The notes beneath the pieces are model-generated. The model saw only the letters and a list, made by a program, of their open reading frames with translations. It was not told the origin of the DNA and searched no databases. 64,000 nucleotides of DNA from Tridacna crocea (taxonomy: Eukaryota; Mollusca; Bivalvia; Cardiida; Cardiidae): the NCBI GenBank assembly GCA_943736015.1, contig OX031059.1:20212001-20276000 (forward strand), in the 5' to 3' direction. The position numbers and the translations under genes were made by a program. This document shows, in pieces, positions 1-64,000 of the stretch. Numbering within the stretch: position 1 is the stretch's first letter; the number at the start of each line of letters is the position of its first letter.

Positions 1-149
1 GTAAGGGAACAGTAACCTCTATAAAGCGGTCATTCTAATGAACAAGGTACTCAACTAAAATTGAGAACACAGAGTATTTTGTTTTGTAGTTGCACTTGAA
101 GGTTTTTGAAAATCCCCATTTAATGTACTGATACTAGTGTAAGGGGAAG

Positions 150-215
150 AGATTTTCATGGGTAGAGGGTCGGATTCTCACATCAAAGTTTGTGGGTTCG
201 AATCCCATGATGGGT
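150..215 (+). repeat. tRNA-like head of a SINE or tRNA pseudogene
   Basis: A box-B match GGTTCGAATCC lies at 195-205, with a box-A-like TGGGTAGAGGG about 30 bp upstream. The stems do not make a complete cloverleaf, so this is a tRNA-derived SINE head or a tRNA relic rather than a working tRNA gene. Confidence 0.35.
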
Positions 216-421
216 AGGGCCAACCTTTGCAATTGCCTGAAGTACGGTGCAAGCGATCTCCGATAATGATTGAATTCAGTTTCAAGCTTGTCAACTAAAG
301 TAAGGCAAACTTTCTTTTAGAGTCAAAATAAAGAACGTTCGCTTGCTTGCATATCTTTATAAGTATTTTCCATGTGATTTACATACAGTTTCTTATCACA
401 TACTTATCGTGGTGGGGGAAA

Positions 422-484
422 GATAAGAGAAGAGAAGAGAAGAGAACAGAAGAGAAGAGAGACAGACAGACAGACAGATATAGA
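422..484. repeat. AGAAG / ACAG simple repeat
   Basis: Purine-rich microsatellite: repeated AGAAGAG units followed by (ACAG)n. Short reading frames across it have no coding value. Confidence 0.85.
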
Positions 485-497
485 GAGTCAGTTCGAA

Positions 498-715
498 CCC
501 TTTACCAAACAATCCTGGTTTTTACGACCCGAGGTAAAGCTTTTTGAAAACATTGTGGGAAAAGGAAAAAATGCTGGTAACCAGCATTTTCTCCTTTTCC
601 CACAATGTTTTCTACCCTAACGGAAACAAATTTCACTTCATAAGGTACGTTTATTTTGTGGTCTGCAAGTGCTTTCAATTTGGACCAGTCTAAAATTCTG
701 TTGTTTTGTGAAGGG
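498..715 (+). mobile_element. HPA-1 palindromic MITE
   Basis: Starts CCCTTTACCAAACAATCC and ends at TTAA 716-719. The central palindrome at about 546-611 has loop CTGGTAACCAG. The left TTAA is mutated to CGAA. Confidence 0.85.
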
Positions 716-1298
716 TTAAGCTTCACTGGCGTTGGGGGCTGATGAAAGGGCTGCCAGAAGAGGCCATAGCCTCTTCTGTAAACTTGGACGGGTGTCTCAA
801 GCAGATCCCCATAAATTTTGAGCTTATAACCGATGTCCTGCACTCGAGACATGTCCTTCAATGTAGACATGAGAAGAAGTTTTAAACATACCCCTCCCCC
901 CCCCCTCCCTCCATCCCCCTCTCCAACCATTGAAAAAATATAGTATAAAATTTTAATTGGTCGATCCAGTCACACGAACCGGCCGTGATACAGACGTGAA
1001 AATGGTGGTACGAGTCGTATGTATATTTACCAGAGTAACTTTGTGATGTAAATCTACACCCACCAGACTGTTTTTTCTAGTAAAGGGTTAAATTAGAACA
1101 ATCAACGGAAGTAACCACTATTTTCGTCATTGAAAAGTAAGCCTCAATTTCAAAGATATTAGTTAATTCGACACTAGAGAACAAAATGTGTGGCAAATGG
1201 TGTACTTGTATTTTGCTTTTCCTACAATGTCTCCACTCCTTCAAAGACAAATCCTGACGTTTTATATACCTTTACCTTTTTGTCTGCAAGTAATTTAA

Positions 1299-1558
1299 CC
1301 CATCACCGAATAATCACGAGTTTAAGAAGGGTCTTTGAAAACACTGAGGGAAAAGGAGAAAATGCTGGCATGTTAACCAGCATTTTCTCCTTTCCCTACA
1401 ATGTTTTTGTTCTTTCAGCGGCAAATTCTATCCTTTCAGCAACATTAATTTTGATAATGTCGTCTGCAAATATCTTAAATTCGGACCAGTGTAAGATTTT
1501 GTCGTCTGGTAAAGTTTTTATCAATGGACAAGTCTGAATCTTGTCGTCTGGTAAAGAG
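1299..1558 (+). mobile_element. HPA-1 MITE with duplicated 3' end
   Basis: Flanked by TTAA (1295-1298, 1559-1562). The palindrome is near 1335-1402. The last ~35 bp (GGACAAGTCTGA..GTCGTCTGGTAAAG) is present twice in tandem, at about 1480-1515 and 1526-1556. A worn fragment of another copy lies just upstream (about 1214-1288). Confidence 0.8.
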
Positions 1559-1562
1559 TTAA

Positions 1563-1782
1563 CCCTTTCCCAAATGACAAAGTTTGGACTCTTCCAAACC
1601 GAAAGAGTTTGCAGAGGACAATTATAGATTGTGAGAAAATGGCAGAAAGTTCTCAAAAAGGGTAGAAAACACTGTGGAAAAGGAGAAATTGCTCATAAAG
1701 AGCAATTTCTCTTTTTCCCACAGTGTTTTCAAAAGACTTTTACTGCAAACATGTAAAAACCAGGGCTTGTTTGGGAAAGGGG
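1563..1782 (-). mobile_element. HPA-2 MITE sharing a TTAA with its neighbour
   Basis: Begins CCCTTTCCCAAATGACAAAG directly after the TTAA that closes the preceding copy, and ends GTTTGGGAAAGGGG. The stem is AAATTGCTC/GAGCAATTT type. Confidence 0.8.
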
Positions 1783-1843
1783 TAAAACATCCTTGAGGTC
1801 TCGGGGTGATCAACGTGAAAGGTCACTAAGGTCGCCTTCCCCT

Positions 1844-2045
1844 AACTCTTTACCAAAAAACAAAACTTTAGATTTGTCCATATTTAAAGTATATGAAAAC
1901 AACAACAACAAAATAAGTGTCTCGAAGTTCCGGAGTTTGCCTATCGACGTTTACAGAAAACATAACGGAAATTGAGGAATTAGATCTAAGTACTGGTATC
2001 CAGCATAATTCTTTCTCTTTTCCGCTGTGTTTTGAATATGCTGGC
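1844..2045 (-). mobile_element. Degenerate HPA copy
   Basis: CTCTTTACCAAAAAACAAAA matches the distal end. A decayed core (GCATAATTCTTTCTCTTTTC) lies near 2003. Intervening sequence is diverged and the boundaries are approximate. Confidence 0.45.
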
Positions 2046-2074
2046 TTTGACCCACTTTTTTTGGTACTGGTAAA

Positions 2075-2115
2075 AATCAAAGCGTTGAGAACGCTAAAGA
2101 GGTATTTGTCAAAGA
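2075..2115 (+). repeat. 40 bp dispersed repeat
   Basis: AATCAAAGCGTTGAGAACGC followed by a (T/G)AAG(A/T)GG(T/C)ATTTGTCAA tail recurs almost unchanged at 55589-55628. Family not recognised. Confidence 0.6.
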
Positions 2116-2189
2116 TCTAGACATGTTCAGAGCTTCAGATAGAGGGCGTGATTTTGATTTCAAAATTGAAAATATTTATCATTTTACTC

Positions 2190-2392
2190 TAAACCCTATA
2201 TTGTAGGTACTCATTAGAGACGATTCTAATTAGTACCCATAACATAGGATATTGAAGAGAAATAATGACTTTAGATGATAAATTACCTTACACTAAACCC
2301 TATGATGTGAGTACTCAATAGACTCATAGACTCACCAAGACGATTCTAATGAGTACCCATAAAATATGGTTTGAAGAGAAATAATGACTTTA
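2190..2392. repeat. Two tandem palindromic repeat units
   Basis: Two ~95 bp units, each an imperfect palindrome of AAACCCTATGTTGTGGGTAC type around GACGATTCTAAT, each followed by GAAGAGAAATAATGACTTTA. A third, diverged unit is at 11543-11640. Confidence 0.65.
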
Positions 2393-2715
2393 GAATACCA
2401 TCACCACCTCTTGTCTACTTGAGAGCAAATTTACGCCATTTTTTTTTTAAGAAAGATTTTCTTGTTTAAAGTCTGCTTCCACAGGGTAATCAAATTATAC
2501 ATAGTTCTTTAGCATAAAGCCATTTTGGGGTCGCAGAGAGGATAAAAACATAAGACCGAAATAACATTTCAGCTGACCTTACCTTTGTATGCACATTCAA
2601 GGAAAGTTTGGAAGGGGAAGAAGTATATAAGTTATCGCATGACGAGCAACTTCTCCACTTGCCGTAATATTTTCATGGGGTTCAGAATCATACGCACTCC
2701 CAATCGGGAGTGCTA

Positions 2716-2838
2716 TTTTACGCTTAGGCTGCTAGACACGGAAAATGTAAATCAAGATCAGACTGTGTAGACAGCATAGACCCAGGATTTTCTCCCTTTC
2801 CTACAATGTTTTCTAAAAGATATCCTTTCTCAGGGTTG
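2716..2838 (+). mobile_element. Truncated HPB joined to an HPA fragment
   Basis: The HPB 5' part (TAGGCTGCTAGACACGG..GATCAAGATCAGACTG) breaks at about 2765. It is followed by the right half of an HPA core (TTTTCTCCCTTTCCTACAAT) up to the TTAA at 2839. Confidence 0.6.
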
Positions 2839-2842
2839 TTAA

Positions 2843-3024
2843 TCCTTAGGCTGCTTCGCTTAACTCACTGACCTTTTGCGGACAGTGTAGATCAAGATCA
2901 GACTGCACAGAACGTGCAGTCTGATCTTGGATCTACACTGTCCGATAAGGAGATATTATTCCCGAAAACACAACTTGAGAAATATTTAGATTTTTACTAG
3001 CGAACTGAAATTTTTTTATTAGGA
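2843..3024 (+). mobile_element. HPB palindromic MITE
   Basis: Flanked by TTAA at 2839-2842 and 3025-3028. The near-perfect 60 bp palindrome at 2881-2943 is centred on GCACAGAACGTGC. Confidence 0.85.
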
Positions 3025-3180
3025 TTAAATCTCAGGATTATTCAGTGAAAGGTTAACTTGTCCATATGATATTACATTGACCAAGATATGACTAAATATT
3101 AAATAACAAAAAGGGTCATCTTTTTTTTCATAATTTCTTTCACCTTTTGTTGTCTACAACCTTTTGATCTGAGATAACGA

Positions 3181-3441
3181 ATGATTTATATAATCAAAGG
3201 CCTGAAGGTCGCGAGCAGTGCAATGTGCGAAGTATCACAAAGGTTTGTTTACTTAGTTGTTGGTATTGTGTTCAACGCCGCTTTCATCATTATTTTAATT
3301 ATATCGCGTCCTAAGAACATCTTCAAAAGTGTTTCTAATACAGCTATCCTTGTTTGTCTGGATTACCTTATACTTATGCTTGCCATCGGGTTTCAGCCAG
3401 CGACATTTCTAGTCTCATGTCCTTTACGCTACCGAGTGTGA
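3181..3441 (+). pseudogene. Possible GPCR TM1-TM2 fragment
   Basis: An 86-residue frame. Residues about 22-68 hold two hydrophobic stretches separated by a basic turn: VGIVFNAAFIIILII, then SRPKNIFKSVSN, then TAILVCLDYLILML. An Asn in the first helix and an Asp in the second sit where class A receptors keep N1.50 and D2.50. The first ~15 residues overlap a short dispersed repeat (ATCAAAGGNCTGAAGGTC; again near 3695, 3885 and 9630). The end runs into a SINE-like repeat. No splice donor or continuation was identified. It may be a decayed receptor exon or a chance hydrophobic frame. Confidence 0.2.
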
Positions 3442-3575
3442 TAATGGGGTCGATGTAAGGAGCATATTCGTCGACTTTTGATACATAAAACCATCGGCTG
3501 CTTTCCATCAGGTTTCAACCAGCGACCTCTCTAGTCTTAAGTCCTGTACGCTACCGACTGTGTCAATGGGCTCGG
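3385..3575 (-). repeat. Tandem pair of tRNA-derived SINE heads
   Basis: Two ~85 bp related segments (about 3385-3470 and 3492-3575). Read on the minus strand, both give GTCGGTAGCGTA..GGACTTAAGACTAGA..GGTTGAAACC, resembling tRNA-Lys box A, anticodon arm and box B. Both are diverged. Confidence 0.45.
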
Positions 3576-3998
3576 TACAAGAGTTATCTTATTTTGACTT
3601 TTGACACATAAATCGGGGAAAAACAGGTGACCGAATTTTTTATCTGCTTTTTTTGTTGTTTTCAAGCTCTTAATCTATTAAAGAGAGTATTGGACATAAT
3701 CAAAGGATAGAAGGTTACAAAAAGTGATGTGTTGTTCTCGTGTACGGATGTTCATCCTACTTTCTTTGATAATCATTGAAAAGGCATGTCGGAAAGAGGG
3801 GTGATCCAATTCTTTCTCATACATTTTTGTTTCTCTTCATGATAATTATATAATTTCTTGATGTAAGATTAAAAAAAAACTTACATCATCAAAGGGCTGA
3901 GGGTCATGAAAAAGGTAGTGTTATGGTTGAAGAACAAGGTTGACTATTCAAATACGTCCAATCTGTATAAAGCAGGCAACTAAGGGACACTTGGTTAA

Positions 3999-4206
3999 TC
4001 CTTATGCTACAAGGCGCGAATCTCTGACCTTTTGCAGACAGTGTAGATCAAAACCGACTGTCCAGGCGGTGCAGTCTGATCTTGGATCTACACTGTCCGA
4101 TAAGACGAAATCCGTCTTCCAAAAAAAAAAAAACTCTCAAAAAGCAACATTTGACATTTTCTTTCGGTTTTGAACGTTTCATTTCTTTTATCTACCAGGA
4201 TAAGGG
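3999..4206 (+). mobile_element. HPB palindromic MITE
   Basis: TTAA at 3995-3998 and 4207-4210. Ends are TCCTTATGCTAC / AGGATAAGGG. The core left arm is slightly mutated (CAAAACCGACTGTCC). Confidence 0.85.
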
Positions 4207-4719
4207 TTAATAAAGGAAAATTTTGACAAAACTGTCTCCTTAAACAAAATATACTTGCTTAATACTGGTTGCTTGTTAAACTAAGATGGACGTTGAAACA
4301 GGTTTTACTTTATGTGTAAAATCTCATGTAGAGTACAGTGATGTTGTTGTAGAAAAACACAAGGTATAGGTGTTTAAGTGTTTACGGTCAGAGTGATTTC
4401 TTGACTTACTGATAATTCGAACCAAACTGTTTCTTTCTTTAGTTTTCATGTTACCAGTAACTATATTTTGTCCACATCTAACACATACATTTCTGTTTTC
4501 TTGTCACGATAGTAGAATACACATTAGTGTCAGTAAAGTTGATTTGACCTATTCTGTCCAAAAGCCCCTGTTATTGTTCATGGTGCTGAAAGGTTCAATT
4601 TAGTAGTATGTGTCAATTTATTACTAATTTACAAAGATTTACTACTAATTTATTAGTTAATACCAGTATGAAATAAACATTATTGAGTGCCAAGCACAAT
4701 AACAACCGTAAAGTTTTGT

Positions 4720-4780
4720 GAATAGCGTAGATTAATATCAGAATGCACAAAGCACGTAGTCTGGTCTTGACCTTTAGTCG
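4720..4780 (+). mobile_element. Degenerate HPB core
   Basis: GCGTAGATTAATATCAGAAT..GTAGTCTGGTCTTGACC is a decayed HPB palindrome; the ends are not recognisable. From 4211 to about 5020 nothing else is evident apart from AT-rich sequence. Confidence 0.4.
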
Positions 4781-5021
4781 CCTAGCAATTCTCGTAAGAG
4801 ACTGAAGTCATGACTTAAAATGTTCAACCTGGCACATACACTTAGCGATTTTTTTATCTTCTCTTTATTATACCTTTATAAATTGATGAGCGTCTTTATA
4901 CTAACAGATCGGTCGTTCTTTCTTCGTAGATTAATGACCGCCCAGCCATATTTGAAAATGACATTTTAATTAACACAAAACATTAAATAACTGACAATGC
5001 GGGTTAATTAAGAAATAACCT

Positions 5022-5171
5022 TCCTTCTATCGTGGTTTATCGTTCAATAGACCACAGTTGTGAGTTATGAGGCACAATAAATAATCAACGAGGGCGATAG
5101 CCCGAGTGGTTTATTCATTGCGCCTCATAACTCACAACGTTGTTTATTGAACGATAAACCACGATAGAAAG
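5022..5171. mobile_element. 150 bp foldback hairpin element
   Basis: Two arms of about 60 bp: CTATCGTGGTTTATCGTTCA at the left is matched by TGAACGATAAACCACGATAG at the right. The inner segment (GTGAGTTATGAGGCACAATA) is also inverted. Loop region CGAGGGCGATAGCCCGAGT. No coding potential. Confidence 0.7.
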
Positions 5172-5280
5172 ATTTTTTCGATTCTAACATGGCCAATTCT
5201 TAATGAAAGGAAAACAAGTTCAAACTTGGAGTAAACACACGGATGAAGATTATGTTCCATTGAATAACCCACTCATTTAA

Positions 5281-5820
5281 AGGTTGCCCTTCAGATTTTG
5301 GGACAAAATTTTTACAAAAATACAAAATACTCCCGAAGCCTTATGATTTTTCATTCATTAAACCCCATTAGTCGAAAACCATTCGACAATTAGATAAAGT
5401 AGAGATTTACTACAGCCCAGGTCGACACTGAAGGGAAACACGGTCTATTTTTACATGAACAATTTGCTCATTTACATACCAGAAATATACAGACGAAGCT
5501 TCAAACATAGCATCCGAAGTTCTAGACATTATGGAAATTAATTACATGTTCGTTATTTTATGGAATTTAATAGTCATAAGTCACGTGCAAGTCACTTTTC
5601 GTTCTCACAATGCTTTTTTAGATTTTGTCAGGAAATCTTAAAATAGCCTAAGAGGCTACGTAGCTTTTTGAGGGAATACCACCCCCCCAAATTTTTTTTT
5701 CTAATTTTATGATTCTTAGTTACTGATAATTTGTATTTTTTTTTCTTACAGTTTCAGTGACATATATATGTTTTAATTTGGTGTGATGTGAAAATTCTAA
5801 ATACCCACCTTTAATGAGGT
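5281..5820 (+). mobile_element. L element (540 bp, TTAA target)
   Basis: Bounded by TTAA at 5277-5280 and 5821-5824. Ends are AGGTTGCCC.. and ..ATACCCACCT. A second copy lies inverted at 44932-45469, also TTAA-bounded. It contains no long reading frame. Non-autonomous. Confidence 0.75.
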
Positions 5821-6066
5821 CACTCGATATAGAATGACGTCACTCTGCATGGATTGTTGCAGATTTTACCACGCTTTCCTTGCACTGAATTCGCCGAATT
5901 TGCGTCTCATGTTAGAATCAAGAAATACGTATAGTTCTAAACAGTATTTTGGAAATACAAAATAAATGAGATAGATTGGCATACTGGAAAAAAAAAATGT
6001 GTGAAATATCACTTTACGACCTTTGTAGTTAACCCTTCCGAACTGATGTTATCACACGACCGTTAA

Positions 6067-6286
6067 CCCTTTACCACACAATCCAAATTTTTAACGAGTC
6101 TGATGTAAAAGGTGTATGAAAACATTGTGGAAAAAGGAGAAAATGCTGGTAACCAGCATTTCTCCTTTTCCCTCAATGTTTTTTACCCTTTCAGAAACAA
6201 ATTCCATCAGTTGCGTTTCATTTTACTTGTTGTCTGCACGTCCTTGGAAATTTGGATTGGATTTATTTTTTATTGTTTGGTAAAGA
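6067..6286 (+). mobile_element. HPA-1 MITE
   Basis: TTAA at 6063-6066. Palindrome at about 6117-6183 with loop GGTAACC. The right end (GTTTGGTAAAG) is followed by AATT instead of TTAA. Confidence 0.8.
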
Positions 6287-6445
6287 ATTCGTGTGAAAAA
6301 TTGAGTATTTGAGTGTAATTATCATGTAAAATCAGTATAAACGTGGGGGCAATATGTACAATGATGATAATAGTTAGACGGATGGAAGGTTTTTGTATAT
6401 TTAGATGGGTAAGGCGAGTTGAGATCGTGAATTGAGTGCACTTAA

Positions 6446-6668
6446 CGTTTTACCACACAATCCCGACTTTTGACGACCCTGAGAAAGAAAGCATTTGAAA
6501 ACATTGTTGGTAAAGGAGAAAATGCTGGTAACCAGCATTTTCTCCTTTTCCCACAATGTTTTCTGCCCTGTCCAAATCATTTTTAAATTTTTGATTCACA
6601 TTCATTTTGTCGTCTGCAAATGCTTTCAACTTGGACAAGTCCAAAATTCTGTCGTTTGGTAAAGAGGT
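6446..6668 (+). mobile_element. HPA-1 MITE
   Basis: TTAA at 6442-6445 and 6669-6672. The palindrome at about 6495-6563 has minor arm mismatches. Confidence 0.85.
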
Positions 6669-6672
6669 TTAA

Positions 6673-6902
6673 CTCTTCTCCCAGACGACAAAATTTTCGA
6701 CTTGTTCAAATCCAAAACATTTGCAGACGACAAAGTGGTTGTGGTTTAAATGATGGAATTTGTTTGTAATATACAGTAGCAGAACACTTTTTGGGAAAGG
6801 GGAAACACGCTGATTATCAGCATTGTCTCTTTTCCCCCGAAATGTTTTCTTAGAGCTACATTTCTCAGGGTAGATAAAAGATGAGATCGTGTGATAAAGT
6901 GT
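6673..6902 (-). mobile_element. HPA MITE, back-to-back with the previous copy
   Basis: Uses the TTAA at 6669-6672 as its left boundary. CTCTTCTCCCAGACGACAAA end; decayed core TGATTATCAGCA near 6810; right end GTGTGATAAAGTG. Confidence 0.7.
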
Positions 6903-7002
6903 GAAACCCTGGAGCTCTGTATCAATGAAATGGACTTTCCCAATAAGGAAACTAGGCAATAATATAGCAATTCCATGATAGTGGAGTTCCAAAAGAAGCA
7001 TG

Positions 7003-7075
7003 CCTACAGCATAGATCAAAGACCAGACTTCGCATTTTATGCAGTCTGATCTTTTGTTTACTCTGTCTGCAAAGG
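7003..7075 (-). mobile_element. HPB core, ends lost
   Basis: GATCAAAGACCAGACTTCGC and TGCAGTCTGATCTTTTG are the two arms of an HPB palindrome. The terminal sequences are not recognisable. Confidence 0.5.
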
Positions 7076-7109
7076 GCAGTTTGATCTTCGATATTTTGAA
7101 CAAAATTAA

Positions 7110-7507
7110 CTTATCTCTTTACCAAAAGACAATATTTTAGACTGGTCCAAATTCAGAGAACACCCTGAAGACATTTTGAATGCAGCTCAGATGTTAGTTT
7201 CTGTGTCTGAAAGAGAAGAAAAAATTGTGGGAAAAGGAGAAAATGCTGGTTACCAGCATTTTCTCCTTTTCCCACAATGCTTTCAAAAGTCTTTTAAAAG
7301 ACAATATGTTAGACTGTTCCGAATTGAAAGAACACCCTGAAGACATTTTGAATGCAGCTCAGATGTTAGTTTCTGTGTCTGAAAGAGAATAAAAAATTGT
7401 GGGAAAAGGAGAAAATGCTGGTTACCAGCATTTTCTCCTTTTCCCACAATGTTTTCATAAGCCTTCTTTCTCAGGGTCGTCAAAAGTAGGCATTGTTTGC
7501 TAAAGGG
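7110..7507 (-). mobile_element. HPA MITE with an internal 172 bp tandem duplication
   Basis: TTAA at 7106-7109 and 7508-7511. The segment starting AAAAGACAATA(T/G)TTTAGAC occurs at 7124 and again at 7296. One element therefore carries two consecutive palindromes, both nearly perfect (about 7218-7283 and 7395-7458). Confidence 0.8.
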
Positions 7508-7934
7508 TTAAGTTTTTGCTAAGCGCTGTAGGTTAAAAATCATTATGTAAAGACAAAAAGTATATGCTATTCTGTATCTTTTAAAGTATCAGTTTTCCTG
7601 CGGTTTTTGTCAAAATTTGTGTACTTAAGTAAATAAAAATTACTTCGTTTTGTTCGTATAAAAATCTGTTTTTTTCCGTCTCCATTTCTCTAGGTTTTCT
7701 TACGATTGTCTGTTTGTGCATTTGTTTTGTCTGCTTTCTCTCTCTATCTTTCTTTCGCCCTCCCCCTTGCCCAACGTACAACGTACACACGCACAATGAT
7801 TTCAAAAGCCAACTTAGGGTATTCAAAAAGTGGGTTTTTTTTTTTTTGGTAAAAAAGGAAGGTTTTACTCGATTCATTGAATGACATTTTGTATTGTTTT
7901 CAACTTTATTTCAGCCATATTGATCACTGCGTTT

Positions 7935-8130
7935 TTCAATATGGCATGCAACACGCGAAAAGGGGCTTTCAGACATTTGCGTAAGGTGTTGTCCTGAATC
8001 AGCCTGCCCACAAAACAGAGAGAGAGAGAGAGAGGCACAGACAGACAGACACACATAGACAGACGGACAGACACACACAGACAGACGGACGGACACGCAT
8101 ACACATAGTCACACAGACAGTGAGAGATAA
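7935..8130. repeat. F3 fragment running into GA/ACAG microsatellite
   Basis: 7935-8015 matches one end of F3 (GGCATGCAACACGCGAAAAG, ACATTTGCGTAAGGTG). From 8016 it becomes (GA)n and (ACAG/ACAC)n. Confidence 0.65.
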
Positions 8131-8471
8131 AAGTAGATGGAATATAGTAAAGCGTAGATCTATGACTTTTTTTGCTGATCTTACTCCACACTTTCAAAAT
8201 TAGCAAATACTAGTACTTTATTCCAATATCGAAGAAGCTAGACATGGATGTATACAAGTACATGTACATTTTATTGGTGAAACCAGAAGGTCATAGACCC
8301 TTGAGGTACAATGTAGGCATATAGATATGAAATATGGCGAGCCTATTCCAATACTAGAAAAGGTCACTTATTTGTCCTTGAGAAATGAATAGTACGTTTG
8401 AACTACTCTATTTGATGATGAAGTGTGATACATGTGTGTGAAGAATTTCTGCGAGTTTCTGTATTCATTAA

Positions 8472-8836
8472 GGTAAGACCTGTGTAATGGAAAAAAGCTA
8501 TTTCCACTAAAATATCTTCCTGCAAAATTAGCTATAATTAAAAATGAGTACTATTGAGCTACTTTCACCTCTTCATTTTTTCCATTTTTTCCTTCTTTGA
8601 ATTATCATTTATAAATCTAAAAACCACTATATTCTCAATTCAAAAAGAGATAATAATTACCTCCCTTTTCAGAAAACTAACAAAAGTATCAAAAAATACT
8701 TTCAAGATATAGACATAAACGGAATTTCTGATCAGTTAGAAATGTGCCAGAATATCATTTCTGCATAAATCCTTATTTATCCTTAGTTATCAACTAATTA
8801 GAATTTTCACCGGAAGTGCATTACACAGGTCTTACC
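8472..8836 (+). mobile_element. F7 MITE (365 bp, TTAA target)
   Basis: Perfect 17 bp terminal inverted repeats GGTAAGACCTGTGTAAT, bounded by TTAA at 8468-8471 and 8837-8840. Other copies: 39717-40057 (inverted), 20011-20376 and 35336-35699 (diverged ends). No coding capacity. Confidence 0.85.
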
Positions 8837-8928
8837 TTAATTGATATCATGACTGATTTTGAACTATAACTAGCAGTTACGGTGAAAACATGCGAGGTTT
8901 AAAAGAATAGAACAGAAAATATATCATA

Positions 8929-9136
8929 TTACCAAACGACAAAGAATTGGACTGGACCAAACTGAGAGTATTTGCAGACGACAAACTGAATATTTTTAAA
9001 TGGTGATTTCTGTATTTTAAAGGATGGAAACATTATGGGAAAAGGAGAAAATGTTGGTAAACAACATTTTCTCCTTTTCTCCCACAATGTTTACAAACAC
9101 CCTCTCTTTCAGGACTGGGAATTTTTCCGTAAAGAA
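8929..9136 (-). mobile_element. HPA MITE
   Basis: TTACCAAACGACAAAGAATT end. The core has an altered loop (GTTGGTAAACAAC). Closes at TTAA 9137-9140. Confidence 0.75.
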
Positions 9137-9184
9137 TTAAAATTAGTTAGAAGATTTAATCATACTCCGTAAAAGGGGGTTTCA

Positions 9185-9390
9185 CTCTTTACCAAACGAC
9201 AAAATTTTGGACAGGTCTAAATTGAAAGCACTTGCAGACGACAGATTAAATGTAACTCAAAAATTGAAATTTGTTTCCAGCAGAGTAGAAAACATTGTGG
9301 GAAAAGGAGAAAATGCTGGTTACCAGCATTTTCTTCTTTTCCCACAATGTTTTCAAAAGGTTTCTATACCAGGGATTGTTTGGGAAATGG
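9185..9390 (-). mobile_element. HPA MITE
   Basis: CTCTTTACCAAACGACAAAA after TTCA. Palindrome at about 9288-9355 with one mismatch; TTAA at 9391-9394. Confidence 0.85.
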
Positions 9391-9807
9391 TTAATGTATC
9401 CGCAAGAAATATCAACCCATATCCGCGCAGGTATTGTGAAACTTTCTGTATATCACTGGACAATTCTACCTTATAATTCAACCAGTTAGCAGACAAAATG
9501 GATACATTACCTGGCGACTATTTCAGTATAATTGACAATGTGGACATCTTTTAGCTGCTTTTTTTGGAGAGAGAGCCCCATATCTCGTTATACCGAGGTA
9601 TTACATGTACAGAAAAAGGGCAATATGTCAAATCAAAGGACTGAAAGTCCTGAAAAGCGGATTTGTTGGACAGTTTTTAAGCTATGATTAGATGTAATGA
9701 AAAATTTAAAAATTTAAAAACATTATCAGACACAATACATGTATTATATGCAAGTAATTAGTAAACTAAGACAGGACATGGGGGGATGAGAGGACCTTGC
9801 ATGAAAG

Positions 9808-9935
9808 AGAGACACATACACACGCATGCACGCTCGCACACAAGCAGGCAAGCAGACAGACAGATATGCAGGCAGGCAGACAGGTAGACAGACAGATAGA
9901 GGGAAGGGAGAGAGAGAGAGGAGAAAGACAGGTAT
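9808..9935. repeat. AC / ACAG / GA compound microsatellite
   Basis: Runs of ACAC, GCAGGCAG, ACAGACAG, GATAGA and GAGAGA with no coding signal. Confidence 0.85.
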
Positions 9936-9984
9936 TGTTGGGATAGATAGTTAGCTAAAGTTGTTTAAAATAGGACAACGGTGT

Positions 9985-10350
9985 TGGTAGGTTATGAAAA
10001 CATTGTGAGAAAAGGAGCAATTACCTTCAATAAGCAAATTTTCATTTTCCACACTGTCCATATTTTTAGTCTTTTGTCACACGGGATAAAAAAATGTATT
10101 TACTATCAACAAGTTCACCAAACAAACTTGTTTATCTATGTTCCTGAGGAGGAGGAGGGAAATTCTGAAAACAATGCGAGGAAAAAAAATAAGGGCGAAA
10201 ACGCTGGTAACCTACATTTTATCATTTTTCCACAATCTTTTTTTTGTACCATTTCAAGAATAGATCTCATCGTTTCAGACAGATGTAGTTTTGTCGTCTA
10301 CAAGCGCTTTGAATTTGGACAAGTCTAAGATTTTGTCCTCTGGTAAAGAG
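9985..10350 (+). mobile_element. Two degenerate HPA copies in series
   Basis: A decayed core near 10000-10060 (AAACATTGTGAGAAAAGGAG) is followed by a second copy from about 10143 to 10350 with a recognisable distal end (GTCGTCTACAAGCGCTTTGA, CTCTGGTAAAGAG). Confidence 0.55.
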
Positions 10351-10488
10351 TAAAGCAGATGTTCACTTTTCAAGCTGTCGCATTCAGTTGTAAATTACAT
10401 GTACCATAAAATTTCAAAACGCGGGGTCCAAAGTAAACATAAAAGGGCAACTGCTTGAAACAATGAATAACAATGAAATATATATATG

Positions 10489-10752
10489 AGCCGTGCTCTG
10501 ACAAAATGGGGCTTAATGCATATACGTGATAAATTATATCAAGCAAGCAATCAAACGGTTATGGATCCAGAATAGCCACTTTTTTTCCGAATAACTGACT
10601 TAAACATGAGGTAGACTGGTCCTTGGATATACAGAAAAAAATTACCATTAGCGAAAAGTTTCGGCCCAGGTCAGCCTGCGCGGACTGCTCAGGCTGACCT
10701 GGGTCGATACTTTTCGCAGATGCATTAAGCCCCCTTTTCACAGAGCATGGCT
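10489..10752 (+). mobile_element. F4 palindromic MITE
   Basis: Ends AGCCGTGCTCTGACAAAATG and its near complement ..CAGAGCATGGCT. Internal hairpin GGCCCAGGTCAGCCTGCGCG / GCTCAGGCTGACCTGGG at about 10662-10713. A rearranged second copy follows at about 10766-10900. Confidence 0.75.
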
Positions 10753-11023
10753 GATATCCATTATGAAGCCATGCTGTGTGAAAGGAAAGGGGTAGGCTTA
10801 ATACATATGCGAGAGCTATCGAACAAGGTCAGCAGTCCGCCCCGCCCACACTGACCTCGTTCGAAACTTTTCGCTTTTTGGAAATTTTCTGCATGTTCAT
10901 GACAAATTGGTTCGGTTCATTATTAATTTCTTTTTCTTATGCAAAACAGTTTTTTTTTTAATGGATTCATATTTATAACTATGATTAAACTTTTTTGGTG
11001 TCAGTGCATTAATGCATTTATCC

Positions 11024-11425
11024 CCTCTTCTCAAGCCAAGGCTGACGATTCACTAAGCAACGCTACCCTTGGCGGATCGAGCTTGATTTTTACATTCCCC
11101 CGATACGCTTTTTCATTGGATGCAGCCAGCTCTAACTGCAACGAATGAAATCGCTCGTAGCATTCATCTTTGTTAAAAATAGAGTAAGATCGCGACCTTT
11201 CGAATAGATAGGTAAACATGAAAATCCACGTGGATGTCTGCTTATCGCTTCATGTGTATTCGTAAGCGGTTTGTAAAGCGATATTTCATTGGCTTTTAGA
11301 AATATGATGTAAAGGGGGGTAACAACCAGCATCCAATAGAGGGCGCATAACAGGATTCTCGAAATCGGGCTCAGTCAGCCAAGGTAAGATCCACGTAGTT
11401 ATCGTAACCTTGGCTCGCGAAGATG
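11024..11425 (+). mobile_element. MULE-like element with CATCTTCGC-type ends
   Basis: The right end reads CTTGGCTCGCGAAGATG and the left end (CCTCTTCTCAAGCCAAGG) is its mutated inverted partner. A second copy lies inverted at 31389-31744. The termini match those of the 47751-48283 element, which has a 9 bp target duplication. No duplication is left here. Confidence 0.6.
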
Positions 11426-11542
11426 GTCAGAACATAGCTCTTGTGCGAATATAGTAGAACATGGCTCAACGGGGTCTTAACAAATACACCAGAGTTCCAG
11501 ATAAGACGGAGGGATCGTAATCTACATCCAATATTTCTCTTC

Positions 11543-11640
11543 CAAACCCTATGTTGTTGGTTCTCAGAATCATTTCGATGAGACGATTTTAATTAGTACT
11601 CACAACATACGGTTTACAGGAGAATAATTAATATTTTCAG
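11543..11640. repeat. Diverged copy of the 2.2 kb palindromic repeat
   Basis: AAACCCTATGTTGTTGGTTC..GACGATTTTAATTAGTACTC matches the units at 2190-2392. Confidence 0.55.
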
Positions 11641-11689
11641 TTTTGAAATCAGAATCACTCCTTCTGTTTGTAATTTCGGCACACCATTA

Positions 11690-11757
11690 TTTTTCACTTG
11701 TCGTCTGCAAACGCTTTCACTTTGGACAAGCGTAAAGTTTTGTCGTCTGTCGAAGTG
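11690..11757 (+). mobile_element. HPA distal-end fragment
   Basis: GTCGTCTGCAAACGCTTTCA and TTTTGTCGTCTGTCGAAG are the last ~60 bp of an HPA copy. The core is absent. Confidence 0.6.
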
Positions 11758-11823
11758 TCCCATACCCATTACTAATCTCTGTGCTATCTCCAGAAGCCAT
11801 TAAAATCATCGTTTTACGATTAA

Positions 11824-12043
11824 CTCTTCACCCCACAAGGCATTTCTATGGTATTTCTAATTGACCCTAATAACACCAAGGATGAAGCTGTTTCTTATGT
11901 GTATATTACACATTTTGATAGCATTCAAAACATTGTGACAAAAGGTGAAATTGCTCGTAACGAGCAATTTCGCCTTTTCCCACAATGTTTTCCATAGGCT
12001 CCTACAAGCAATGCGTAGAAATGAGTATCTATGGAGTAAAGGT
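11824..12043 (+). mobile_element. HPA-3 MITE
   Basis: TTAA at 11820-11823 and 12044-12047. CTCTTCACCCCACAAGGCAT start; stem GGTGAAATTGCTCGTAACGAG; right flank ATGAGTATCTATGGAGTAAA. First element of a contiguous MITE run to 13246. Confidence 0.85.
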
Positions 12044-12047
12044 TTAA

Positions 12048-12175
12048 GCCTTACATCTCTAAGCGCGACTTAAAGACCTTTTGCAGTCACTGTAGATCAA
12101 TCAAGATCAGACTACATAGATGTGCAGTCAGATCTTCGATCTACACTGTTCCTTAAGGATATAGCTGCCCCCCTC
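12048..12175 (+). mobile_element. HPB MITE, 3' end unclear
   Basis: Begins at the TTAA closing the previous element (GCCTTACATCTCTAAGCGCG). The palindrome near 12088-12150 has an insertion in the left arm (ATCAATCAAGATCAGAC). Confidence 0.65.
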
Positions 12176-12292
12176 GCCTTAAAGAAACCCTTTGAAAAAG
12201 CTCAATCTTGGTCTGTGTTATTAGCCTGAAATTTTCATTTGACTTATTTAGTTGATTAGGGGATAACAGAATCAATGGTTGACTCACTTTAA

Positions 12293-12526
12293 CCTTTACC
12301 CTTTACGATGAAATATTACACTCTGCCATATCAAAAGTCATTTGTAGACGGCATTTCTATGACGTCACAAATGACAAGATCTTGCTGGGAATGGGTTTAA
12401 GATACTGTTGAAAAAGAAGAAAATGCAGTTACATGTACAACCATTTTTCCTCCTTTGTCTATAATGTTTTCAAAAGCCTTGTTTATCAGAATCATTAAAA
12501 ACAGGGGATTATTTTGTGAAGGTTTC
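12293..12526 (-). mobile_element. Degenerate HPA MITE
   Basis: TTAA at 12289-12292 and 12527-12530. Ends and core are recognisable (AAAGAAGAAAATGCAGTTAC; AATGTTTTCAAAAGCCTTG) but mutated. Confidence 0.65.
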
Positions 12527-12530
12527 TTAA

Positions 12531-12753
12531 CCCTTTACTCCATAGATACTCATTTTGACACATCAACAAGACACAGCATTTGAAAAAAATTGTGGGAAAA
12601 GGAGAAATTGCTCGTAACGAGCAATTTCTCCTTTTCCCACAATCTTTTTCACTCACTCAGATAATTGTTTCCCCATTTGTTCATGTTTTTGACATCATGT
12701 GTTTATTTGCTGCTGAATCAGAAGAGCCTAAAATTGACAATTGAGGTAAAGGG
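12531..12753 (+). mobile_element. HPA-3-related MITE
   Basis: TTAA at 12527-12530 and 12754-12757. Starts CCCTTTACTCCATAGATACT, the same motif that closes other HPA-3 copies. Palindrome with loop CTCGTAACGAG; right half not seen in other copies. Confidence 0.8.
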
Positions 12754-12757
12754 TTAA

Positions 12758-13004
12758 ACAGGTAATACGTTGAAAGAGAAAAAATATCAATCTCTATCCG
12801 GCTAAGTATCTAAAAAGAAATTTTCAATTCGATAGTGAAAAAAAAACCAAAAATGTTGCAATTTCAAACTTATATTTTGGGCAATAATAATTATGTCCTT
12901 ATCGGATAGTGTTGATCCAAGATCAGACTGCACGTTCTGTGCAGTCTGATCTTGATCAACACTGTCCGCAAAAGGTCAGTGAGTCGCGATTAGCGGCCGA
13001 GGGG
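12758..13004 (-). mobile_element. HPB MITE
   Basis: Right TTAA at 13005-13008. The palindrome at about 12907-12967 is centred on GCACGTTCTGTGC. The left boundary is shared with the preceding element, or lies near 12790. Confidence 0.75.
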
Positions 13005-13024
13005 TTAAAACTCAAAGATCTTAA

Positions 13025-13246
13025 CCCTTTACCAGACGACAAATTTTTGGACTGGTCCAAATTGAGAGAATTTGCAGACGACATTATAAATGTGACTGAA
13101 AAGTTAAAAATTTGCTATGGGACGGGTAGAAAACATTGTGGGAAAAGGAGAAAATGCTGGTTACCAGCATTTTCTCCTTTTCCCACAGTGTTTTCAAAAG
13201 GGTTCTTTCTCAGGGGCGTCAAAAGTAGGGATTGTGTGGTTATGGG
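13025..13246 (-). mobile_element. HPA-1 MITE
   Basis: TTAA at 13021-13024. Nearly perfect palindrome at about 13129-13197; right end ATTGTGTGGTTATGGG followed by TTTTAA. Confidence 0.85.
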
Positions 13247-13525
13247 TTTTAATGTGAAAATATGAATATCCGTTTGGTTCATCGTTGGTTGTCATAGTAA
13301 CTCGAAAACAATAAAAATGCGATTCATACCCATTAGCGCTTCTTTTGTAATTTAGCCGAGGTTTTCTGTTACTTTTTTTTTTTGGATCACAAATAGTAAT
13401 TGGAATTGCAAATATGGAAAGCCGTATGAAGTATCTGAGAATGTCCTACAAATCAGCAATTTACCCAATTTGTGTGAATGTGTCCCTTTTCTCACAATTG
13501 TTTACAACAACGAAGATGGCGACAT

Positions 13526-13760
13526 CGATGATGATGATGATGATGGTTATGTTGATGCTAATGGTTAAAATACTGATGATAGAAATAATGATGCAAAGGG
13601 AAATTATTGTGATGATGTTAATAATGATGATGATGATGATGATGATAAGGATGATGATGATTATTATTTCAATTGTCGTTGTTGATGATGCTGATGATGC
13701 TGATGATGATGACGGTGATGTTGATGAGGACGATGATGATGATGATGATGATGATGATAG
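13526..13760. repeat. (GAT)n imperfect trinucleotide tract
   Basis: About 235 bp of GATGATGAT with interruptions. It gives Met/Asp-rich frames on + and Ser/Ile-rich frames on -, typical of low-complexity translation. Confidence 0.9.
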
Positions 13761-14084
13761 AAGAGTCAGAGAACTGCTGATGACACTAAACATCGTTTTT
13801 CTTCAGTACTATAGGCCCAAATGAACTCAATTTAACCACATGTGACAAAGCAAAGAAAAAATCGATAACGTAAAGGCAATACAGAGGAGTAATTTTTTTT
13901 CCAGAACACATTCATGCAGTCAAGTTTGACAGTCAGTTTTGATAGCATGTGATTTGGGAATAGGGAGAAAGTTTGGGGGTTTTAATTGATCTTTCTTTTT
14001 TTGGAAAAGACAGAATCATTTAAGAAAAAGTGTATTGATCAGGTTTGTATTTTTTTTTTTCATTTTACTCATTTAAAAAATGAA

Positions 14085-14500
14085 AGAAAAAATAATAGAT
14101 TTGTCCAAGTTGAGGGTATAAGCAGATGACATACAAAATGCTAATTTCTCGCATTTTAAAGGGAAGAAAACGATAGTAAAAGGGAGAAAATGCTTTCCAC
14201 ATTCTTTTTTAACCCATTACTGCACAATCCCTACTTTTGATGACCCTGAGAAAGAAGCCTTTAGAAAACATTGTGGGAAAAGGAGAAAATGCTGGTAACC
14301 AGCATTTTCTCCTTTTCCCACAATGTTTTTACCCTTTATAAAACAAGTTTCGAAATTGCTGTCCTTTATATTTTGTCGTCTGCAAATGCTTTCGATTTGG
14401 ACAAGCCTAAAATTTTGTCGTGTGGTAATGAGTTAAAGGGTTTTCTTTTTCCAAGAGAATAGTTTGAACACAGGATTATTTTGGTGAAAGGTTTTCTTAT
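14085..14500 (-). mobile_element. Old HPA copy split by a younger HPA copy
   Basis: Left part 14085-14208 (TAGATTTGTCCAAGTTGAGG .. GGGAGAAAATGC) and right part 14437-14500 (GAACACAGGATTATTTTGGT, GAAAGG) belong to one decayed minus copy. They are interrupted by the insertion at 14213-14432. Confidence 0.6.
14213..14432 (+). mobile_element. HPA-1 MITE (nested, young)
   Basis: TTAA at 14209-14212 and 14433-14436. CCCATTACTGCACAATCCCT start, perfect palindrome at about 14264-14329, distal end GTGTGGTAATGAG. Confidence 0.9.
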
Positions 14501-14517
14501 TAGGCCGTACCTGCAAA

Positions 14518-14602
14518 CAGCGACTTATGTAGTTTTATGAGGAGAGTGTAGATCAAAGATCAGACAGCGTTGTTTTTTTTTATGAAGTCTCAGCTTGATC
14601 TA
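14518..14602 (+). mobile_element. Degenerate HPB core
   Basis: GTGTAGATCAAAGATCAGAC is intact. The right arm is interrupted by a T run (CAGCTTGATCTAAG). Confidence 0.45.
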
Positions 14603-14730
14603 AGCCATTCACTACATTTGGCTGACCATTAACCATGGTCATGTTCACCATGAGTGAAAGTTGAATTTTAGATCTGAAAAAAAGTTAACTTGTAAGCGAG
14701 AGACTTAACACTTACTCGAATCCTGCTTAA

Positions 14731-14953
14731 CCCTTTACCCCATAAGGCATTTCTATGGTATCTCTGATTGACCTTTAATAACAGCAAGGATGAAGCCGTT
14801 TCTTATGTGTATATGACACCTTTTGATAGAGTAGAAAACATTGTGGCAAAAGGTGAAATTGCTCGTCACGAGCAATTTCACCTTTTGCCACAATGTTTTC
14901 TATAAAGGCTCCTAGAAGCAATGCGTAGAAATGAGTATTTATGGAGTAAAGGG
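14731..14953 (+). mobile_element. HPA-3 MITE with perfect variant stem
   Basis: TTAA at 14727-14730 and 14954-14957. Stem GTGGCAAAAGGTGAAATTGC pairs fully with GCAATTTCACCTTTTGCCAC. It differs from HPA-1 at four positions, all compensated in the opposite arm. Confidence 0.9.
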
Positions 14954-14957
14954 TTAA

Positions 14958-15139
14958 ATAACTAAAATGAAATGTTCAATTCGATAGTAGAAACCAAAAT
15001 GTTGCTACCTCAAGGTTATCTTTCGGGTTCTCTTTATCGGACAATGTAGATCCGAGATCAGACTGCACATTCTGTGCAGTCTGATCTTGGTCTACATTGT
15101 CCGCAAAAGGTAAGTGGGTTGCGCTTAGCAGCCTAAGGG
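14958..15139 (-). mobile_element. HPB MITE
   Basis: Shares TTAA 14954-14957 with the HPA-3 copy; right TTAA 15140-15143. Palindrome at about 15040-15102 with centre GCACATTCTGTGC. Confidence 0.85.
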
Positions 15140-15312
15140 TTAAAAGTCTAGTTACACCTTTATGTAACCAATAGTCTGCCAAAAAGCTCTTTATGATATA
15201 CCGAAGATATCTAATTACAGAATTACTATTAATGTGCCCGGGTTAACTTTATGTATGGTACAGTGTGCCAAGGGTAACTCTTATCTTAGGTACAATAAGC
15301 CCAAAATAATCT

Positions 15313-15443
15313 ACCTTTCTCCTTTTCCCACAATGTTTTCTACTCTTTTAAAAGTCAGTTTTCAATTTTTGAGTTGCAATTATTTTGTCATCTGCAAATG
15401 CTATCAATTTGGAACAGTCTAAAATTTTGTCGTTTGGTAAAGA
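15313..15443 (+). mobile_element. HPA distal half
   Basis: TTTCTCCTTTTCCCACAATG through GTCGTTTGGTAAAG. The left arm and proximal half are absent, so the copy begins at the right arm of the palindrome. Confidence 0.7.
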
Positions 15444-16130
15444 TTCAAAAGCCTAATTATATCATGTATATGTCCAAATAAATTTAGTGTTAGTCATCTG
15501 TGCCTTGGATAACTTTGTGTATGAGCCATGTTCTGTGAAAAGGATGCTTTTAAAGAATTAACTAAAATATCAGACTTTTTTTTAATAAATATTCTCCATG
15601 TACAAGGAACATTCTACCTCATAACACGGTCGGTTGTTAGACAGAATGAATTTGATGGATCTATAATTAGGCACAGGCCTTTGAATTTCCATTGGTCCAT
15701 CACTGAATAATAAAATTTTCCTTGGTCGATCTTTGAACACTTATGAAAGCATATTGGTGCATAACCTGTACATATTACGGAATTGTGAAATTTTCAACAC
15801 CGTACATAGCACAGTGGCAACTGCTTCTTTGCTGTATATAATAAATATTATATAGAATAAAGAGGGAATCACCAATGTGCTTTTTATAGCAACGGTGTCC
15901 GATAATAAAAATTCTACTTTAATCCCTTGATAAATCAATGAAAAATTCTTTTTATTCCGTAATAGACCAATGGAATTTCAGAGTCTTGAGAATTAGGTAA
16001 CAACTTGCCTGTGATATTGTAGGCGTGAGATGCATTAAGCTTCCTTTTGCTAGAGCGTGGCGATCATGTTTTAGTGGGTCCAAGTTAACTTGGTGTAAGT
16101 TAATGAGTATCTAGGATAACTATAATTGAA
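15444..16130. other. Stretch without supported genes
   Basis: AT-rich. Weak matches to F4 ends occur at about 15525-15555 (AGCCATGTTCTGTGAAAAGG) and 16028-16063 (GATGCATTAAGCTTCC). The short frames here lack coding character. Confidence 0.5.
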
Positions 16131-16132
16131 CG

Positions 16133-16354
16133 GTGCTCAGTGAAAAGGGGGCTTACTGACCTGGGCCGAAACTTTTCGATATTGGTCAATTTTCTGTACG
16201 TCAAATGATCGGTCTACCTCATGATCAAGTCGATTATTCAAAAAAGGGACTAGTATGGATCCATAATTATGTGATGACATGGGCTGGTATCATGCATGGC
16301 TAGTATCATGCATCACGGAGATGCATTAAGCGCCCTTTTTACAGAGCATGGCTG
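16133..16354 (+). mobile_element. F4 MITE, rearranged core
   Basis: Ends CGGTGCTCAGTGAAAAGGGG and GATGCATTAAGCGCCC..CAGAGCATGGCT are inverted. The central hairpin is only half kept (GACCTGGGCCGAAACTTTTC). Confidence 0.6.
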
Positions 16355-16371
16355 TATCGTGAGTTTACTTC

Positions 16372-16419
16372 AAAAACCTCGTAACTACAGCTTGAAACAA
16401 GCTGTAGTTACGAGTTTTT
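16372..16419. repeat. Short perfect hairpin
   Basis: AAAACCTCGTAACTACAGCT pairs with AGCTGTAGTTACGAGTTTT across a loop of a few bases. The same hairpin, split by an HPA insertion, occurs at 29290-29580. Confidence 0.8.
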
Positions 16420-16552
16420 TATAGTACAAAGACGAAATGTTGGTTAACACTCTGCCTACTGAATAAATACAGTAAATTGCATATTCTCAAAGGCCGTGAA
16501 TACATTTCCTCTGCAAGATCAAGAGACATTTTGATCGTAATCTAGATTATAA

Positions 16553-16640
16553 TAGTGGACAGTGTCGATCATGCATCAGACCTGCACCTTCTATGCAGTT
16601 TGATCTTGGTCTACAACGTCCACAAAAGATTCTGGTGTCG
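16553..16640 (-). mobile_element. Degenerate HPB core
   Basis: GGACAGTGTCGATCATGCAT and GTTTGATCTTGGTCTACAAC are mutated arms of an HPB palindrome. Confidence 0.5.
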
Positions 16641-16748
16641 TATATGGTATGAAAAGAGCTTAAGTGTGGCAAAAGTAACTTTCTGATTGTCAGTGAGTGC
16701 CCAAGTTAAATTTATTAGCTTCATAATGCAAATAACGAACATGTTGTT

Positions 16749-16763
16749 TTGTTGTTGTTTCAG
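16749..16763 (+). promoter_or_regulatory. 3' splice site before the reductase start
   Basis: A T-rich tract TTGTTGTTGTTTCAG ends at 16763. It is followed by ATTGCAACAATTTAGG and, 24 bases on, the reductase ATG. This is a good acceptor and suggests an intron in the 5' untranslated region, with the promoter and first exon further upstream and not identified. Confidence 0.6.
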
Positions 16764-16787
16764 ATTGCAACAATTTAGGAAGGCAAG

Positions 16788-18281
16788 ATGGTTGGAATGA
16801 CGACTCGATCACAGGTCAAATCCATAAATGGCAGTAGCCATAAAACTAACGGACACTCCCAAAATGGTCACACAGTTCCCGTAAATGGCAGTGCGAAGGC
16901 AAATGGACACACTTTCCAACAAAATGGCAGTCACATTACACGTAAAACTGAGGTTAAAACAGGACAACGGAGTAATTTCAGGGCTGTTTTCGATACGGTT
17001 ATATTTCCAGTCTTTCTTATGGTGTGGGCCCCTCAAATGTCCATGTTGTATTGGTACATTAACAAGTCATGTGACGGAACCTATACGGGTCTATTCGGCT
17101 TATTTCGTGAGAAGTCCGTTCTGACAGTCTTGACGGAAATGTGGACGAGTTTAGACATTGTGAATTATTTTACTGTCGGAGTGACACTAAGCTACTTTAC
17201 ATGGTCCATATTTTTTATGGCCATTCTTCCCGGAAAACCCGTCTACGGTCCGATCACGCCGAAAGGTAATATACCAGTCTACAAGGATAATGGCTTCCTA
17301 AACTATGTAGTTACAATGACAGGATTTGCAATTCTGACAGTTCTGTTGAAAATGAACGGAATGACCCCTACAATTGTGTATGACAGATTCGGAGATCTTC
17401 TGGCTTTCATCAACATCTTTGCACTAGTTTTTGTCTTGTTCCTCTATTTCAAGGGATTGTACTCCCCGTCGTCAACTGACAGCGGTAAAACAGGCGGTGG
17501 TTTTTTGTTTGATTACTACTGGGGCACGGAGCTCTACCCTCGAGTATTTGGGATCGATATCAAAGTTCTCACCAACTGTCGCTTTGGGATGACCGTATGG
17601 CCGCTCTTGGTCTGCATATACGCTTTAAAGTGCTATGAATTATACGGATTTGTCGACAGTGTGCTTGTAACGTCTGTTCTTCAGCTTGCCTATATAACTA
17701 AGTTTTTCATCTGGGAGGCCGGATACATGGGCACGATAGACATTATAGTAGATAGAGCCGGGTTCTATATATGCTGGGGTTGTTTGTGCTGGTTACCGTC
17801 GTTGTATCCAAATGTGAGTCAGTACCTCGTCATGCATCCTCAACGTCTCGGAGCAGTGTGGACATCTTTGATTCTTGTTTTCGGAATGGTTTCCATTACA
17901 GTGAACTATCTTGCCGATCGTCAAAGACAACTTGTCCGAAAAGCCAACGGTAAATGTCTAGTCTGGGGAAAGAAACCAAATCTTATTCATGCCAAATACG
18001 TCGTGGAAACTGGAGAGGAAAAGACGAGTATCTTGCTGGCTTCAGGCTGGTGGGGACTTGCGCGCCATTTTCACTACATACCGGAAATCCTACTTTCGTT
18101 TTTCTGGACACTCCCCTGTGGGTTTGACAGCATTTTCCCTTACACTTATGTCATTTATCTGACATTACTCTTAGTGCATCGTAGTCACAGAGACGAAGAA
18201 AAGTGCAGCGCAAAGTACGGCAAGTACTGGAAAGAATATTGCGCCCAGGTGCCAAATAGAATTGTACCGTATTTGTACTAA
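16788..18281 (+). CDS. DHCR7: Sterol delta-7 reductase (7-dehydrocholesterol reductase family)
   Basis: A 497-residue enzyme predicted to reduce the C7-C8 double bond of sterols (7-dehydrocholesterol to cholesterol type) with NADPH in the ER membrane. Family membership rests on the C-terminal signature HRSHRDEEKCSAKYG (464-478), GWWGLARHFHY (420-430), NGKCLVWGKKP (387-397), the DYYWGTELYPR signature region (242-252) and TNCRFGM (262-268). Hydrophobic spans occur at about 67-90, 120-147, 170-187, 200-222, 268-280, 289-306, 322-339, 355-374 and 432-463, fitting a polytopic ER protein. Residues 1-60 are a polar, Asn-Gly-rich extension; the vertebrate protein is slightly shorter (about 475). The start at 16788 has A at -3 and G at +4; Met4 is an alternative. 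The coding region has no intron. From memory of the family, YWGTELYPR, TNCRFGM, DRQRQ, GFYICWGC and ARHFHY(I/V)PEIL match plant/protist DWF5-type enzymes better than vertebrate DHCR7. A related C14 reductase or lamin B receptor is less likely, because these motifs are delta-7 specific. Confidence 0.93.
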   Translation: MVGMTTRSQVKSINGSSHKTNGHSQNGHTVPVNGSAKANGHTFQQNGSHITRKTEVKTGQRSNFRAVFDTVIFPVFLMVWAPQMSMLYWYINKSCDGTYTGLFGLFREKSVLTVLTEMWTSLDIVNYFTVGVTLSYFTWSIFFMAILPGKPVYGPITPKGNIPVYKDNGFLNYVVTMTGFAILTVLLKMNGMTPTIVYDRFGDLLAFINIFALVFVLFLYFKGLYSPSSTDSGKTGGGFLFDYYWGTELYPRVFGIDIKVLTNCRFGMTVWPLLVCIYALKCYELYGFVDSVLVTSVLQLAYITKFFIWEAGYMGTIDIIVDRAGFYICWGCLCWLPSLYPNVSQYLVMHPQRLGAVWTSLILVFGMVSITVNYLADRQRQLVRKANGKCLVWGKKPNLIHAKYVVETGEEKTSILLASGWWGLARHFHYIPEILLSFFWTLPCGFDSIFPYTYVIYLTLLLVHRSHRDEEKCSAKYGKYWKEYCAQVPNRIVPYLY

Positions 18282-18356
18282 AATGATATTCTCTGATTAC
18301 AAATCTTTTGTATCTTTGCTGAATGAGGAGAAGCAAGATAATAATGACTATCGAGC

Positions 18357-18362
18357 AATAAA
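18357..18362 (+). promoter_or_regulatory. Polyadenylation signal AATAAA
   Basis: Canonical hexamer 76 bases after the reductase stop codon in an AT-rich context, giving a short 3' untranslated region. The repeat mosaic resumes within about 30 bp. Confidence 0.7.
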
Positions 18363-18392
18363 TTATTTATTTAGAATAGAAATGGTCCGATA

Positions 18393-18617
18393 AAACTTTC
18401 TTCCAGTCGACAAATTGTTAGATTCGTCCATATTGAAAACACTTGCAAGACGCCAAAATAAATTGATCCGAAAAGGTTACATTTGTCTTTCGAAAGGATC
18501 AAAACATTGTATGAAAAAGAGAAAACGATGACAACTAGCATTTTCCTCTTTCTTACAATATTTTCAGGATCCTTTTCCCTTATGGTCGTTAAAACGTGAG
18601 ACTATTTTGAAAAGAAT
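18393..18617 (-). mobile_element. Degenerate HPA MITE
   Basis: GTCGACAAATTGTTAGATTC, a mutated core (AACATTGTATGAAAAAGAGA / TTTCTTACAATATTTTC) and a worn right end. Lies immediately downstream of the reductase gene. Confidence 0.65.
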
Positions 18618-18639
18618 TAAATGATTAAGGAAAAGTCAG

Positions 18640-18772
18640 GGGCTTTTTTGAAGAAAAGACATCTCGTCAACGTAAAGTGTAGATCCAAGATCAGGCTGCA
18701 CGTTCTGTGCAGTCCGATCTTAAATAACACTGTCCGCAAAAAGTCCTAGAGTCTTGCTTAGCAGCGTAAAGG
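18640..18772 (-). mobile_element. HPB MITE
   Basis: Core at about 18676-18733 (GTGTAGATCCAAGATCAGGC; centre GCACGTTCTGTGC), then TCCGCAAAAAGTCCTAGAGT and CTTAGCAGCGTAAAGG. The left end is diverged. Confidence 0.65.
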
Positions 18773-18882
18773 TTAGGAAACTTTCGAGTACAGCGCGATA
18801 GTTGTGTAAAAATTATCATGGCATAATCAACAAATCTGAGATTATTGACTACAAAAGGAGGCAAACAGGATTCAGGACTGGC

Positions 18883-19074
18883 GGGATCCACCAACCATTC
18901 TTAAGAACGTTCTTGGTCTTATTCTCAAGAATTTTCTACATTTGTAAGTAACACAACTTCTGATCGGCTAAACCGAATGGTTTAGCCAATCAGAAGTTGT
19001 GTTACTTACAAATTTGGAAAACCTTGGAGAATAAGACTAAGTATATTCTCAAGAATGGTTGGTGAATAAGGGCC
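18883..19074. mobile_element. F6 palindromic MITE
   Basis: TCCACCAACCATTCTTAAGA at the left against TTCTCAAGAATGGTTGGTGA at the right. Internal stem GTAAGTAACACAACTTCTGA / TCAGAAGTTGTGTTACTTAC around TTAGCCAATC. Other copies: 35019-35216, 43690-43878, 62819-63024. Confidence 0.8.
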
Positions 19075-19163
19075 CCGGGGTTTAACAAAAAAAAAAATAA
19101 TTAAGTCTCTTATTATAACCCCCCTCCTTACAAAGAAGTGGAGGGGATATACTGGAATCGCAA

Positions 19164-19222
19164 TGGCTGTCCGTCTGTCCGACAGTCCGTCCGTCCGTCC
19201 GTCCGTTTGTTCGTCTGTCCGT
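19164..19222. repeat. (GTCC)n tetranucleotide repeat
   Basis: About 14 imperfect CCGT/CTGT units. Confidence 0.85.
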
Positions 19223-19370
19223 AGAGACAAGTTTGTCCGGTACAATAGTCCGACAGTTTTTCAGGTTCTGAACTCTGATTTACACACAGTGTGCCAATAT
19301 GTATTTATGACGTTGTGCATGTGCAATTTCCATCCTGCGATTTGTAGTGGAATTATCTCCCCCATTTTAA

Positions 19371-19735
19371 CAATATACATGTACATGTATTCGGTGTCTG
19401 TAATAATGACTTTATAGTAAATATTACCCCTCAACCTTTTCTTTTAGTTCTTTTACCACTGAACTGCTCGTTTCCACGGGATAACTGTACCGTTGCATTG
19501 CCAGTGAAGTTTGCTTAACCCATTACCACACAATCCTTACTTTTGACGACCCTGAGAAAGAAACCTTTAGAAAACATTGAGGGAAAAGGAGAAAATGCTG
19601 GTAACCAGCATTTTCTCCTTTTCCCAAAATGTTTTCTACCCTTCACAGAACAAATTTTAAACTTTCAGTCGCTTTTATTTTGTCGTCTGCAAATGCTTTC
19701 GATTTGGACAAGCCTAAAGTACTGTCGTTTTCAAC
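19371..19735 (+). repeat. Segmental duplication, copy 1
   Basis: Begins CAATATACATGTA and shares about 145 bp of unique-looking flank (GTCTGTAATAATGACTTTAT; TACCGTTGCATTGCCAGTGA) plus an HPA insertion at the same base with 23431-23807. Confidence 0.8.
19519..19735 (+). mobile_element. HPA-1 MITE
   Basis: TTAA at 19515-19518, CCCATTACCACACAATCCTT start, palindrome at about 19568-19634. The distal end breaks down after ACTGTCGTTTTC. Confidence 0.85.
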
Positions 19736-20010
19736 TCTTACTTCTGTACTAAACCATTCTGCATTCTGTGATAAAGACATGTTTTTGGCAAAGAGCTTGT
19801 GGGGGTATGGTCACGTGTAGTGATAGCTCTAGTTTTGCTCAAGGTCAGCGGATATAACCTTTTTTCCAACTCCAGTTGGCTGGGTTATTTCAGAACCATC
19901 TAAGAAACAATCCATATATTATGACTCATTTTCAAATCCTAAAATGACACAGCGTCTCAGACTCAGCACAACAAAATAATGGACTGAATGGTCATTTTGA
20001 TAGATTTAAC

Positions 20011-20376
20011 GTAGGAGACCCCTAATAAAAACAGCTATTTCCACAATAATATTACCCTACAAATTTGCTATGATTAAAAAAGAGTGTTATTGTACTGCTA
20101 AAACCAACCCACTTTTCCGTTTTTGTCTTTTCTAGAATTATCATTTATAAATCTAAGACCACTATATTTTCATTAAAACAAAGAGAGATAATAATTACCT
20201 TTCTTTTCTCGAAACTAACAAAATTATCTACAAATTACTAGTATTTCAAGATAGGCATAAAGAAACTTCTGGTCGGTTAAAAAATGTGCAAAAGTATTAT
20301 ACTTGTATAAATCCGTATTTATTAACTACCAAGAAAACTTTATGCAATGCAGCACTTAAGGCATTAGGGGTCTACT
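20011..20376 (+). mobile_element. F7-type MITE with changed ends
   Basis: GTAGGAGACCCCTAATA / ATTAGGGGTCTAC inverted ends. The interior matches the 8472-8836 element (CTATTTCCACAATAATATTA; AGATAATAATTACC; GTATTTATTAAC). The inner sequence is diverged. Confidence 0.75.
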
Positions 20377-20379
20377 CAA

Positions 20380-20600
20380 CCCTTAACCAAACAATCCCTG
20401 ATTTTTACGACTCCGAGATATAAGCCTTTTGAAAACTTTGTGGAAAAAGGAGAAAATGGTGGTAACCAGCATTTTCTCCTTTTCCCACAATGTTTTCTTC
20501 CCTTCACAAAACAAATTTCAATTTCTGAGTTACATTTATTTAGTCGTCTGCAAGCGCTTTCATTTTGGACCAGTCTAAAATTTTGTCGTTTGGTAAAGAA
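20380..20600 (+). mobile_element. HPA-1 MITE abutting an F7 element
   Basis: Begins CCCTTAACCAAACAATCCCT right after the F7 end; palindrome at about 20429-20497; right TTAA 20601-20604. Confidence 0.85.
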
Positions 20601-20948
20601 TTAATGTCAATTATTTGCTCAGTTGAGTGTGAAATATTGATTTGACTGTGTCTCTTGAGTCTGCTAAAATTAGTAAAATAAGTATCAAGTTAGAAACTCA
20701 AGTCGGAAATGAGACCCAGCAGCAAACTTGAGCAAAACAAGAGACTTAAGTTTTTTCGTGGAACTGTGTCCATCATCTCACCCTTTTAGGACTTAACTTA
20801 CGTGGCATATTATGGAAAGTGTAGGTATGGATCGGACTGCAGAGAATGGTCTTTTATATGGTAATCATTAGAGAGTTGATTTTAAGATATGGCTTATTTT
20901 AGTTTATTAGAAAAAAAGAGACGAAATTCTTTCAATTCAAAGGTTTAA

Positions 20949-21168
20949 CTCTTTATCGGATGGGGTAATTTTGGTCTACTGAAATTGAAGGAATTTGCAG
21001 ATAACAAATTTGGAGTGGTATAAAGGTTGTATTTTTATCTGTATGGGAAGAAAACACTGTGGGAAAAGGAGAAAATGCTCGTTACGAGCATTTTCTCCTT
21101 TTTCCACTGTGTTTTCAAACGCCTCCAACCGCAGAACCGTAAAAGTCATAGTTTATCTAGGAAAAGGT
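20949..21168 (-). mobile_element. HPA MITE with hybrid stem
   Basis: TTAA at 20945-20948 and 21169-21172. The stem combines AAAATGC (HPA-1) with loop CTCGTTACGAG (HPA-2/3), and both arms agree. Confidence 0.8.
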
Positions 21169-21204
21169 TTAACAAAATAGTATTCTGCTATGCAGGAATA
21201 AATG

Positions 21205-21272
21205 GTGTAGATCCAAGATCGGGCAGCCCCTTCTGTGCAGACTGATCTTTACCCGCTGTGTTTGCAATAGGG
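21205..21272 (-). mobile_element. Degenerate HPB core
   Basis: GGTGTAGATCCAAGATCGGG and TGTGCAGACTGATCTTTACC are the two worn arms. Confidence 0.5.
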
Positions 21273-21917
21273 ACGTAAGTTGTACATATCTTTATAAGGT
21301 ATAGATTTCTTGCCTATTTTAGGTCTTGCCGCACAAATGTAGAAAATCATAATTATATGTTGTGAAAATATTTATATTTTACAATACCATACTCTAGACC
21401 TTTTTTTTTATTATCATTTGCCTTTATTATCATATTTAGTTTCTATCTTGTTTGTTTCATTTTATTTTTTCTTTATTTTGCCCCGATTTTTATTAACATA
21501 TTTAGCAAATATGAAATAGAAAAGACGGTTTTGGAAATACGTTAATTTTGTGTATTAATGTAAACAAATGGAACAGCCCAATCAGTCAAATATTGATAGA
21601 GAGAGGTGTAGGAATTACTAGACTTATTCTCTTTACACGACTCATTTTCAATCTGAATGCTTTAGTGAAAAAAAATGTGACAGAAAAAGAGATTTATTCG
21701 AAGGAATTTAAAGCGAAAATGATAATATTAACTTGTCGAATTTGGGTTTAATTTGCTTTGTCCCCAACTACATGTATCATATATTTATTACATACGAGTA
21801 TGTTACGTAGAGTTGTTTAATAGAAGAGACAATAAATAGAAAATGATAATCTTCTGTAATATCGTTTAGTTCACAAAGTGAACAGTGGCTTCTTGTATCT
21901 GCAAAAAGTATCCACTT
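21273..21917. other. AT-rich stretch without features
   Basis: No gene, recognised repeat or long frame with coding character is visible here. Confidence 0.5.
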
Positions 21918-22137
21918 AGGCCGGTGTAATGCAGAGAAATGACCCTCCACTACAAAATGACTCACGGGTCATTTCTCTACGTAGAGGAATAACCCGGGTC
22001 ATTATTCTACGTTGAGAAATGACCCCGGTCATTCCTCTACGTAGTGAAATGACTTCTGTGGTAATTTCTCTACGTAGATAAATGACCCATGGGTCATTTT
22101 TGTAGGACAGGGAAATTTCTATGCATTACACCGGCCT
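21918..22137. mobile_element. 220 bp element with internal 30 bp palindromic periodicity
   Basis: Perfect 16 bp ends AGGCCGGTGTAATGCA / TGCATTACACCGGCCT. Inside, CTACGTAG-type and GACCCGGGTC-type palindromes alternate; the CTACGTAG (once CTACGTTG) centres fall near 21980, 22010, 22040 and 22073. No coding potential. Confidence 0.75.
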
Positions 22138-22517
22138 GCGCTGTTCGTTGAAACGTTTTGCTGTTATTCAGTTTTGTGGTAGGACCAGTCTATGCCATGA
22201 TATACTCAGTTGTTAGACAAAGTGGTCCTTGCGGATCAACAAACTATGTGATAACTTGTTAAAGCATCATGTATCACTGAGATGTATTAAGCCCCCTTTT
22301 GACGTGAACCGGGCTCGGTTTGACATAGCAATTTCACTTTTCCTTGCGATGTGTGCTATTTGTGAGCCTTCACGCGACAATGGATAATCTGGGAATTCTG
22401 TACATCAATTAGATGAAATAGGCCAAAGATGGTGCAGGTCAGTTTAACTTGATAATTCAATAAATGATTGTATAACTAGGTATAATGACCACTTCTCATA
22501 CAGAAAATATCATAAAA

Positions 22518-22584
22518 GCGAAAAGTGTGAACCCTGGTCAGACTGCGCAATTCGCGCAGTCTGACCAGGGTTGACGCTTTTCGC
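22518..22584. mobile_element. F5 palindrome
   Basis: GCGAAAAGTGTGAACCCTGG pairs with CCAGGGTTGACGCTTTTCGC around GACTGCGCAATTCGCGCAGT. It is followed by TCTTTTTGCGTGATGGGTCA. A shortened relative is at 28660-28753. Confidence 0.8.
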
Positions 22585-22884
22585 AGTTCCCAGAAGGTCT
22601 CTTTTTGCGTGATGGGTCACATTTTGGTGATACCAGTAAATGCCATGAAATGTTGAACCGCAGAGTTTCTCGGTGAAGGGATAATTAAAGTGGCAGAAAC
22701 GCAGCCATCAGAAGGGAATGAATCATTTTCTTTACATGCAAGCTGAATTGGTTGGACCTAATGCATAATTATACTTTCCAGACAATCAGAATAGCTCAAT
22801 TACGGGTTTAGTTACCATAGAAACGCTTTCCATTCTTGGTAAAATGCTACATAAACGACTGTAATAAGCATAGTGAGTAGTAAT

Positions 22885-22889
<5 letters not shown>

Positions 22890-22919
<30 letters not shown>
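22890..22919. repeat. (CT)n microsatellite
   Basis: About 14 CT units, followed by TTTG-rich sequence. Confidence 0.9.
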
Positions 22920-22921
<2 letters not shown>

Positions 22922-23153
22922 CTTTGTTTTGTTTATTTGTTTATTCTTTTGTTTGTTTGTTTATTTATTCTGATCTATGTATGATTATTGTACCGATATT
23001 TACCGGCATTTATGCGTTAAAGCCCTTTACCGGAGAATCCCGGGTTGTAACGACCTTTATGAACTAGGGTTTTCAGATGAAGAAAATTTATCAAAATGTT
23101 CTACTTTTTCTGCAATGCAGTATATTCTTCTAAAAACATTTGAAACAATTTAA

Positions 23154-23426
23154 TTCTTTACCACACAACAATTTTTTGGACTTGTTCAAATTGAAAGCAT
23201 TTGCAGGCTACAATTCAAGTATGGCTGAAATGAGCATTTGTCTTTGAAAGGGTAATAAAACATTCTGGGGAAAGGAGAAAATGCTGGCTTCCACCATTTT
23301 TTCCGATTCCGACAATGATTCTTTAACAGCTTTTTGCTTCAGGTTCGTATAGTAAAAAGCTTGATTTGTCGTCTGCAACTTCTTCCAAACTGCACTAGTC
23401 TAAATGTTTGTGTTCTGGTATGGAGT
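23154..23426 (-). mobile_element. Degenerate HPA copy plus an extra distal end
   Basis: TTAA at 23150-23153 and 23427-23430. A minus copy runs to about 23362. A fragment of a plus copy (GTCGTCTGCAACTTCTTCCA, GTTCTGGTATGGAG) follows, so the outer termini are both the distal type. Confidence 0.6.
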
Positions 23427-23430
23427 TTAA

Positions 23431-23807
23431 CAATATACATGTATATTCGTTGTCTGTAATAATGACTTTATAGTAAATATTACCTCTCAACCTTTTCTTT
23501 TAGTTTTTTTACCATTTAATTGCTCGTTTCCACGGAATAAATGTACCGTTGCATTGCCAGTGAAGTTTGCTTAACCCACTACCACACAATCCCTACTTTT
23601 GACGATCCTGAGATCTTTTGACGATCCTTTAGAAAACATTGTGGGAAAAGCAGAAAATGCTGGTAACCAGCATTTTCTCCTTTTCCCCACAATGTTTTAT
23701 ACCGTTCACAAAACAAATTTTAAACTTTCAGTCACTTTTATTTTGTCGTCTGTCAATGCTTTCAATTTGGACAAGATTAAAGTAATTGTTATGAGTTTGG
23801 TCATAAG
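23431..23807 (+). repeat. Segmental duplication, copy 2
   Basis: Partner of 19371-19735: same flank and the same HPA insertion point. Differs by scattered substitutions and a short local duplication (GACGATCCTGAGATCTTTTG) in the MITE. Confidence 0.8.
23575..23807 (+). mobile_element. HPA-1 MITE within the duplication
   Basis: TTAA at 23571-23574, start CCCACTACCACACAATCCCT, palindrome at about 23631-23698. The distal end is diverged, with TTAA at 23808-23811. Confidence 0.85.
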
Positions 23808-23829
23808 TTAATTCATAGAGTGATGACGC

Positions 23830-24085
23830 AGACGCTGTAAATCAAAGATCAGACGGCACATTTCGGATCTACGTTGTCTGCGCATGTCATATTCTTCGAA
23901 GATTCGAACTGTCTTATATGACACATCACTATCCCCGATATCGGCAGAATTTAGTAATACGCGCTATAAAGTAGCAATGGAGAAAATGGTTTTTATCAAT
24001 ACATTTTAGGAAAAATCAGGCCTGTTTTATTCCCCCCCCCCCAGATTTCTCTAAACTGCTGATCATAGCTGTGTGAATCGCATTT
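23830..24085 (+). repeat. HPB fragment followed by an F9 fragment
   Basis: HPB arms (GCTGTAAATCAAAGATCAGA; TTTCGGATCTACG) at 23836-23877. Then F9: CATGTCATATTCTTCGAAGA, AATACGCGCTATAAAGTAGC, CTCTAAACTGCTGATCATAG. F9 also occurs at 38930, 47055, 57540 and (inverted) 59280. Confidence 0.65.
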
Positions 24086-24089
24086 TAAA

Positions 24090-24560
24090 ATGCAAGGCCT
24101 GGCCTTCATATTGAAATTCAGCTCAAACATACGTATTTTTCCTGAATTTTACTGGTACGATGCCGAGGATCTGAAGTGCCTTGCTAAAAGGACACTCCTG
24201 CAAGTAAAAGAATGCTTCGAGTAAGGGTCGACCTTTAGGGACTTAGCGATGAAGGACCTCACTGTAGGACAGGGTGTGGAAAATAAGTTTAATTGCGCTG
24301 CAAGATAACCAAATAAGTTGGTCGACCACCCTTTACACCCGAACCTGCCAAATGACTGAAATGAGACCTCCAAGCCAGAATTAAAAACTCAAACCTTGCT
24401 ATTTTAAAGGTATTTCCTAGAAAAAAAAATCTCCTTTTCGGACTGTGTACCATCGTTGCTGTCTGGTAATGATCTACACTTGCCACAAAAAGCAACATGA
24501 GATAGGCTTCATGGTCTTATGGTTAAACTGATAAAATCAATTTAATTCAAAATATTTTAT
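24090..24560. other. Stretch without supported features
   Basis: Frames on the minus strand (to 75 residues) lack recognisable domains. No repeat family matched. Confidence 0.45.
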
Positions 24561-24563
24561 TAA

Positions 24564-24784
24564 CCCTTTACCCCATAAGGCATTTCTGTGGTATCTCTAA
24601 TTGACCCTAAATAACAGCAAGGATGAAGCCGTTTCTTATGTGTATATGACACCTTTTGATAGTGTAGAAACAATTGTGGAAAAAGGTGAAATTGCTCGTC
24701 ACGAGCAATTTCACCTTTTGCCACAATGTTTTCCAAAGGCTCCTACAAGCATTGCGTAGAAATGAGTATCTATGGAGTAAAGGG
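24564..24784 (+). mobile_element. HPA-3 MITE
   Basis: TTAA at 24560-24563 and 24785-24788. CCCTTTACCCCATAAGGCAT start; stem GGTGAAATTGCTCGTCACGA, with one mismatch relative to 14731-14953. Confidence 0.88.
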
Positions 24785-24901
24785 TTAAGCTCAAACCTTA
24801 ACATCAAATTATGACACTTATATGAGCATTAACAACATTTCATGTTGCGTGACCAAGTGGTTTCTTTTCTACAGTAAGGGAAGCCTGGATCGTTTAGTTA
24901 A

Positions 24902-25104
24902 ACCCTTTACCACACAATCCCTACATTTGATAACCCTGAGAAAGAAGCCTTTGGTAACCAGCATTTTCTCCTTTTCCCAAAATGTTTTCTACCTTTTCCA
25001 TTGCAAATTTTAACTTTTAAGTCACATTTACTTTGTTATCTGCAAATGCTTTCAATTTGGACCAGCCAAAAAGTTTGTTGTTTGGCAATGAGTTTGGTAA
25101 TGAG
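24902..25104 (+). mobile_element. HPA-1 MITE lacking the left stem arm
   Basis: TTAA at 24898-24901 and 25105-25108. Proximal sequence GAAAGAAGCCTTT is joined directly to GGTAACCAGCATTTTCTCCT, so the deletion removes the left arm and ends at the loop. Confidence 0.85.
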
Positions 25105-25199
25105 TTAAACATATTTATTTTACATTGATTGAGAAGCAAAATTTATCCTTAACACTCTCGATTCTGCTTCCTGGGAAAAACACCAGTACTCGCCCCGAG

Positions 25200-25300
25200 T
25201 CTGTGGGCCTATGAAAAATCCCAAAGTTGGCACCCGCTCCCGGATATCGAACTCAGGACCTTTACGTTATGAGGCTGACGCTCTCCCTCAAGGCCACAGA
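25200..25300 (-). repeat. SINE head derived from elongator tRNA-Met
   Basis: On the minus strand: GGGAGAGCGTCAGCCTCATA, then ACGTAAAGGTCCTGAGTTCG. This follows the tRNA-Met D arm, an anticodon loop with CAT (plus-strand 25269-25271) and box B closely. The acceptor stem is not formed, so it is a SINE head or pseudogene. Confidence 0.6.
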
Positions 25301-25743
25301 CAACACGACCATGACCACACCTGGATAGTCAAACTAAGATCCTCTGATGAGAAGCAATGTACAGCATTTTAAATCTTTATACCGAATGTGAAAAAAAATA
25401 TTAGCAGATGGACTATGTATACACATAAAATGCAAATAAACAAGTTGGCTTCTTGAAAAAAAAGCCAGGAGAGGTCAGGATTAATGTTTTCAAATAGTTT
25501 ATTGGCTTTCAATTTCAATATATTTTGGTACATGTAAACAAACGAGCTAAAAAGCCTCCGCATAGAAACCTCATATGCTCTACATGACGGTAATTTGACC
25601 TTCTTGTCGCGTTTTCAAGTTGCATGTTCTTGTCCAGCGGTTTTCTTCCTTTTTTTTAACGAAATTTATATAACATTTTCAGCCAATAAAATAACTTTAC
25701 TCGAATAATACGTTTTTTGTTTTTTCCCGGAAAAATCTGACTG

Positions 25744-25820
25744 TAGGAGACAGTGCAGATCCAGGATCGTACTGTACGATCTGTGCAGTCTGATCTTGTA
25801 TTTAAAATATCTATAAAGGT
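25744..25820 (-). mobile_element. HPB core, worn
   Basis: GACAGTGCAGATCCAGGATC and TGTGCAGTCTGATCTTGTAT arms; termini not recognisable. Confidence 0.5.
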
Positions 25821-26016
25821 GCATACCAGACGAAAGCGTTAATAAATTCAGTCAGACGACGGTGAAAGGTGAACGAAATGAGTTCACAAAGTTCAAAGGT
25901 CAGAAAATAGACCCATTCTGATGACAGGGTGAAATATTGTGATGGAGTGAAAATTAGACTTGTATAAAATGCCTTTTCCTCCATAGATAAGCATTTTACC
26001 TCTTTTTGACCTTTAA

Positions 26017-26240
26017 CTCTTTACGAAACGACAAAATTTTAGGTTTGTCCAAATTGAAAAAATTTGCAGACGACAAAAAAAAAGTGACTGAAAATCTGAA
26101 ATTTGTTTTGTGATGATTAGAAAACATTGTGGGAAAAGGATAAAATGCTGGTTAAACCAGCATTTTCTCCTTTTCCCACAATGTTTTCAAAAAGCTTCTT
26201 TTTCAGGGTCATCAAAAATAGCCATTGTGTGGCATCAGGT
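26017..26240 (-). mobile_element. HPA-1 MITE
   Basis: TTAA at 26013-26016. The palindrome at about 26120-26188 has an extra A in the loop (GGTTAAACC). The right end is diverged. Confidence 0.8.
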
Positions 26241-26261
26241 AAACCACACGCAGGCCAGAGT

Positions 26262-26455
26262 TTTAATGACCCATAGACAGAAGGCTTTTGAAAGTGTTGA
26301 GGAAAAGGGAGGAAATGACGGGTGGGTACCCAGCATTTTCTCCTTTTCCCTCAATATTTTCTTCGTTATCAAAGACAGAAATCATCATTTCAGCTACATT
26401 CAATTCGTTGCTTAAATATGCTTTGAATTTGGACAAGAATATTATTATATTAAAT
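26262..26455 (+). mobile_element. Degenerate HPA copy
   Basis: GAAGGCTTTTGAAAGTGTTG, core AAATGACGGGTGGGTACCCA, right side TATCAAAGACAGAAATCATC (shared with other copies near 39085 and 45840). Confidence 0.6.
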
Positions 26456-26557
26456 GGTTTAGCCAAGCAGAAGGTGTGTTCCTTTCTTATTTGGAAAAAA
26501 TCTGGAGAATGAGAAAGAGAATGTTCTTAAGAATCGTTGGTGAATACGGACACAGGA
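26456..26557. mobile_element. F6 half element
   Basis: TGGTTTAGCCAAGCAGAAGG .. GAATGTTCTTAAGAATCGTT is one half of F6. The other half is missing. Confidence 0.55.
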
Positions 26558-26989
26558 GTCGATTCACAGTTCGGCCAAATTCTATCCTTGTTTCAACGAT
26601 ATTCTTTAGAGAAAGCATTTAGCGCGGGAAAAGGAGACTCCAGAAATGCATCGATAGATGCACTGGCTGCTGGAATATAACTAATATAAACTCAAACAGC
26701 GTTAAATACGAAACAACTGACAACGCGAACAAACAAACACAGGTACAATTTTGAGTAATATTTCCCTGTAAAATTTTTAACAAGGGAGGCAATCAGTATT
26801 TTACTTATCAACAACAACTTTAATTATTTCCCTTGAGCGAAAGAAAAAAAAAAATCTTTTTTTTTTATTTCTTTATTTCGCTTGTGTAAAGAACAATTTA
26901 AGCCAATAAAGGCACAACGAAAACGAAATTTTGAACTTAACGGAAATAACGGCCTTTGAAGATGACAAGTGACTCAATAACTGAACTTT

Positions 26990-27152
26990 ATCTTTGCAAG
27001 GATAGAAAACATTATAGTAAAAAGGAGAAAATTACTGCATGGTTACAAATATTGAAAATGATAGTTACCAGCACTTTCTACTTTTCCTACGATGCTTTGC
27101 ATAATTTCCTATGTCATGGTCGTTAAAAATAAGGATTGTTTAGTGAAGGGTT
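26990..27152 (-). mobile_element. Degenerate HPA copy
   Basis: AGGATAGAAAACATTATAGT, with an interrupted core and right end AAGGATTGTTTAGTGAAGGG before TTAA 27151. Confidence 0.5.
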
Positions 27153-27212
27153 AAAAAAACAGAAAGGTATGTACATTGGCGTGCATTATTTTCTATACAT
27201 TTGCATTAGCAT

Positions 27213-27431
27213 CAGCCTCAAAATAAATGTAGCTCAAAAATTAAAATTTGTTTCCAGAGAAAACAGTGTGGGAAAAGGAGAAAATGCTAGTAACCAACAA
27301 TTTGTCCATTCCCCACAATATTTTCTATCTTTCCCAAACATATTTAATTGACTTCAAGTCAAATCTATTTTATCGACTACATATTCTTTGAAAGTGGACT
27401 GGCCTTGAATGTCGTCATTTGGTAAAGAGTT
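27213..27431. mobile_element. Symmetric HPA recombinant (distal-distal)
   Basis: Left of the core is a minus-type distal half (AAATAAATGTAGCTCAAAAA). Right of the core is a plus-type distal half (CATATTTAATTGACTTCAAG .. CATTTGGTAAAGAG). No proximal half is present on either side. Confidence 0.65.
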
Positions 27432-27499
27432 ATTCCGTAAAATAAGTCAATATTGAAATTTTTTAAGCTGATGGTAAAAAACCCGAGTACTTCTTTCTC

Positions 27500-27623
27500 A
27501 GACCTATATTTTGTGAAAAAAATTAATGGTCTGAAAGTGTAGATCCAAGATCAGACTGCATATTCTGTGCTGTCTGATTTTGATCTATACTGTCTGCCAA
27601 GGTAAGTGAATCGCCTTTTCAGC
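27500..27623 (-). mobile_element. HPB MITE
   Basis: Core at 27536-27597 (GTGTAGATCCAAGATCAGAC / GTCTGATTTTGATCTATAC); right TTAA 27624-27627 shared with the next HPA. Confidence 0.7.
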
Positions 27624-27627
27624 TTAA

Positions 27628-27848
27628 CCCTTTCCCAAACGACAAACTTTTAGACTACACCAAATTGAAAGCATTTGCAGACGACAATTCAAGTCTTGCC
27701 GAAAAGATGATGCATGTCTATGATGGAGTAGAAAACATTGTAGGAAAAGGAGAAAATGCTGGTTACCAGCATTTTCTCCTTTTCCCGCAATGTTTTCAAA
27801 AGGCTTCTATCTCAGGGTCGTAAAAACCAGGGATTGTTTGGGAAAGGC
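27628..27848 (-). mobile_element. HPA MITE with CCCTTTCCCAAAC ends
   Basis: Shares TTAA 27624-27627 with HPB. HPA-2 type termini but HPA-1 stem and loop (CTGGTTACCAG). Confidence 0.85.
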
Positions 27849-28156
27849 TTGAGGGTTTATCTTAAAGAGATCCAAACATTACATCTCAAAATTCTTTAAA
27901 AAAGTATAGATGGCATAAATCTGCTATCCAATAGGCAGAGGCCCGTAGAATAAACATGTGTACATTTTTACCACAGGTACCCTCACAATCAACATGTGTA
28001 TATTTTTGACCAATCACAAATTTCTACTTATTCATGTGTTATCACTGACAAAGATTAGGTCAAGAGCCAATACAATTAAAGAGCCCGAAAAAGTAAGGGG
28101 ACTTAATTTGAGCTTCGTACCGTCCATGGTCATAAAAGCTTTCAGAGCCAGACTTA

Positions 28157-28430
28157 CTAACTGGCTTGCAACACTCGAAATGAAACATTCGGACATTTGC
28201 ACAAAGTTTCGACTTGTATCAGCCTGTGCAGTCCGCGTAGGCTAATCCGAGACGGCACTTTAAGGTTACATTAGTTTTTATTCTTCAGTAGGCATGCACA
28301 AAATAGGAAATTACACGAAAACGGAAAGTGCAGTCTCGGATTAGCCTGCACGAACTGCGCAGGCTAATCTGAGACGACACTTTACGCAGATGTCCCCATG
28401 TCCCTCTTCGTGTGTTGCAAGCCAGTTATT
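28157..28430. mobile_element. F3 element
   Basis: Inverted ends TAACTGGCTTGCAACAC / TGTGTTGCAAGCCAGTTA. Two internal hairpins: TCAGCCTGTGCAGTCCGCGT.. and TTAGCCTGCACGAACTGCGC... The same plan is seen at 46785-47050. Confidence 0.8.
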
Positions 28431-28659
28431 ATATAAAATGTATCTCTTTCGGCAACTAAAAGCGATCCACTGAGACTCAGTCAGTATTTTTCGGCCTTTC
28501 TTCATATATGCCTGATTTTCACCAACTTCTTCATAGTAGTCTCGAATGAATGCATGGTAGTTTGCATTTGGTCAGATACATGCAAATGTCTATTCAGCTG
28601 GCCTATTGGATTGGTGCATTTCTTTTAATTTTATGTCAACTTTGAAATATAGAATTGTG

Positions 28660-28753
28660 ACCGTCACGCAAAAAGGGACCTTCCGGGAACTGCGGAAAGT
28701 GTCAACTCTGGTCAGACTGTGCGAATTGCGCCCTTTTTGCGTGATGGGTCACA
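28660..28753. mobile_element. F5 element, shortened
   Basis: GTCACGCAAAAAGGGACCTT .. CCCTTTTTGCGTGATGGGTC inverted ends with half of the F5 hairpin (GTCAACTCTGGTCAGACTGT). Confidence 0.7.
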
Positions 28754-28932
28754 ATTATAAAACTCAAAATTTCGGTTTTCAACAATTTTTAATGTAATAA
28801 CTAAAACGAGGCACTGTTGTTGTTGCTGACAGGCTACTTCTTATCATTTGCATATAAATTGAACCAGAGAAGGGGGTTTAATGTTTTATATTTATACATT
28901 TATTCCAAGACGTCCCAGCCATCTTTCTTTAA

Positions 28933-29157
28933 CTCTTTCCCACACAATCCCGACTTTTAACACCCCTGTGAAAGAGGCCTTTTGAAAACATTGTAGGAAA
29001 AGGAGAAAATACTGGTAACCAGCATTTTCTCCTTTTCCCCCACAAAGTTTTCTACTCTATCAAAGAAAAAATTGCATCTTTTGAGCCACTATAAAAATTA
29101 TTGCCTACAAATACTTTTGATTTGGATAGGTTTAAAATTCTGCTGTGTAGTAAGGGG
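28933..29157 (+). mobile_element. HPA MITE
   Basis: TTAA at 28929-28932 and 29158-29161. CTCTTTCCCACACAATCCCG start; palindrome at about 28984-29051 with small mismatches. Confidence 0.85.
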
Positions 29158-29161
29158 TTAA

Positions 29162-29255
29162 AAATGAAATCTTTCTTGTCTTGGTACAGATCCAAGATCA
29201 GATGTCACACTCTGTGCAGTCTGATCTTTGACCTATTCCGTCAGCAAAAGTCCCG
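29162..29255 (-). mobile_element. HPB MITE, partial
   Basis: Starts at the TTAA closing the HPA copy; core TACAGATCCAAGATCAGATG / GTGCAGTCTGATCTTTGACC. Confidence 0.6.
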
Positions 29256-29289
29256 GTCTTCTTTCAAGGAGTAAACAAAAAAATTCTTC

Positions 29290-29580
29290 AGTTTACTTAA
29301 AAAAAACCTCGTAACTAACCCATTACCAAACGACAATATTTTAGACTGGTCCAAATTCAAAGCATTTGCAGACAAAATAAAAGTGACTGAAATTTTGAAA
29401 TTTGTTTTGGGAAGGGTAGAAAACATTTGGGAAAAGGAGAAAATGCTGGTTACCAGCATTTTCTCCTTTTCCCACAATGTTTTCTAAAGGCTTCTTTCTC
29501 AGGGGCGTCAAAAGTAGGGATTGTGTGGTGATGGGTTAGATTAAATCTTGTTTCAAGCTGTACTTACTAGGGTTTTGAAG
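29290..29580. mobile_element. Hairpin element split by an HPA insertion
   Basis: GTTTACTT..AACCTCGTAACT at 29290-29316 and CAAGCTGTACTTACTAGGGT at 29553-29574 are the arms of the 16372-16419 hairpin, separated by the HPA copy at 29319-29535. Confidence 0.65.
29319..29535 (-). mobile_element. HPA-1 MITE (nested)
   Basis: CCCATTACCAAACGACAATA to GTGTGGTGATGGG. The palindrome has lost two bases on the left (AAACATTTGGGAAAAGG). Confidence 0.85.
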
Positions 29581-29826
29581 TAAATCGACGATATGTATTT
29601 GTGATTTTCAACTGTTTCAGTTCGACGGGGGATAATCTTCTTCAAAAAACTGATACAATCTGTCTGTAAGGCGATAATCTCGTAATGCAAATAATAACTT
29701 ATTAAACTATTTGTGATTTTTATAAAACATAATCTCTTTATATTTAGCAAATATTATTCTGAACCCAATACTGTAAACAAAATATAAATTTTATTTTCAT
29801 GCCGCGATTATAAACAACCATTTCAA

Positions 29827-30048
29827 CCCTTTCCCAAACAACAAACTTTTGGACTAGACCAAATTTGAAAGCATTTGCAGACGACAATTCAACTCTTGGT
29901 GAAAAGATGATTTCTGCCAATGATAGGGTAGAAAACATTATGGGAAAAGGAGAAAATGCTGGTTACCAGCATTTTCTACTTTTCCCACAATGTTTTCAAA
30001 AGGCTACTATTCCAGACCCGTAAAAACAAAGGATTGTTTGGAAAAGGG
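29827..30048 (-). mobile_element. HPA MITE with CCCTTTCCCAAAC ends
   Basis: TCAA at left, TTAA 30049-30052 at right; HPA-1 stem with two small mismatches. Confidence 0.83.
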
Positions 30049-30145
30049 TTAAATCATTGTGTACGAAGGAGCTCTTGCCGGTAGACCTTTCGTCCCTCGA
30101 ATGTATCTAGTTTGAAAAGGAGAAATAAGAGCTCTAGATTTTTAA

Positions 30146-30368
30146 CCCTTTTCTGTCTAAAAAACTAAAATTAAATTTTCAGTTCGATATTAATTACCCA
30201 AATATTGCTGTTACAAAGTTATCTTTTGGGGAATAACATCTCCTTATCGGACAGTGTAGATCAAAGATCAGACTGCACGTTCTGTGCAGTCTGATCTTGA
30301 TCTACGCTGTCCGCTCATGAAAGGTCAGCGAGTCGCGTTTAGCAGCCAAAGGGTTAGCAGCCAAAGGG
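30146..30368 (-). mobile_element. HPB MITE with duplicated terminus
   Basis: TTAA at 30142-30145 and 30369-30372. Palindrome at about 30252-30311. The last 15 bp (AGCAGCCAAAGGGTT) is tandemly repeated. Confidence 0.85.
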
Positions 30369-30959
30369 TTAAAGCCACTACTATTAAGTGCCGTTTGGGG
30401 GAAAATATTTGGATGAGGGGAAGAGATTTCTCCATTTCCAACAATGTTTTCCATATCATCATGGAATATTTTCTACTCTTCTTGAAACGTTTGAAACCAT
30501 TTGTTTTCCGTACAAGTTGGAGTAAGTTTTAAACCATCGCTACACGCAAGTCTGTATGCCTTTGTAGATCAATATCAGACTCAACGTGGGTCAGGGTTCT
30601 TCACGTCTTTGCTAAAGGACACTCTAACAAAAATCTAGCCTGCACACACGACCTGGTGTCTCCCCTCATGCAAGATTGGGAGTCCGGTATGACGCACTCG
30701 AGCTGTTGTTTAGCACACAAAACAAGTCGAATCAAATTAAATCAGTAGAAAAGATCTCTCACCTATTGCATAAAAATGTGAAGTTCTTCAACGCTTACCA
30801 GCTCTATGGCCTATAAAATATATAATATACTTATGCGAGGTTAATCGGTCGAGCGCCGGCCTACTTTCACTTTAGTGTACCCCAGTCTGCGATAAACTTT
30901 GATGGTTATCTTGTATTTTTGCATAAAAGGTGCCGCTTAACGCTGAACAAAATGTTCTC

Positions 30960-31170
30960 ATTCAACGACACTTAAGGTCAAAAAGCTTTTTGAAAACGTT
31001 TTTGGGAAAAGGAGAAAATGCTGGTAGCCAGCATTTTCTCCTTTTCCCAAAAATGTTTTCTATCTGTTTACAGATAAATTCAAATCATTGCTAGAACAAC
31101 ATACATTTATTATGTATTTTGCAAATGCGTTCCGTTTAGACCAGTTTACCCTGTTTTCTCTGTTAAAGAA
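30960..31170 (+). mobile_element. HPA MITE with changed stem base
   Basis: AAAACGTTTTTGGGAAAAGG pairs with CCTTTTCCCAAAAATGTTTT; loop CTGGTAGCCAG. Right TTAA 31171-31174. Between 30373 and 30955 only faint HPA-like debris (30385-30480) is visible. Confidence 0.7.
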
Positions 31171-31174
31171 TTAA

Positions 31175-31330
31175 CCCGACGGCAGGATTTTAGACTGGTC
31201 CATATTGCAAGCATTTATAACCGACATAGTGAATGTGAGTTTTCTGATCGGATTTGTCTCCTTAAGGGTAGAAAATACTGTGGGTAAAAGAGACAATGCT
31301 TCTCCCTGGCAATTGCTCCGTTTCTCGTTT
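31175..31330 (-). mobile_element. HPA copy truncated at its core
   Basis: CCCGACGGCAGGATTTTAGA start with the left arm only. It breaks off after GCAATTGCTCCGTTTCTC. Confidence 0.6.
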
Positions 31331-31388
31331 TTTTTCGGTCATAGATTTTTTTGTCGATTTTAACCGAATACTGTGGTGATTATGTCTA

Positions 31389-31744
31389 TTTCTTCGCCAG
31401 CCAAGGTTACGATCACTACGTGGATCTTACCTTGGCTGATTGAGCCCGATTTCGAGATTCCTGCTTTGCCCTCTGTTTGATGCTGGTTATTAACCCCCTT
31501 TACATCATATTTCTTAAAGCGATAAGCAGACATTCACATGGGTTTCCATGTTTACCTTCTATTCGAAAGGTATCGACCTTGTTCTATTTTTATCAAAGAT
31601 AAAATGCTACGAGCGATTTCATTCGTTGCAGTTAGAGCTGGCTGCATCCAATGAAAAAGCGTATGGGGGGGAATGTAAAAATCAAGCTCGATCCGCCAAG
31701 GGTAGAGTAGCGTAGTGAATCGTCAGCCTTGGCTTGCGAAGATG
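31389..31744 (-). mobile_element. MULE-like element, second copy
   Basis: TCTTCGCCAGCCAAGG at left and CCTTGGCTTGCGAAGATG at right. The interior matches 11024-11425 inverted (GTTGCAGTTAGAGCTGGCTG; CAATGAAAAAGCGTATG). Confidence 0.65.
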
Positions 31745-32017
31745 AGCCACAATTGAATGAAATACATTTTCTATCTTGCGTAGCCTGTGCAACCTTGCAA
31801 CCATCAGGGGCAATGAAGATACAAGCGTGATTATAGTCTTATAAAATAAAGAAAACGGTTAAAATAATGGACGAAACCAGTGAAAATGCATGTTCAAAAA
31901 GTCTACACTGAAATGAAGTTGATACTTGGAAACAATGTTGCGATTGGCTAGACATATATTCCTACAAAAAAAAATACATTTGAAATGGAAAACTTTGTGT
32001 TTTTACTTTCGGTTTAA

Positions 32018-32238
32018 CTATTTACCAGACGACAAAATTTTAGCTCTGTACAAATTGAAAGCATTTGCAGACGACAATTTCAGTGTGGCACAAATGGTGC
32101 AATTGTTAATTGATTAGGTAGAAAACATTGTGGGAAAATGAGAAAATGCTGGTTACCAGCATTTTCTCCTTTTCCCACGATGTTTTCAAAAGGCTTCTTT
32201 TCCAGGGGCGTCAAAAGTAGGGATTGAGTGGTAATTGG
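32018..32238 (-). mobile_element. HPA-1 MITE
   Basis: TTAA at 32014-32017 and 32239-32242. Palindrome at about 32122-32189 with one mismatch. Confidence 0.88.
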
Positions 32239-32562
32239 TTAATCGTTTAATTTCATTTATTAAAATAGGAGGTCTAAGTGGTATGAATTAAATTTGCCAT
32301 TTTGACTTCTGAATTGTTTACTCTTGACCGCCAATGGACCTTTGAAGTGCCCCGACACTTGGAGCGCCTCAAATTTCAGGGAATTTACTGCACTCTTGCA
32401 TTACTAATTGATTTTTTAACCAATCACATAGAGGGATTTTTATGCAGACACTTAATATTTATGTTTATTCAGAGGACACTTGAGTTATATTATGTTCAAC
32501 ATACACGTGGACTTATAAAAGCCATTAGACTGCATAGTGCGCTCAATGCAATTTGTTGGTGG

Positions 32563-32612
32563 ACAGCGTAGAAGAAGCAGACGGCACGGAACATGCGGTC
32601 TGACTTCTGACC
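32563..32612 (+). mobile_element. Degenerate HPB core
   Basis: GGACAGCGTAGAAGAAGCAG and GCGGTCTGACTTCTGACC resemble HPB arms with the changed GAAG/CTTC step matched on both sides. Confidence 0.4.
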
Positions 32613-32896
32613 AAAAAAGCGCGCGATTTTGGAAAAGAAAAAGTACTCTATCTTTAGAAAACTGACATTGAATTTTTTTGGCTTTGAGTTGTTTACTTTT
32701 GGCGGGCATTTTTTTTTTACTTTTAGTTTGAGGGCGAAGACCCTACTTGTAGGTTTTATATGGGCTACTTGTAGTTGATGTACAATTCCTTCCAACTTAA
32801 CTGCAATGTTTACTGAAAAAAAAATCGGCTATATCGGCCTTGAAACTAGAAGTATCAATAGGTAAATAGCCCTGAGTATAGTGAGGTGATTGATTT

Positions 32897-32985
32897 AGAG
32901 ATATAGAGAGGGACAGTGAGAGAGAAAGAGACTGACAGACAGACAAACAGAGAGAGAAACAGAGAGAAAAACAGACAAACAGACA
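32897..32985. repeat. GAGA / ACAG simple repeat
   Basis: Purine-rich (GA)n and (ACAG)n tract; it leads into a single HPB arm near 32990-33012. Confidence 0.8.
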
Positions 32986-33155
32986 GATGTGAAGGCTGAT
33001 CTTTGATCTACAATGTTCGCTTCTTTGTAACATATATTGGTCAAAACAACCTCATAATCACAATATTTCGGTTGTTTGTCCTTATTGGAAAGATCCATTG
33101 CGTTAATTCAGCACTGTATTGTTAACTAATCATTTTGACAATTCGGAACAATTAA

Positions 33156-33963
33156 GGTCTATGACCCCCCAACTCATCAGTAAATATCGACGTTTTCGTA
33201 AAGGCTATTCGGCCATTGTCGGCAGCTTCCGTGTTTTGATATGAGAGTTAGGGGCTGCTACTCTCTTGCACTGCGGATCATTACATTCACCTCTGTAGTG
33301 GGCTCAGAAAGTAGTCCGTCATTACGTGATACTTTCGTCACATGACCAGAACTCAAAATGGCGACACAAACGCCGATGAAAGAAAGAACAATATCCATTA
33401 CTTTGTGTGCTGTTGAAACAGCATACGGCTGATCAGACTAAGTGGTAGGCAATGTGAAAAAGACGCATATTCTGAAAAGCTTAAATGTCTTTTAAAGGAC
33501 CATAACTTGTTTTTTATCTTATAACCTAAGATTTATCGGTGTGTCAAAACTGTTCTCATCATTCATGGGCTCAGCCATTTTTGTTAAACTTGGCGTAAGA
33601 ATCTGATCAGTAAAGAGGCTGGAAAAAAAATAGTTCCATTTTATATAGGTAAATTCATCAGTTTGAACACACCTATAATGTATCCAGAATCATATTTCCT
33701 TTGTCTACCTTATACTTTTACACACGAAACAGGTAAACAGTAACAAAACATCTTTTCCTCGGTTTGACAAGATTCTTGTCATTTAGCCCATCGCAGAGAT
33801 TTATGTGAGAGTAACGAACGACAACTCTGCTCGGAGATTGTTAGGGGCTGTACCCTCACTAACTCATCGGTAAATATCGTGTAACATCGCCGTTTTCGTA
33901 AAAGTTAATCGGCCAATATCGGCAGCTTCCGTCCTTTGAAATGAGAGTTAGGGGCCATAGACC
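33156..33963. mobile_element. F8 element (808 bp, TTAA target)
   Basis: TTAA at 33152-33155 and 33964-33967. Ends GGTCTATGACCCCC / GGGGCCATAGACC. A ~95 bp subterminal motif (TAAATATCGACGTTTTCGTA .. CGGCAGCTTCCGT) occurs near both ends in direct orientation. The interior has no long frame. The right TTAA is also the left TTAA of the next HPA-2 copy. Confidence 0.7.
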
Positions 33964-33967
33964 TTAA

Positions 33968-34187
33968 CCCTTTCCCAAATAAGCCCTGGTTTTTACGTGT
34001 CTGCAGTAAAAGTCTTTTGAAAACGCCGTGGGAAAAAGAGAAATTGCTCGTGGCGAGCAATTTCTCCTTTTCCCACAATGTTTTCTACCATTTCGGAGGA
34101 CTTTCTACCATTGTAATCAAATCTAAAATTGTTGTCTGCAAACTCTTTGAGTTTGGAAGAGTCCAAAATTTGTCGTTTGGGAAAGAG
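33968..34187 (+). mobile_element. HPA-2 MITE
   Basis: TTAA at 33964-33967 and 34188-34191. CCCTTTCCCAAATAAGCCCT start; loop CTCGTGGCGAG. Confidence 0.87.
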
Positions 34188-34312
34188 TTAAGCAATACAT
34201 GTACTTTTACGGACAATATTGATCAGGATTGAACAGCACTATTTCATTGCGGTAAAAACAGAAATTCATTCTTAATAGTTCACTGCTACTTTTTACATAA
34301 CCGTATCAGTAA

Positions 34313-34527
34313 CCCTTATCCTGCATGCTGAATAACTTTCATGAAATACCGGTATTCAAGCGGATAGAAACAACCTGAACCTTGTCCTTTTCAAAGTTAC
34401 TTTTGGGGTGCAAGTATCACTTTATCGGTTAGTGGAGATCCAAGATCAGACTGCACGAACTGTGCAGTCTGATCTTGATCTACATTGTCCGCAAAAGGTC
34501 ACTGAGCGGCACCTAGAAGTAAATGAG
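34313..34527 (-). mobile_element. HPB MITE
   Basis: CCCTTATCCTGCATGCTGAA start; core at about 34434-34489 centred on GCACGAACTGTGC; right TTAA 34528-34531. Confidence 0.8.
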
Positions 34528-34709
34528 TTAAAAATTTGGTTGGTCTTTTCTATGTACCGACAAAGTTCCTGACTTATATTACTTGGATTACTTTTTTGCT
34601 TGGATTAGCTTGTGCCGTAATAAATCATTGGACTACTTTTTGCGGATTAGTCGGGGGCCTGTGTGTACCAAAGCGTCTACAATTTGTTTTAAATCACAAG
34701 GCTTCATAA

Positions 34710-34864
34710 AGACGACAAAACTTCAGACTGGTCCAATAATTGGAAACAGTTACAGAATAACAAATCAAGTATAAGTGCAGTAATTTTCTTTTACAGTGTA
34801 AAGAGTATTGTGCGAAAAGGAGAAAATGCTGGTTACCAGCATTTGAAACAGGTGATCACTTGGT
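34710..34864 (-). mobile_element. HPA copy lacking the right stem arm
   Basis: AAAAGGAGAAAATGCTGGTT reaches the loop and ACCAGCATTT. The sequence then jumps to GAAACAGGTGATC, so the right arm beyond ~10 bp and most of the proximal half are gone. Confidence 0.65.
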
Positions 34865-35018
34865 AAAAGAAAAATAAAAAAAATGTTTTAAGACCATTTA
34901 TATATCAGGCCATAGACAAAGAGTCTTAGCCAATCAGATGGTCGGAAATTAACATTTTGCATTACAATTAGAGTTGGTGGTACATGAAATCTTTGTCAAA
35001 GCCGTAACCAAGTATCCT

Positions 35019-35216
35019 GGGCCCGTATTCACCAACCATTCTTGAGAATATTCTTAGGCTTATTCTTCAGAATTTTGCAAATGTGAAAGTAACAGAACGT
35101 CTGATTGGCTAAACCGGATGGTTTAGCCAATCAGACGTTCTGTTACTTTCACAGTCAGGAAATCCTGAAGAATAAGACCAAGAACATTCTTGAGAATGGT
35201 TGGTGAATACGGGCCC
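35019..35216. mobile_element. F6 MITE, intact
   Basis: GGGCCCGTATTCACCAACCA at left and TGGTTGGTGAATACGGGCCC at right are perfect inverted ends. Inner stem GTGAAAGTAACAGAACGTCT / AGACGTTCTGTTACTTTCAC. Confidence 0.88.
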
Positions 35217-35335
35217 TGGTGATCGATCGTATTCTGAGTTTCCTCGAAAAGTTGCCATTTCTGGTCGAGACATTTCCTCTATGTCCATCGGATTGTTAGA
35301 AATTGAACTTGGAAATATACATGTAGTAAGATTAA

Positions 35336-35699
35336 GGTAGTGGACTCATTATAGAAAACAGCTATTTCCAGTCTAATGTTATCCTACGAAATTTGCTACG
35401 ATTAAAAATGAGTATTATTGTACTACTTTAACCGAGCCACTTTTCCCTATTTGTCTTTCTCAGATTAATCATTTTTAAATCTAAAACCACTATATACTGT
35501 CATTACAAAGGGAGATGATAATACCTCCTTTTTTCTGCACACTAACAAAAGTACTAAAATATAATTTCAAGATTGACATCAAAAGGAGTTTCTGATCAGT
35601 TAAAAATGTGCAAAAGTATTATATCTGTATTAATCCGTATTAACAATCAAGTAATTTTATCCCATGACGCACTGGAAGTGTTACGGATCTACTACTTAC
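35336..35699 (+). mobile_element. F7-type MITE, diverged ends
   Basis: TTAA 35332-35335 then GGTAGTGGACTCATTATAG. The interior matches the 8472 and 20011 copies (AAACAGCTATTTCCAGTCTA; CTTTTTTCTGCACACTAAC). Confidence 0.7.
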
Positions 35700-35749
35700 G
35701 GAATTATATATGAATGCACCAGAAAAATCGTATCATGGCTGTTTGTGTA

Positions 35750-35825
35750 GTTTATAGATCAGACTGCGCGTTCTTTGCAGTCTTATCTTGACTCACACTT
35801 TCCTTAAAGTGCACAGGGTTACACA
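35750..35825 (-). mobile_element. Degenerate HPB core
   Basis: TAGTTTATAGATCAGACTGC / TTTGCAGTCTTATCTTGACT arms. Confidence 0.5.
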
Positions 35826-36246
35826 AACTGACAGCAAAACGTCAACTTATTTTATGATCTGATACACGCTTTTGGAAAAGGGAGCATTCATTTAGTGCAA
35901 CGAATGTTTTCTATTCCGAACATAACGTTTTGGAAAAGCAAAATAGAACATACTCCCCATGGTAATAGGTTATAGCTATGCAAATAACAAAAATATAGCA
36001 TTAAAGAAAGCAGACAGAGGAATAGAGTAACTGACTGACGGTCAGAGAGACGGACAGATTGACAGATGGACGGACATAGTGCTTTGTATTCCCTTGGTCG
36101 GAAGTTAATTGTTCCGCGTATAGAAAACCCAAGTGTTTAATTTTAGAAAGTGTGAATACATGTTACTATAAATAACCAAGGGGGAAAATCTAGAGATCTA
36201 TCTCTTGACTGCCTATTTTGCTCCCCACTATTAACCACGTAATTTA

Positions 36247-36456
36247 TAAACCCTTCACTAGAACAGTCCAGTGTGTTGACAACAGAAAGAGAGCATGTTT
36301 TTTTATAAGCGTTGTTGGAAAAAAAGAGAAATTGCTAGTTGCTGGCATTTTCTCCTATTTTGGACTGTGTTTTCTACCCATTAAATGACACATACTATCA
36401 CTTTAGGCACATCGTTTTGGTATGTCATCTGCAAATAGGGTCCTCTTTGGACAAGG
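36247..36456 (+). mobile_element. Degenerate HPA, first of a head-to-tail run
   Basis: CCCTTCACTAGAACAGTCCA start, core GAGAAATTGCTAGTTGCTGG, distal GTCATCTGCAAATAGGGTCC. TTAA 36457-36460 is shared with the next copy. Confidence 0.65.
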
Positions 36457-36460
36457 TTAA

Positions 36461-36680
36461 CCCATTACCACTCAATCCCTACTTTTGACGCCAATAGAAA
36501 AGAAGCATTTGAAAACATTGCGGGAAAATGAGAAAATGTTGGTAACCAGCATTTTCTCCTTTTCCCACAATGTCATCTACCTAATCAATAAATAATTGCA
36601 CCATTTGAGCCATACTGAAATTGTCGTCTGCAAATGCTTTCAATTCGGACAGAGCTTAAATTTTGTCGTCTGGAAAAGTG
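36461..36680 (+). mobile_element. HPA-1 MITE (run, 2)
   Basis: CCCATTACCACTCAATCCCT to GTCGTCTGGAAAAGTG; palindrome at about 36509-36573. Confidence 0.83.
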
Positions 36681-36684
36681 CTAA

Positions 36685-36918
36685 CCCTTTCTCACACGTT
36701 TAATCCCGATTTTAAAAGATCTTTAGGAAAAGGGCTAATGAAAACATGGTGGGAAAAGGAGAAAGTGCTGGTAACCAGCATTTTCTCCTTTACCAATCAT
36801 GTTTTCTACTATAGGTTATCACAGACGAAAACCATAATTTGATGCACACTTTATTTTTCGTCTGCAAATACTTTCAATTTCAAAAGGCCCACATTTTTTC
36901 TGTCGTTTGGTATAGATG
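36685..36918 (+). mobile_element. HPA-1 MITE (run, 3)
   Basis: CCCTTTCTCACACGTTTAAT start; a small duplication (TTTAGGAAAAGGGCTAATG) lies before the core; TTAA 36919-36922. Confidence 0.78.
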
Positions 36919-36922
36919 TTAA

Positions 36923-37161
36923 GCCTATAAAAAAATAGATCCGTGTTTTTACGACCGTACGGCAGTGAGCTTTTTAAAACATTGTTGAAAAGGGGTAAAA
37001 TACTAGCTGCTAGTGTCTTCTCCTTTTCCTGCATTGCTCTCAAATTTGTTTTCTTATATGACGTTGGAAGTCACCTTCATTAAAGCTACATCTTATTGTC
37101 GTCTGCATGTGCTTTTCAATTTGAACAATCTAAAGTATGTGTCGTTTGGGAGGTTTTTTTT
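36923..37161 (+). mobile_element. HPA MITE (run, 4), diverged
   Basis: Core TAAAATACTAGCTGCTAGTG with a CTAGCTGCTAG loop unlike the main types; distal GTCGTCTGCATGTGCTTTTC; TTAA 37162-37165. Confidence 0.7.
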
Positions 37162-37165
37162 TTAA

Positions 37166-37348
37166 CTCTACCTAACGACAAAATCTAACTGTTCCAAATT
37201 CAAAGAAACTTCAGAGGAAAAATTCTAAAGTGATACGAGTATGAATGGACTATAGGCCCTTTGGCTGGGTAGAAATATTGAGGTAGCAGCAATTTCTCCT
37301 TTTCTTTTTTTACCACAATGTTTTCAAAAGCCTTCTTCTCCAGGGGTA
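37166..37348 (-). mobile_element. HPA copy (run, 5), left arm lost
   Basis: CTCTACCTAACGACAAAATC start. The core keeps GCAGCAATTTCTCCTTTTCT and ..CACAATGTTTTCAAAAGCCT, with the left arm mostly gone. Confidence 0.65.
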
Positions 37349-37353
37349 TTTTA

Positions 37354-37557
37354 TCCTTTGGTTGCTAAGCGCGACTTGCTGACCTTTTGCGGACAGTGTA
37401 GATCAAGATCAGACTGCACAGAACGTGCAGTCTGATCTTGGATCTACACTGTCCGATAAGGAGGTATTGTTCCCCAAAACATAACTTTGAAACAGCAATA
37501 TGCAGCTTATAGATATCGAGTTGAAAATTTAATTTTTGTTATTTAGCATGATAAGGG
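37354..37557 (+). mobile_element. HPB MITE (run, 6)
   Basis: Starts CTTTGGTTGCTAAGCGCGAC; perfect core at about 37393-37452 centred on GCACAGAACGTGC; right TTAA 37558-37561. Confidence 0.85.
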
Positions 37558-37599
37558 TTAAAACAGGGGAGATTGTGTGATTAAATGAAAAACTTTAGC

Positions 37600-37690
37600 C
37601 TGCGAAACTGGACTCCAGAACCATTTGCGGACAGCGTAGATCGAGACCAGACTGCAGAGAACGTGCAGTCTAATCTTGGTTCTTCCTCCA
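37600..37690 (+). mobile_element. Degenerate HPB core
   Basis: GGACAGCGTAGATCGAGACC / GTGCAGTCTAATCTTGGTTC arms; a C homopolymer follows at 37719-37737. Confidence 0.55.
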
Positions 37691-37950
37691 TCAAATGAGC
37701 AGATACCTTTCCACCCTTCCCCCCCCCCCCCCCCCCTTGACAAAAAAAAAGTGTTGCTGAAAGAAATAGGAGTGTTTGGAATTCATTTAGCACATTTAAA
37801 AGTGTTAAATACAAGGTAAAGATTTCCCTATTTTTGTTATCACTACAATAAGCTCATGTCTGCCTTTTTATCTAACTAGATCCTGTTGAGTCATGCCTTT
37901 TATTGGATGAAGTGGACAGTTTTTTTGTATGTGTGTCCGTCTATTAGTTA

Positions 37951-38145
37951 GTTAGTTTGTTTGTTTGTTTGTTTGTTTGTTGGTTGGTTGGTTGGTTGGT
38001 GGGCTGATTGGTGGGCTGGTTGCTTTGCTGGTTGTTTGGTTTGCTGGTTGGCTGGCTGGTTGCCTGGTTAGTTCGAGCGAACCATTCGTTCGAGCGAACC
38101 GTGAGTTCGAGCGAGCTGTTCGTTCGGGCAAACCGTTCGTTCGTT
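37951..38145. repeat. TTTG / TTGG tetranucleotide tract with GTTCGAGCGAAC repeats
   Basis: (GTTT)n grades into (GGTT)n and TGGCTGGTTG, then into repeated TTCGAGCGA / TTCGTTCG motifs. Frames on both strands are low complexity. Confidence 0.85.
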
Positions 38146-38240
38146 GTTTTGGTGTAGGTGTTAGTAATGAATTCATCCAAGTCATATGGATGGCTATCCG
38201 TGTACCTATCCATGCGATCCTGAACTTTCTTTTATTTTAA

Positions 38241-38417
38241 CCCCATTCTTCTAGGTACGACTCAACAACCTTTTACGGACAGCGTACATCAAGATCAGAC
38301 TGCACAGAACGTGCAGTCTGATCTTGGATCTACAATGTCCGATAAGGTGATATTCTTCTTTGAAAAATAAGCTTGATATAACATCATTGGGATTTTTTTT
38401 TCTTTCAGCTAGAACGT
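38241..38417 (+). mobile_element. HPB MITE
   Basis: TTAA at 38237-38240 and 38418-38421. Perfect core at about 38279-38338. Confidence 0.85.
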
Positions 38418-38421
38418 TTAA

Positions 38422-38642
38422 TTCTTTACCACACGAGATAATTTTAGAGTGGTCCGAATTGAAAGCATTTGCATACGACAAAATAAAGGTGACTAAGAAT
38501 AAAAATCTGTTCTGGGAAGGGTAGAAAACACACTGGGAAAAGGAGAAAATGCTGGTTACCAGCATTTTCTCCTTTTCCCATTGTGTTTCCAAAAGGCTTC
38601 TTTCTTAAGAGTCGTAAAAAGTAGGGATTGTGTGGTAATGGG
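38422..38642 (-). mobile_element. HPA-1 MITE
   Basis: Shares TTAA 38418-38421 with HPB; TTAA 38643-38646 at right. Stem base is AACACACTGGG on the left against CCCATTGTGTT. Confidence 0.85.
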
Positions 38643-38651
38643 TTAATTTAA

Positions 38652-38871
38652 CTCTTTACCAAACAACAAGATTTTACGCTTATCCAGATTGAAAGCATTT
38701 TCAGACAATTAAATAAACATGACTCAAAGCTTGACCCTGACTTTAGAAGAGTAGAAAACATTGTGGGAAAAGGAGAAAATGCTGGTTACCAGCATTTTCT
38801 CCTTTTCCCACTGTGTTTTCAGAAGGATTCTTCATCTGGGTCGTACAAACCAGGGATTGTTTGTTAAAGGG
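38652..38871 (-). mobile_element. HPA-1 MITE
   Basis: Starts after TTAA 38648-38651, only a few bases from the previous TTAA (TTAATTTAA). Palindrome at about 38755-38822; right TTAT. Confidence 0.85.
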
Positions 38872-38929
38872 TTATCTTATTCATTAGGATAAGAGAAAAG
38901 GGTTTTGTCTGCCTTTCAAACTTTTATGA

Positions 38930-39335
38930 TAGTTGTCTGCGCATGTCATAAATTTCGAAGATTCGACCTGTCTTCTATGCACCCATCCCCGTATACTTGG
39001 GAAAAGTCGGGCTTTAACCGAAGCCATTAGCATATTACCCAAATACATGTATTTAGGGGCTGTGATAGCCCATGCATATCCATCATAGACAGAAATCATC
39101 TTTTCAGCAAAAGTTGAATTGTCGTCTGCAAATGCTTTCAATTCGGTCTAGTCCAAATGTTTGTCGTTTGGGAAAGGGATAGTTTATAGCTGAGTCTATC
39201 GCATCAGGTAGCATTTTATTGAGTAAATGTTTATTTCATTTTGAAATTCGAAATAACGGTTGTTTTGAAAAGTAGGCCCAGAATGCTCAAGTATATTAGA
39301 TAGATTTGTATTTGTAGAATGTCATCTAACGGGAG
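38930..39335 (+). repeat. F9 copy interrupted by an HPA distal half
   Basis: F9 pieces at 38935-38995 (CATGTCATAAATTTCGAAGA) and 39185-39335 (ATTTTATTGAGTAAATGTTT; GTAGAATGTCATCTA). Between them, 39078-39178 is an HPA distal end (GTCGTCTGCAAATGCTTTCA, GTTTGGGAAAGGG). Confidence 0.6.
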
Positions 39336-39372
39336 AAAATGCTTATTTACAGGATGCTTCCAAAACCCTTAA

Positions 39373-39572
39373 CCCTTTCCCAAACAAGCCCTTGTTTTTA
39401 CGTGTCTGCAGCACAAGTTTTTGAAAACACTGTGGGAAAAGGAGAAATTGCTCGTAACGAGCAATTTCTCCTTTTCCCACAGTGTTTTATACCCATTTGG
39501 AGAACTTTATGCCATTTTTATCAAATTTGAAATTGTCGTCTGCAAACTCTTTCAGTTTGGAAGAGGAAAGGG
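39373..39572 (+). mobile_element. HPA-2 MITE with perfect CACTG/CAGTG stem
   Basis: TTAA at 39369-39372 and 39573-39576. AAAACACTGTGGGAAAAGGA pairs completely with TCCTTTTCCCACAGTGTTTT; loop CTCGTAACGAG. A worn HPA remnant follows to about 39670. Confidence 0.9.
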
Positions 39573-39716
39573 TTAACCAATAACTCACTACCAAACAAGT
39601 CGGTGTTTTTCTGTGTGTTTATGCTGGTAACTTGCATTTACTAAGGTTAACACAATGTTTTCTCACTCGTTACTACTCGGCCGATTCCGTACCTGCATCT
39701 AACCTCGTCCGTTTAA

Positions 39717-40057
39717 GGTAAGACCTGTGTAATTGCACTTCCGGTGAAAATTCTGATTGGTTGATAAATAAGGATAAATATGGATTTATGCAGAAAGAAT
39801 ATTTTTGCACATTTCTAACGGATCAGAAATTTCGTTTACGTCTATCTTGAAATTAGTTTTTGATACCTTTTGTTAGTTTTCTGAAAAGGGAGGTAATTAT
39901 TATAATTTTTTTAAATGAGAATGTAGTGGTTTTAAATTTATAAATAATAATTCAAAGGAAAAAATGAAAATGTGAAAGTAGTTCAATAATACTCATTTTT
40001 AGTTATAGCTAATTTTGCAGGATGATATTTTAGTGGAAATAGCTGTTTTCCATTACC
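39717..40057 (-). mobile_element. F7 MITE
   Basis: TTAA at 39713-39716 and 40058-40061. Left end GGTAAGACCTGTGTAATTGC; right end AATGG..ACC is shortened. Inverted relative to 8472-8836. Confidence 0.8.
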
Positions 40058-40586
40058 TTAACGGACGTTTCCATTTGAACTTTGTACAACGTTATCTCAT
40101 ACATGGCACGCCATTGTCAGTCTTTTCGCAACGACAAATACAATCTCGATGAAATTATTTTATCTGTCTATCTGTCGGTGAAACTTCAATCGGAATTGAT
40201 AATCTACGTTAAATGATGAATGTGCGAAATGTTGCCCAACACAACTGAAATATAGTTAGAAAGATTTCGATAGAAAATTGAAAGTTTTCTTTGTAAAGAG
40301 GAACCTTACAGTTTTCAGAACGTAAACCGGCGTATTTCCGGGTAAGTACCGATCTGGTGCATATCAATCCACCGAGTGAACTGGCCACCGTTGTATACCG
40401 TGTATTACACATAGTAGTATCAAGGGCGGTAACCAGTCTAACAGCCGAGGGATTTGATGGCTCCCATCACCCGAAGTATGCCGAATGAATGTTTTCTAAG
40501 CTATCTTGAACAAAATCGCAACATTTTCAATTTCTCGTCTGTTCATGAATTCAATATGGGAACGTCTATATTTCTTTACCAAGAGT
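40058..40586. other. Stretch without supported features
   Basis: No repeat family or coding segment recognised. A 67-residue minus-strand frame (40209-40412) has no identifiable domain. Confidence 0.45.
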
Positions 40587-40590
40587 TTAA

Positions 40591-40814
40591 CCCATTACCA
40601 CACAATCCCTACTTTTGATGCCCCCTGAGAAAAAAGCCTCTTGAAAACACAGTGGGAAAAAAAGAGAAAATGCTGGTAACCAGCATTTTCTCCTTTTCCC
40701 ACAGTGTTTTCTACCCTTACCAGAAAAAATTTCTATTTTTGAGTCACCTTTATCTTGTCCTCTGTAAATGCTTTCAATTTGGACCAGTCTAAAATTTTCT
40801 CATGTGGTAAAGAG
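40591..40814 (+). mobile_element. HPA-1 MITE
   Basis: TTAA at 40587-40590 and 40815-40818. Palindrome with CACAGTGGG / CCCACAGTG base. Confidence 0.88.
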
Positions 40815-40818
40815 TTAA

Positions 40819-40996
40819 CCATAAAAACCACCATCCACGACCATAGTTGCCTTTGTCGCCAATGTAGATTAAGATCAGGCTGCACAAACTGTGCAATCTG
40901 ATCTTTGATCAACACTGTCCACATTACGGAAATACCGCTGATGAAAGCAACCATGAAATCGCCATCCCTCAGATCATATATTTAGCGCCCTAAGGG
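40819..40996 (-). mobile_element. HPB MITE
   Basis: Shares TTAA on both sides with HPA neighbours (40815-40818, 40997-41000). Core TGTAGATTAAGATCAGGCTG / CAATCTGATCTTTGATCAAC. Confidence 0.78.
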
Positions 40997-41000
40997 TTAA

Positions 41001-41220
41001 CTCTTTACCAATCAACAAATTTATAGACGGGTCCAAACAGAAAGCATTTGCAGACGTCAAGTAAATGTGACCGAAAAATCTAAATTTGATTTGGGAAGAG
41101 TAGAAAACATTGTGGGAAAAGGAGAAAATGCTGGTTACCAGCATTTTCTCCTTTTCCCACAATGTTTTCAAAAGGCTTCTACCTCAGGGTCGTCAAAAGT
41201 CGTCATTGTGAGGTATAGGG
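41001..41220 (-). mobile_element. HPA-1 MITE
   Basis: TTAA at 40997-41000 and 41221-41224. Perfect palindrome at about 41102-41170. Confidence 0.88.
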
Positions 41221-41400
41221 TTAAAATAAATGCATGTCGGCTAATATTTCAGTTGATTTTTCTCCCCAATATTGTTAAGAAAAGGAATGCGGTAAAATAC
41301 TCAACTTTGAAATATCTTGTGAAGCTTTTTTTTTTCTGGACTGAGAACAGTGTAACATTTAACCGAACCCGAATCTTAGTCGGTTGTATATAGCTCTTAA

Positions 41401-41619
41401 CTCTTTACCAAACGACAAAATTATAGACTTGTCCAAAGTGAAAGTATTTGCAGACGACGAAATAGAAGTGACTAAAAATTTCAAATTGGTTTTGGGAAGG
41501 GAAATAAAACATTGTGGAGAAAGGAGAAAATGCTGGTTACATTCATTTTCTCCATTTCCCACAATGTTTTTAGAAGGCTTTTTTCTTCTTGTTAAAAGTC
41601 GGGATCGTGTGGTAAAGAG
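41401..41619 (-). mobile_element. HPA-1 MITE, loop mutated
   Basis: TTAA at 41397-41400 and 41620-41623. The core right arm begins ATTCATTTTCTCC instead of ACCAGCATTTTC. Confidence 0.83.
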
Positions 41620-41623
41620 TTAA

Positions 41624-42130
41624 AACCAGGGAGTTCAAATCCCAAGCTCAGCCATGCTGTCTTTCATAGGATTGATGATAGTGAATGCCAATAACGACAC
41701 TCTTTTTTTTTTCAATGCTTCATTCTTCAGGTTAGTTAGAACAGGATATTTGTCTTTTGTAAAAAGTTAAAAATGCTAATTCTTTTTCACCTTCCTCCCA
41801 CCCCCAATCAATCCCCCCCCCCCATTACCATTACCACCACCAGCACCGCTACCCGGATATTAACAGTAGACAAAATACTCTATTGACGTATAAAACTCTA
41901 CATTTTCTCGTATAACATAATTTAAATAATAATCTGATATATTTGACATGATTTTGGTCTAAATTTTTGTCGTGCAATAAAGATAGTGATCTTTAGCGCG
42001 GGGGAGGTATACCTGTTTAAAAAAAACCTCTTCAATTATAGTGGGAAAATACCATGCTAAATTTAGATCAAATAGTCATATATACTCATATTGCGATTAG
42101 GGGTATCACCGAAACTATTAACTTTTTTAC
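41624..42130. other. Stretch without supported features
   Basis: Contains a C-rich run (41807-41823) and AT-rich sequence. A box-B-like GTTCAAATCCC lies at 41632, but no box A is seen. Confidence 0.4.
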
Positions 42131-42134
42131 AAAG

Positions 42135-42300
42135 CGATCTCCTAGACGGATGTAGTTTGAAAACATTTTGGGACAGGCAGAAAATGCTGGTTACCAGGAT
42201 TTTTTACCTTTCCCACAGTGTTTACCACGGCCTTTCAGAGGCAGATACTAGCAACAATGTAGTCATAGACTTGCAAAGAGCTATAAAGTTTGGTGGGTTT
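42135..42300 (+). mobile_element. Degenerate HPA copy
   Basis: TTTGAAAACATTTTGGGACA .. GCTGGTTACCAGGATTTTTT .. CCCACAGTGTTTACCACGGC; ends diverged. Confidence 0.5.
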
Positions 42301-42461
42301 AAAGTATTTTAGTTTGGTTCAGAGTCAAGGTTCCTGCGTTGATTGGTGGTAAAGAGTAGCATTCAAAACCTGGATTCTTCGGCCTCGAGATTCACTGGAA
42401 GCGCTTGGTGTTTCGTCGTCCAAGTGTCCTCGGGTAAAACACTTCAAAGCCCTAGCCTAGT

Positions 42462-42994
42462 ACTGGTGAGAGCCAGGACATAAATAAGTATGTAAACTGT
42501 CGCAGTAATACAACTGAAATAGTCTATAGACAAAGCGATATTATTACCCTCACCCTCCGCTTCGTATGGGCGAACATGATTTTTCCGCACTATCTTTTGA
42601 CCTAACTCTTGGTAAAGGGACATTCGGACATTTGAGTAAAGTGTCGTCTCGGATCAGCCTGCGCAGTCCGCTCAGGCTAATCCGAGACGGCACTTCACGT
42701 CTACATTAGATTTTGTCCTTTAGTAGACTTCTGCAGAACAGAAAAAATCATATAAACGGAAAGTGCCGTCTTGGATTAGCCTGCGCGGACTGCGCAGGCT
42801 GATCCGAGACGACACTTTACTCAAATGTCCGAATGTCCCTGTACCAAGAGTTAGGTCAAAAGATAGTGCGGAAAAATCATGTTCGCCCATACGACGCGGA
42901 GGGTGAGGGTAATAATATCGCTTTGTCTATAGACTATTTCAGTTGTATTACTGCGACAGTTTACATACTTATTTATGTCCTGGCTCTCACCAGT
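42462..42994. mobile_element. 533 bp nested inverted repeat built around F3
   Basis: Outer arms of ~150 bp: ACTGGTGAGAGCCAGGACAT .. AACTCTTGGTA against TACCAAGAGTTAGGTCAAAA .. CTGGCTCTCACCAGT. The centre (42616-42840) is an F3 body with two hairpins of its own. F3-type sequence (ACGCAGATGTCCGAATGTCC .. TTGCATGCCAT) resumes outside the right arm to 43046. Confidence 0.75.
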
Positions 42995-43664
42995 CGATAC
43001 ATTACGCAGATGTCCGAATGTCCCTTTTCGCGTGTTGCATGCCATATCGAATGACTAGCATGTAAGTTGCGATTGGTCAAAATGCGTTCAGGTTTATTCG
43101 ACGGACCCTTGCATGCGAGTCGACGAATGTTATTTATCAGGAATGCGCTTCTATTTCCTAAAAGAGATACCTATCAACAATACTGGAAAAGAAATGGCCG
43201 AATTGCGAGCTTGAACCAGTAACCCTTCGTTGTCTACGCATGTCATGTTCTTCAAAATAATGCTTTCAAAAGGCTTTTATCTCAGGGTCGTAAAAACCAG
43301 GGATTGTTTGGTGAATGGTAAAGGACAGTGTGGTTCCTGCATTGGAAACAATCTCTTTCGTTAAAGTGTTTCAAACTATAGAACTACATATCCGTTACGT
43401 TAAAAGATGGACCTCACATCACCCAGTCATTCGTTGAAATTTCTAATGAATGAAAGTATTCAAAAAAAAGTAGGTTAAAGTGGGTAAAATTGGGATTTTA
43501 ATTGTGAAAAGGACGGGCTGTTCTCACAGTGGGGTATCCTTAATTATGGTTGTACTCGGGTGTACCTTGTTTCATTGAGAAAAAAAATCTGTGTGAAATA
43601 AACCTATGATGAGTCATTCAAGATCTGAGTCCAACTTTGGGCTGTTAAGTTTGATACAATGCAG

Positions 43665-43930
43665 TTTTACGGACAGTGTAGATCAAGATTAGGGTCAATA
43701 TTTGCCGACCGTTCTTGGAAACATTTTTAGTATGGTTTTAGATTAAGAAAGTAACACAATTTCTGATTGGCTAAACCATTCAGTTTGGCCAATCAGAAGT
43801 TGTGTAACTTTCTAATTTAGAAAATCCGGGAGAATGATACAAAGAGTGTTCCTGGGAATGCTCGGTGATTATGGACCCAGAATGCACATAACATACAGTC
43901 TGACCGTAGATCTGCATTGCTCGATATCGT
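43665..43930. mobile_element. F6 inserted in an HPB palindrome
   Basis: HPB left arm at 43670-43690 (GGACAGTGTAGATCAAGATT) and right part at 43884-43930 (CATACAGTCTGACCGTAGAT) are separated by an F6 copy at about 43690-43878 (stem AGAAAGTAACACAATTTCTG / AGAAGTTGTGTAACTTTCT). An isolated HPA proximal end lies upstream at 43258-43320. Confidence 0.6.
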
Positions 43931-44104
43931 CTTTTGAATTCCTCGAAATATACGTTAAGATCGTAAAATGTTGGTCTAATTTTTTTTTTTGTTTTGGTAG
44001 TTAAAGAGCTGACTCTCAACTAGACTGGAAAAAAATAAAAACAGAATCATTCAAATCAAAAGCGTTTCAGATTGTAAGTTTAATATGACTCTTAGTTCTG
44101 CCTC

Positions 44105-44420
44105 CCCTAACTCACATATTAAAAAACGGATAACCTTCATGACGTCACATTGGACGAATAACCTTCACGCAAACGTCGATGTTAATCGATATTTAACGAT
44201 GAGTTAGTGAGTCTACACCCCTTTACACTCATATTAAAAGACGAAAACTGTCGAGATTGTCCGAAGAGCCTTTACGAGAACGTCGATGTTGTTCGATATT
44301 TACCGATGAGTTAGTAGAGTGTATAGTCCTTAACTCTCATATTAAAAGACGGAAGCTGCCGAGATTGTCCGAATAGCTGTACAAGAACGTCGATGTTACA
44401 CAATATTTACCGATTAGTTA
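44105..44420. repeat. Three tandem F8-type units
   Basis: About 115 bp units, each with TAACTC(A/T)CATATTAAAA, GTCCGAA(G/T)AGC, AACGTCGATGTT and ATATTTA(A/C)CGAT(G/T)AGTTAG. They correspond to the inverted subterminal motif of the 33156-33963 element. Confidence 0.7.
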
Positions 44421-44454
44421 GAGGTCGCAGATCTCATCCTTTAACTTGGTGAAC

Positions 44455-44587
44455 CTATATTTTGAAGGTTTGAAAACAAAGTGGGAAAAGGAGAAAATGC
44501 TGGATACCAGCAGTTTCTTCTTTTTTTTAACGATATTTACTGTTTAATAATCGGAGTCGCTTCAACGCGGGATTGTTTGGTGAAAGG
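44455..44587. mobile_element. Symmetric HPA recombinant (proximal-proximal)
   Basis: TTAA at 44451-44454 and 44588-44591. Left of the core is a short proximal half (TATTTTGAAGGTTTGAAAAC); right is a minus-type proximal half (GCGGGATTGTTTGGTGAAAG). The distal half is absent from both sides. Confidence 0.55.
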
Positions 44588-44931
44588 TTAAAGAGAGGGA
44601 CCATTTTCAGTCTGTCCAAAACAAAACTGTGAGATCTCGGTGTGGGGGTGGTGTGTCGGCTTCTCAAAATAAAAGTAAGATGATTGGTTAAAGCATTTTG
44701 GTTCAGCCAATCAGATATCGCGTACTTGAAAATTTGGATAATTACAGAGAAAGAGAAGTTGAATGCAGATTGGTTTGAGAATAGTTGAAGAATGACTGGT
44801 GCTAATGGCACCAGAACCTCGAGGATATTGTACATGTATGTCGTTTGCTAAGTGTCACTTTCAATGTTATGTGGCCTGGACGATGGTCATGTGGGAAAGC
44901 TGCCAATGGCTTGGAAAAATGTTATACTTAA

Positions 44932-45469
44932 AGGTGGGTATTTAGAATTTTCACCTCTCACCAAATTAAAAATATATATATATCACTGAAATTTATATGA
45001 AAAAACAATACAAATCATCAATAATTAAGAATAATAAAATTACCAAAAAACTTTTGATGGTATTCCCATAAAAGGCTACGTAGCCTCTTAAGGTATTTTT
45101 AGATTTCGCGCCAAAAATCAAAAGAAGCATTGTGGGAATGTAAAGTGACTTGCACCTGACTAATGACGCTTAAATTCCATAACAAAACAAACATGTCATC
45201 ATTTTCCATAATTTCTTCTTCGGACGCTATGTTTGAAGCGTCATTTTGTGTACTTCCAGTATGTAAATGAGCAAGTTGCTCATCTAAAAATAGACCATGG
45301 TTCCCGTCGGTGTCGACCTGGGCCGTAGTATATCTCTAATTTCTCTTGTTGTCGGATGGTTTTCAACTACTGGGATTTTATGAATGAAAATTAAAAGGCC
45401 TTGGGAGTATAAGGATGAATTGTTTGTATTTTTTGTAAAAAATTCGTCCCAAAATCTGAAGGGCCACCT
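44932..45469 (-). mobile_element. L element, second copy
   Basis: TTAA at 44928-44931 and 45470-45473. AGGTGGGTATTTAGAATTTT at left and GAAGGGCCACCT at right. Shares CATTTACATA(C/T), AGGTCGACACCG and AATCTGAAGGGC blocks with 5281-5820. Confidence 0.75.
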
Positions 45470-45714
45470 TTAAAACCGGTAGAAGAAAATCCAGGGCAGA
45501 TTCTTTTTACCGAGGAATCAAAATCTCACGGTATCAGACATTTTGAATTCAGAATCAATTTGGGTTGAAAAATATCGCCACTATCTCGCAACAATAGATT
45601 ACATACATTTAGCAAGTCATCTGAATCCATGTCCTTTAGGGATCGGCCTGAATGAATTTTTTTCAATCCTTTATCTGCCAAATAAGTAAAATGAAACATT
45701 ATAACCGGTATTAA

Positions 45715-45933
45715 CCCTTTCCAAAACAATCCCTGGTTTTCACGGGTCAGGAATAGAAGGATTTTGAAAACATTGTGGGAAAAGGAGAAAATGCTGGTAA
45801 CCAGCATTTTCTCCTTTTCCCACAATGTTTTCTACCCTATCATAGACAGAAATCATGTTTTCAGCAAGAGTTGAATTGTTGTCCGCAAATGCTTTAATTT
45901 GGTCTAGTCCTAAAGTTGACTGTTTGGGAAAGG
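45715..45933 (+). mobile_element. HPA MITE with CCCTTTCC ends and HPA-1 stem
   Basis: TTAA at 45711-45714 and 45934-45937. Perfect palindrome at about 45765-45833; distal GTTTGGGAAAGGG. Confidence 0.88.
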
Positions 45934-45937
45934 GTTA

Positions 45938-46085
45938 AGAGACACATTTTGCCATTTCAAAGGTATCATCGGGAGAAAAAATAATCTCCATATCGGACAG
46001 TTTAGATCTAAGATCAGACTGCACGTTCTGTGCGGTCTGATCTTGATCTACTCTGGCCGCAAATGTCGCGCTTCGCAGCAAAAAG
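45938..46085 (-). mobile_element. HPB MITE
   Basis: Shares TTAA 45934-45937. Core GTTTAGATCTAAGATCAGAC / GTCTGATCTTGATCTACTC; right end worn. Confidence 0.7.
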
Positions 46086-46108
46086 GTTCACAATACATGG
46101 ATTTTTAA

Positions 46109-46328
46109 CCCTTGCATCAAACCAATCCCAGGTTTAACGACCTTGAGAAGGAAAAAATGCATTTAAAAATGTCTAACGCGGAAAAAATGATTGTTTGTAG
46201 CATTTTTTCCTTTCTCCACAATGTTTTTTACCCTCGTAAAAGCAAATAACATAATCTTAACCACGTTTGATTTGTCGTTTGAAGATACGCTGAATTTTGA
46301 CAAAATTTTATCGGCCGTGGAAAGAACG
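46109..46328 (+). mobile_element. Degenerate HPA copy
   Basis: TTAA 46105-46108 then CCCTTGCATCAAACCAATCC; loop TTTGTAGCA; distal side GTCGTTTGAAGATACGCTGA. Confidence 0.6.
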
Positions 46329-46407
46329 AGGTGCAGTTTGCTGAATTGAAAAAAAATTGTATTTAACTTCCGCGTTAACATGAACACTTTGTCCCATAGA
46401 CAAAAGT

Positions 46408-46495
46408 CAATGCGCCTTTGCAGACAGTGTGGATTCAAGATGAGACTGCTCAGAACTTGCAGTATCATCTTGTATCTATACTTTCTGATACGTCA
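46408..46495 (+). mobile_element. Degenerate HPB core
   Basis: CAGTGTGGATTCAAGATGAG / CAGTATCATCTTGTATCTAT arms. Confidence 0.5.
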
Positions 46496-46784
46496 CGAAT
46501 TTTTTTCGGTGTAAAAATCTGAAATATATGATTTTTTGGGGGGTGTTTTACTTAAGATGGAAATTTGCATTTTGTTTATTCAGTAGTTTAGGGGGCTTAT
46601 AAAAGGATAGAATTATAGGCTTGTTATGCACTTTATTCACATTTCTTGTTGTTTTTTTTTTTTCAACTTATTACAGTTGTGGTATAAACTTTAAACAGGG
46701 TTTTCGTTTTAAAAAAATGTGTAGGAGTTATAGCGTCTGTCGGCTCTAACCTACATATGGAACACGATGCCATTTTAAAACGAT

Positions 46785-47050
46785 ATGGCTTGCAACACTC
46801 TAAAAGGGACACTCGGACATTTGCGTAAAGTGTCGTTTCGGATCAGCCTGCGCAGTCCGCGCAGGCTGATCCGAGACGGCACTTTACGTCTACATTAGAT
46901 TTTGTGCTACAGTAGACATGCGCAAAACAGAAGATGACATAAAAACGGAAAGTGTCGTCTTGGATTAGCCTGCACGGAGTGCACAGGTTGATCCGAGACG
47001 ACACTTTACGCAGATGTCCGAATGCCCCCTTTTCGCGTGGTGCAAGCCAT
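46785..47050. mobile_element. F3 element
   Basis: ATGGCTTGCAACACTC / GTGGTGCAAGCCAT ends. First hairpin TCGGATCAGCCTGCGCAGTC is perfect; second hairpin (TTAGCCTGCACGGAGTGCAC) is mutated. Most complete F3 copy in the window. Confidence 0.85.
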
Positions 47051-47054
47051 TATG

Positions 47055-47580
47055 GAGCTACGCATGTCATGTTCTTCGAGGATTCGACCTGTCTGCTCTG
47101 ACGCATCATCAATCTCATATACATGGAAAACGGTGGGCTTATAAACCAAGCCTGCATGCAGGGAACTTGTTTTAACCCTTTCCCAAACGATAAACTTTTG
47201 GACTAGACCAAATTGAAAGCATTTGCAGGCGACAATTCAACTCTTGTTGAAAAGACTATTTCTGTCTATAATAGGGTAGAAAACATTGTGGGAAAAGGAG
47301 AAAATGCTGGTTACCAGCATTTTCTCCTTTTCCCATAATGTTTTCAAAAGGCTACTATTCAAATCCCGTAAAAACCAGGGATTGTTTTGGAAAGGGTTAA
47401 TGAATGACCGGTGCAAAGGTTACATGCTATTTCATCATAGCCGAATGAACCACACCAGTTAAATTTTATTGAGTAAATGTTTATTTAATTGTGAAGTTCA
47501 AAGTAACGGTTGAAAAGGAAAATGAGTCCGGTTCTGTGCCCGGAATGCCCAAAGTAGATAGATTTGTAGAATGCTATTGG
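47055..47580 (+). repeat. F9 copy split by HPA
   Basis: CATGTCATGTTCTTCGAGGA at left and TTTTATTGAGTAAATGTTTA, GAATGCCCAAAGTAGATAGA at right flank the HPA copy at 47176-47396. Confidence 0.7.
47176..47396 (-). mobile_element. HPA MITE with CCCTTTCCCAAAC ends
   Basis: TTAA at 47172-47175 and 47397-47400; palindrome at about 47278-47345. Confidence 0.88.
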
Positions 47581-47679
47581 AAGATAATGATGTGGGGCAC
47601 GTAAACACAAGTGTTCGCATGTTAATAAATTCTTCTGTGCATACAATCAATTCATATATCCATGTATACAGAGAGAGAT

Positions 47680-47714
<35 letters not shown>

Positions 47715-47750
47715 GTACGGACAAAAAAGACAATCGGGCGCGCGGGCCAA

Positions 47751-48283
47751 CATCTTCGCAAACCAAGGATACTAACCACTTTGTTCGTTACGTACCTTGG
47801 CCGCTCGCCTCTTTAAAAATCGAAACACCCGCTGCGCCACCTGTCGAATATCACGAGTTGCGTAACCTTTGCTGATGTTATTTCTGACAAATCAAAATGC
47901 TCGTAATAAAATTTGTTGGTTATGCATCAAATATGGCTGGGCTTTCGGATTCATCACACCAAAACAAGACGAACAGACGCAATCATTTGGCTATGGAACC
48001 CGTCCTAATACTTCACATAATTGATCGTAAACAAAAAAAAAACTCACTAAATATCGATCGTCTACTCTTTTTTGGCAAATTTCGTCACAAACACGACAAC
48101 TTTCGTTTTTGATGGGCGCCGCCATTATTGTTTTCTGTTTTGCGAAAGATTTCTTGTTACGGATGGTTTGATTGGACGCGATGGGTTTTGATCGCATCCA
48201 ATGAAAAGGCGCAGCGGGACTTCGATTTTTAAAGAGGCGAGCGGCCAAGGGTACTACCCTAGTATCCTTGGCTTGCGAAGATG
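47751..48283. mobile_element. MULE-like MITE with 9 bp target duplication
   Basis: Long inverted ends of ~85 bp starting CATCTTCGCA(A/G)(A/G)CCAAGGATAC and containing GCTCGCCTCTTTAAAAATCG. Flanked on both sides by GCGGGCCAA (47742-47750 and 48284-48292). Long inverted ends with a 9 bp duplication are typical of Mutator-like elements. No transposase inside; a (GA)n tract precedes it. Confidence 0.85.
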
Positions 48284-48464
48284 GCGGGCCAACAGATGGA
48301 CAGACAGCGGACGAACACACAATATTTGTTTCCTGGTCGCCAGGTTCCAAGCCTGTTCGTTCCAAAACTAACGAGTGCCTCATTTGCTATAGTTTATATG
48401 CATTACTTTCATAATGGTTAGTACACTATTTATAACAAGTTTATTTTACAAAACACTTCTTTAT

Positions 48465-48688
48465 CTCTTTACCACATGAGAAAATTTTAGACTGGTCCAA
48501 ATTTAAAGCATTTGCAGACGACAAAATAAAGATGACTGAAAAATTGAAATTTGTTCTGGGAAGGGTAGAAAACACTGTGGGAAAAGGAGAAAATGCTGGT
48601 TACCAGCATTTTCTCCTTTTCCCACAGTGTTTTCAAAAGGCTTCTTTCTCAGGGGCGTCAAAAGTAGGGATTGTGTGGTAATATAGGG
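48465..48688 (-). mobile_element. HPA-1 MITE with CACTG/CAGTG stem
   Basis: CTCTTTACCACATGAGAAAA to GTGTGGTAATATAGGG; right TTAA 48689-48692. AACACTGTGGG / CCCACAGTGTT base matched in both arms. Confidence 0.87.
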
Positions 48689-48824
48689 TTAATTCACGTT
48701 TTTGAGGTCGTTAACATTCGCAGAGGCCCGAAAAATGCTTTAACGCCCGAGTGCGAAGCACGAGGGTGTTTAAGTATTTTGAGGGCCTCTGCGAATGTTA
48801 ACGACCGAAAAAAACGTGAATTAA
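48689..48824. repeat. Palindrome TTAATTCACG..CGTGAATTAA
   Basis: Arms TTAATTCACGTTTTTGAGGT / ACCGAAAAAAACGTGAATTAA with inner GTTAACATTCGCAGAGGCCC / GGGCCTCTGCGAATGTTAAC. Its first TTAA closes the HPA copy. Confidence 0.75.
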
Positions 48825-49557
48825 CGCTATTATTGCATAAAGTAAAGGTATTCTAACAATAATTTGCACAGATAGCAAAAATATTTCCATAGAAATGCAA
48901 ATAAGCGAATTTCAAATGTACTGTACGCAAATGGGTCAAAACCGGAAGTCGGCAAAGAAGTTTTTGTTACGATTAGGAAAGGGCCGTTAGTCCTGTATGC
49001 CAGTTTTGATTCTCTCGCTGTAAATACACTTTTATTGATTTTTAATACACACTGGACTTATGTGGAATAAACTTGAACACATTTGGACGATTACAACTAG
49101 GATGAATGCGTGGATATAAATTTCTGTAACTGAAGGCGACAGAGGGTTCGATATACATCAAGCGAGGAGGACCGATCACGTTAAAAAGTGGGTGGGATGT
49201 AGCTGGTTTAGAGTACATTTCACGGGTGAATTTTTGTTCAGATCTCGATTAAACTGAGATTCTGTGCAAAGGTTTGTTTGTGGTGTACTAATATCGTCAA
49301 AGACATGCCATGGAAAGGATCGAATATGGTACGAATTCCTACAGTTTGATGGTCGGAGTCTAGGGAAAATCTGAAAAGGACAAACGTTGTTTACAAGGTA
49401 GGCCCGAATCGAGGATATTGATAGTACAAACCCGGGCGTTAACGGCGCGTGAATTTACTGATTAATACACGTTTTCTCCCGATAACCGCCCGGTTTTTAC
49501 CCGTTAATACATGCTTATAACGGCCCGAAAAGGCACGTTTTATGCAATAATGGGTTA
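48822..49557. mobile_element. Putative foldback element
   Basis: TAACGCTATTATTGCATAAA at left is inverted as TTTTATGCAATAATGGGTTA at right. The right end shows repeated CCCG/GTTAA(C/T) motifs. No coding segment; boundaries uncertain. Confidence 0.4.
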
Positions 49558-50415
49558 TACATGACGTCCATGCACTTTGCACTTCTGACGTCAAGTTTAT
49601 TGTGAAATTTTTCCATTACATGTCTGCATGTTCCACAACTATTTTCTTAAATTTCCCTCTTTACTGTAGCTTTTAAGTCCTAAGTACTCGCTGACATAGG
49701 GCTGTAAAACTTTTATGAAGCACAGCGCAAAAAAAAGATGTCTAGAGGATCAAACTGTGAAGCCGTTTTTTGAAAGAAATGATTTTCGTAAGAAAGCTTT
49801 GGAAAATTATTCAGTTATGCTTCTGGTAATTTCTTGCGTGGTCACATTCTGCTGAAACCAAACGCATGCATAGTACACATGTCTTCAATGTTATTACTTT
49901 TCCTTTTGGCAGTGGAATGAAATTCTTCCTCAGAAGGCTCAGAAAGCCGTCGTCATTTACATTGTTGGCATTGTCCTCGACACTTACTAAAAATATTGGA
50001 ATTGCAATAGTGTCTGCAGCCCATGAAGTAATTGTCTCATTCTATAGCTATTTTTCAATATGATATTCTGATTTCTCTGTTGACCTAAACCCAGTTTGTT
50101 GCTTGTGAACTAAGCCTGTACGCTCCTAAAATATTTTTTTGTCAAAGAGTTGACGTTATTTAAGTTCCCAGAGTTTATGTTATGAAGGACGGTTGTGAAA
50201 AGGACTTGTCAGAAAAAAAAAATGTTATATATCAACAAAATTAAAGAAATGTCTGTGTGTTATATATATCACATGAAACTGGTTATGTCTTCAAAACATA
50301 GTGGCTTTTCATTTATTTTAAACGCACATGCGTAAAAAATATTAATGTTTAGAATCAGGAGGAGATATCAAAGAACCCTGTGTATACGTAAAACGCCAAA
50401 AATACAGACTTATAC
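49558..50415. other. Stretch without supported features
   Basis: No repeat family recognised. A 65-residue frame at 49866-50063 has no identifiable domain. Confidence 0.45.
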
Positions 50416-50419
50416 ACCT

Positions 50420-50542
50420 TGTAAGCACTTGAAGCATTTGCAGGTAACAAAGAAACTGGGACTCAAACGATAAAATGGAAGACGTTGTTTTCAAAAACCT
50501 TTTTACTTTGGGTTTTAGAAACTCGGCATTGTTTAGTAACGG
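50420..50542 (-). mobile_element. HPA copy with the palindrome deleted
   Basis: GCATTTGCAGGTAACAAAGA distal part and CAAAAACC..GTTTAGTAACGG proximal part are joined across GACGTTGTTTTC. The whole stem-loop is missing. TTAA 50543-50546. Confidence 0.6.
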
Positions 50543-50703
50543 TTAAACGCATAATCCATCCCATGATAGGGACAATGTGTCATATAAGTTGTCACTTTTT
50601 TTTTTCTAATTTACGATACTTATCTACATTTCTATTAGCTAAGCAGAGCTGCTTGAGAGATTAAGCCTTGTAAATATATCGCTGAAAAGACCTGTCTTCG
50701 TAA

Positions 50704-50924
50704 CTATTTACCAAACGACAAAATTTTAGGCTTGTCCTACTTGAAAGCATTTGCAGAGGACAAAATAAATGTGACTCAAAAATTGAAAGTTGATTTTAGA
50801 AGAGTAGAAAACATTGTGGGAAAAGGAGAAAATGCTGGTTACCAGCATTTTCTCCTTTTCTCACAATGATTTCAGAAGGCTTCTTCCTCTTGGTCCTAAA
50901 AACCAGGGATGGTTTGGTAAAGGG
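50704..50924 (-). mobile_element. HPA-1 MITE
   Basis: CTATTTACCAAACGACAAAA to GGTTTGGTAAAGGG; palindrome at about 50808-50872; right TTAA 50925-50928. From here to 51368 only AT-rich sequence. Confidence 0.87.
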
Positions 50925-51372
50925 TTAAAGAAAAAAAAAATATGTAACAGAATATATTACTTCTGAGTTGTTGATTTTTTTTTTTGCACTGTAAGTTGAT
51001 GCTTTAGGTCATATCACAATGGTTACGATGAATAACACACTTCTGTCACAATATTTTCAAAATTATCAACTATCTGAGGGCAACAAACTCACTGAAACAT
51101 TAAAATAATTAGCAAACTTGTGGGAAGACATTGAGAATTTATTTTTTAAATGTTAACGTTTAGTTGTATTAGGATCTTCTGTCACAATTTTTTTCTTTAA
51201 GGTCTTCAACTGTCAGATTTTTTGCTCACATGTTAATTGGTTTAAGAACATTGTCAGTAGGTATTATATTTTCTCTTTCTTTTTTTCAATTATAAGCTGA
51301 AGATGTATTACACACGTATATTATAATTTTCTCAAGAGTTGTTAACTGCAGGAGCTTATAAATTGTTGTTAA

Positions 51373-51574
51373 CTCTTTACCACACCAGAAAATTTTACAC
51401 TGGTCCAAATTGAAAGCATTTGCAGACAACAAAATAAAGGTGATAAAAAATAGAAATTTGTTTTGGGAAGGGTAGAAAACACTGTTGGTTACCAACATTT
51501 TCTCCTTTTCCCATAGTGTTTTCAAAAGGCTTCTTTCTCAGGGGCGTCAAAAGTAGGGATTGTGTGGTAATGGG
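51373..51574 (-). mobile_element. HPA-1 MITE with partial left-arm deletion
   Basis: TTAA at 51369-51372 and 51575-51578. AAAACACTG joins directly to TTGGTTACCAACATTTTCTC, so ~20 bp of the left arm is lost and the loop is kept. Confidence 0.83.
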
Positions 51575-51789
51575 TTAATATGTCACTCATTGTACAAAAT
51601 TGTTGAATATTATGTAAGTGTATACGGGTCAGAGGCCTAAATACTTGAAGAAAGGTATATTGCTTGATTGATTGATTGGTTAGTGTAACTACACGTGATT
51701 TTCCCTGGCTTTCTCACACCATTACTGTCACAACTTTCTTTCCAAGTCTTTGACTACTTTTCATGTATCAGAGACGAAAAGTCGCCGAA

Positions 51790-51890
51790 AGGAATGCTAT
51801 ATCGGTACCTCAGTGGCATATCCAGCCTGCTACCACCTGGTTACCAGTCAGATACTCTAACTACTTAGCTAGCCTGCAGGTCACTGAATT
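51790..51890 (-). repeat. tRNA-derived SINE head
   Basis: On the minus strand: TAGCTAAGTAGTTAGAGTAT, CTGACTGGTAACCAGGTGG, then a degraded box B (GGCTGGATATGCC). The D arm and anticodon arm resemble tRNA-Thr. Confidence 0.45.
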
Positions 51891-52094
51891 CTTGAAAAGA
51901 GGCTCACCTATTAGGTAGTCTTCCGAAGAAGAAAATGTTCTCTTTATTCCTTTTGAAACCCACATCTTGCGAAATGAAAAAATTGTTTCAATACCATCTG
52001 CCTTTGGCCCATTGCGTCAGGTAATAAAAATATGACCAATTTTATTCAATTTCAGTTGGGATTGTGAAATTGTATTAGCCCCTTAACAAATAAT

Positions 52095-52292
52095 TTCGTG
52101 TTTTATAGACCCTGATGGAGAAAGCATTTGAAAACGTTTTGGTTAAAAAAGAAAACTATGTTCGAGAGCGTTTCCTCCTTTCACCACAGTGTTTTTTTGT
52201 CGTAGGTACAATTTACACCTTTGTGCCATGGAACATTTATCTTCTTCAGATGCTTTCAGTTTCTTGTCTCTTTTTTTCTTCGTTATGTAAAG
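52095..52292 (+). mobile_element. Degenerate HPA copy
   Basis: GACCCTGATGGAGAAAGCAT, TTTGAAAACGTTTTGG; weak core; CTTCAGATGCTTTCAGTTTC distal remnant. Confidence 0.5.
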
Positions 52293-52325
52293 AGTTTTCG
52301 AGGAGACGTTGCTATACACTGAACA

Positions 52326-52360
52326 CGTTAAAGAACCAGGCAAAGTTAGGATGAGTTTTT
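52326..52360 (+). repeat. SINE-like 3' segment
   Basis: CACGTTAAAGAACCAGGCAA matches a segment found on the opposite strand at 59186-59276. Family not named. Confidence 0.4.
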
Positions 52361-52599
52361 GTCCTGTATCTGCATTATCCCCCTGTAATAACATTAACAG
52401 CCTCCTGGGGTCGTCGTCCACATAGGAAGCCGGTGGCGACGAAAATAAAAGCAAATTCAGTCAATAAAAATATAAGGTTTGATTGACTAAACATATGAAG
52501 AGAAGAAATACACTGTTTTACTAACCACAGGATAGAGAAATACTCGAAATATAGTCCACAAATCACATCGAAGTGGACTCTAGTGACACATCACTAAAT

Positions 52600-55237
52600 C
52601 ACTGTATGGAAACTCTGTACGGGAGATTTCTTCGGTGAATTCAAGATGGCGGACACGTGTTATTGACAAAGTAAGTGTCGTTTAATTTTGGTCCAAACTT
52701 GTTTCAAATTGCATCCCCTACAACGAGTAAGGTACCAATCTAAAGAGCTTTGATTGAAAAAATCAAGCGATAGTAGCTTATGAGAAAACGGGAGTGCCTC
52801 TTGTCCGTAATCCCGCGCTGAACATGATGTTTTGATGAAGTTGAAAAACTAAGCGGGAGACAGAAAGAAAACTGGCTTTATTTCATCGAATAGAAAGCTA
52901 ATGATAAAAGAATGTGCCTCGATCGGTGGGGAAATGTAATATTCTTACAACTGTAACCAAAATACGTTGCTTATATTTACTAATTTAGCTGTTATAAAGT
53001 TTTGAAATTTTGCATGGTGTACTCTTCGGTGCAAACCGAAACTAAACTACTGGACGGTTGGGTGATCGGAATTTCTGTACGCTTCGGTAACAAATATGAA
53101 GTCAAAAATCTGTACGCTTCGGTGAAAACGATTAAGAGAGGAAAAAAGGAAATGTACGAACACCTACATGGGTCATGCATTTACTTGATGTTTTTATGTT
53201 TAACTCAAAGAAACGTGATGTATAAACCGCAACTTCGTACACTAAAATGGCTCGTTATTGAGAAGTGCTGAGCAACATGAACAGAAGCATCTTGTATACA
53301 TGTATATGTGCCTTTAACATAAAAATAATAAACTTAAGGTTTTTGTCTTGGTCTGACACCAAAATGTAGAAGCCATCCACAGTATAATCATCAAAAACGC
53401 ATAATGTGAACAGCGAAATATAGAACCGTACAGGTCTCCTCCATCATCATTTATTGATCAGGGGTCCTCCGTGGCGCAGTATGTAATGTAGATTTTTAGT
53501 AGCTTTTTGTTGATGGTGTTGGTTAGAATTCCACAAAGGACACTGGTTATGTTTGTATGTCTGTTTGCGACGCATTTTTAGAACCAAAGCCCAGTGCTGG
53601 TGAACACATGAAGCACTTTCAGAGCAAACTTTGTGTTGATCGGACCAGAACCATTTGGAAAGCCATATAAAGCCCGAATCAAACAATGATACATCTCTGA
53701 GCTTTGGCTTGACTTTTCAAACACTAAGAACCGGCAGTGAAAAATGCAATAGAAAACTCCTTTGTGCACTGCTATATAGCTCATTTTTAATTTACATTGA
53801 TATCGCATAAGTGATCATTCTATTATTCTTTATACCTTCAGAGACCTTTTGAAAAAAATAATCGTATGCCTGCTATTAAACTCACATTTTAAAAGAGTTT
53901 TGCTTTAGCACAAATTATGCGTTTTTTCTTTAATTGAAATAGTCAATTTTCATACATTGATAGAACAGAAATTCAGCCTAGAAGAACCATGGCTCTCTTT
54001 TCATTTAGGGGATAAAACACTGATTTCGACCTTAATTTTCAAAGTATCAAATCCTTTGACTAGGAACTCTGGATGATTATACAACACACCCAGACAACTG
54101 TATCTTCATTACATCGTTTTCTGAGTTACGCCCCCTTTCTATCATCCTTTTGTAAGCATTTCCAAGGGAAATTGTCCTCATTCCGTAGCTTTCATTTTAA
54201 AGCTTTTATAAACTCCCACTGTATGTTTCAGTTACACGGATGAGGAACTACTTTAGTGATTTTTTTTCTTCTGCTTTCAGTGTTCTACTAAAGAATTATA
54301 TACATGGAACTTAATTTTTTTTGGTTACATTCTGTTAATAATATATTTTTATTTTGTTACACTCCGGTATTTAGTATACTATACCCGATTAAAAGGTCTT
54401 GATCGAGGTCATCTGAATACGTTCATACATTGTAGTTTTATCTGGGGATAAGTTTTTTTAAATCACACTAATTTTAAAGACTTTCAAACTGACTCGTATT
54501 TTTCGTTTAGAAAATAGGAATAACAAAGAATTCTCTATCAAATCCTTACAAAGCAAGGAAACCATGGCGTGACTCATTTTTGACATAACAAACAAGATAT
54601 AGAGTAAATGACACAAATAGGTTTCATGTACTTGTATAAGGAATTCTCGCTGTGCGTGAAATACATGTAACAAGTAGACTGTTCTAGATAGCATTTTTCT
54701 CCTTTAATCGTTTTCACCGAAGCGTACAGATTTTTGACTTCATATTTGTTACCGAAGCGTACAGAAATTCCGATCACCCAGCCGTACATTAGTTTAGTTT
54801 CGGTTTGCACCGAAGAGTACACAATGCAAAATTTCAAAACTTTGTAACAGCTAAATCAGTAAATATAAGCAACGTATTTTGGTACAGATGTAAGTGTATT
54901 ACATTTCCCCACTGACCGAGGCACATTCTTTTATCATTAGCTTTCTATTCGACGAAATAAAGCCAGTTTTCTTCCGGTCTCCCGCTTAGTTTTTCAACTT
55001 CATCAAAACATCGTGTTCAACGTGGGATTACGGACAAGAGGCACTCCCGTTTTCTCAAAAGCTATTATCGCTTGATTTTTCAATCAAAGCTCTTTAGATT
55101 GGTACCTTACCCGTTGTAGGGGATGCAATTTGAAACAAGTTCGGACCAAAATTAAACGGCACTTACTTTGTCAATAACACGTGTCCGCCATCTTGAATTC
55201 ACCGAAGAAATTTCCCGTACAGAGTTTCCATACAGTG
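52600..55237. mobile_element. 2.6 kb foldback element with 5 bp target duplication
   Basis: Arms of ~550 bp: 52600-53150 and inverted 54692-55237, with only scattered differences. Termini CACTGTATGG / CCATACAGTG, flanked by TAAAT on both sides (52595-52599, 55238-55242). Near the inner end of each arm GTAC(G/T)CTTCGGT occurs three times. Each arm carries AAGATGGCGG ~35 bp from its tip. The 1.5 kb interior has short frames only and no recognisable transposase. A 5 bp duplication and a CAC(T/A)(G/A)T start recall Transib/RAG-type elements, but the superfamily is an inference. Confidence 0.85.
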
Positions 55238-55242
55238 TAAAT

Positions 55243-56580
55243 AGACAAGTTCTAAAAGTTCAAAGTTAATGTAACCAGGTGTATATAGATTGGGGTTTGT
55301 TCTGTATTGCTTTAGAGGGACATGGTCCGCCGCAACAGTTCACCGGGTTGAGTGCGAGTTTTGTAAGCGAAAAATCTCGAAGCATTTCATTTTTCAGGTT
55401 CGATTCCTACGAATTGCCAACAAAAAAGGTACTTGGAGAATTTTGGATGAGACACCAAAACAAGGACCCGTTTGACGAAGCTATACACCGAACAGTTTGA
55501 AGAACCGTAACTATGGATTGATTACGGCCTGTATCTTGCACAATCCCCGTTACATAGTACTGAACCTTCTTGTGGCGTCGCCTTTATGAAATCAAAGCGT
55601 TGAGAACGCTGAAGTGGCATTTGTCAAGGAAACCCATTGTGTGGAATTGATAGTTTGAAAGAAACAGAGATATATTGTTCAAATAATGTATTGGCTTAAA
55701 AGTCAACGTACTTAGCAAATGAATACCTTTTCGGTTGAAGGGAGAGTACTCATGACAAAGTTTGGTTTATTTTTGTATATGTGTCTCCCTTTGATCAGTA
55801 GGAGGAAGCAGGAGTAACGCCCCTTGACAGAAGGATGCATGACGAATAGAGAGAAAAATGCTTGTTGATATATCGAACAAAATTAAGTTTGTTCCTGACA
55901 ATTATAAGTTTGAAATACTAGTATCTCTAGCCTTTTACATTTAATTTCCAACATTACAATCGAGCTATGAATATTCATGAGCAATGAAATGGAGTAGCGC
56001 TCAGTCATAGGACGAACAAGCCATGGAACGGATTGGTTTTGGAACGAAAAAGCCCAGGGTCAGTAGGCAAATTTGTATCATTTCGCCAATAAAAGGCTAT
56101 TAGCGGGAGAAGCTATTTTCAATCAAAAATAAGTATCTCAACGATCGATGGCCTCGCCCAATGTATTTTAATATGCCATTTCAAATTACATATCTGAGTG
56201 CCACCGAAAAACTCATTTACCTGAGAAAAAATGAGTTTAACTTGATTGATCCTTCGGCTTTGCACAAAATAAGATACATGGATATCAAAATCCAATCTTG
56301 AACTCATAGTGGTGTTGTCTTCGACAAATACCACAAAAATCCATGTTGTTTTAGTTAGCTTTGTAGAGATGTGGCAGAATTTTGAAAAGTGAACAACGAG
56401 TTTGTTGGTTTGATCTTGTTTTGGACATGTTAACTATTGGCCCGTTTCACACTGTCACGCATACAACAGAGTTATGCTGGGTTCGATCATTGTGACAGAT
56501 CAAGCCGAGATACGTCAACCTAGCCTTGCAGGTAGGCTATCGACTAACCATCCAAAACACCAGTCTTACAAACATTATCA
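55243..56580. other. Repeat-poor stretch
   Basis: Apart from the 40 bp repeat at 55589-55628, nothing is recognised. Frames near 55279-55500 show no certain domain. Confidence 0.45.
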
Positions 56581-56589
56581 GAGGGGTGC

Positions 56590-56850
56590 TTGTATGGATG
56601 GTAAAAATAGATGGATAAATGGATAGTTTGAGCAAGGGGTTAAAAATGGAGGGAATTAAGAAAGATACGATTCACGGGTTATTGATAGATTGTGGACTTA
56701 TGAATGGCTGGAGCGACGGAGGGATCTGTGATAAGATGAACGAATGGACTGAAGAGGAAAAAGTGGATAATGGTTCGGTACATTAGTGGACGAATGGATA
56801 GATTAGCGGTCAGATAGATGGATCAAATGACACATGGATGGAAGGACGGA
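56590..56850. repeat. Degenerate ATGGA repeat tract
   Basis: Many imperfect ATGGATGG, GAATGGA and GATGGAT words over ~260 bp; old tetranucleotide repeat. Confidence 0.6.
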
Positions 56851-57174
56851 AAATATGACCGTCGCATTAAAAAAGAATCATCTTCATGTTTTATCTTGAA
56901 GATAAATTGAACATCATCCGAACGAGATCTGGGGTTATTTTGAAATTGTCAAAACCCCATGACGCAGAACAAGTAACCTATCCCCCAGTTTCCAGTGGCC
57001 TACAGTGTATTTTATGTGGCCGGGCCTGTACATAACTCTCTCTAATGTTCACAATACCTCACATTTTTTGTCAGTTTCCTCAGCTTTTTTTCTCTGAAAT
57101 CATTTATTTAAATATACATGTGGGTTTTTCCCTATTTCGAAATAATTCATTGGTTGAATTCTTTTTTACAGCCC

Positions 57175-57343
57175 AAAGACAGAAGGCTTCTTAAGATATC
57201 GTAGGCAACCAGCATTCTTTCCTTTTCCCAAACTGTTTTCTACCCTATCAAGAAAAGAAATCGTCAATTAAGCAAAATTTGATTTGTCGTTTGGAATGCT
57301 TTGAATCTGGTCGGGTACACGTTGTTGTCGTTTAGTTAAAAGT
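57175..57343 (+). mobile_element. HPA copy, left arm lost
   Basis: AGACAGAAGGCTTC, then GCAACCAGCATTCTTTCCTT (loop and right arm only), TTTGATTTGTCGTTTGGAAT. A further degenerate copy lies at about 57380-57520. Confidence 0.55.
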
Positions 57344-57539
57344 TAAACAACTGACAAATCAATGAACTACAGTTTGATTAACCCTTTGCCAGACTGTCCA
57401 GCGTTAAAAAACATTAGAGATAGGGCTTTTAGAAACATCGTGGTAAGAAAGATTTTTTAATGTCCTGTAAATGCAAGACACGCTCAATTTTCTATCCGGA
57501 TGTAAAAGCTTTCGATATGGCCTTCAACAAATGATGCGA

Positions 57540-57905
57540 AAGGGGGCGTTGCCTGCGCCTGTGATATTCTTCGAAGATTCGACCTATCTTATATGACGCA
57601 TCACTCTCCGCGGTATCGGGAAGATTGTAGTAATACGCGCTATAAAGTAGCGATGGAGAAAATGGCTTTTATCAATACGTTTGAGGAAAAGTCAGGCTAG
57701 TTTTAGTTCCATATTTCTCTAAACTGCTGGTCATAGCTGAATGAACCGCACCAGGTAGCGTTTTATTGAGTAAACGTTTATTTTAAAACATATTTTGAAA
57801 TTCAAAGCAACGGCTATCGCGTAGAAAAGCGGTCCGGCTCTGTACCCAGAATGCCCAAATTAAATAGATAAGTATTTGTAGAACGCCATCTAGAGGGAGA
57901 TAATG
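57540..57905 (+). repeat. F9 repeat, long copy
   Basis: GATATTCTTCGAAGATTCGA .. AATACGCGCTATAAAGTAGC .. GTAGCGTTTTATTGAGTAAA .. CGCCATCTAGAGGGAGATAA. An inverted copy spans 59280-59660. The unit type is unknown. Confidence 0.7.
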
Positions 57906-58245
57906 GCGCAAGGGGGAATCCGAACTTTTGCGTTAAGTGTTTTCAAAGATTACCCTCTGCATTCCGCGAAGACTAATCTGAGGCGACATTTTCCGTATTA
58001 ATGTTATTTTCTGTTTCATGCAAGTCTGCTGTAGAATAAAATCTAAAGTAGTCGTAAAATGCCGTCTCGGATTAGCCTGCGACAAATTAAACGTAACTCC
58101 ATAATTGAAATTTGTGTACAGCAGGGTATGAAACATTGTGGGAAAAAGAGAATATGTTGGTTACCGGCATTTTCTCCCTCTTTCCCACAGTGTTTTCTCA
58201 ATGTCTTCACGGGGTCATCAAAAGTAGGGATTGTGAGGTAAAGGG
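57905..58245 (-). mobile_element. F3 fragment fused to a truncated HPA
   Basis: F3 (GGATTAGCCTGC) breaks at about 58082 and continues as an HPA minus copy without its distal end (ACAAATTAAACGTAACTCCA), ending GTGAGGTAAAGGG at TTAA 58246-58249. Confidence 0.65.
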
Positions 58246-58262
58246 TTAAACAACCTATTTAA

Positions 58263-58484
58263 CCCTTTTCCAAACAAGCCCTGGTTTTTACGTGTCTGCA
58301 GTACAAGTCTTTAGAAAACACTGTGGGAAAATGAGAAATTGCTCGTAACGAGCATTTTCTCCTTTTCTCACAATATTTTCTATCCTTCACAAAACAAATT
58401 TCAAATTTTCGGTCACTTTTATTTTGTCGTCTGCAAGTGCTTCCAATTTGGAACAGTCTAAAATTTTTGTGGCTTGGTAAAGAG
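58263..58484 (+). mobile_element. HPA chimera: HPA-2 left half, HPA-1 right half
   Basis: TTAA at 58259-58262 and 58485-58488. The left half matches HPA-2 (CTGCAGTACAAGTCTT; arm GAGAAATTGCTCG). The right half matches HPA-1 (CACAAAACAAATTTCAAATT; arm CGAGCATTTTCTC). The switch lies at the palindrome. Confidence 0.85.
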
Positions 58485-58488
58485 TTAA

Positions 58489-58707
58489 CCCTTTCCCAAA
58501 CAAGCCCTGGTTTTTAGGTGTCTGCAGTAAAAGTCTTTTGAAAACACTGTGGGAAAAGGAGAAATTGCTCGTAACGAGCAATTTCTCCTTTTCCCACAGC
58601 GTTTTCTACCCTTTTTGAGAACTTGCTGCCATATTCTCAAAATCTAAAATTTTTGTCTGCAAACTCTTTGTTTGGGCCAGTCTATTAATTTGTCGTTTGG
58701 GAAAGGG
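58489..58707 (+). mobile_element. HPA-2 MITE
   Basis: TTAA at 58485-58488 and 58708-58711. CCCTTTCCCAAACAAGCCCT start; loop CTCGTAACGAG; GTTTGGGAAAGGG end. Confidence 0.9.
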
Positions 58708-59185
58708 TTAAATAGAGAACAAGCAACTGGATGTATATGATATTATAAATCTTACACAAGAACGGGGTGTTATGCGGTTGAAAAAGGGAGTCCTGAGGCT
58801 ACGAGTTCTTTTTTTTTTTTAACCGCAACAAACCCCATTCGAGTGACAGATTTTTAATATTACACACAGCCTGTTGATTATGATATATATCATATTCATA
58901 ATATATTCACCCCTTTTTATTATAAATCAATCATCAAAAATGTTACAATGAGCGATATTGGAAAAAAGTAGTTCGGGCGAACATTCTAAAACTATGTTAT
59001 CACTAGTGATGTTACCGTATTTATCATCACTAGTGGTTCACTGTGGCATACCGATAAGAATATATTGGTTGGTTATTTGCGTTTATTTATGGTCGCTACC
59101 GGTTGCCCATCTGAGCGACGCCCCCAGAAGACGGTTAGTTGTTACGGGAGATAGTGCAAGGATACAAGTCGAAACTACTGAGAGT

Positions 59186-59276
59186 TACGCCTGGTTCTTT
59201 AACGTGCTCGGCGTATAGCACCGTCACACGGGACCTCGGTTTAATGTCTCATCCGAAAGACTATTGGTAATTTTAG
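59186..59276 (-). repeat. SINE-like 3' segment
   Basis: On the minus strand: TTCGGATGAGACATTAAACC, GAGGTCCCGTGTGACGGTGC, GAGCACGTTAAAGAACCAGG. This looks like a widely dispersed invertebrate SINE-type segment, recalled but not searched. Confidence 0.45.
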
Positions 59277-59279
59277 TTG

Positions 59280-59660
59280 GCCAGTCGGGGATAAGAATGT
59301 ACCTCATTATCTCCCGCTAGATGGCATTCTATAAATACTCATCTATCTAATGTGGGCATCCTGGGTACAGAGCCGAACTACTTTCCTACGCGACAACAAT
59401 TACTTTGAATTTCAAACTAAAATAAACGTTTTAACTCAATAAAACGCTACCTCGTGCAATTCACTCAGCTATGATCAGCAGTTTAGAGAAATCTTGAGCT
59501 AAAGCAGGTCTCATTCCTCCTCAAATGTATTGATAAAAGCTATTTGCTATATTGCTACTTTATAGAGCGTAATATTACAGTCTGTCCGCTTTCGGGGCAA
59601 GTGATGCTAGTGATATAAGACAGGTAGAATCTTCGAAGAATATGACATGCACAGACAACG
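59280..59660 (-). repeat. F9 repeat, inverted copy
   Basis: TTATCTCCCGCTAGATGGCA .. TTTTAACTCAATAAAACGCT .. GCTACTTTATAGAGCG .. AATCTTCGAAGAATATGACA, the reverse of 57540-57905. Confidence 0.7.
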
Positions 59661-59772
59661 GAATATACTTAAAAAAAAGGAAACGTGTTCTGGTACCTTA
59701 TTAATTGCGTTATTGACGGCAAAGATAAAAGAAAAATCAAGTGCTGTTTTGAGTTTATAATATACATGTATA

Positions 59773-60036
59773 CAGTCAGACATAAGTTAAGCATCACCAG
59801 AACAAATTTTGTCATATTTTTTTTCTTTAATGGATAACCTTTTATTTGGTATATGTTCAAGCTATGCACGGACCCACTGGACAAGTAACAGGCTGATTTA
59901 TGAGCCAAATGAAAGGATGGCTACGAGAAAACTTTACGAAGCCCAGAAATGGCAAATTGTGGGCATAAGTAATGCTGGTCTAAGCATATGGGCTATTGGT
60001 GGTCAGTTTTGGTGATACTTTCCTTATGTCTGACTG
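59773..60036 (+). mobile_element. Tc1/mariner deletion derivative
   Basis: Terminal inverted repeats CAGTCAGACATAAG / CTTATGTCTGACTG, each flanked by TA (59771-59772, 60037-60038). Keeps only the N-terminal fragment of a transposase reading frame, then runs straight into the right terminus. Confidence 0.8.
59917..60015 (+). pseudogene. Tc1/mariner transposase N-terminal HTH remnant
   Basis: ATG at 59917 opens MATRKLYEAQKWQIVGISNA GLSIWAIGGQF, then a stop. The pattern (basic start, W-x-I-x-G, A-G-(L/M)-S, I-G-x-x-F) fits the first helix-turn-helix of Tc1-like transposases. The second HTH and the DDE catalytic domain are deleted, so it cannot act as a transposase. Confidence 0.6.
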
Positions 60037-60039
60037 TAT

Positions 60040-60450
60040 ATATGCTGGAAAAATTTAATCAAACGTTTCCGTTACACATAGATAATGCCCATCCAAGATC
60101 GTAGATTGTTCAGAGTTTAACGGCTTTTTCAAAATTATTTCAATTATATCGCGGCGGTCAGGGCACCTATCCATGCTGTTCTGAAGTTTCTGTTACCAGT
60201 ACTTCGTACAATACTCTTTCCACAGCCACTGGCTACTTTTCAAGCACAACCATTGTGTAAACAATAATTTTCGATAAGAGTCAAAAATTAATCATCGTTC
60301 CTCGGAATCAAGTTAGCTAAGCAGGGGAAATAAACCAACGACCCCCTGTGCAAATTTCTGTATGTTACCTACTGCGTTACTGATTCTCAACGACAGTCAA
60401 AGAGGTGGGACATTGTGGAAGTCAGGATATGCTGATAAACCAACCCCAAG
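60040..60450. other. Stretch without supported features
   Basis: No recognised repeat or coding region. Confidence 0.4.
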
Positions 60451-60455
60451 TTTAA

Positions 60456-60673
60456 CCCATTACCACACAATCCCTACTTTTGACACCCCTGAGAAAGAAG
60501 CCTTTTGAAAACATTGTGGGAAAAGGAGAAAATGCTGGTTTCTCTTTTCTCCTTTTCCCACAATGTTTTCTACCCTTTCCAAATCAAGTTTCATTTTTTG
60601 ATTCACATTTATTTTGTCGTCTGCAAATGCTTTTAATTTGGACTACTCCAAAATTTTGTCGTGTGGTAAAGAG
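60456..60673 (+). mobile_element. HPA-1 MITE with altered loop
   Basis: TTAA at 60452-60455 and 60674-60677. The left arm is intact to ATGCTGGT; the loop side reads TTCTCTTTTCTCC, so the inner ~10 bp of the right arm is replaced. Confidence 0.85.
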
Positions 60674-60677
60674 TTAA

Positions 60678-60846
60678 CCTGTTACCATAGAATCACGTAT
60701 TATAACGATGCTTATCTAAACGGCTTTTGAAAACCTTGTGGGGAAAGGAGAAAACGTTGGTAACCAGCATTTTCTCCATTTCCGACAACATTTTCTGTCC
60801 TGCCAAATACAAATTCCATCGTTTGAACCACCTTTATTTTTGTGGT
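60678..60846 (+). mobile_element. HPA copy, distal end lost
   Basis: Shares TTAA 60674-60677. CTGTTACCATAGAATCACGT start, core AACGTTGGTAACCAGCATTT; breaks off after CCACCTTTATTTTTGTGG. Confidence 0.7.
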
Positions 60847-61043
60847 ACGTATTTTTTTTCAATAAAGTAATAAAGGTGAGTCTACAGCTTGAATAAACTT
60901 TGGTAGATTGGTATAGAAAATAATGAGACCATTTTGTGGTCATTATGAATTTGACTAACCTGACCCTTGGAGTGCAAGAATGCGGATCAGAAAATGTCAC
61001 ATTATTATACTGCAAAGAAATTTCTCGTGATCTGATTACTTAA

Positions 61044-61265
61044 CTCATTACCACACAATCCCTACGTTTGACGCCCCTCAGAAAGAAGCCTTTAGAAAAC
61101 ATTGTGGGAAAAGGAGAAAATGCTGGTAACCAACATTTTCTCCTTTTTCTCACAATGTTTTCTACCCTTCACGAAACAAATTTCAAATTTTCACTCACTT
61201 TTATTTTGTCGTCTGCAAATGCTTTCAATTTGGACCAGTCTAACATATTGTCGTTTGGTAATGAG
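61044..61265 (+). mobile_element. HPA-1 MITE
   Basis: TTAA at 61040-61043 and 61266-61269. CTCATTACCACACAATCCCT start; palindrome at about 61097-61162. Confidence 0.88.
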
Positions 61266-61530
61266 TTAACATACCCGACATGAATCAAAATGCATGCAGC
61301 AAGGATAGGCTTGTAGTTTCCTGTGCATCATGCTACGATAAATCCGCGAGTGATTGCTGTAAAGCGAATAATCCTAAATTGCATCGATGACGTGGTACAC
61401 TGTCATTTAGAGGCGAAGCGTCGACCCTTCATGTTCGCCAGCCCTCATAGTTCACTGGTAAAAACCACGTAAAAGCCAGTTTCCCTTTTGAGTGCCCCGT
61501 AAACATCACACGTGCAACACAACATCCAAA

Positions 61531-61623
61531 ATGGCGTCGTCGATCAATCACCAGATTGCACATTTATGCACCAAACTGCACGTTTTAGTGACGTCAGTTT
61601 CCGGTGACGTCAGATTTCATTGA
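61531..61623 (+). CDS. Speculative 30-residue ORF beside CRE motifs
   Basis: CCAAAATGGCG gives a good initiation context for a 30-residue frame, MASSINHQIAHLCTKLHVLV.., that overlaps two CRE octamers. It could be a first exon, a leader ORF or chance. No family recognised. The wider region (61270-61945) otherwise holds nothing identifiable. Confidence 0.15.
   Translation: MASSINHQIAHLCTKLHVLVTSVSGDVRFH
61589..61612. promoter_or_regulatory. Two CRE-type TGACGTCA octamers
   Basis: Perfect palindromic TGACGTCA at 61589-61596 and 61605-61612, spaced 16 bp start to start. This matches CREB/ATF sites; no gene start nearby is certain. Confidence 0.35.
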
Positions 61624-61947
61624 ATTGGGGCACACAGAAGGGAATTTCTATTTCGTTAGCATACTCAATTCGTGAAATTATAAAACAGGAAATTTTCGCT
61701 TACTGCGCTTTGAAGGGTAATACTCTGCACGATAATAAATTCGTTGTACAGTCAAGTGGCAGGGGACTTGGTAACTTGTTTAGGGCAGTGGTGAATCATG
61801 TCGCCACCTCGTTTTTGGCGATCAGACAGTATGTTCTGGGTAGTCTGTTCTGGATAGAACATCAATTAGACAGAAATTGAATTTAATATTGGTAAAAATG
61901 TGGACGTTTATTCTGCGGGTTTTGGGCCTATTTTTGCACACCTTTTA

Positions 61948-62158
61948 CCCTTTACCACACAATCCCGACTTTTAACTACCCTGGGAATAAAGCCATTTGA
62001 AAACATTGCTGGAAAAGGAGAAAATGCTGGTAACCAGCATTTTCTCCCTTTCCCACAATGTTTTCTCCCCCCCCCTCCTTCCTAAAATTTCAATTTTTGA
62101 GTTTGTCGTCTGCAAATGTTTCCAAGTTGAACTAGTCTAAAATTTTGTCCTTTGGTAA
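61948..62158 (+). mobile_element. HPA-1 MITE
   Basis: CCCTTTACCACACAATCCCG start, palindrome at about 61999-62065, C-run (CTCCCCCCCCCTCC) after the core, end TTTGGTAAG without TTAA. Confidence 0.82.
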
Positions 62159-62386
62159 GTTTGCGGGTCAATATATTACACTAGTAGTAGAGCAAGCAAC
62201 AAACGCTGCATTGAAGTAAACAGCATTCTGGTATCCATTCTGAAACTACAGTCTAACATTTTAACAGCTTTCTTTCTTTTTTTATAAACAGACAAAATTC
62301 GATTTTAGTACATGGTTCTATAACATAGATTAATTGGAATCAACAATCGATCATTTATAATCAATTACATGCTCCCGTGACCCTTA

Positions 62387-62575
62387 AAGACCCCTGGGAA
62401 AGAAGCCTTTTGAGAAAAGGAGAAAATGCTGATAACCAACATTTTTTCTCCTTTCTTCCCAATGTTTTCGACCCTATCAAAGAAAATAAAATGCACTATC
62501 TCAGCCACTTTGAAATTGTCGTCTGCAAAAGTTTTCGATCTGGACAACACTAAAATTTTGTCGTCTGATAAAGAG
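62387..62575 (+). mobile_element. HPA MITE, 5' truncated
   Basis: Begins within the proximal half (CCCCTGGGAAAGAAGCCTTT). The left arm lacks its base (TTTTGAGAAAAGGAG); end GTCTGATAAAGAG; TTAA 62576-62579. Confidence 0.75.
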
Positions 62576-62579
62576 TTAA

Positions 62580-62798
62580 CCCATTCCCACACAATCCCTA
62601 CTACGCACCTGAGAAAGAAGCCTTTAGAAAACATTGTGGGAAAGAAGAAAATGCTAGTAACCAGCATTTTCTCCTTTTCCCGCAGTGTTTTTTACCCTTC
62701 ACAAAACAAATTTCAAATTTTCAGTCAGTTTAATTTTGTCGTCTGCAAATGCTTTCACTTTGAACCAGTCTAAAATATTGTCGTCTGATGATAATGAG
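62580..62798 (+). mobile_element. HPA-1 MITE
   Basis: Shares TTAA 62576-62579; right TTAA 62799-62802. CCCATTCCCACACAATCCCT start; loop TAGTAACCAG; one GATGAT duplication at the end. Confidence 0.83.
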
Positions 62799-62818
62799 TT
62801 AAAGCTGTCAGCGTGATC

Positions 62819-63024
62819 AGGGTCCGTACTCACCAACTATTATTAAGAACATTCTTAGTCTTATTCTTCAGAATTTCGTCAGTGTGAAAGTAACAGAACC
62901 TCTGATTGGCTAAACCATATAGTTTAGCCAATCAAAAATTTTGTTTCTTTCACTGTCAGAAAATCTTGAAGAATAAGACAAAGGGCGTACGTTCTTCAGA
63001 ATGATCGGTGAATACGAACCCAGA
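62819..63024. mobile_element. F6 MITE
   Basis: GGGTCCGTACTCACCAACTA / GATCGGTGAATACGAACCC ends; inner stem GTGAAAGTAACAGAACCTCT / AAAATTTTGTTTCTTTCAC is partly mismatched. Confidence 0.78.
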
Positions 63025-63284
63025 TGACAAAGGGGTAGAAATTACAATCATAGTTAAAATATTTCATTTCCATGGTGGCTGGTAAATGGTGACCACAACA
63101 CTGCAGTGCAATGCTCCAATAAAATGCATTTTTGTCTGCATAATATATTATTTGAGACTTCAAATCACACACTCATGGTGAAAAAAACGAGTTCACTTTG
63201 TTTACAAGACATTATATTGCTATCCTTGACACGTAGGTAACAGTGATAGATTCAGTCTTCTACCAGACGAAAGCACTTACTCAG

Positions 63285-63514
63285 CCCTTTCCCAAACAAT
63301 CGCTGGTTTTTACGACCTTGGGCTAGAAGCCTTTTGAAAACATAGTGGGAAAAGGAGAAAATGCTGGTAACCAGCATTTTCTCCTTTTCCCACAATGTTT
63401 TCTATCCTGCCGGAGACAAATTTCATTTTTTGAGTTGCGTTTAATTTGTCGTCTGCAAGAGCAGTGAATTTGGACCAGTCTATTTTTTTTTTTTTTTTTT
63501 CGTTTGGTAAAGAG
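63285..63514 (+). mobile_element. HPA MITE with poly-T expansion
   Basis: CCCTTTCCCAAACAATCGCT start, HPA-1 palindrome at about 63337-63402, T20 run at 63483 near the distal end, TTAA 63515-63518. A truncated minus copy follows (63519-63662). Confidence 0.83.
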
Positions 63515-63677
63515 TTAACAAAGCACTTGCAGGCGACAACTTAAGTAGAGACTCAAATGATAGAATACCCTTTGAAATGGTTGCAAACAGTATGGGGAAC
63601 AGGAGATAAATCTGGTTATGAGCGTTTTTACTCCTTTCTAGGACGATTTTGAAAGCGCCGTTTACACACACAGAGCC

Positions 63678-63706
63678 CCCCCCCCCCCCCCACACACACA
63701 CACACA
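63678..63706. repeat. C run and (AC)n microsatellite
   Basis: C13 followed by about eight CA units. From 63707 to the window end no feature is certain. Confidence 0.85.
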
Positions 63707-64000
63707 AATGATTTTTTTTATATAGAAAATTGGCTAGTGACGTATTGCAGGCACCTTTTGGTGGCAATAGAAGACTTTATAAAAGATTGTAGCAAAACGA
63801 AAATTGGATTGTAACGAGAAAGTTTTTCGAGCAGGTAATAAGCTAGTTTTCTTTTTCTCCACAATGGTTTAACGTATACAGGTACTAAACTGTAATTCGT
63901 GTTCATGACTAATATTAAGAGTACTTAAGGTAATCTTTAAGAAATTCATTTCAGGGGCCTATGAGACCCCTTATATAAAATCCCTCACCAGACAATCATC

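Follow-up and report, generated by a model that had tools for sequence, protein, structure and literature searches.

The matched changes in the two arms of the hairpin at 14731-14953 are ordinary inheritance, and the hairpin itself is a palindrome at the centre of a piggyBac-like MITE, an element of about 222 bp that inserts at TTAA and is very abundant. The copy lies in a window of 64,000 nucleotides of Tridacna crocea DNA. The explanation that we favour, with a probability of roughly 0.6, combines three components: matched pairs are inherited, a few percent of single-arm changes are copied into the opposite arm, and mobilisation favours symmetric palindromes. The stems of the source lineages evolve slowly, by matched changes only. 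Inserted copies, on the other hand, mostly decay one arm at a time.

The element and its genomic setting

In the orientation of the element, a 67-nt hairpin is enclosed by a long flank of about 103 bp and a short flank of about 52 bp (Table 1). In the copy under study, the stem is perfect over window positions 14832-14902 (35 bp, 0 mismatches). Members of the family are about 222 bp long and have ends of the form CCCTTT...AAAGGG. The terminal inverted repeats begin with CCC, ends of the CCCTTTACC...GGGTAAAGGG type being found in the consensus and in the copies, and the family ends that would serve as the signature of an autonomous partner read TTAACCCTTTACC. Among 129 well-delimited copies, TTAA is present on both sides in 84, on the left in 106, and on the right in 99.

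One genome was examined, which comprises 1.05 Gb in 31 contigs. A family profile, built from the copies of the window, gave 313 matches over 264 kb. Of these, 82 belong to the window; the remaining 231 come from 20 randomly placed 10-kb stretches (200 kb), where the family covers 21% of the bases. The random stretches were drawn by script within reach of 16 contigs and are an imperfect sample. A single short TTAA MITE-like family makes up about 21-22% of the sampled sequence (window positions 1-64000 together with L009-L028), an unusually high share. In the same sample, the gap between successive copies is below 10 bp in 60 of 294 cases, which suggests nesting or a tandem arrangement. The window also contains several other hairpin families, imperfect palindromes with a different sequence, at 15036-15104, 10651-10717, 22518-22584, 42462-42994, 18932-19021, and 35082-35153. 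Viral contigs that were scanned for the stem gave no match.

Table 1. Coordinates, in the window, of the element, its palindrome, its paired changes and related hairpins.
Feature	Position	Strand	Basis or remark
Left target-site duplication TTAA	14727..14730	.	sequence
MITE-like element, 223 bp, 'C' subfamily member, CCCTTTACCCC...GGAGTAAAGGG	14731..14953	+	sequence, subfamily alignment
Right target-site duplication TTAA	14954..14957	.	sequence
Palindrome left arm, 35 bp	14832..14866	+	0 mismatches
Palindrome right arm, 35 bp	14868..14902	+	0 mismatches
Loop centre	14867..14867	.	'C' subfamily: C 29/35, complement G 4/35
Paired G>C, columns 123/163	14847, partner 14887	+	both arms in 32/35 subfamily copies
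Paired A>T, columns 130/156	14854, partner 14880	+	both arms in 34/35
Paired A>T, columns 135/151	14859, partner 14875	+	both arms in 35/35
Paired G>C adjoining the loop, columns 140/146	14864, partner 14870	+	both arms in 34/35
Same-subfamily copy, stem half-changed (left arm C-type, right partly common type)	11826..12042	+	
Same-subfamily copy, one stem mismatch	24564..24784	+	
'B'-type hairpin, perfect, CACTG/CAGTG	39424..39488	-	
Common-type hairpin, perfect, CACTG/CAGTG	48568..48634	+	
'B'-type hairpin, CACTG/CAGCG, one mismatch	58540..58606	-	

Inheritance of the paired changes

With the family consensus as reference, every stem change that an earlier, sequence-only reading had named in the 14731-14953 copy is present with its complement in the opposite arm, at four pairs. 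The subfamily to which this copy belongs (C) is young. It was aligned from 35 members (3 from the window, 8 genome loci, 20 short stretches, and 4 random stretches), and the stem of its consensus is perfectly palindromic. Members diverge from this consensus by 1.5% in their stems and by 3.6% in their flanks, figures that are biased low because most members were selected for their resemblance to the query. In full and on both arms, the four diagnostic pairs are retained by 32 of the 35 copies, and the changes are therefore no evidence of an event at the 14731-14953 locus. The sequence-only reading had also described the flanks of the copies as otherwise diverged, which is correct between subfamilies but not within C, where they are as close as just stated. 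Its base-of-stem change, from CATTG/CAATG to CACTG/CAGTG, can be read in two hairpins, those at 39424 and 48568; the copy at 58540 has it together with a further right-arm change (CAGCG) and so has one mismatch. Covariation of at least five stem positions was rightly recognised, as there are five diagnostic pairs, and more.

Sharing of stem variants (n ≥ 4) among flank neighbours was measured in 176 copies with a long flank. Four of six paired variants follow flank ancestry, namely 117T>C, 130A>T, 135A>T, and 140G>C, with three-neighbour sharing of 0.94, 0.87, 1.00, and 0.65, respectively. None of 65 single-arm variants does so in these 176 copies at p<0.01, and the paired variant 123G>A (n = 6) shows no tracking of the flanks (p 0.33). 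The neighbour test is matched by a flank tree of 329 tips: the four paired variants, carried by 22, 20, 18, and 5 copies, need 4, 2, 7, and 2 changes, respectively, and the four single-arm variants that were tried need 13/13, 14/14, 15/15, and 13/13.

The consensus stems of the three types (common, B, and C) are all perfect palindromes. Compared with the common-type stem, B (whose consensus was drawn from 13 copies) differs at 3 pairs and C at 4, with no unpaired difference in either, and the flanks differ from the common type at 38 of 154 (B) and 25 of 66 (C) alignable columns. The ratio of stem to flank distance is 0.40-0.50 in every bin. In 40 perfect-core copies, divergence from the consensus is 0.256 just outside the left end of the stem vs. 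0.031 at the stem edge, the latter taken over eight stem-edge columns that lie mostly outside the selected core. Since arm copying alone would leave the substitution rate unlowered, spreading lineages are also under a constraint on their stems.

Single-arm and paired changes across copies

The stem was readable in 224 of the 313 matches, the other 89 being excluded for gaps at over 6 pairs. Over 33 stem pairs, these copies contain 1019 single-arm changes, 153 complementary doubles, and 72 non-complementary doubles. Matched change, which had been proposed as the general behaviour of the stem, is thus a property of the 14731-14953 copy and its lineage but not of copies in general. The sequence-only reading had named two observations that would count against it. 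One of them, single-arm changes no rarer than paired ones, is seen overall (1019 vs. 153) and again inside the C subfamily (31 vs. 2). The other, a lack of intermediate stems, is not: half-changed hairpins occur in the window at 11927 and 58312, and these may represent later single-arm decay.

Independent mutation is nevertheless insufficient, as had been argued, for 45.7 complementary doubles are expected from the column frequencies in the 224 copies of the window and the 20 random stretches vs. the 153 found. The doubles cluster at few pairs (140/146, 135/151, 117/169, and 123/163). Copies in which no more than 4 non-diagnostic pairs are changed contain 233 single and 16 paired changes, the latter vs. 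3.96 in permutations. In copies with at least 5 changed pairs, the paired excess is absent (10 vs. 9.92 and 31 vs. 29.83), so that copying, if real, is restricted to near-intact stems or is slow.

Genome-wide counts of exact cores

Exact matches to 53-nt cores were counted in the whole genome, an approach chosen to remove the effects of alignment and ancestry, and the counting covered two pairs, 122/164 and 133/153. The common perfect core is present in 43,372 copies. At pair 122/164, there are 1575 copies with left-arm G>A alone, 2297 with right-arm C>T alone, and 225 doubles vs. 83.4 expected under independence (ratio 2.70). In a slid control, which combines left 122 with the neighbour 163 instead of its true partner, a single count of 2660 is accompanied by 92 doubles vs. 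96.6 expected (ratio 0.95). Arms are therefore homogenised above the level of independent mutation, as expected of template switching at inverted repeats. Chance accounts for about 83 of the 225 G>A doubles. Forty were fetched among the first 100 of the 225 matches listed, and on the flank tree the 37 usable ones require 37 changes, vs. a mean of 35.5 after shuffling, which means that the G>A doubles are not one lineage.

At pair 133/153, singles of A>C number 56 and 58 in the two arms, and there are 71 doubles vs. 0.075 expected. Of these, 40 were fetched and 36 were usable; 31 of the 36 fall in one clade of 44 tips, whose support is modest (0.73) and which includes 13 tips without the label. 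Three doubles stand clearly outside this main clade (L155, L162, and L165), and two more have an uncertain placement (L157 and L175). The chance of at least 3 separate origins is about 1e-5. Inheritance thus explains most of the A>C doubles, and there were 3-5 additional origins. Expressed as a share of single-arm changes, the excess of doubles equals 3.5% for G>A and about 5-8% for A>C; approximately 4-8% of single-arm changes seem to be copied into the opposite arm. Arm-to-arm copying or hairpin-templated repair, which had been suggested for the hairpins, is consequently a live explanation across the genome, but there is no sign of it at 14731-14953, where the changes are inherited.

The two arms of pair 122/164 are not equally affected, right-arm C>T exceeding left-arm G>A despite a symmetric local context. 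Neutral, arm-independent mutation does not predict such unequal counts, which could arise from strand asymmetry, inheritance, or wobble tolerance.

Inversion of the loop

Among the 94 least-changed copies, 6 have the complementary base in place of the T at the loop centre, vs. 0.7% at other A/T columns of the stem; among all 197 copies, 29 do so, vs. 1.9%. The 29 loop-inverted copies need 26 changes on the flank tree and are not bound to a lineage. Recurrent inversion of the spacer is likewise expected of template switching at inverted repeats. G>A doubles show no significant enrichment in inversion over perfect stems (8/40 vs. 4/40, Fisher 0.35), and 2/40 A>C doubles carry it. An association of loop inversion with paired change, suggested at first by 6/20, was given up on the larger G>A sample, as was a fixed orientation of the loop, which ten copies read by eye had suggested and which the recurrent inversions in larger sets contradict.

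Proposed mechanism

As the comparisons above show, source lineages differ in their stems by matched changes only, copies inherit these differences, and the arms decay mostly singly after insertion. On top of this, a small share of the single-arm changes in otherwise intact stems seems to have been transferred, locus by locus, to the opposite arm. The excess of doubles was observed directly; its most likely cause is template switching, in which a replication fork would fold back on the palindrome or change strands there, a process that would also sometimes invert the loop centre. Matched changes would be kept in the lineages if only elements with a symmetric palindrome were mobilised efficiently. 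Plausibly, a dimeric transposase would read the palindrome as a dyad, as piggyBac transposase does its palindromic repeats, and with a symmetric site of this kind matched changes would be the tolerated ones. By this analogy, the restriction of source stems to matched changes may be due to selection for a palindromic transposase site.

Both processes may be joined in a two-stage ratchet, in which fold-back replication would copy a few percent of the single-arm mutations and transposition would then amplify only the symmetric stems through a dimeric transposase. We advance this ratchet tentatively, as a proposal with somewhat less than even odds. If it operates, the identical perfect stems, which number in the tens of thousands, would constitute a natural assay of template switching per site, and it suggests a possible reason why MITE palindromes remain symmetric. 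Covariation in a hairpin is usually taken as proof of selection on RNA. In this non-coding transposon, with more than 43,000 exact perfect cores, the single, paired, and slid states are open to direct counting, and the mutational share of covariation can thereby be separated from inheritance and selection.

Alternative explanations

A pure subfamily history would dispense with copying at individual loci: several old sources would have had their matched stems fixed by selection for symmetry. The diagnostic pairs that follow flank ancestry, the dominance of singles over complementary doubles, and the lack of a paired excess in older copies all agree with it. It is unlikely to be the full account, because the G>A doubles lie on unrelated flanks and exceed independence 2.7-fold, which the slid control does not, and because at least 3 A>C doubles fall outside the main clade where fewer than 0.1 would be expected. 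Paired variants could reach new flanks by ectopic gene conversion, through replacement of hairpins between copies (e.g., after cruciform cleavage), and the hairpins would be homogenised in the process. Perfect stems are indeed set in dissimilar flanks (mean flank distance 0.273 in the 40 perfect-core copies), with the sharp drop in divergence at the left stem end (0.26 to 0.03), and paired states are shuffled among types, 140 and 117 being found in all four combinations. Donors, however, would mostly be of the common type, and a variant with about 70 copies would seldom be donated. As the lineage-defining pairs track the flanks, and stems still differ between close flank neighbours, we consider conversion improbable.

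Selection on an RNA hairpin, either a small-RNA precursor or a structured transcript, would produce compensatory substitutions and was among the causes offered by the sequence-only reading; it receives little support here and is quite improbable. The element folds very stably (-95.1 kcal/mol, z -11.15), but any palindrome would. The larger number of right-arm C>T changes, which leave G.T, than of left-arm G>A changes at pair 122/164 is in the direction that such selection predicts, although it concerns one pair and is confounded with strand asymmetry, and the stem has a slight excess of C>T over G>A that is reversed in the flanks. Overall, singles that leave G.T (262) and those that leave A.C (230) are close in number; on these counts and on the comparison of C>T with G>A, selection for RNA wobble was set aside as the main cause. 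Rfam gave 0 matches above the gathering score in the window, single-arm changes are abundant, and it is not possible for most of the copies to be under selection individually. An artefact of sequencing, assembly, or palindrome alignment is very improbable: hairpins can be hard to sequence, but nothing in favour of an artefact was found, the counts are exact matches that do not depend on alignment, the slid control behaved as expected, and the doubles are spread over many contigs. The combination of inherited pairs, occasional arm copying, and symmetry-favoured mobilisation is the reading that we retain.

Comparison with known systems

A total of 118 piggyBac transposase-domain matches were detected in the genome, and among the six of these 118 loci that were examined there is no autonomous partner with the same ends. 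Two elements appear complete (L051, 834-3716, and L054, 464-3228), with matching TTAA-flanked ends and transposase-domain matches. Family matches at L050, considered as part of a piggyBac element, are actually degraded copies beside it. The present element resembles piggyBac-type MITEs in its TTAA flanks, in its terminal CCCTTT and AAAGGG, in its length, and in the presence of piggyBac transposase domains in the same genome. It differs from them in its long central palindrome and in its share of the random-stretch bases (21%). Compared with the autonomous piggyBac elements examined, only the first bases of the ends are in common; the piggyBac loci L053 and L054, for instance, share only TTAACCCTTT with the MITE ends. 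In a simple scan, neither of the two piggyBac elements with delimited ends had a palindrome with a score of at least 9 within 500 bp of its ends.

A literature search by titles and abstract openings found no account of paired arm changes in a MITE, which leaves the absence of one unproven, and a search with the sequence letters of the element returned unrelated papers only. The closest precedents come from template switching. Template switching in yeast inverts the loop together with homogenisation of the arms (PMC8604942), and template-switch mutation in RNA genes provides another precedent (PMC8794818). The MITE hairpins are like these cases of template switching and quasipalindrome correction in arm homogenisation, in spacer inversion, and in recurrence at independent loci. 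They are unlike them in that the process is deduced here from counts of single and paired states in a multi-copy transposon and not from a strain phylogeny.

The palindromic repeats of piggyBac are bound by two CRDs of a transposase dimer (PMC11707139). The MITE palindrome, which likewise lies inside a TTAA element, is by this likeness a candidate dyad site; it is central and about 33 bp long, whereas the piggyBac repeats measure 19 bp. Finally, the long inverted repeats of Caenorhabditis conserve their structure better than their sequence (PMC1803023). The MITE stems similarly keep their structure as their sequence changes, but where the Caenorhabditis repeats are long and belong to gene pairs, the feature described here is a short palindrome in a mobile element.
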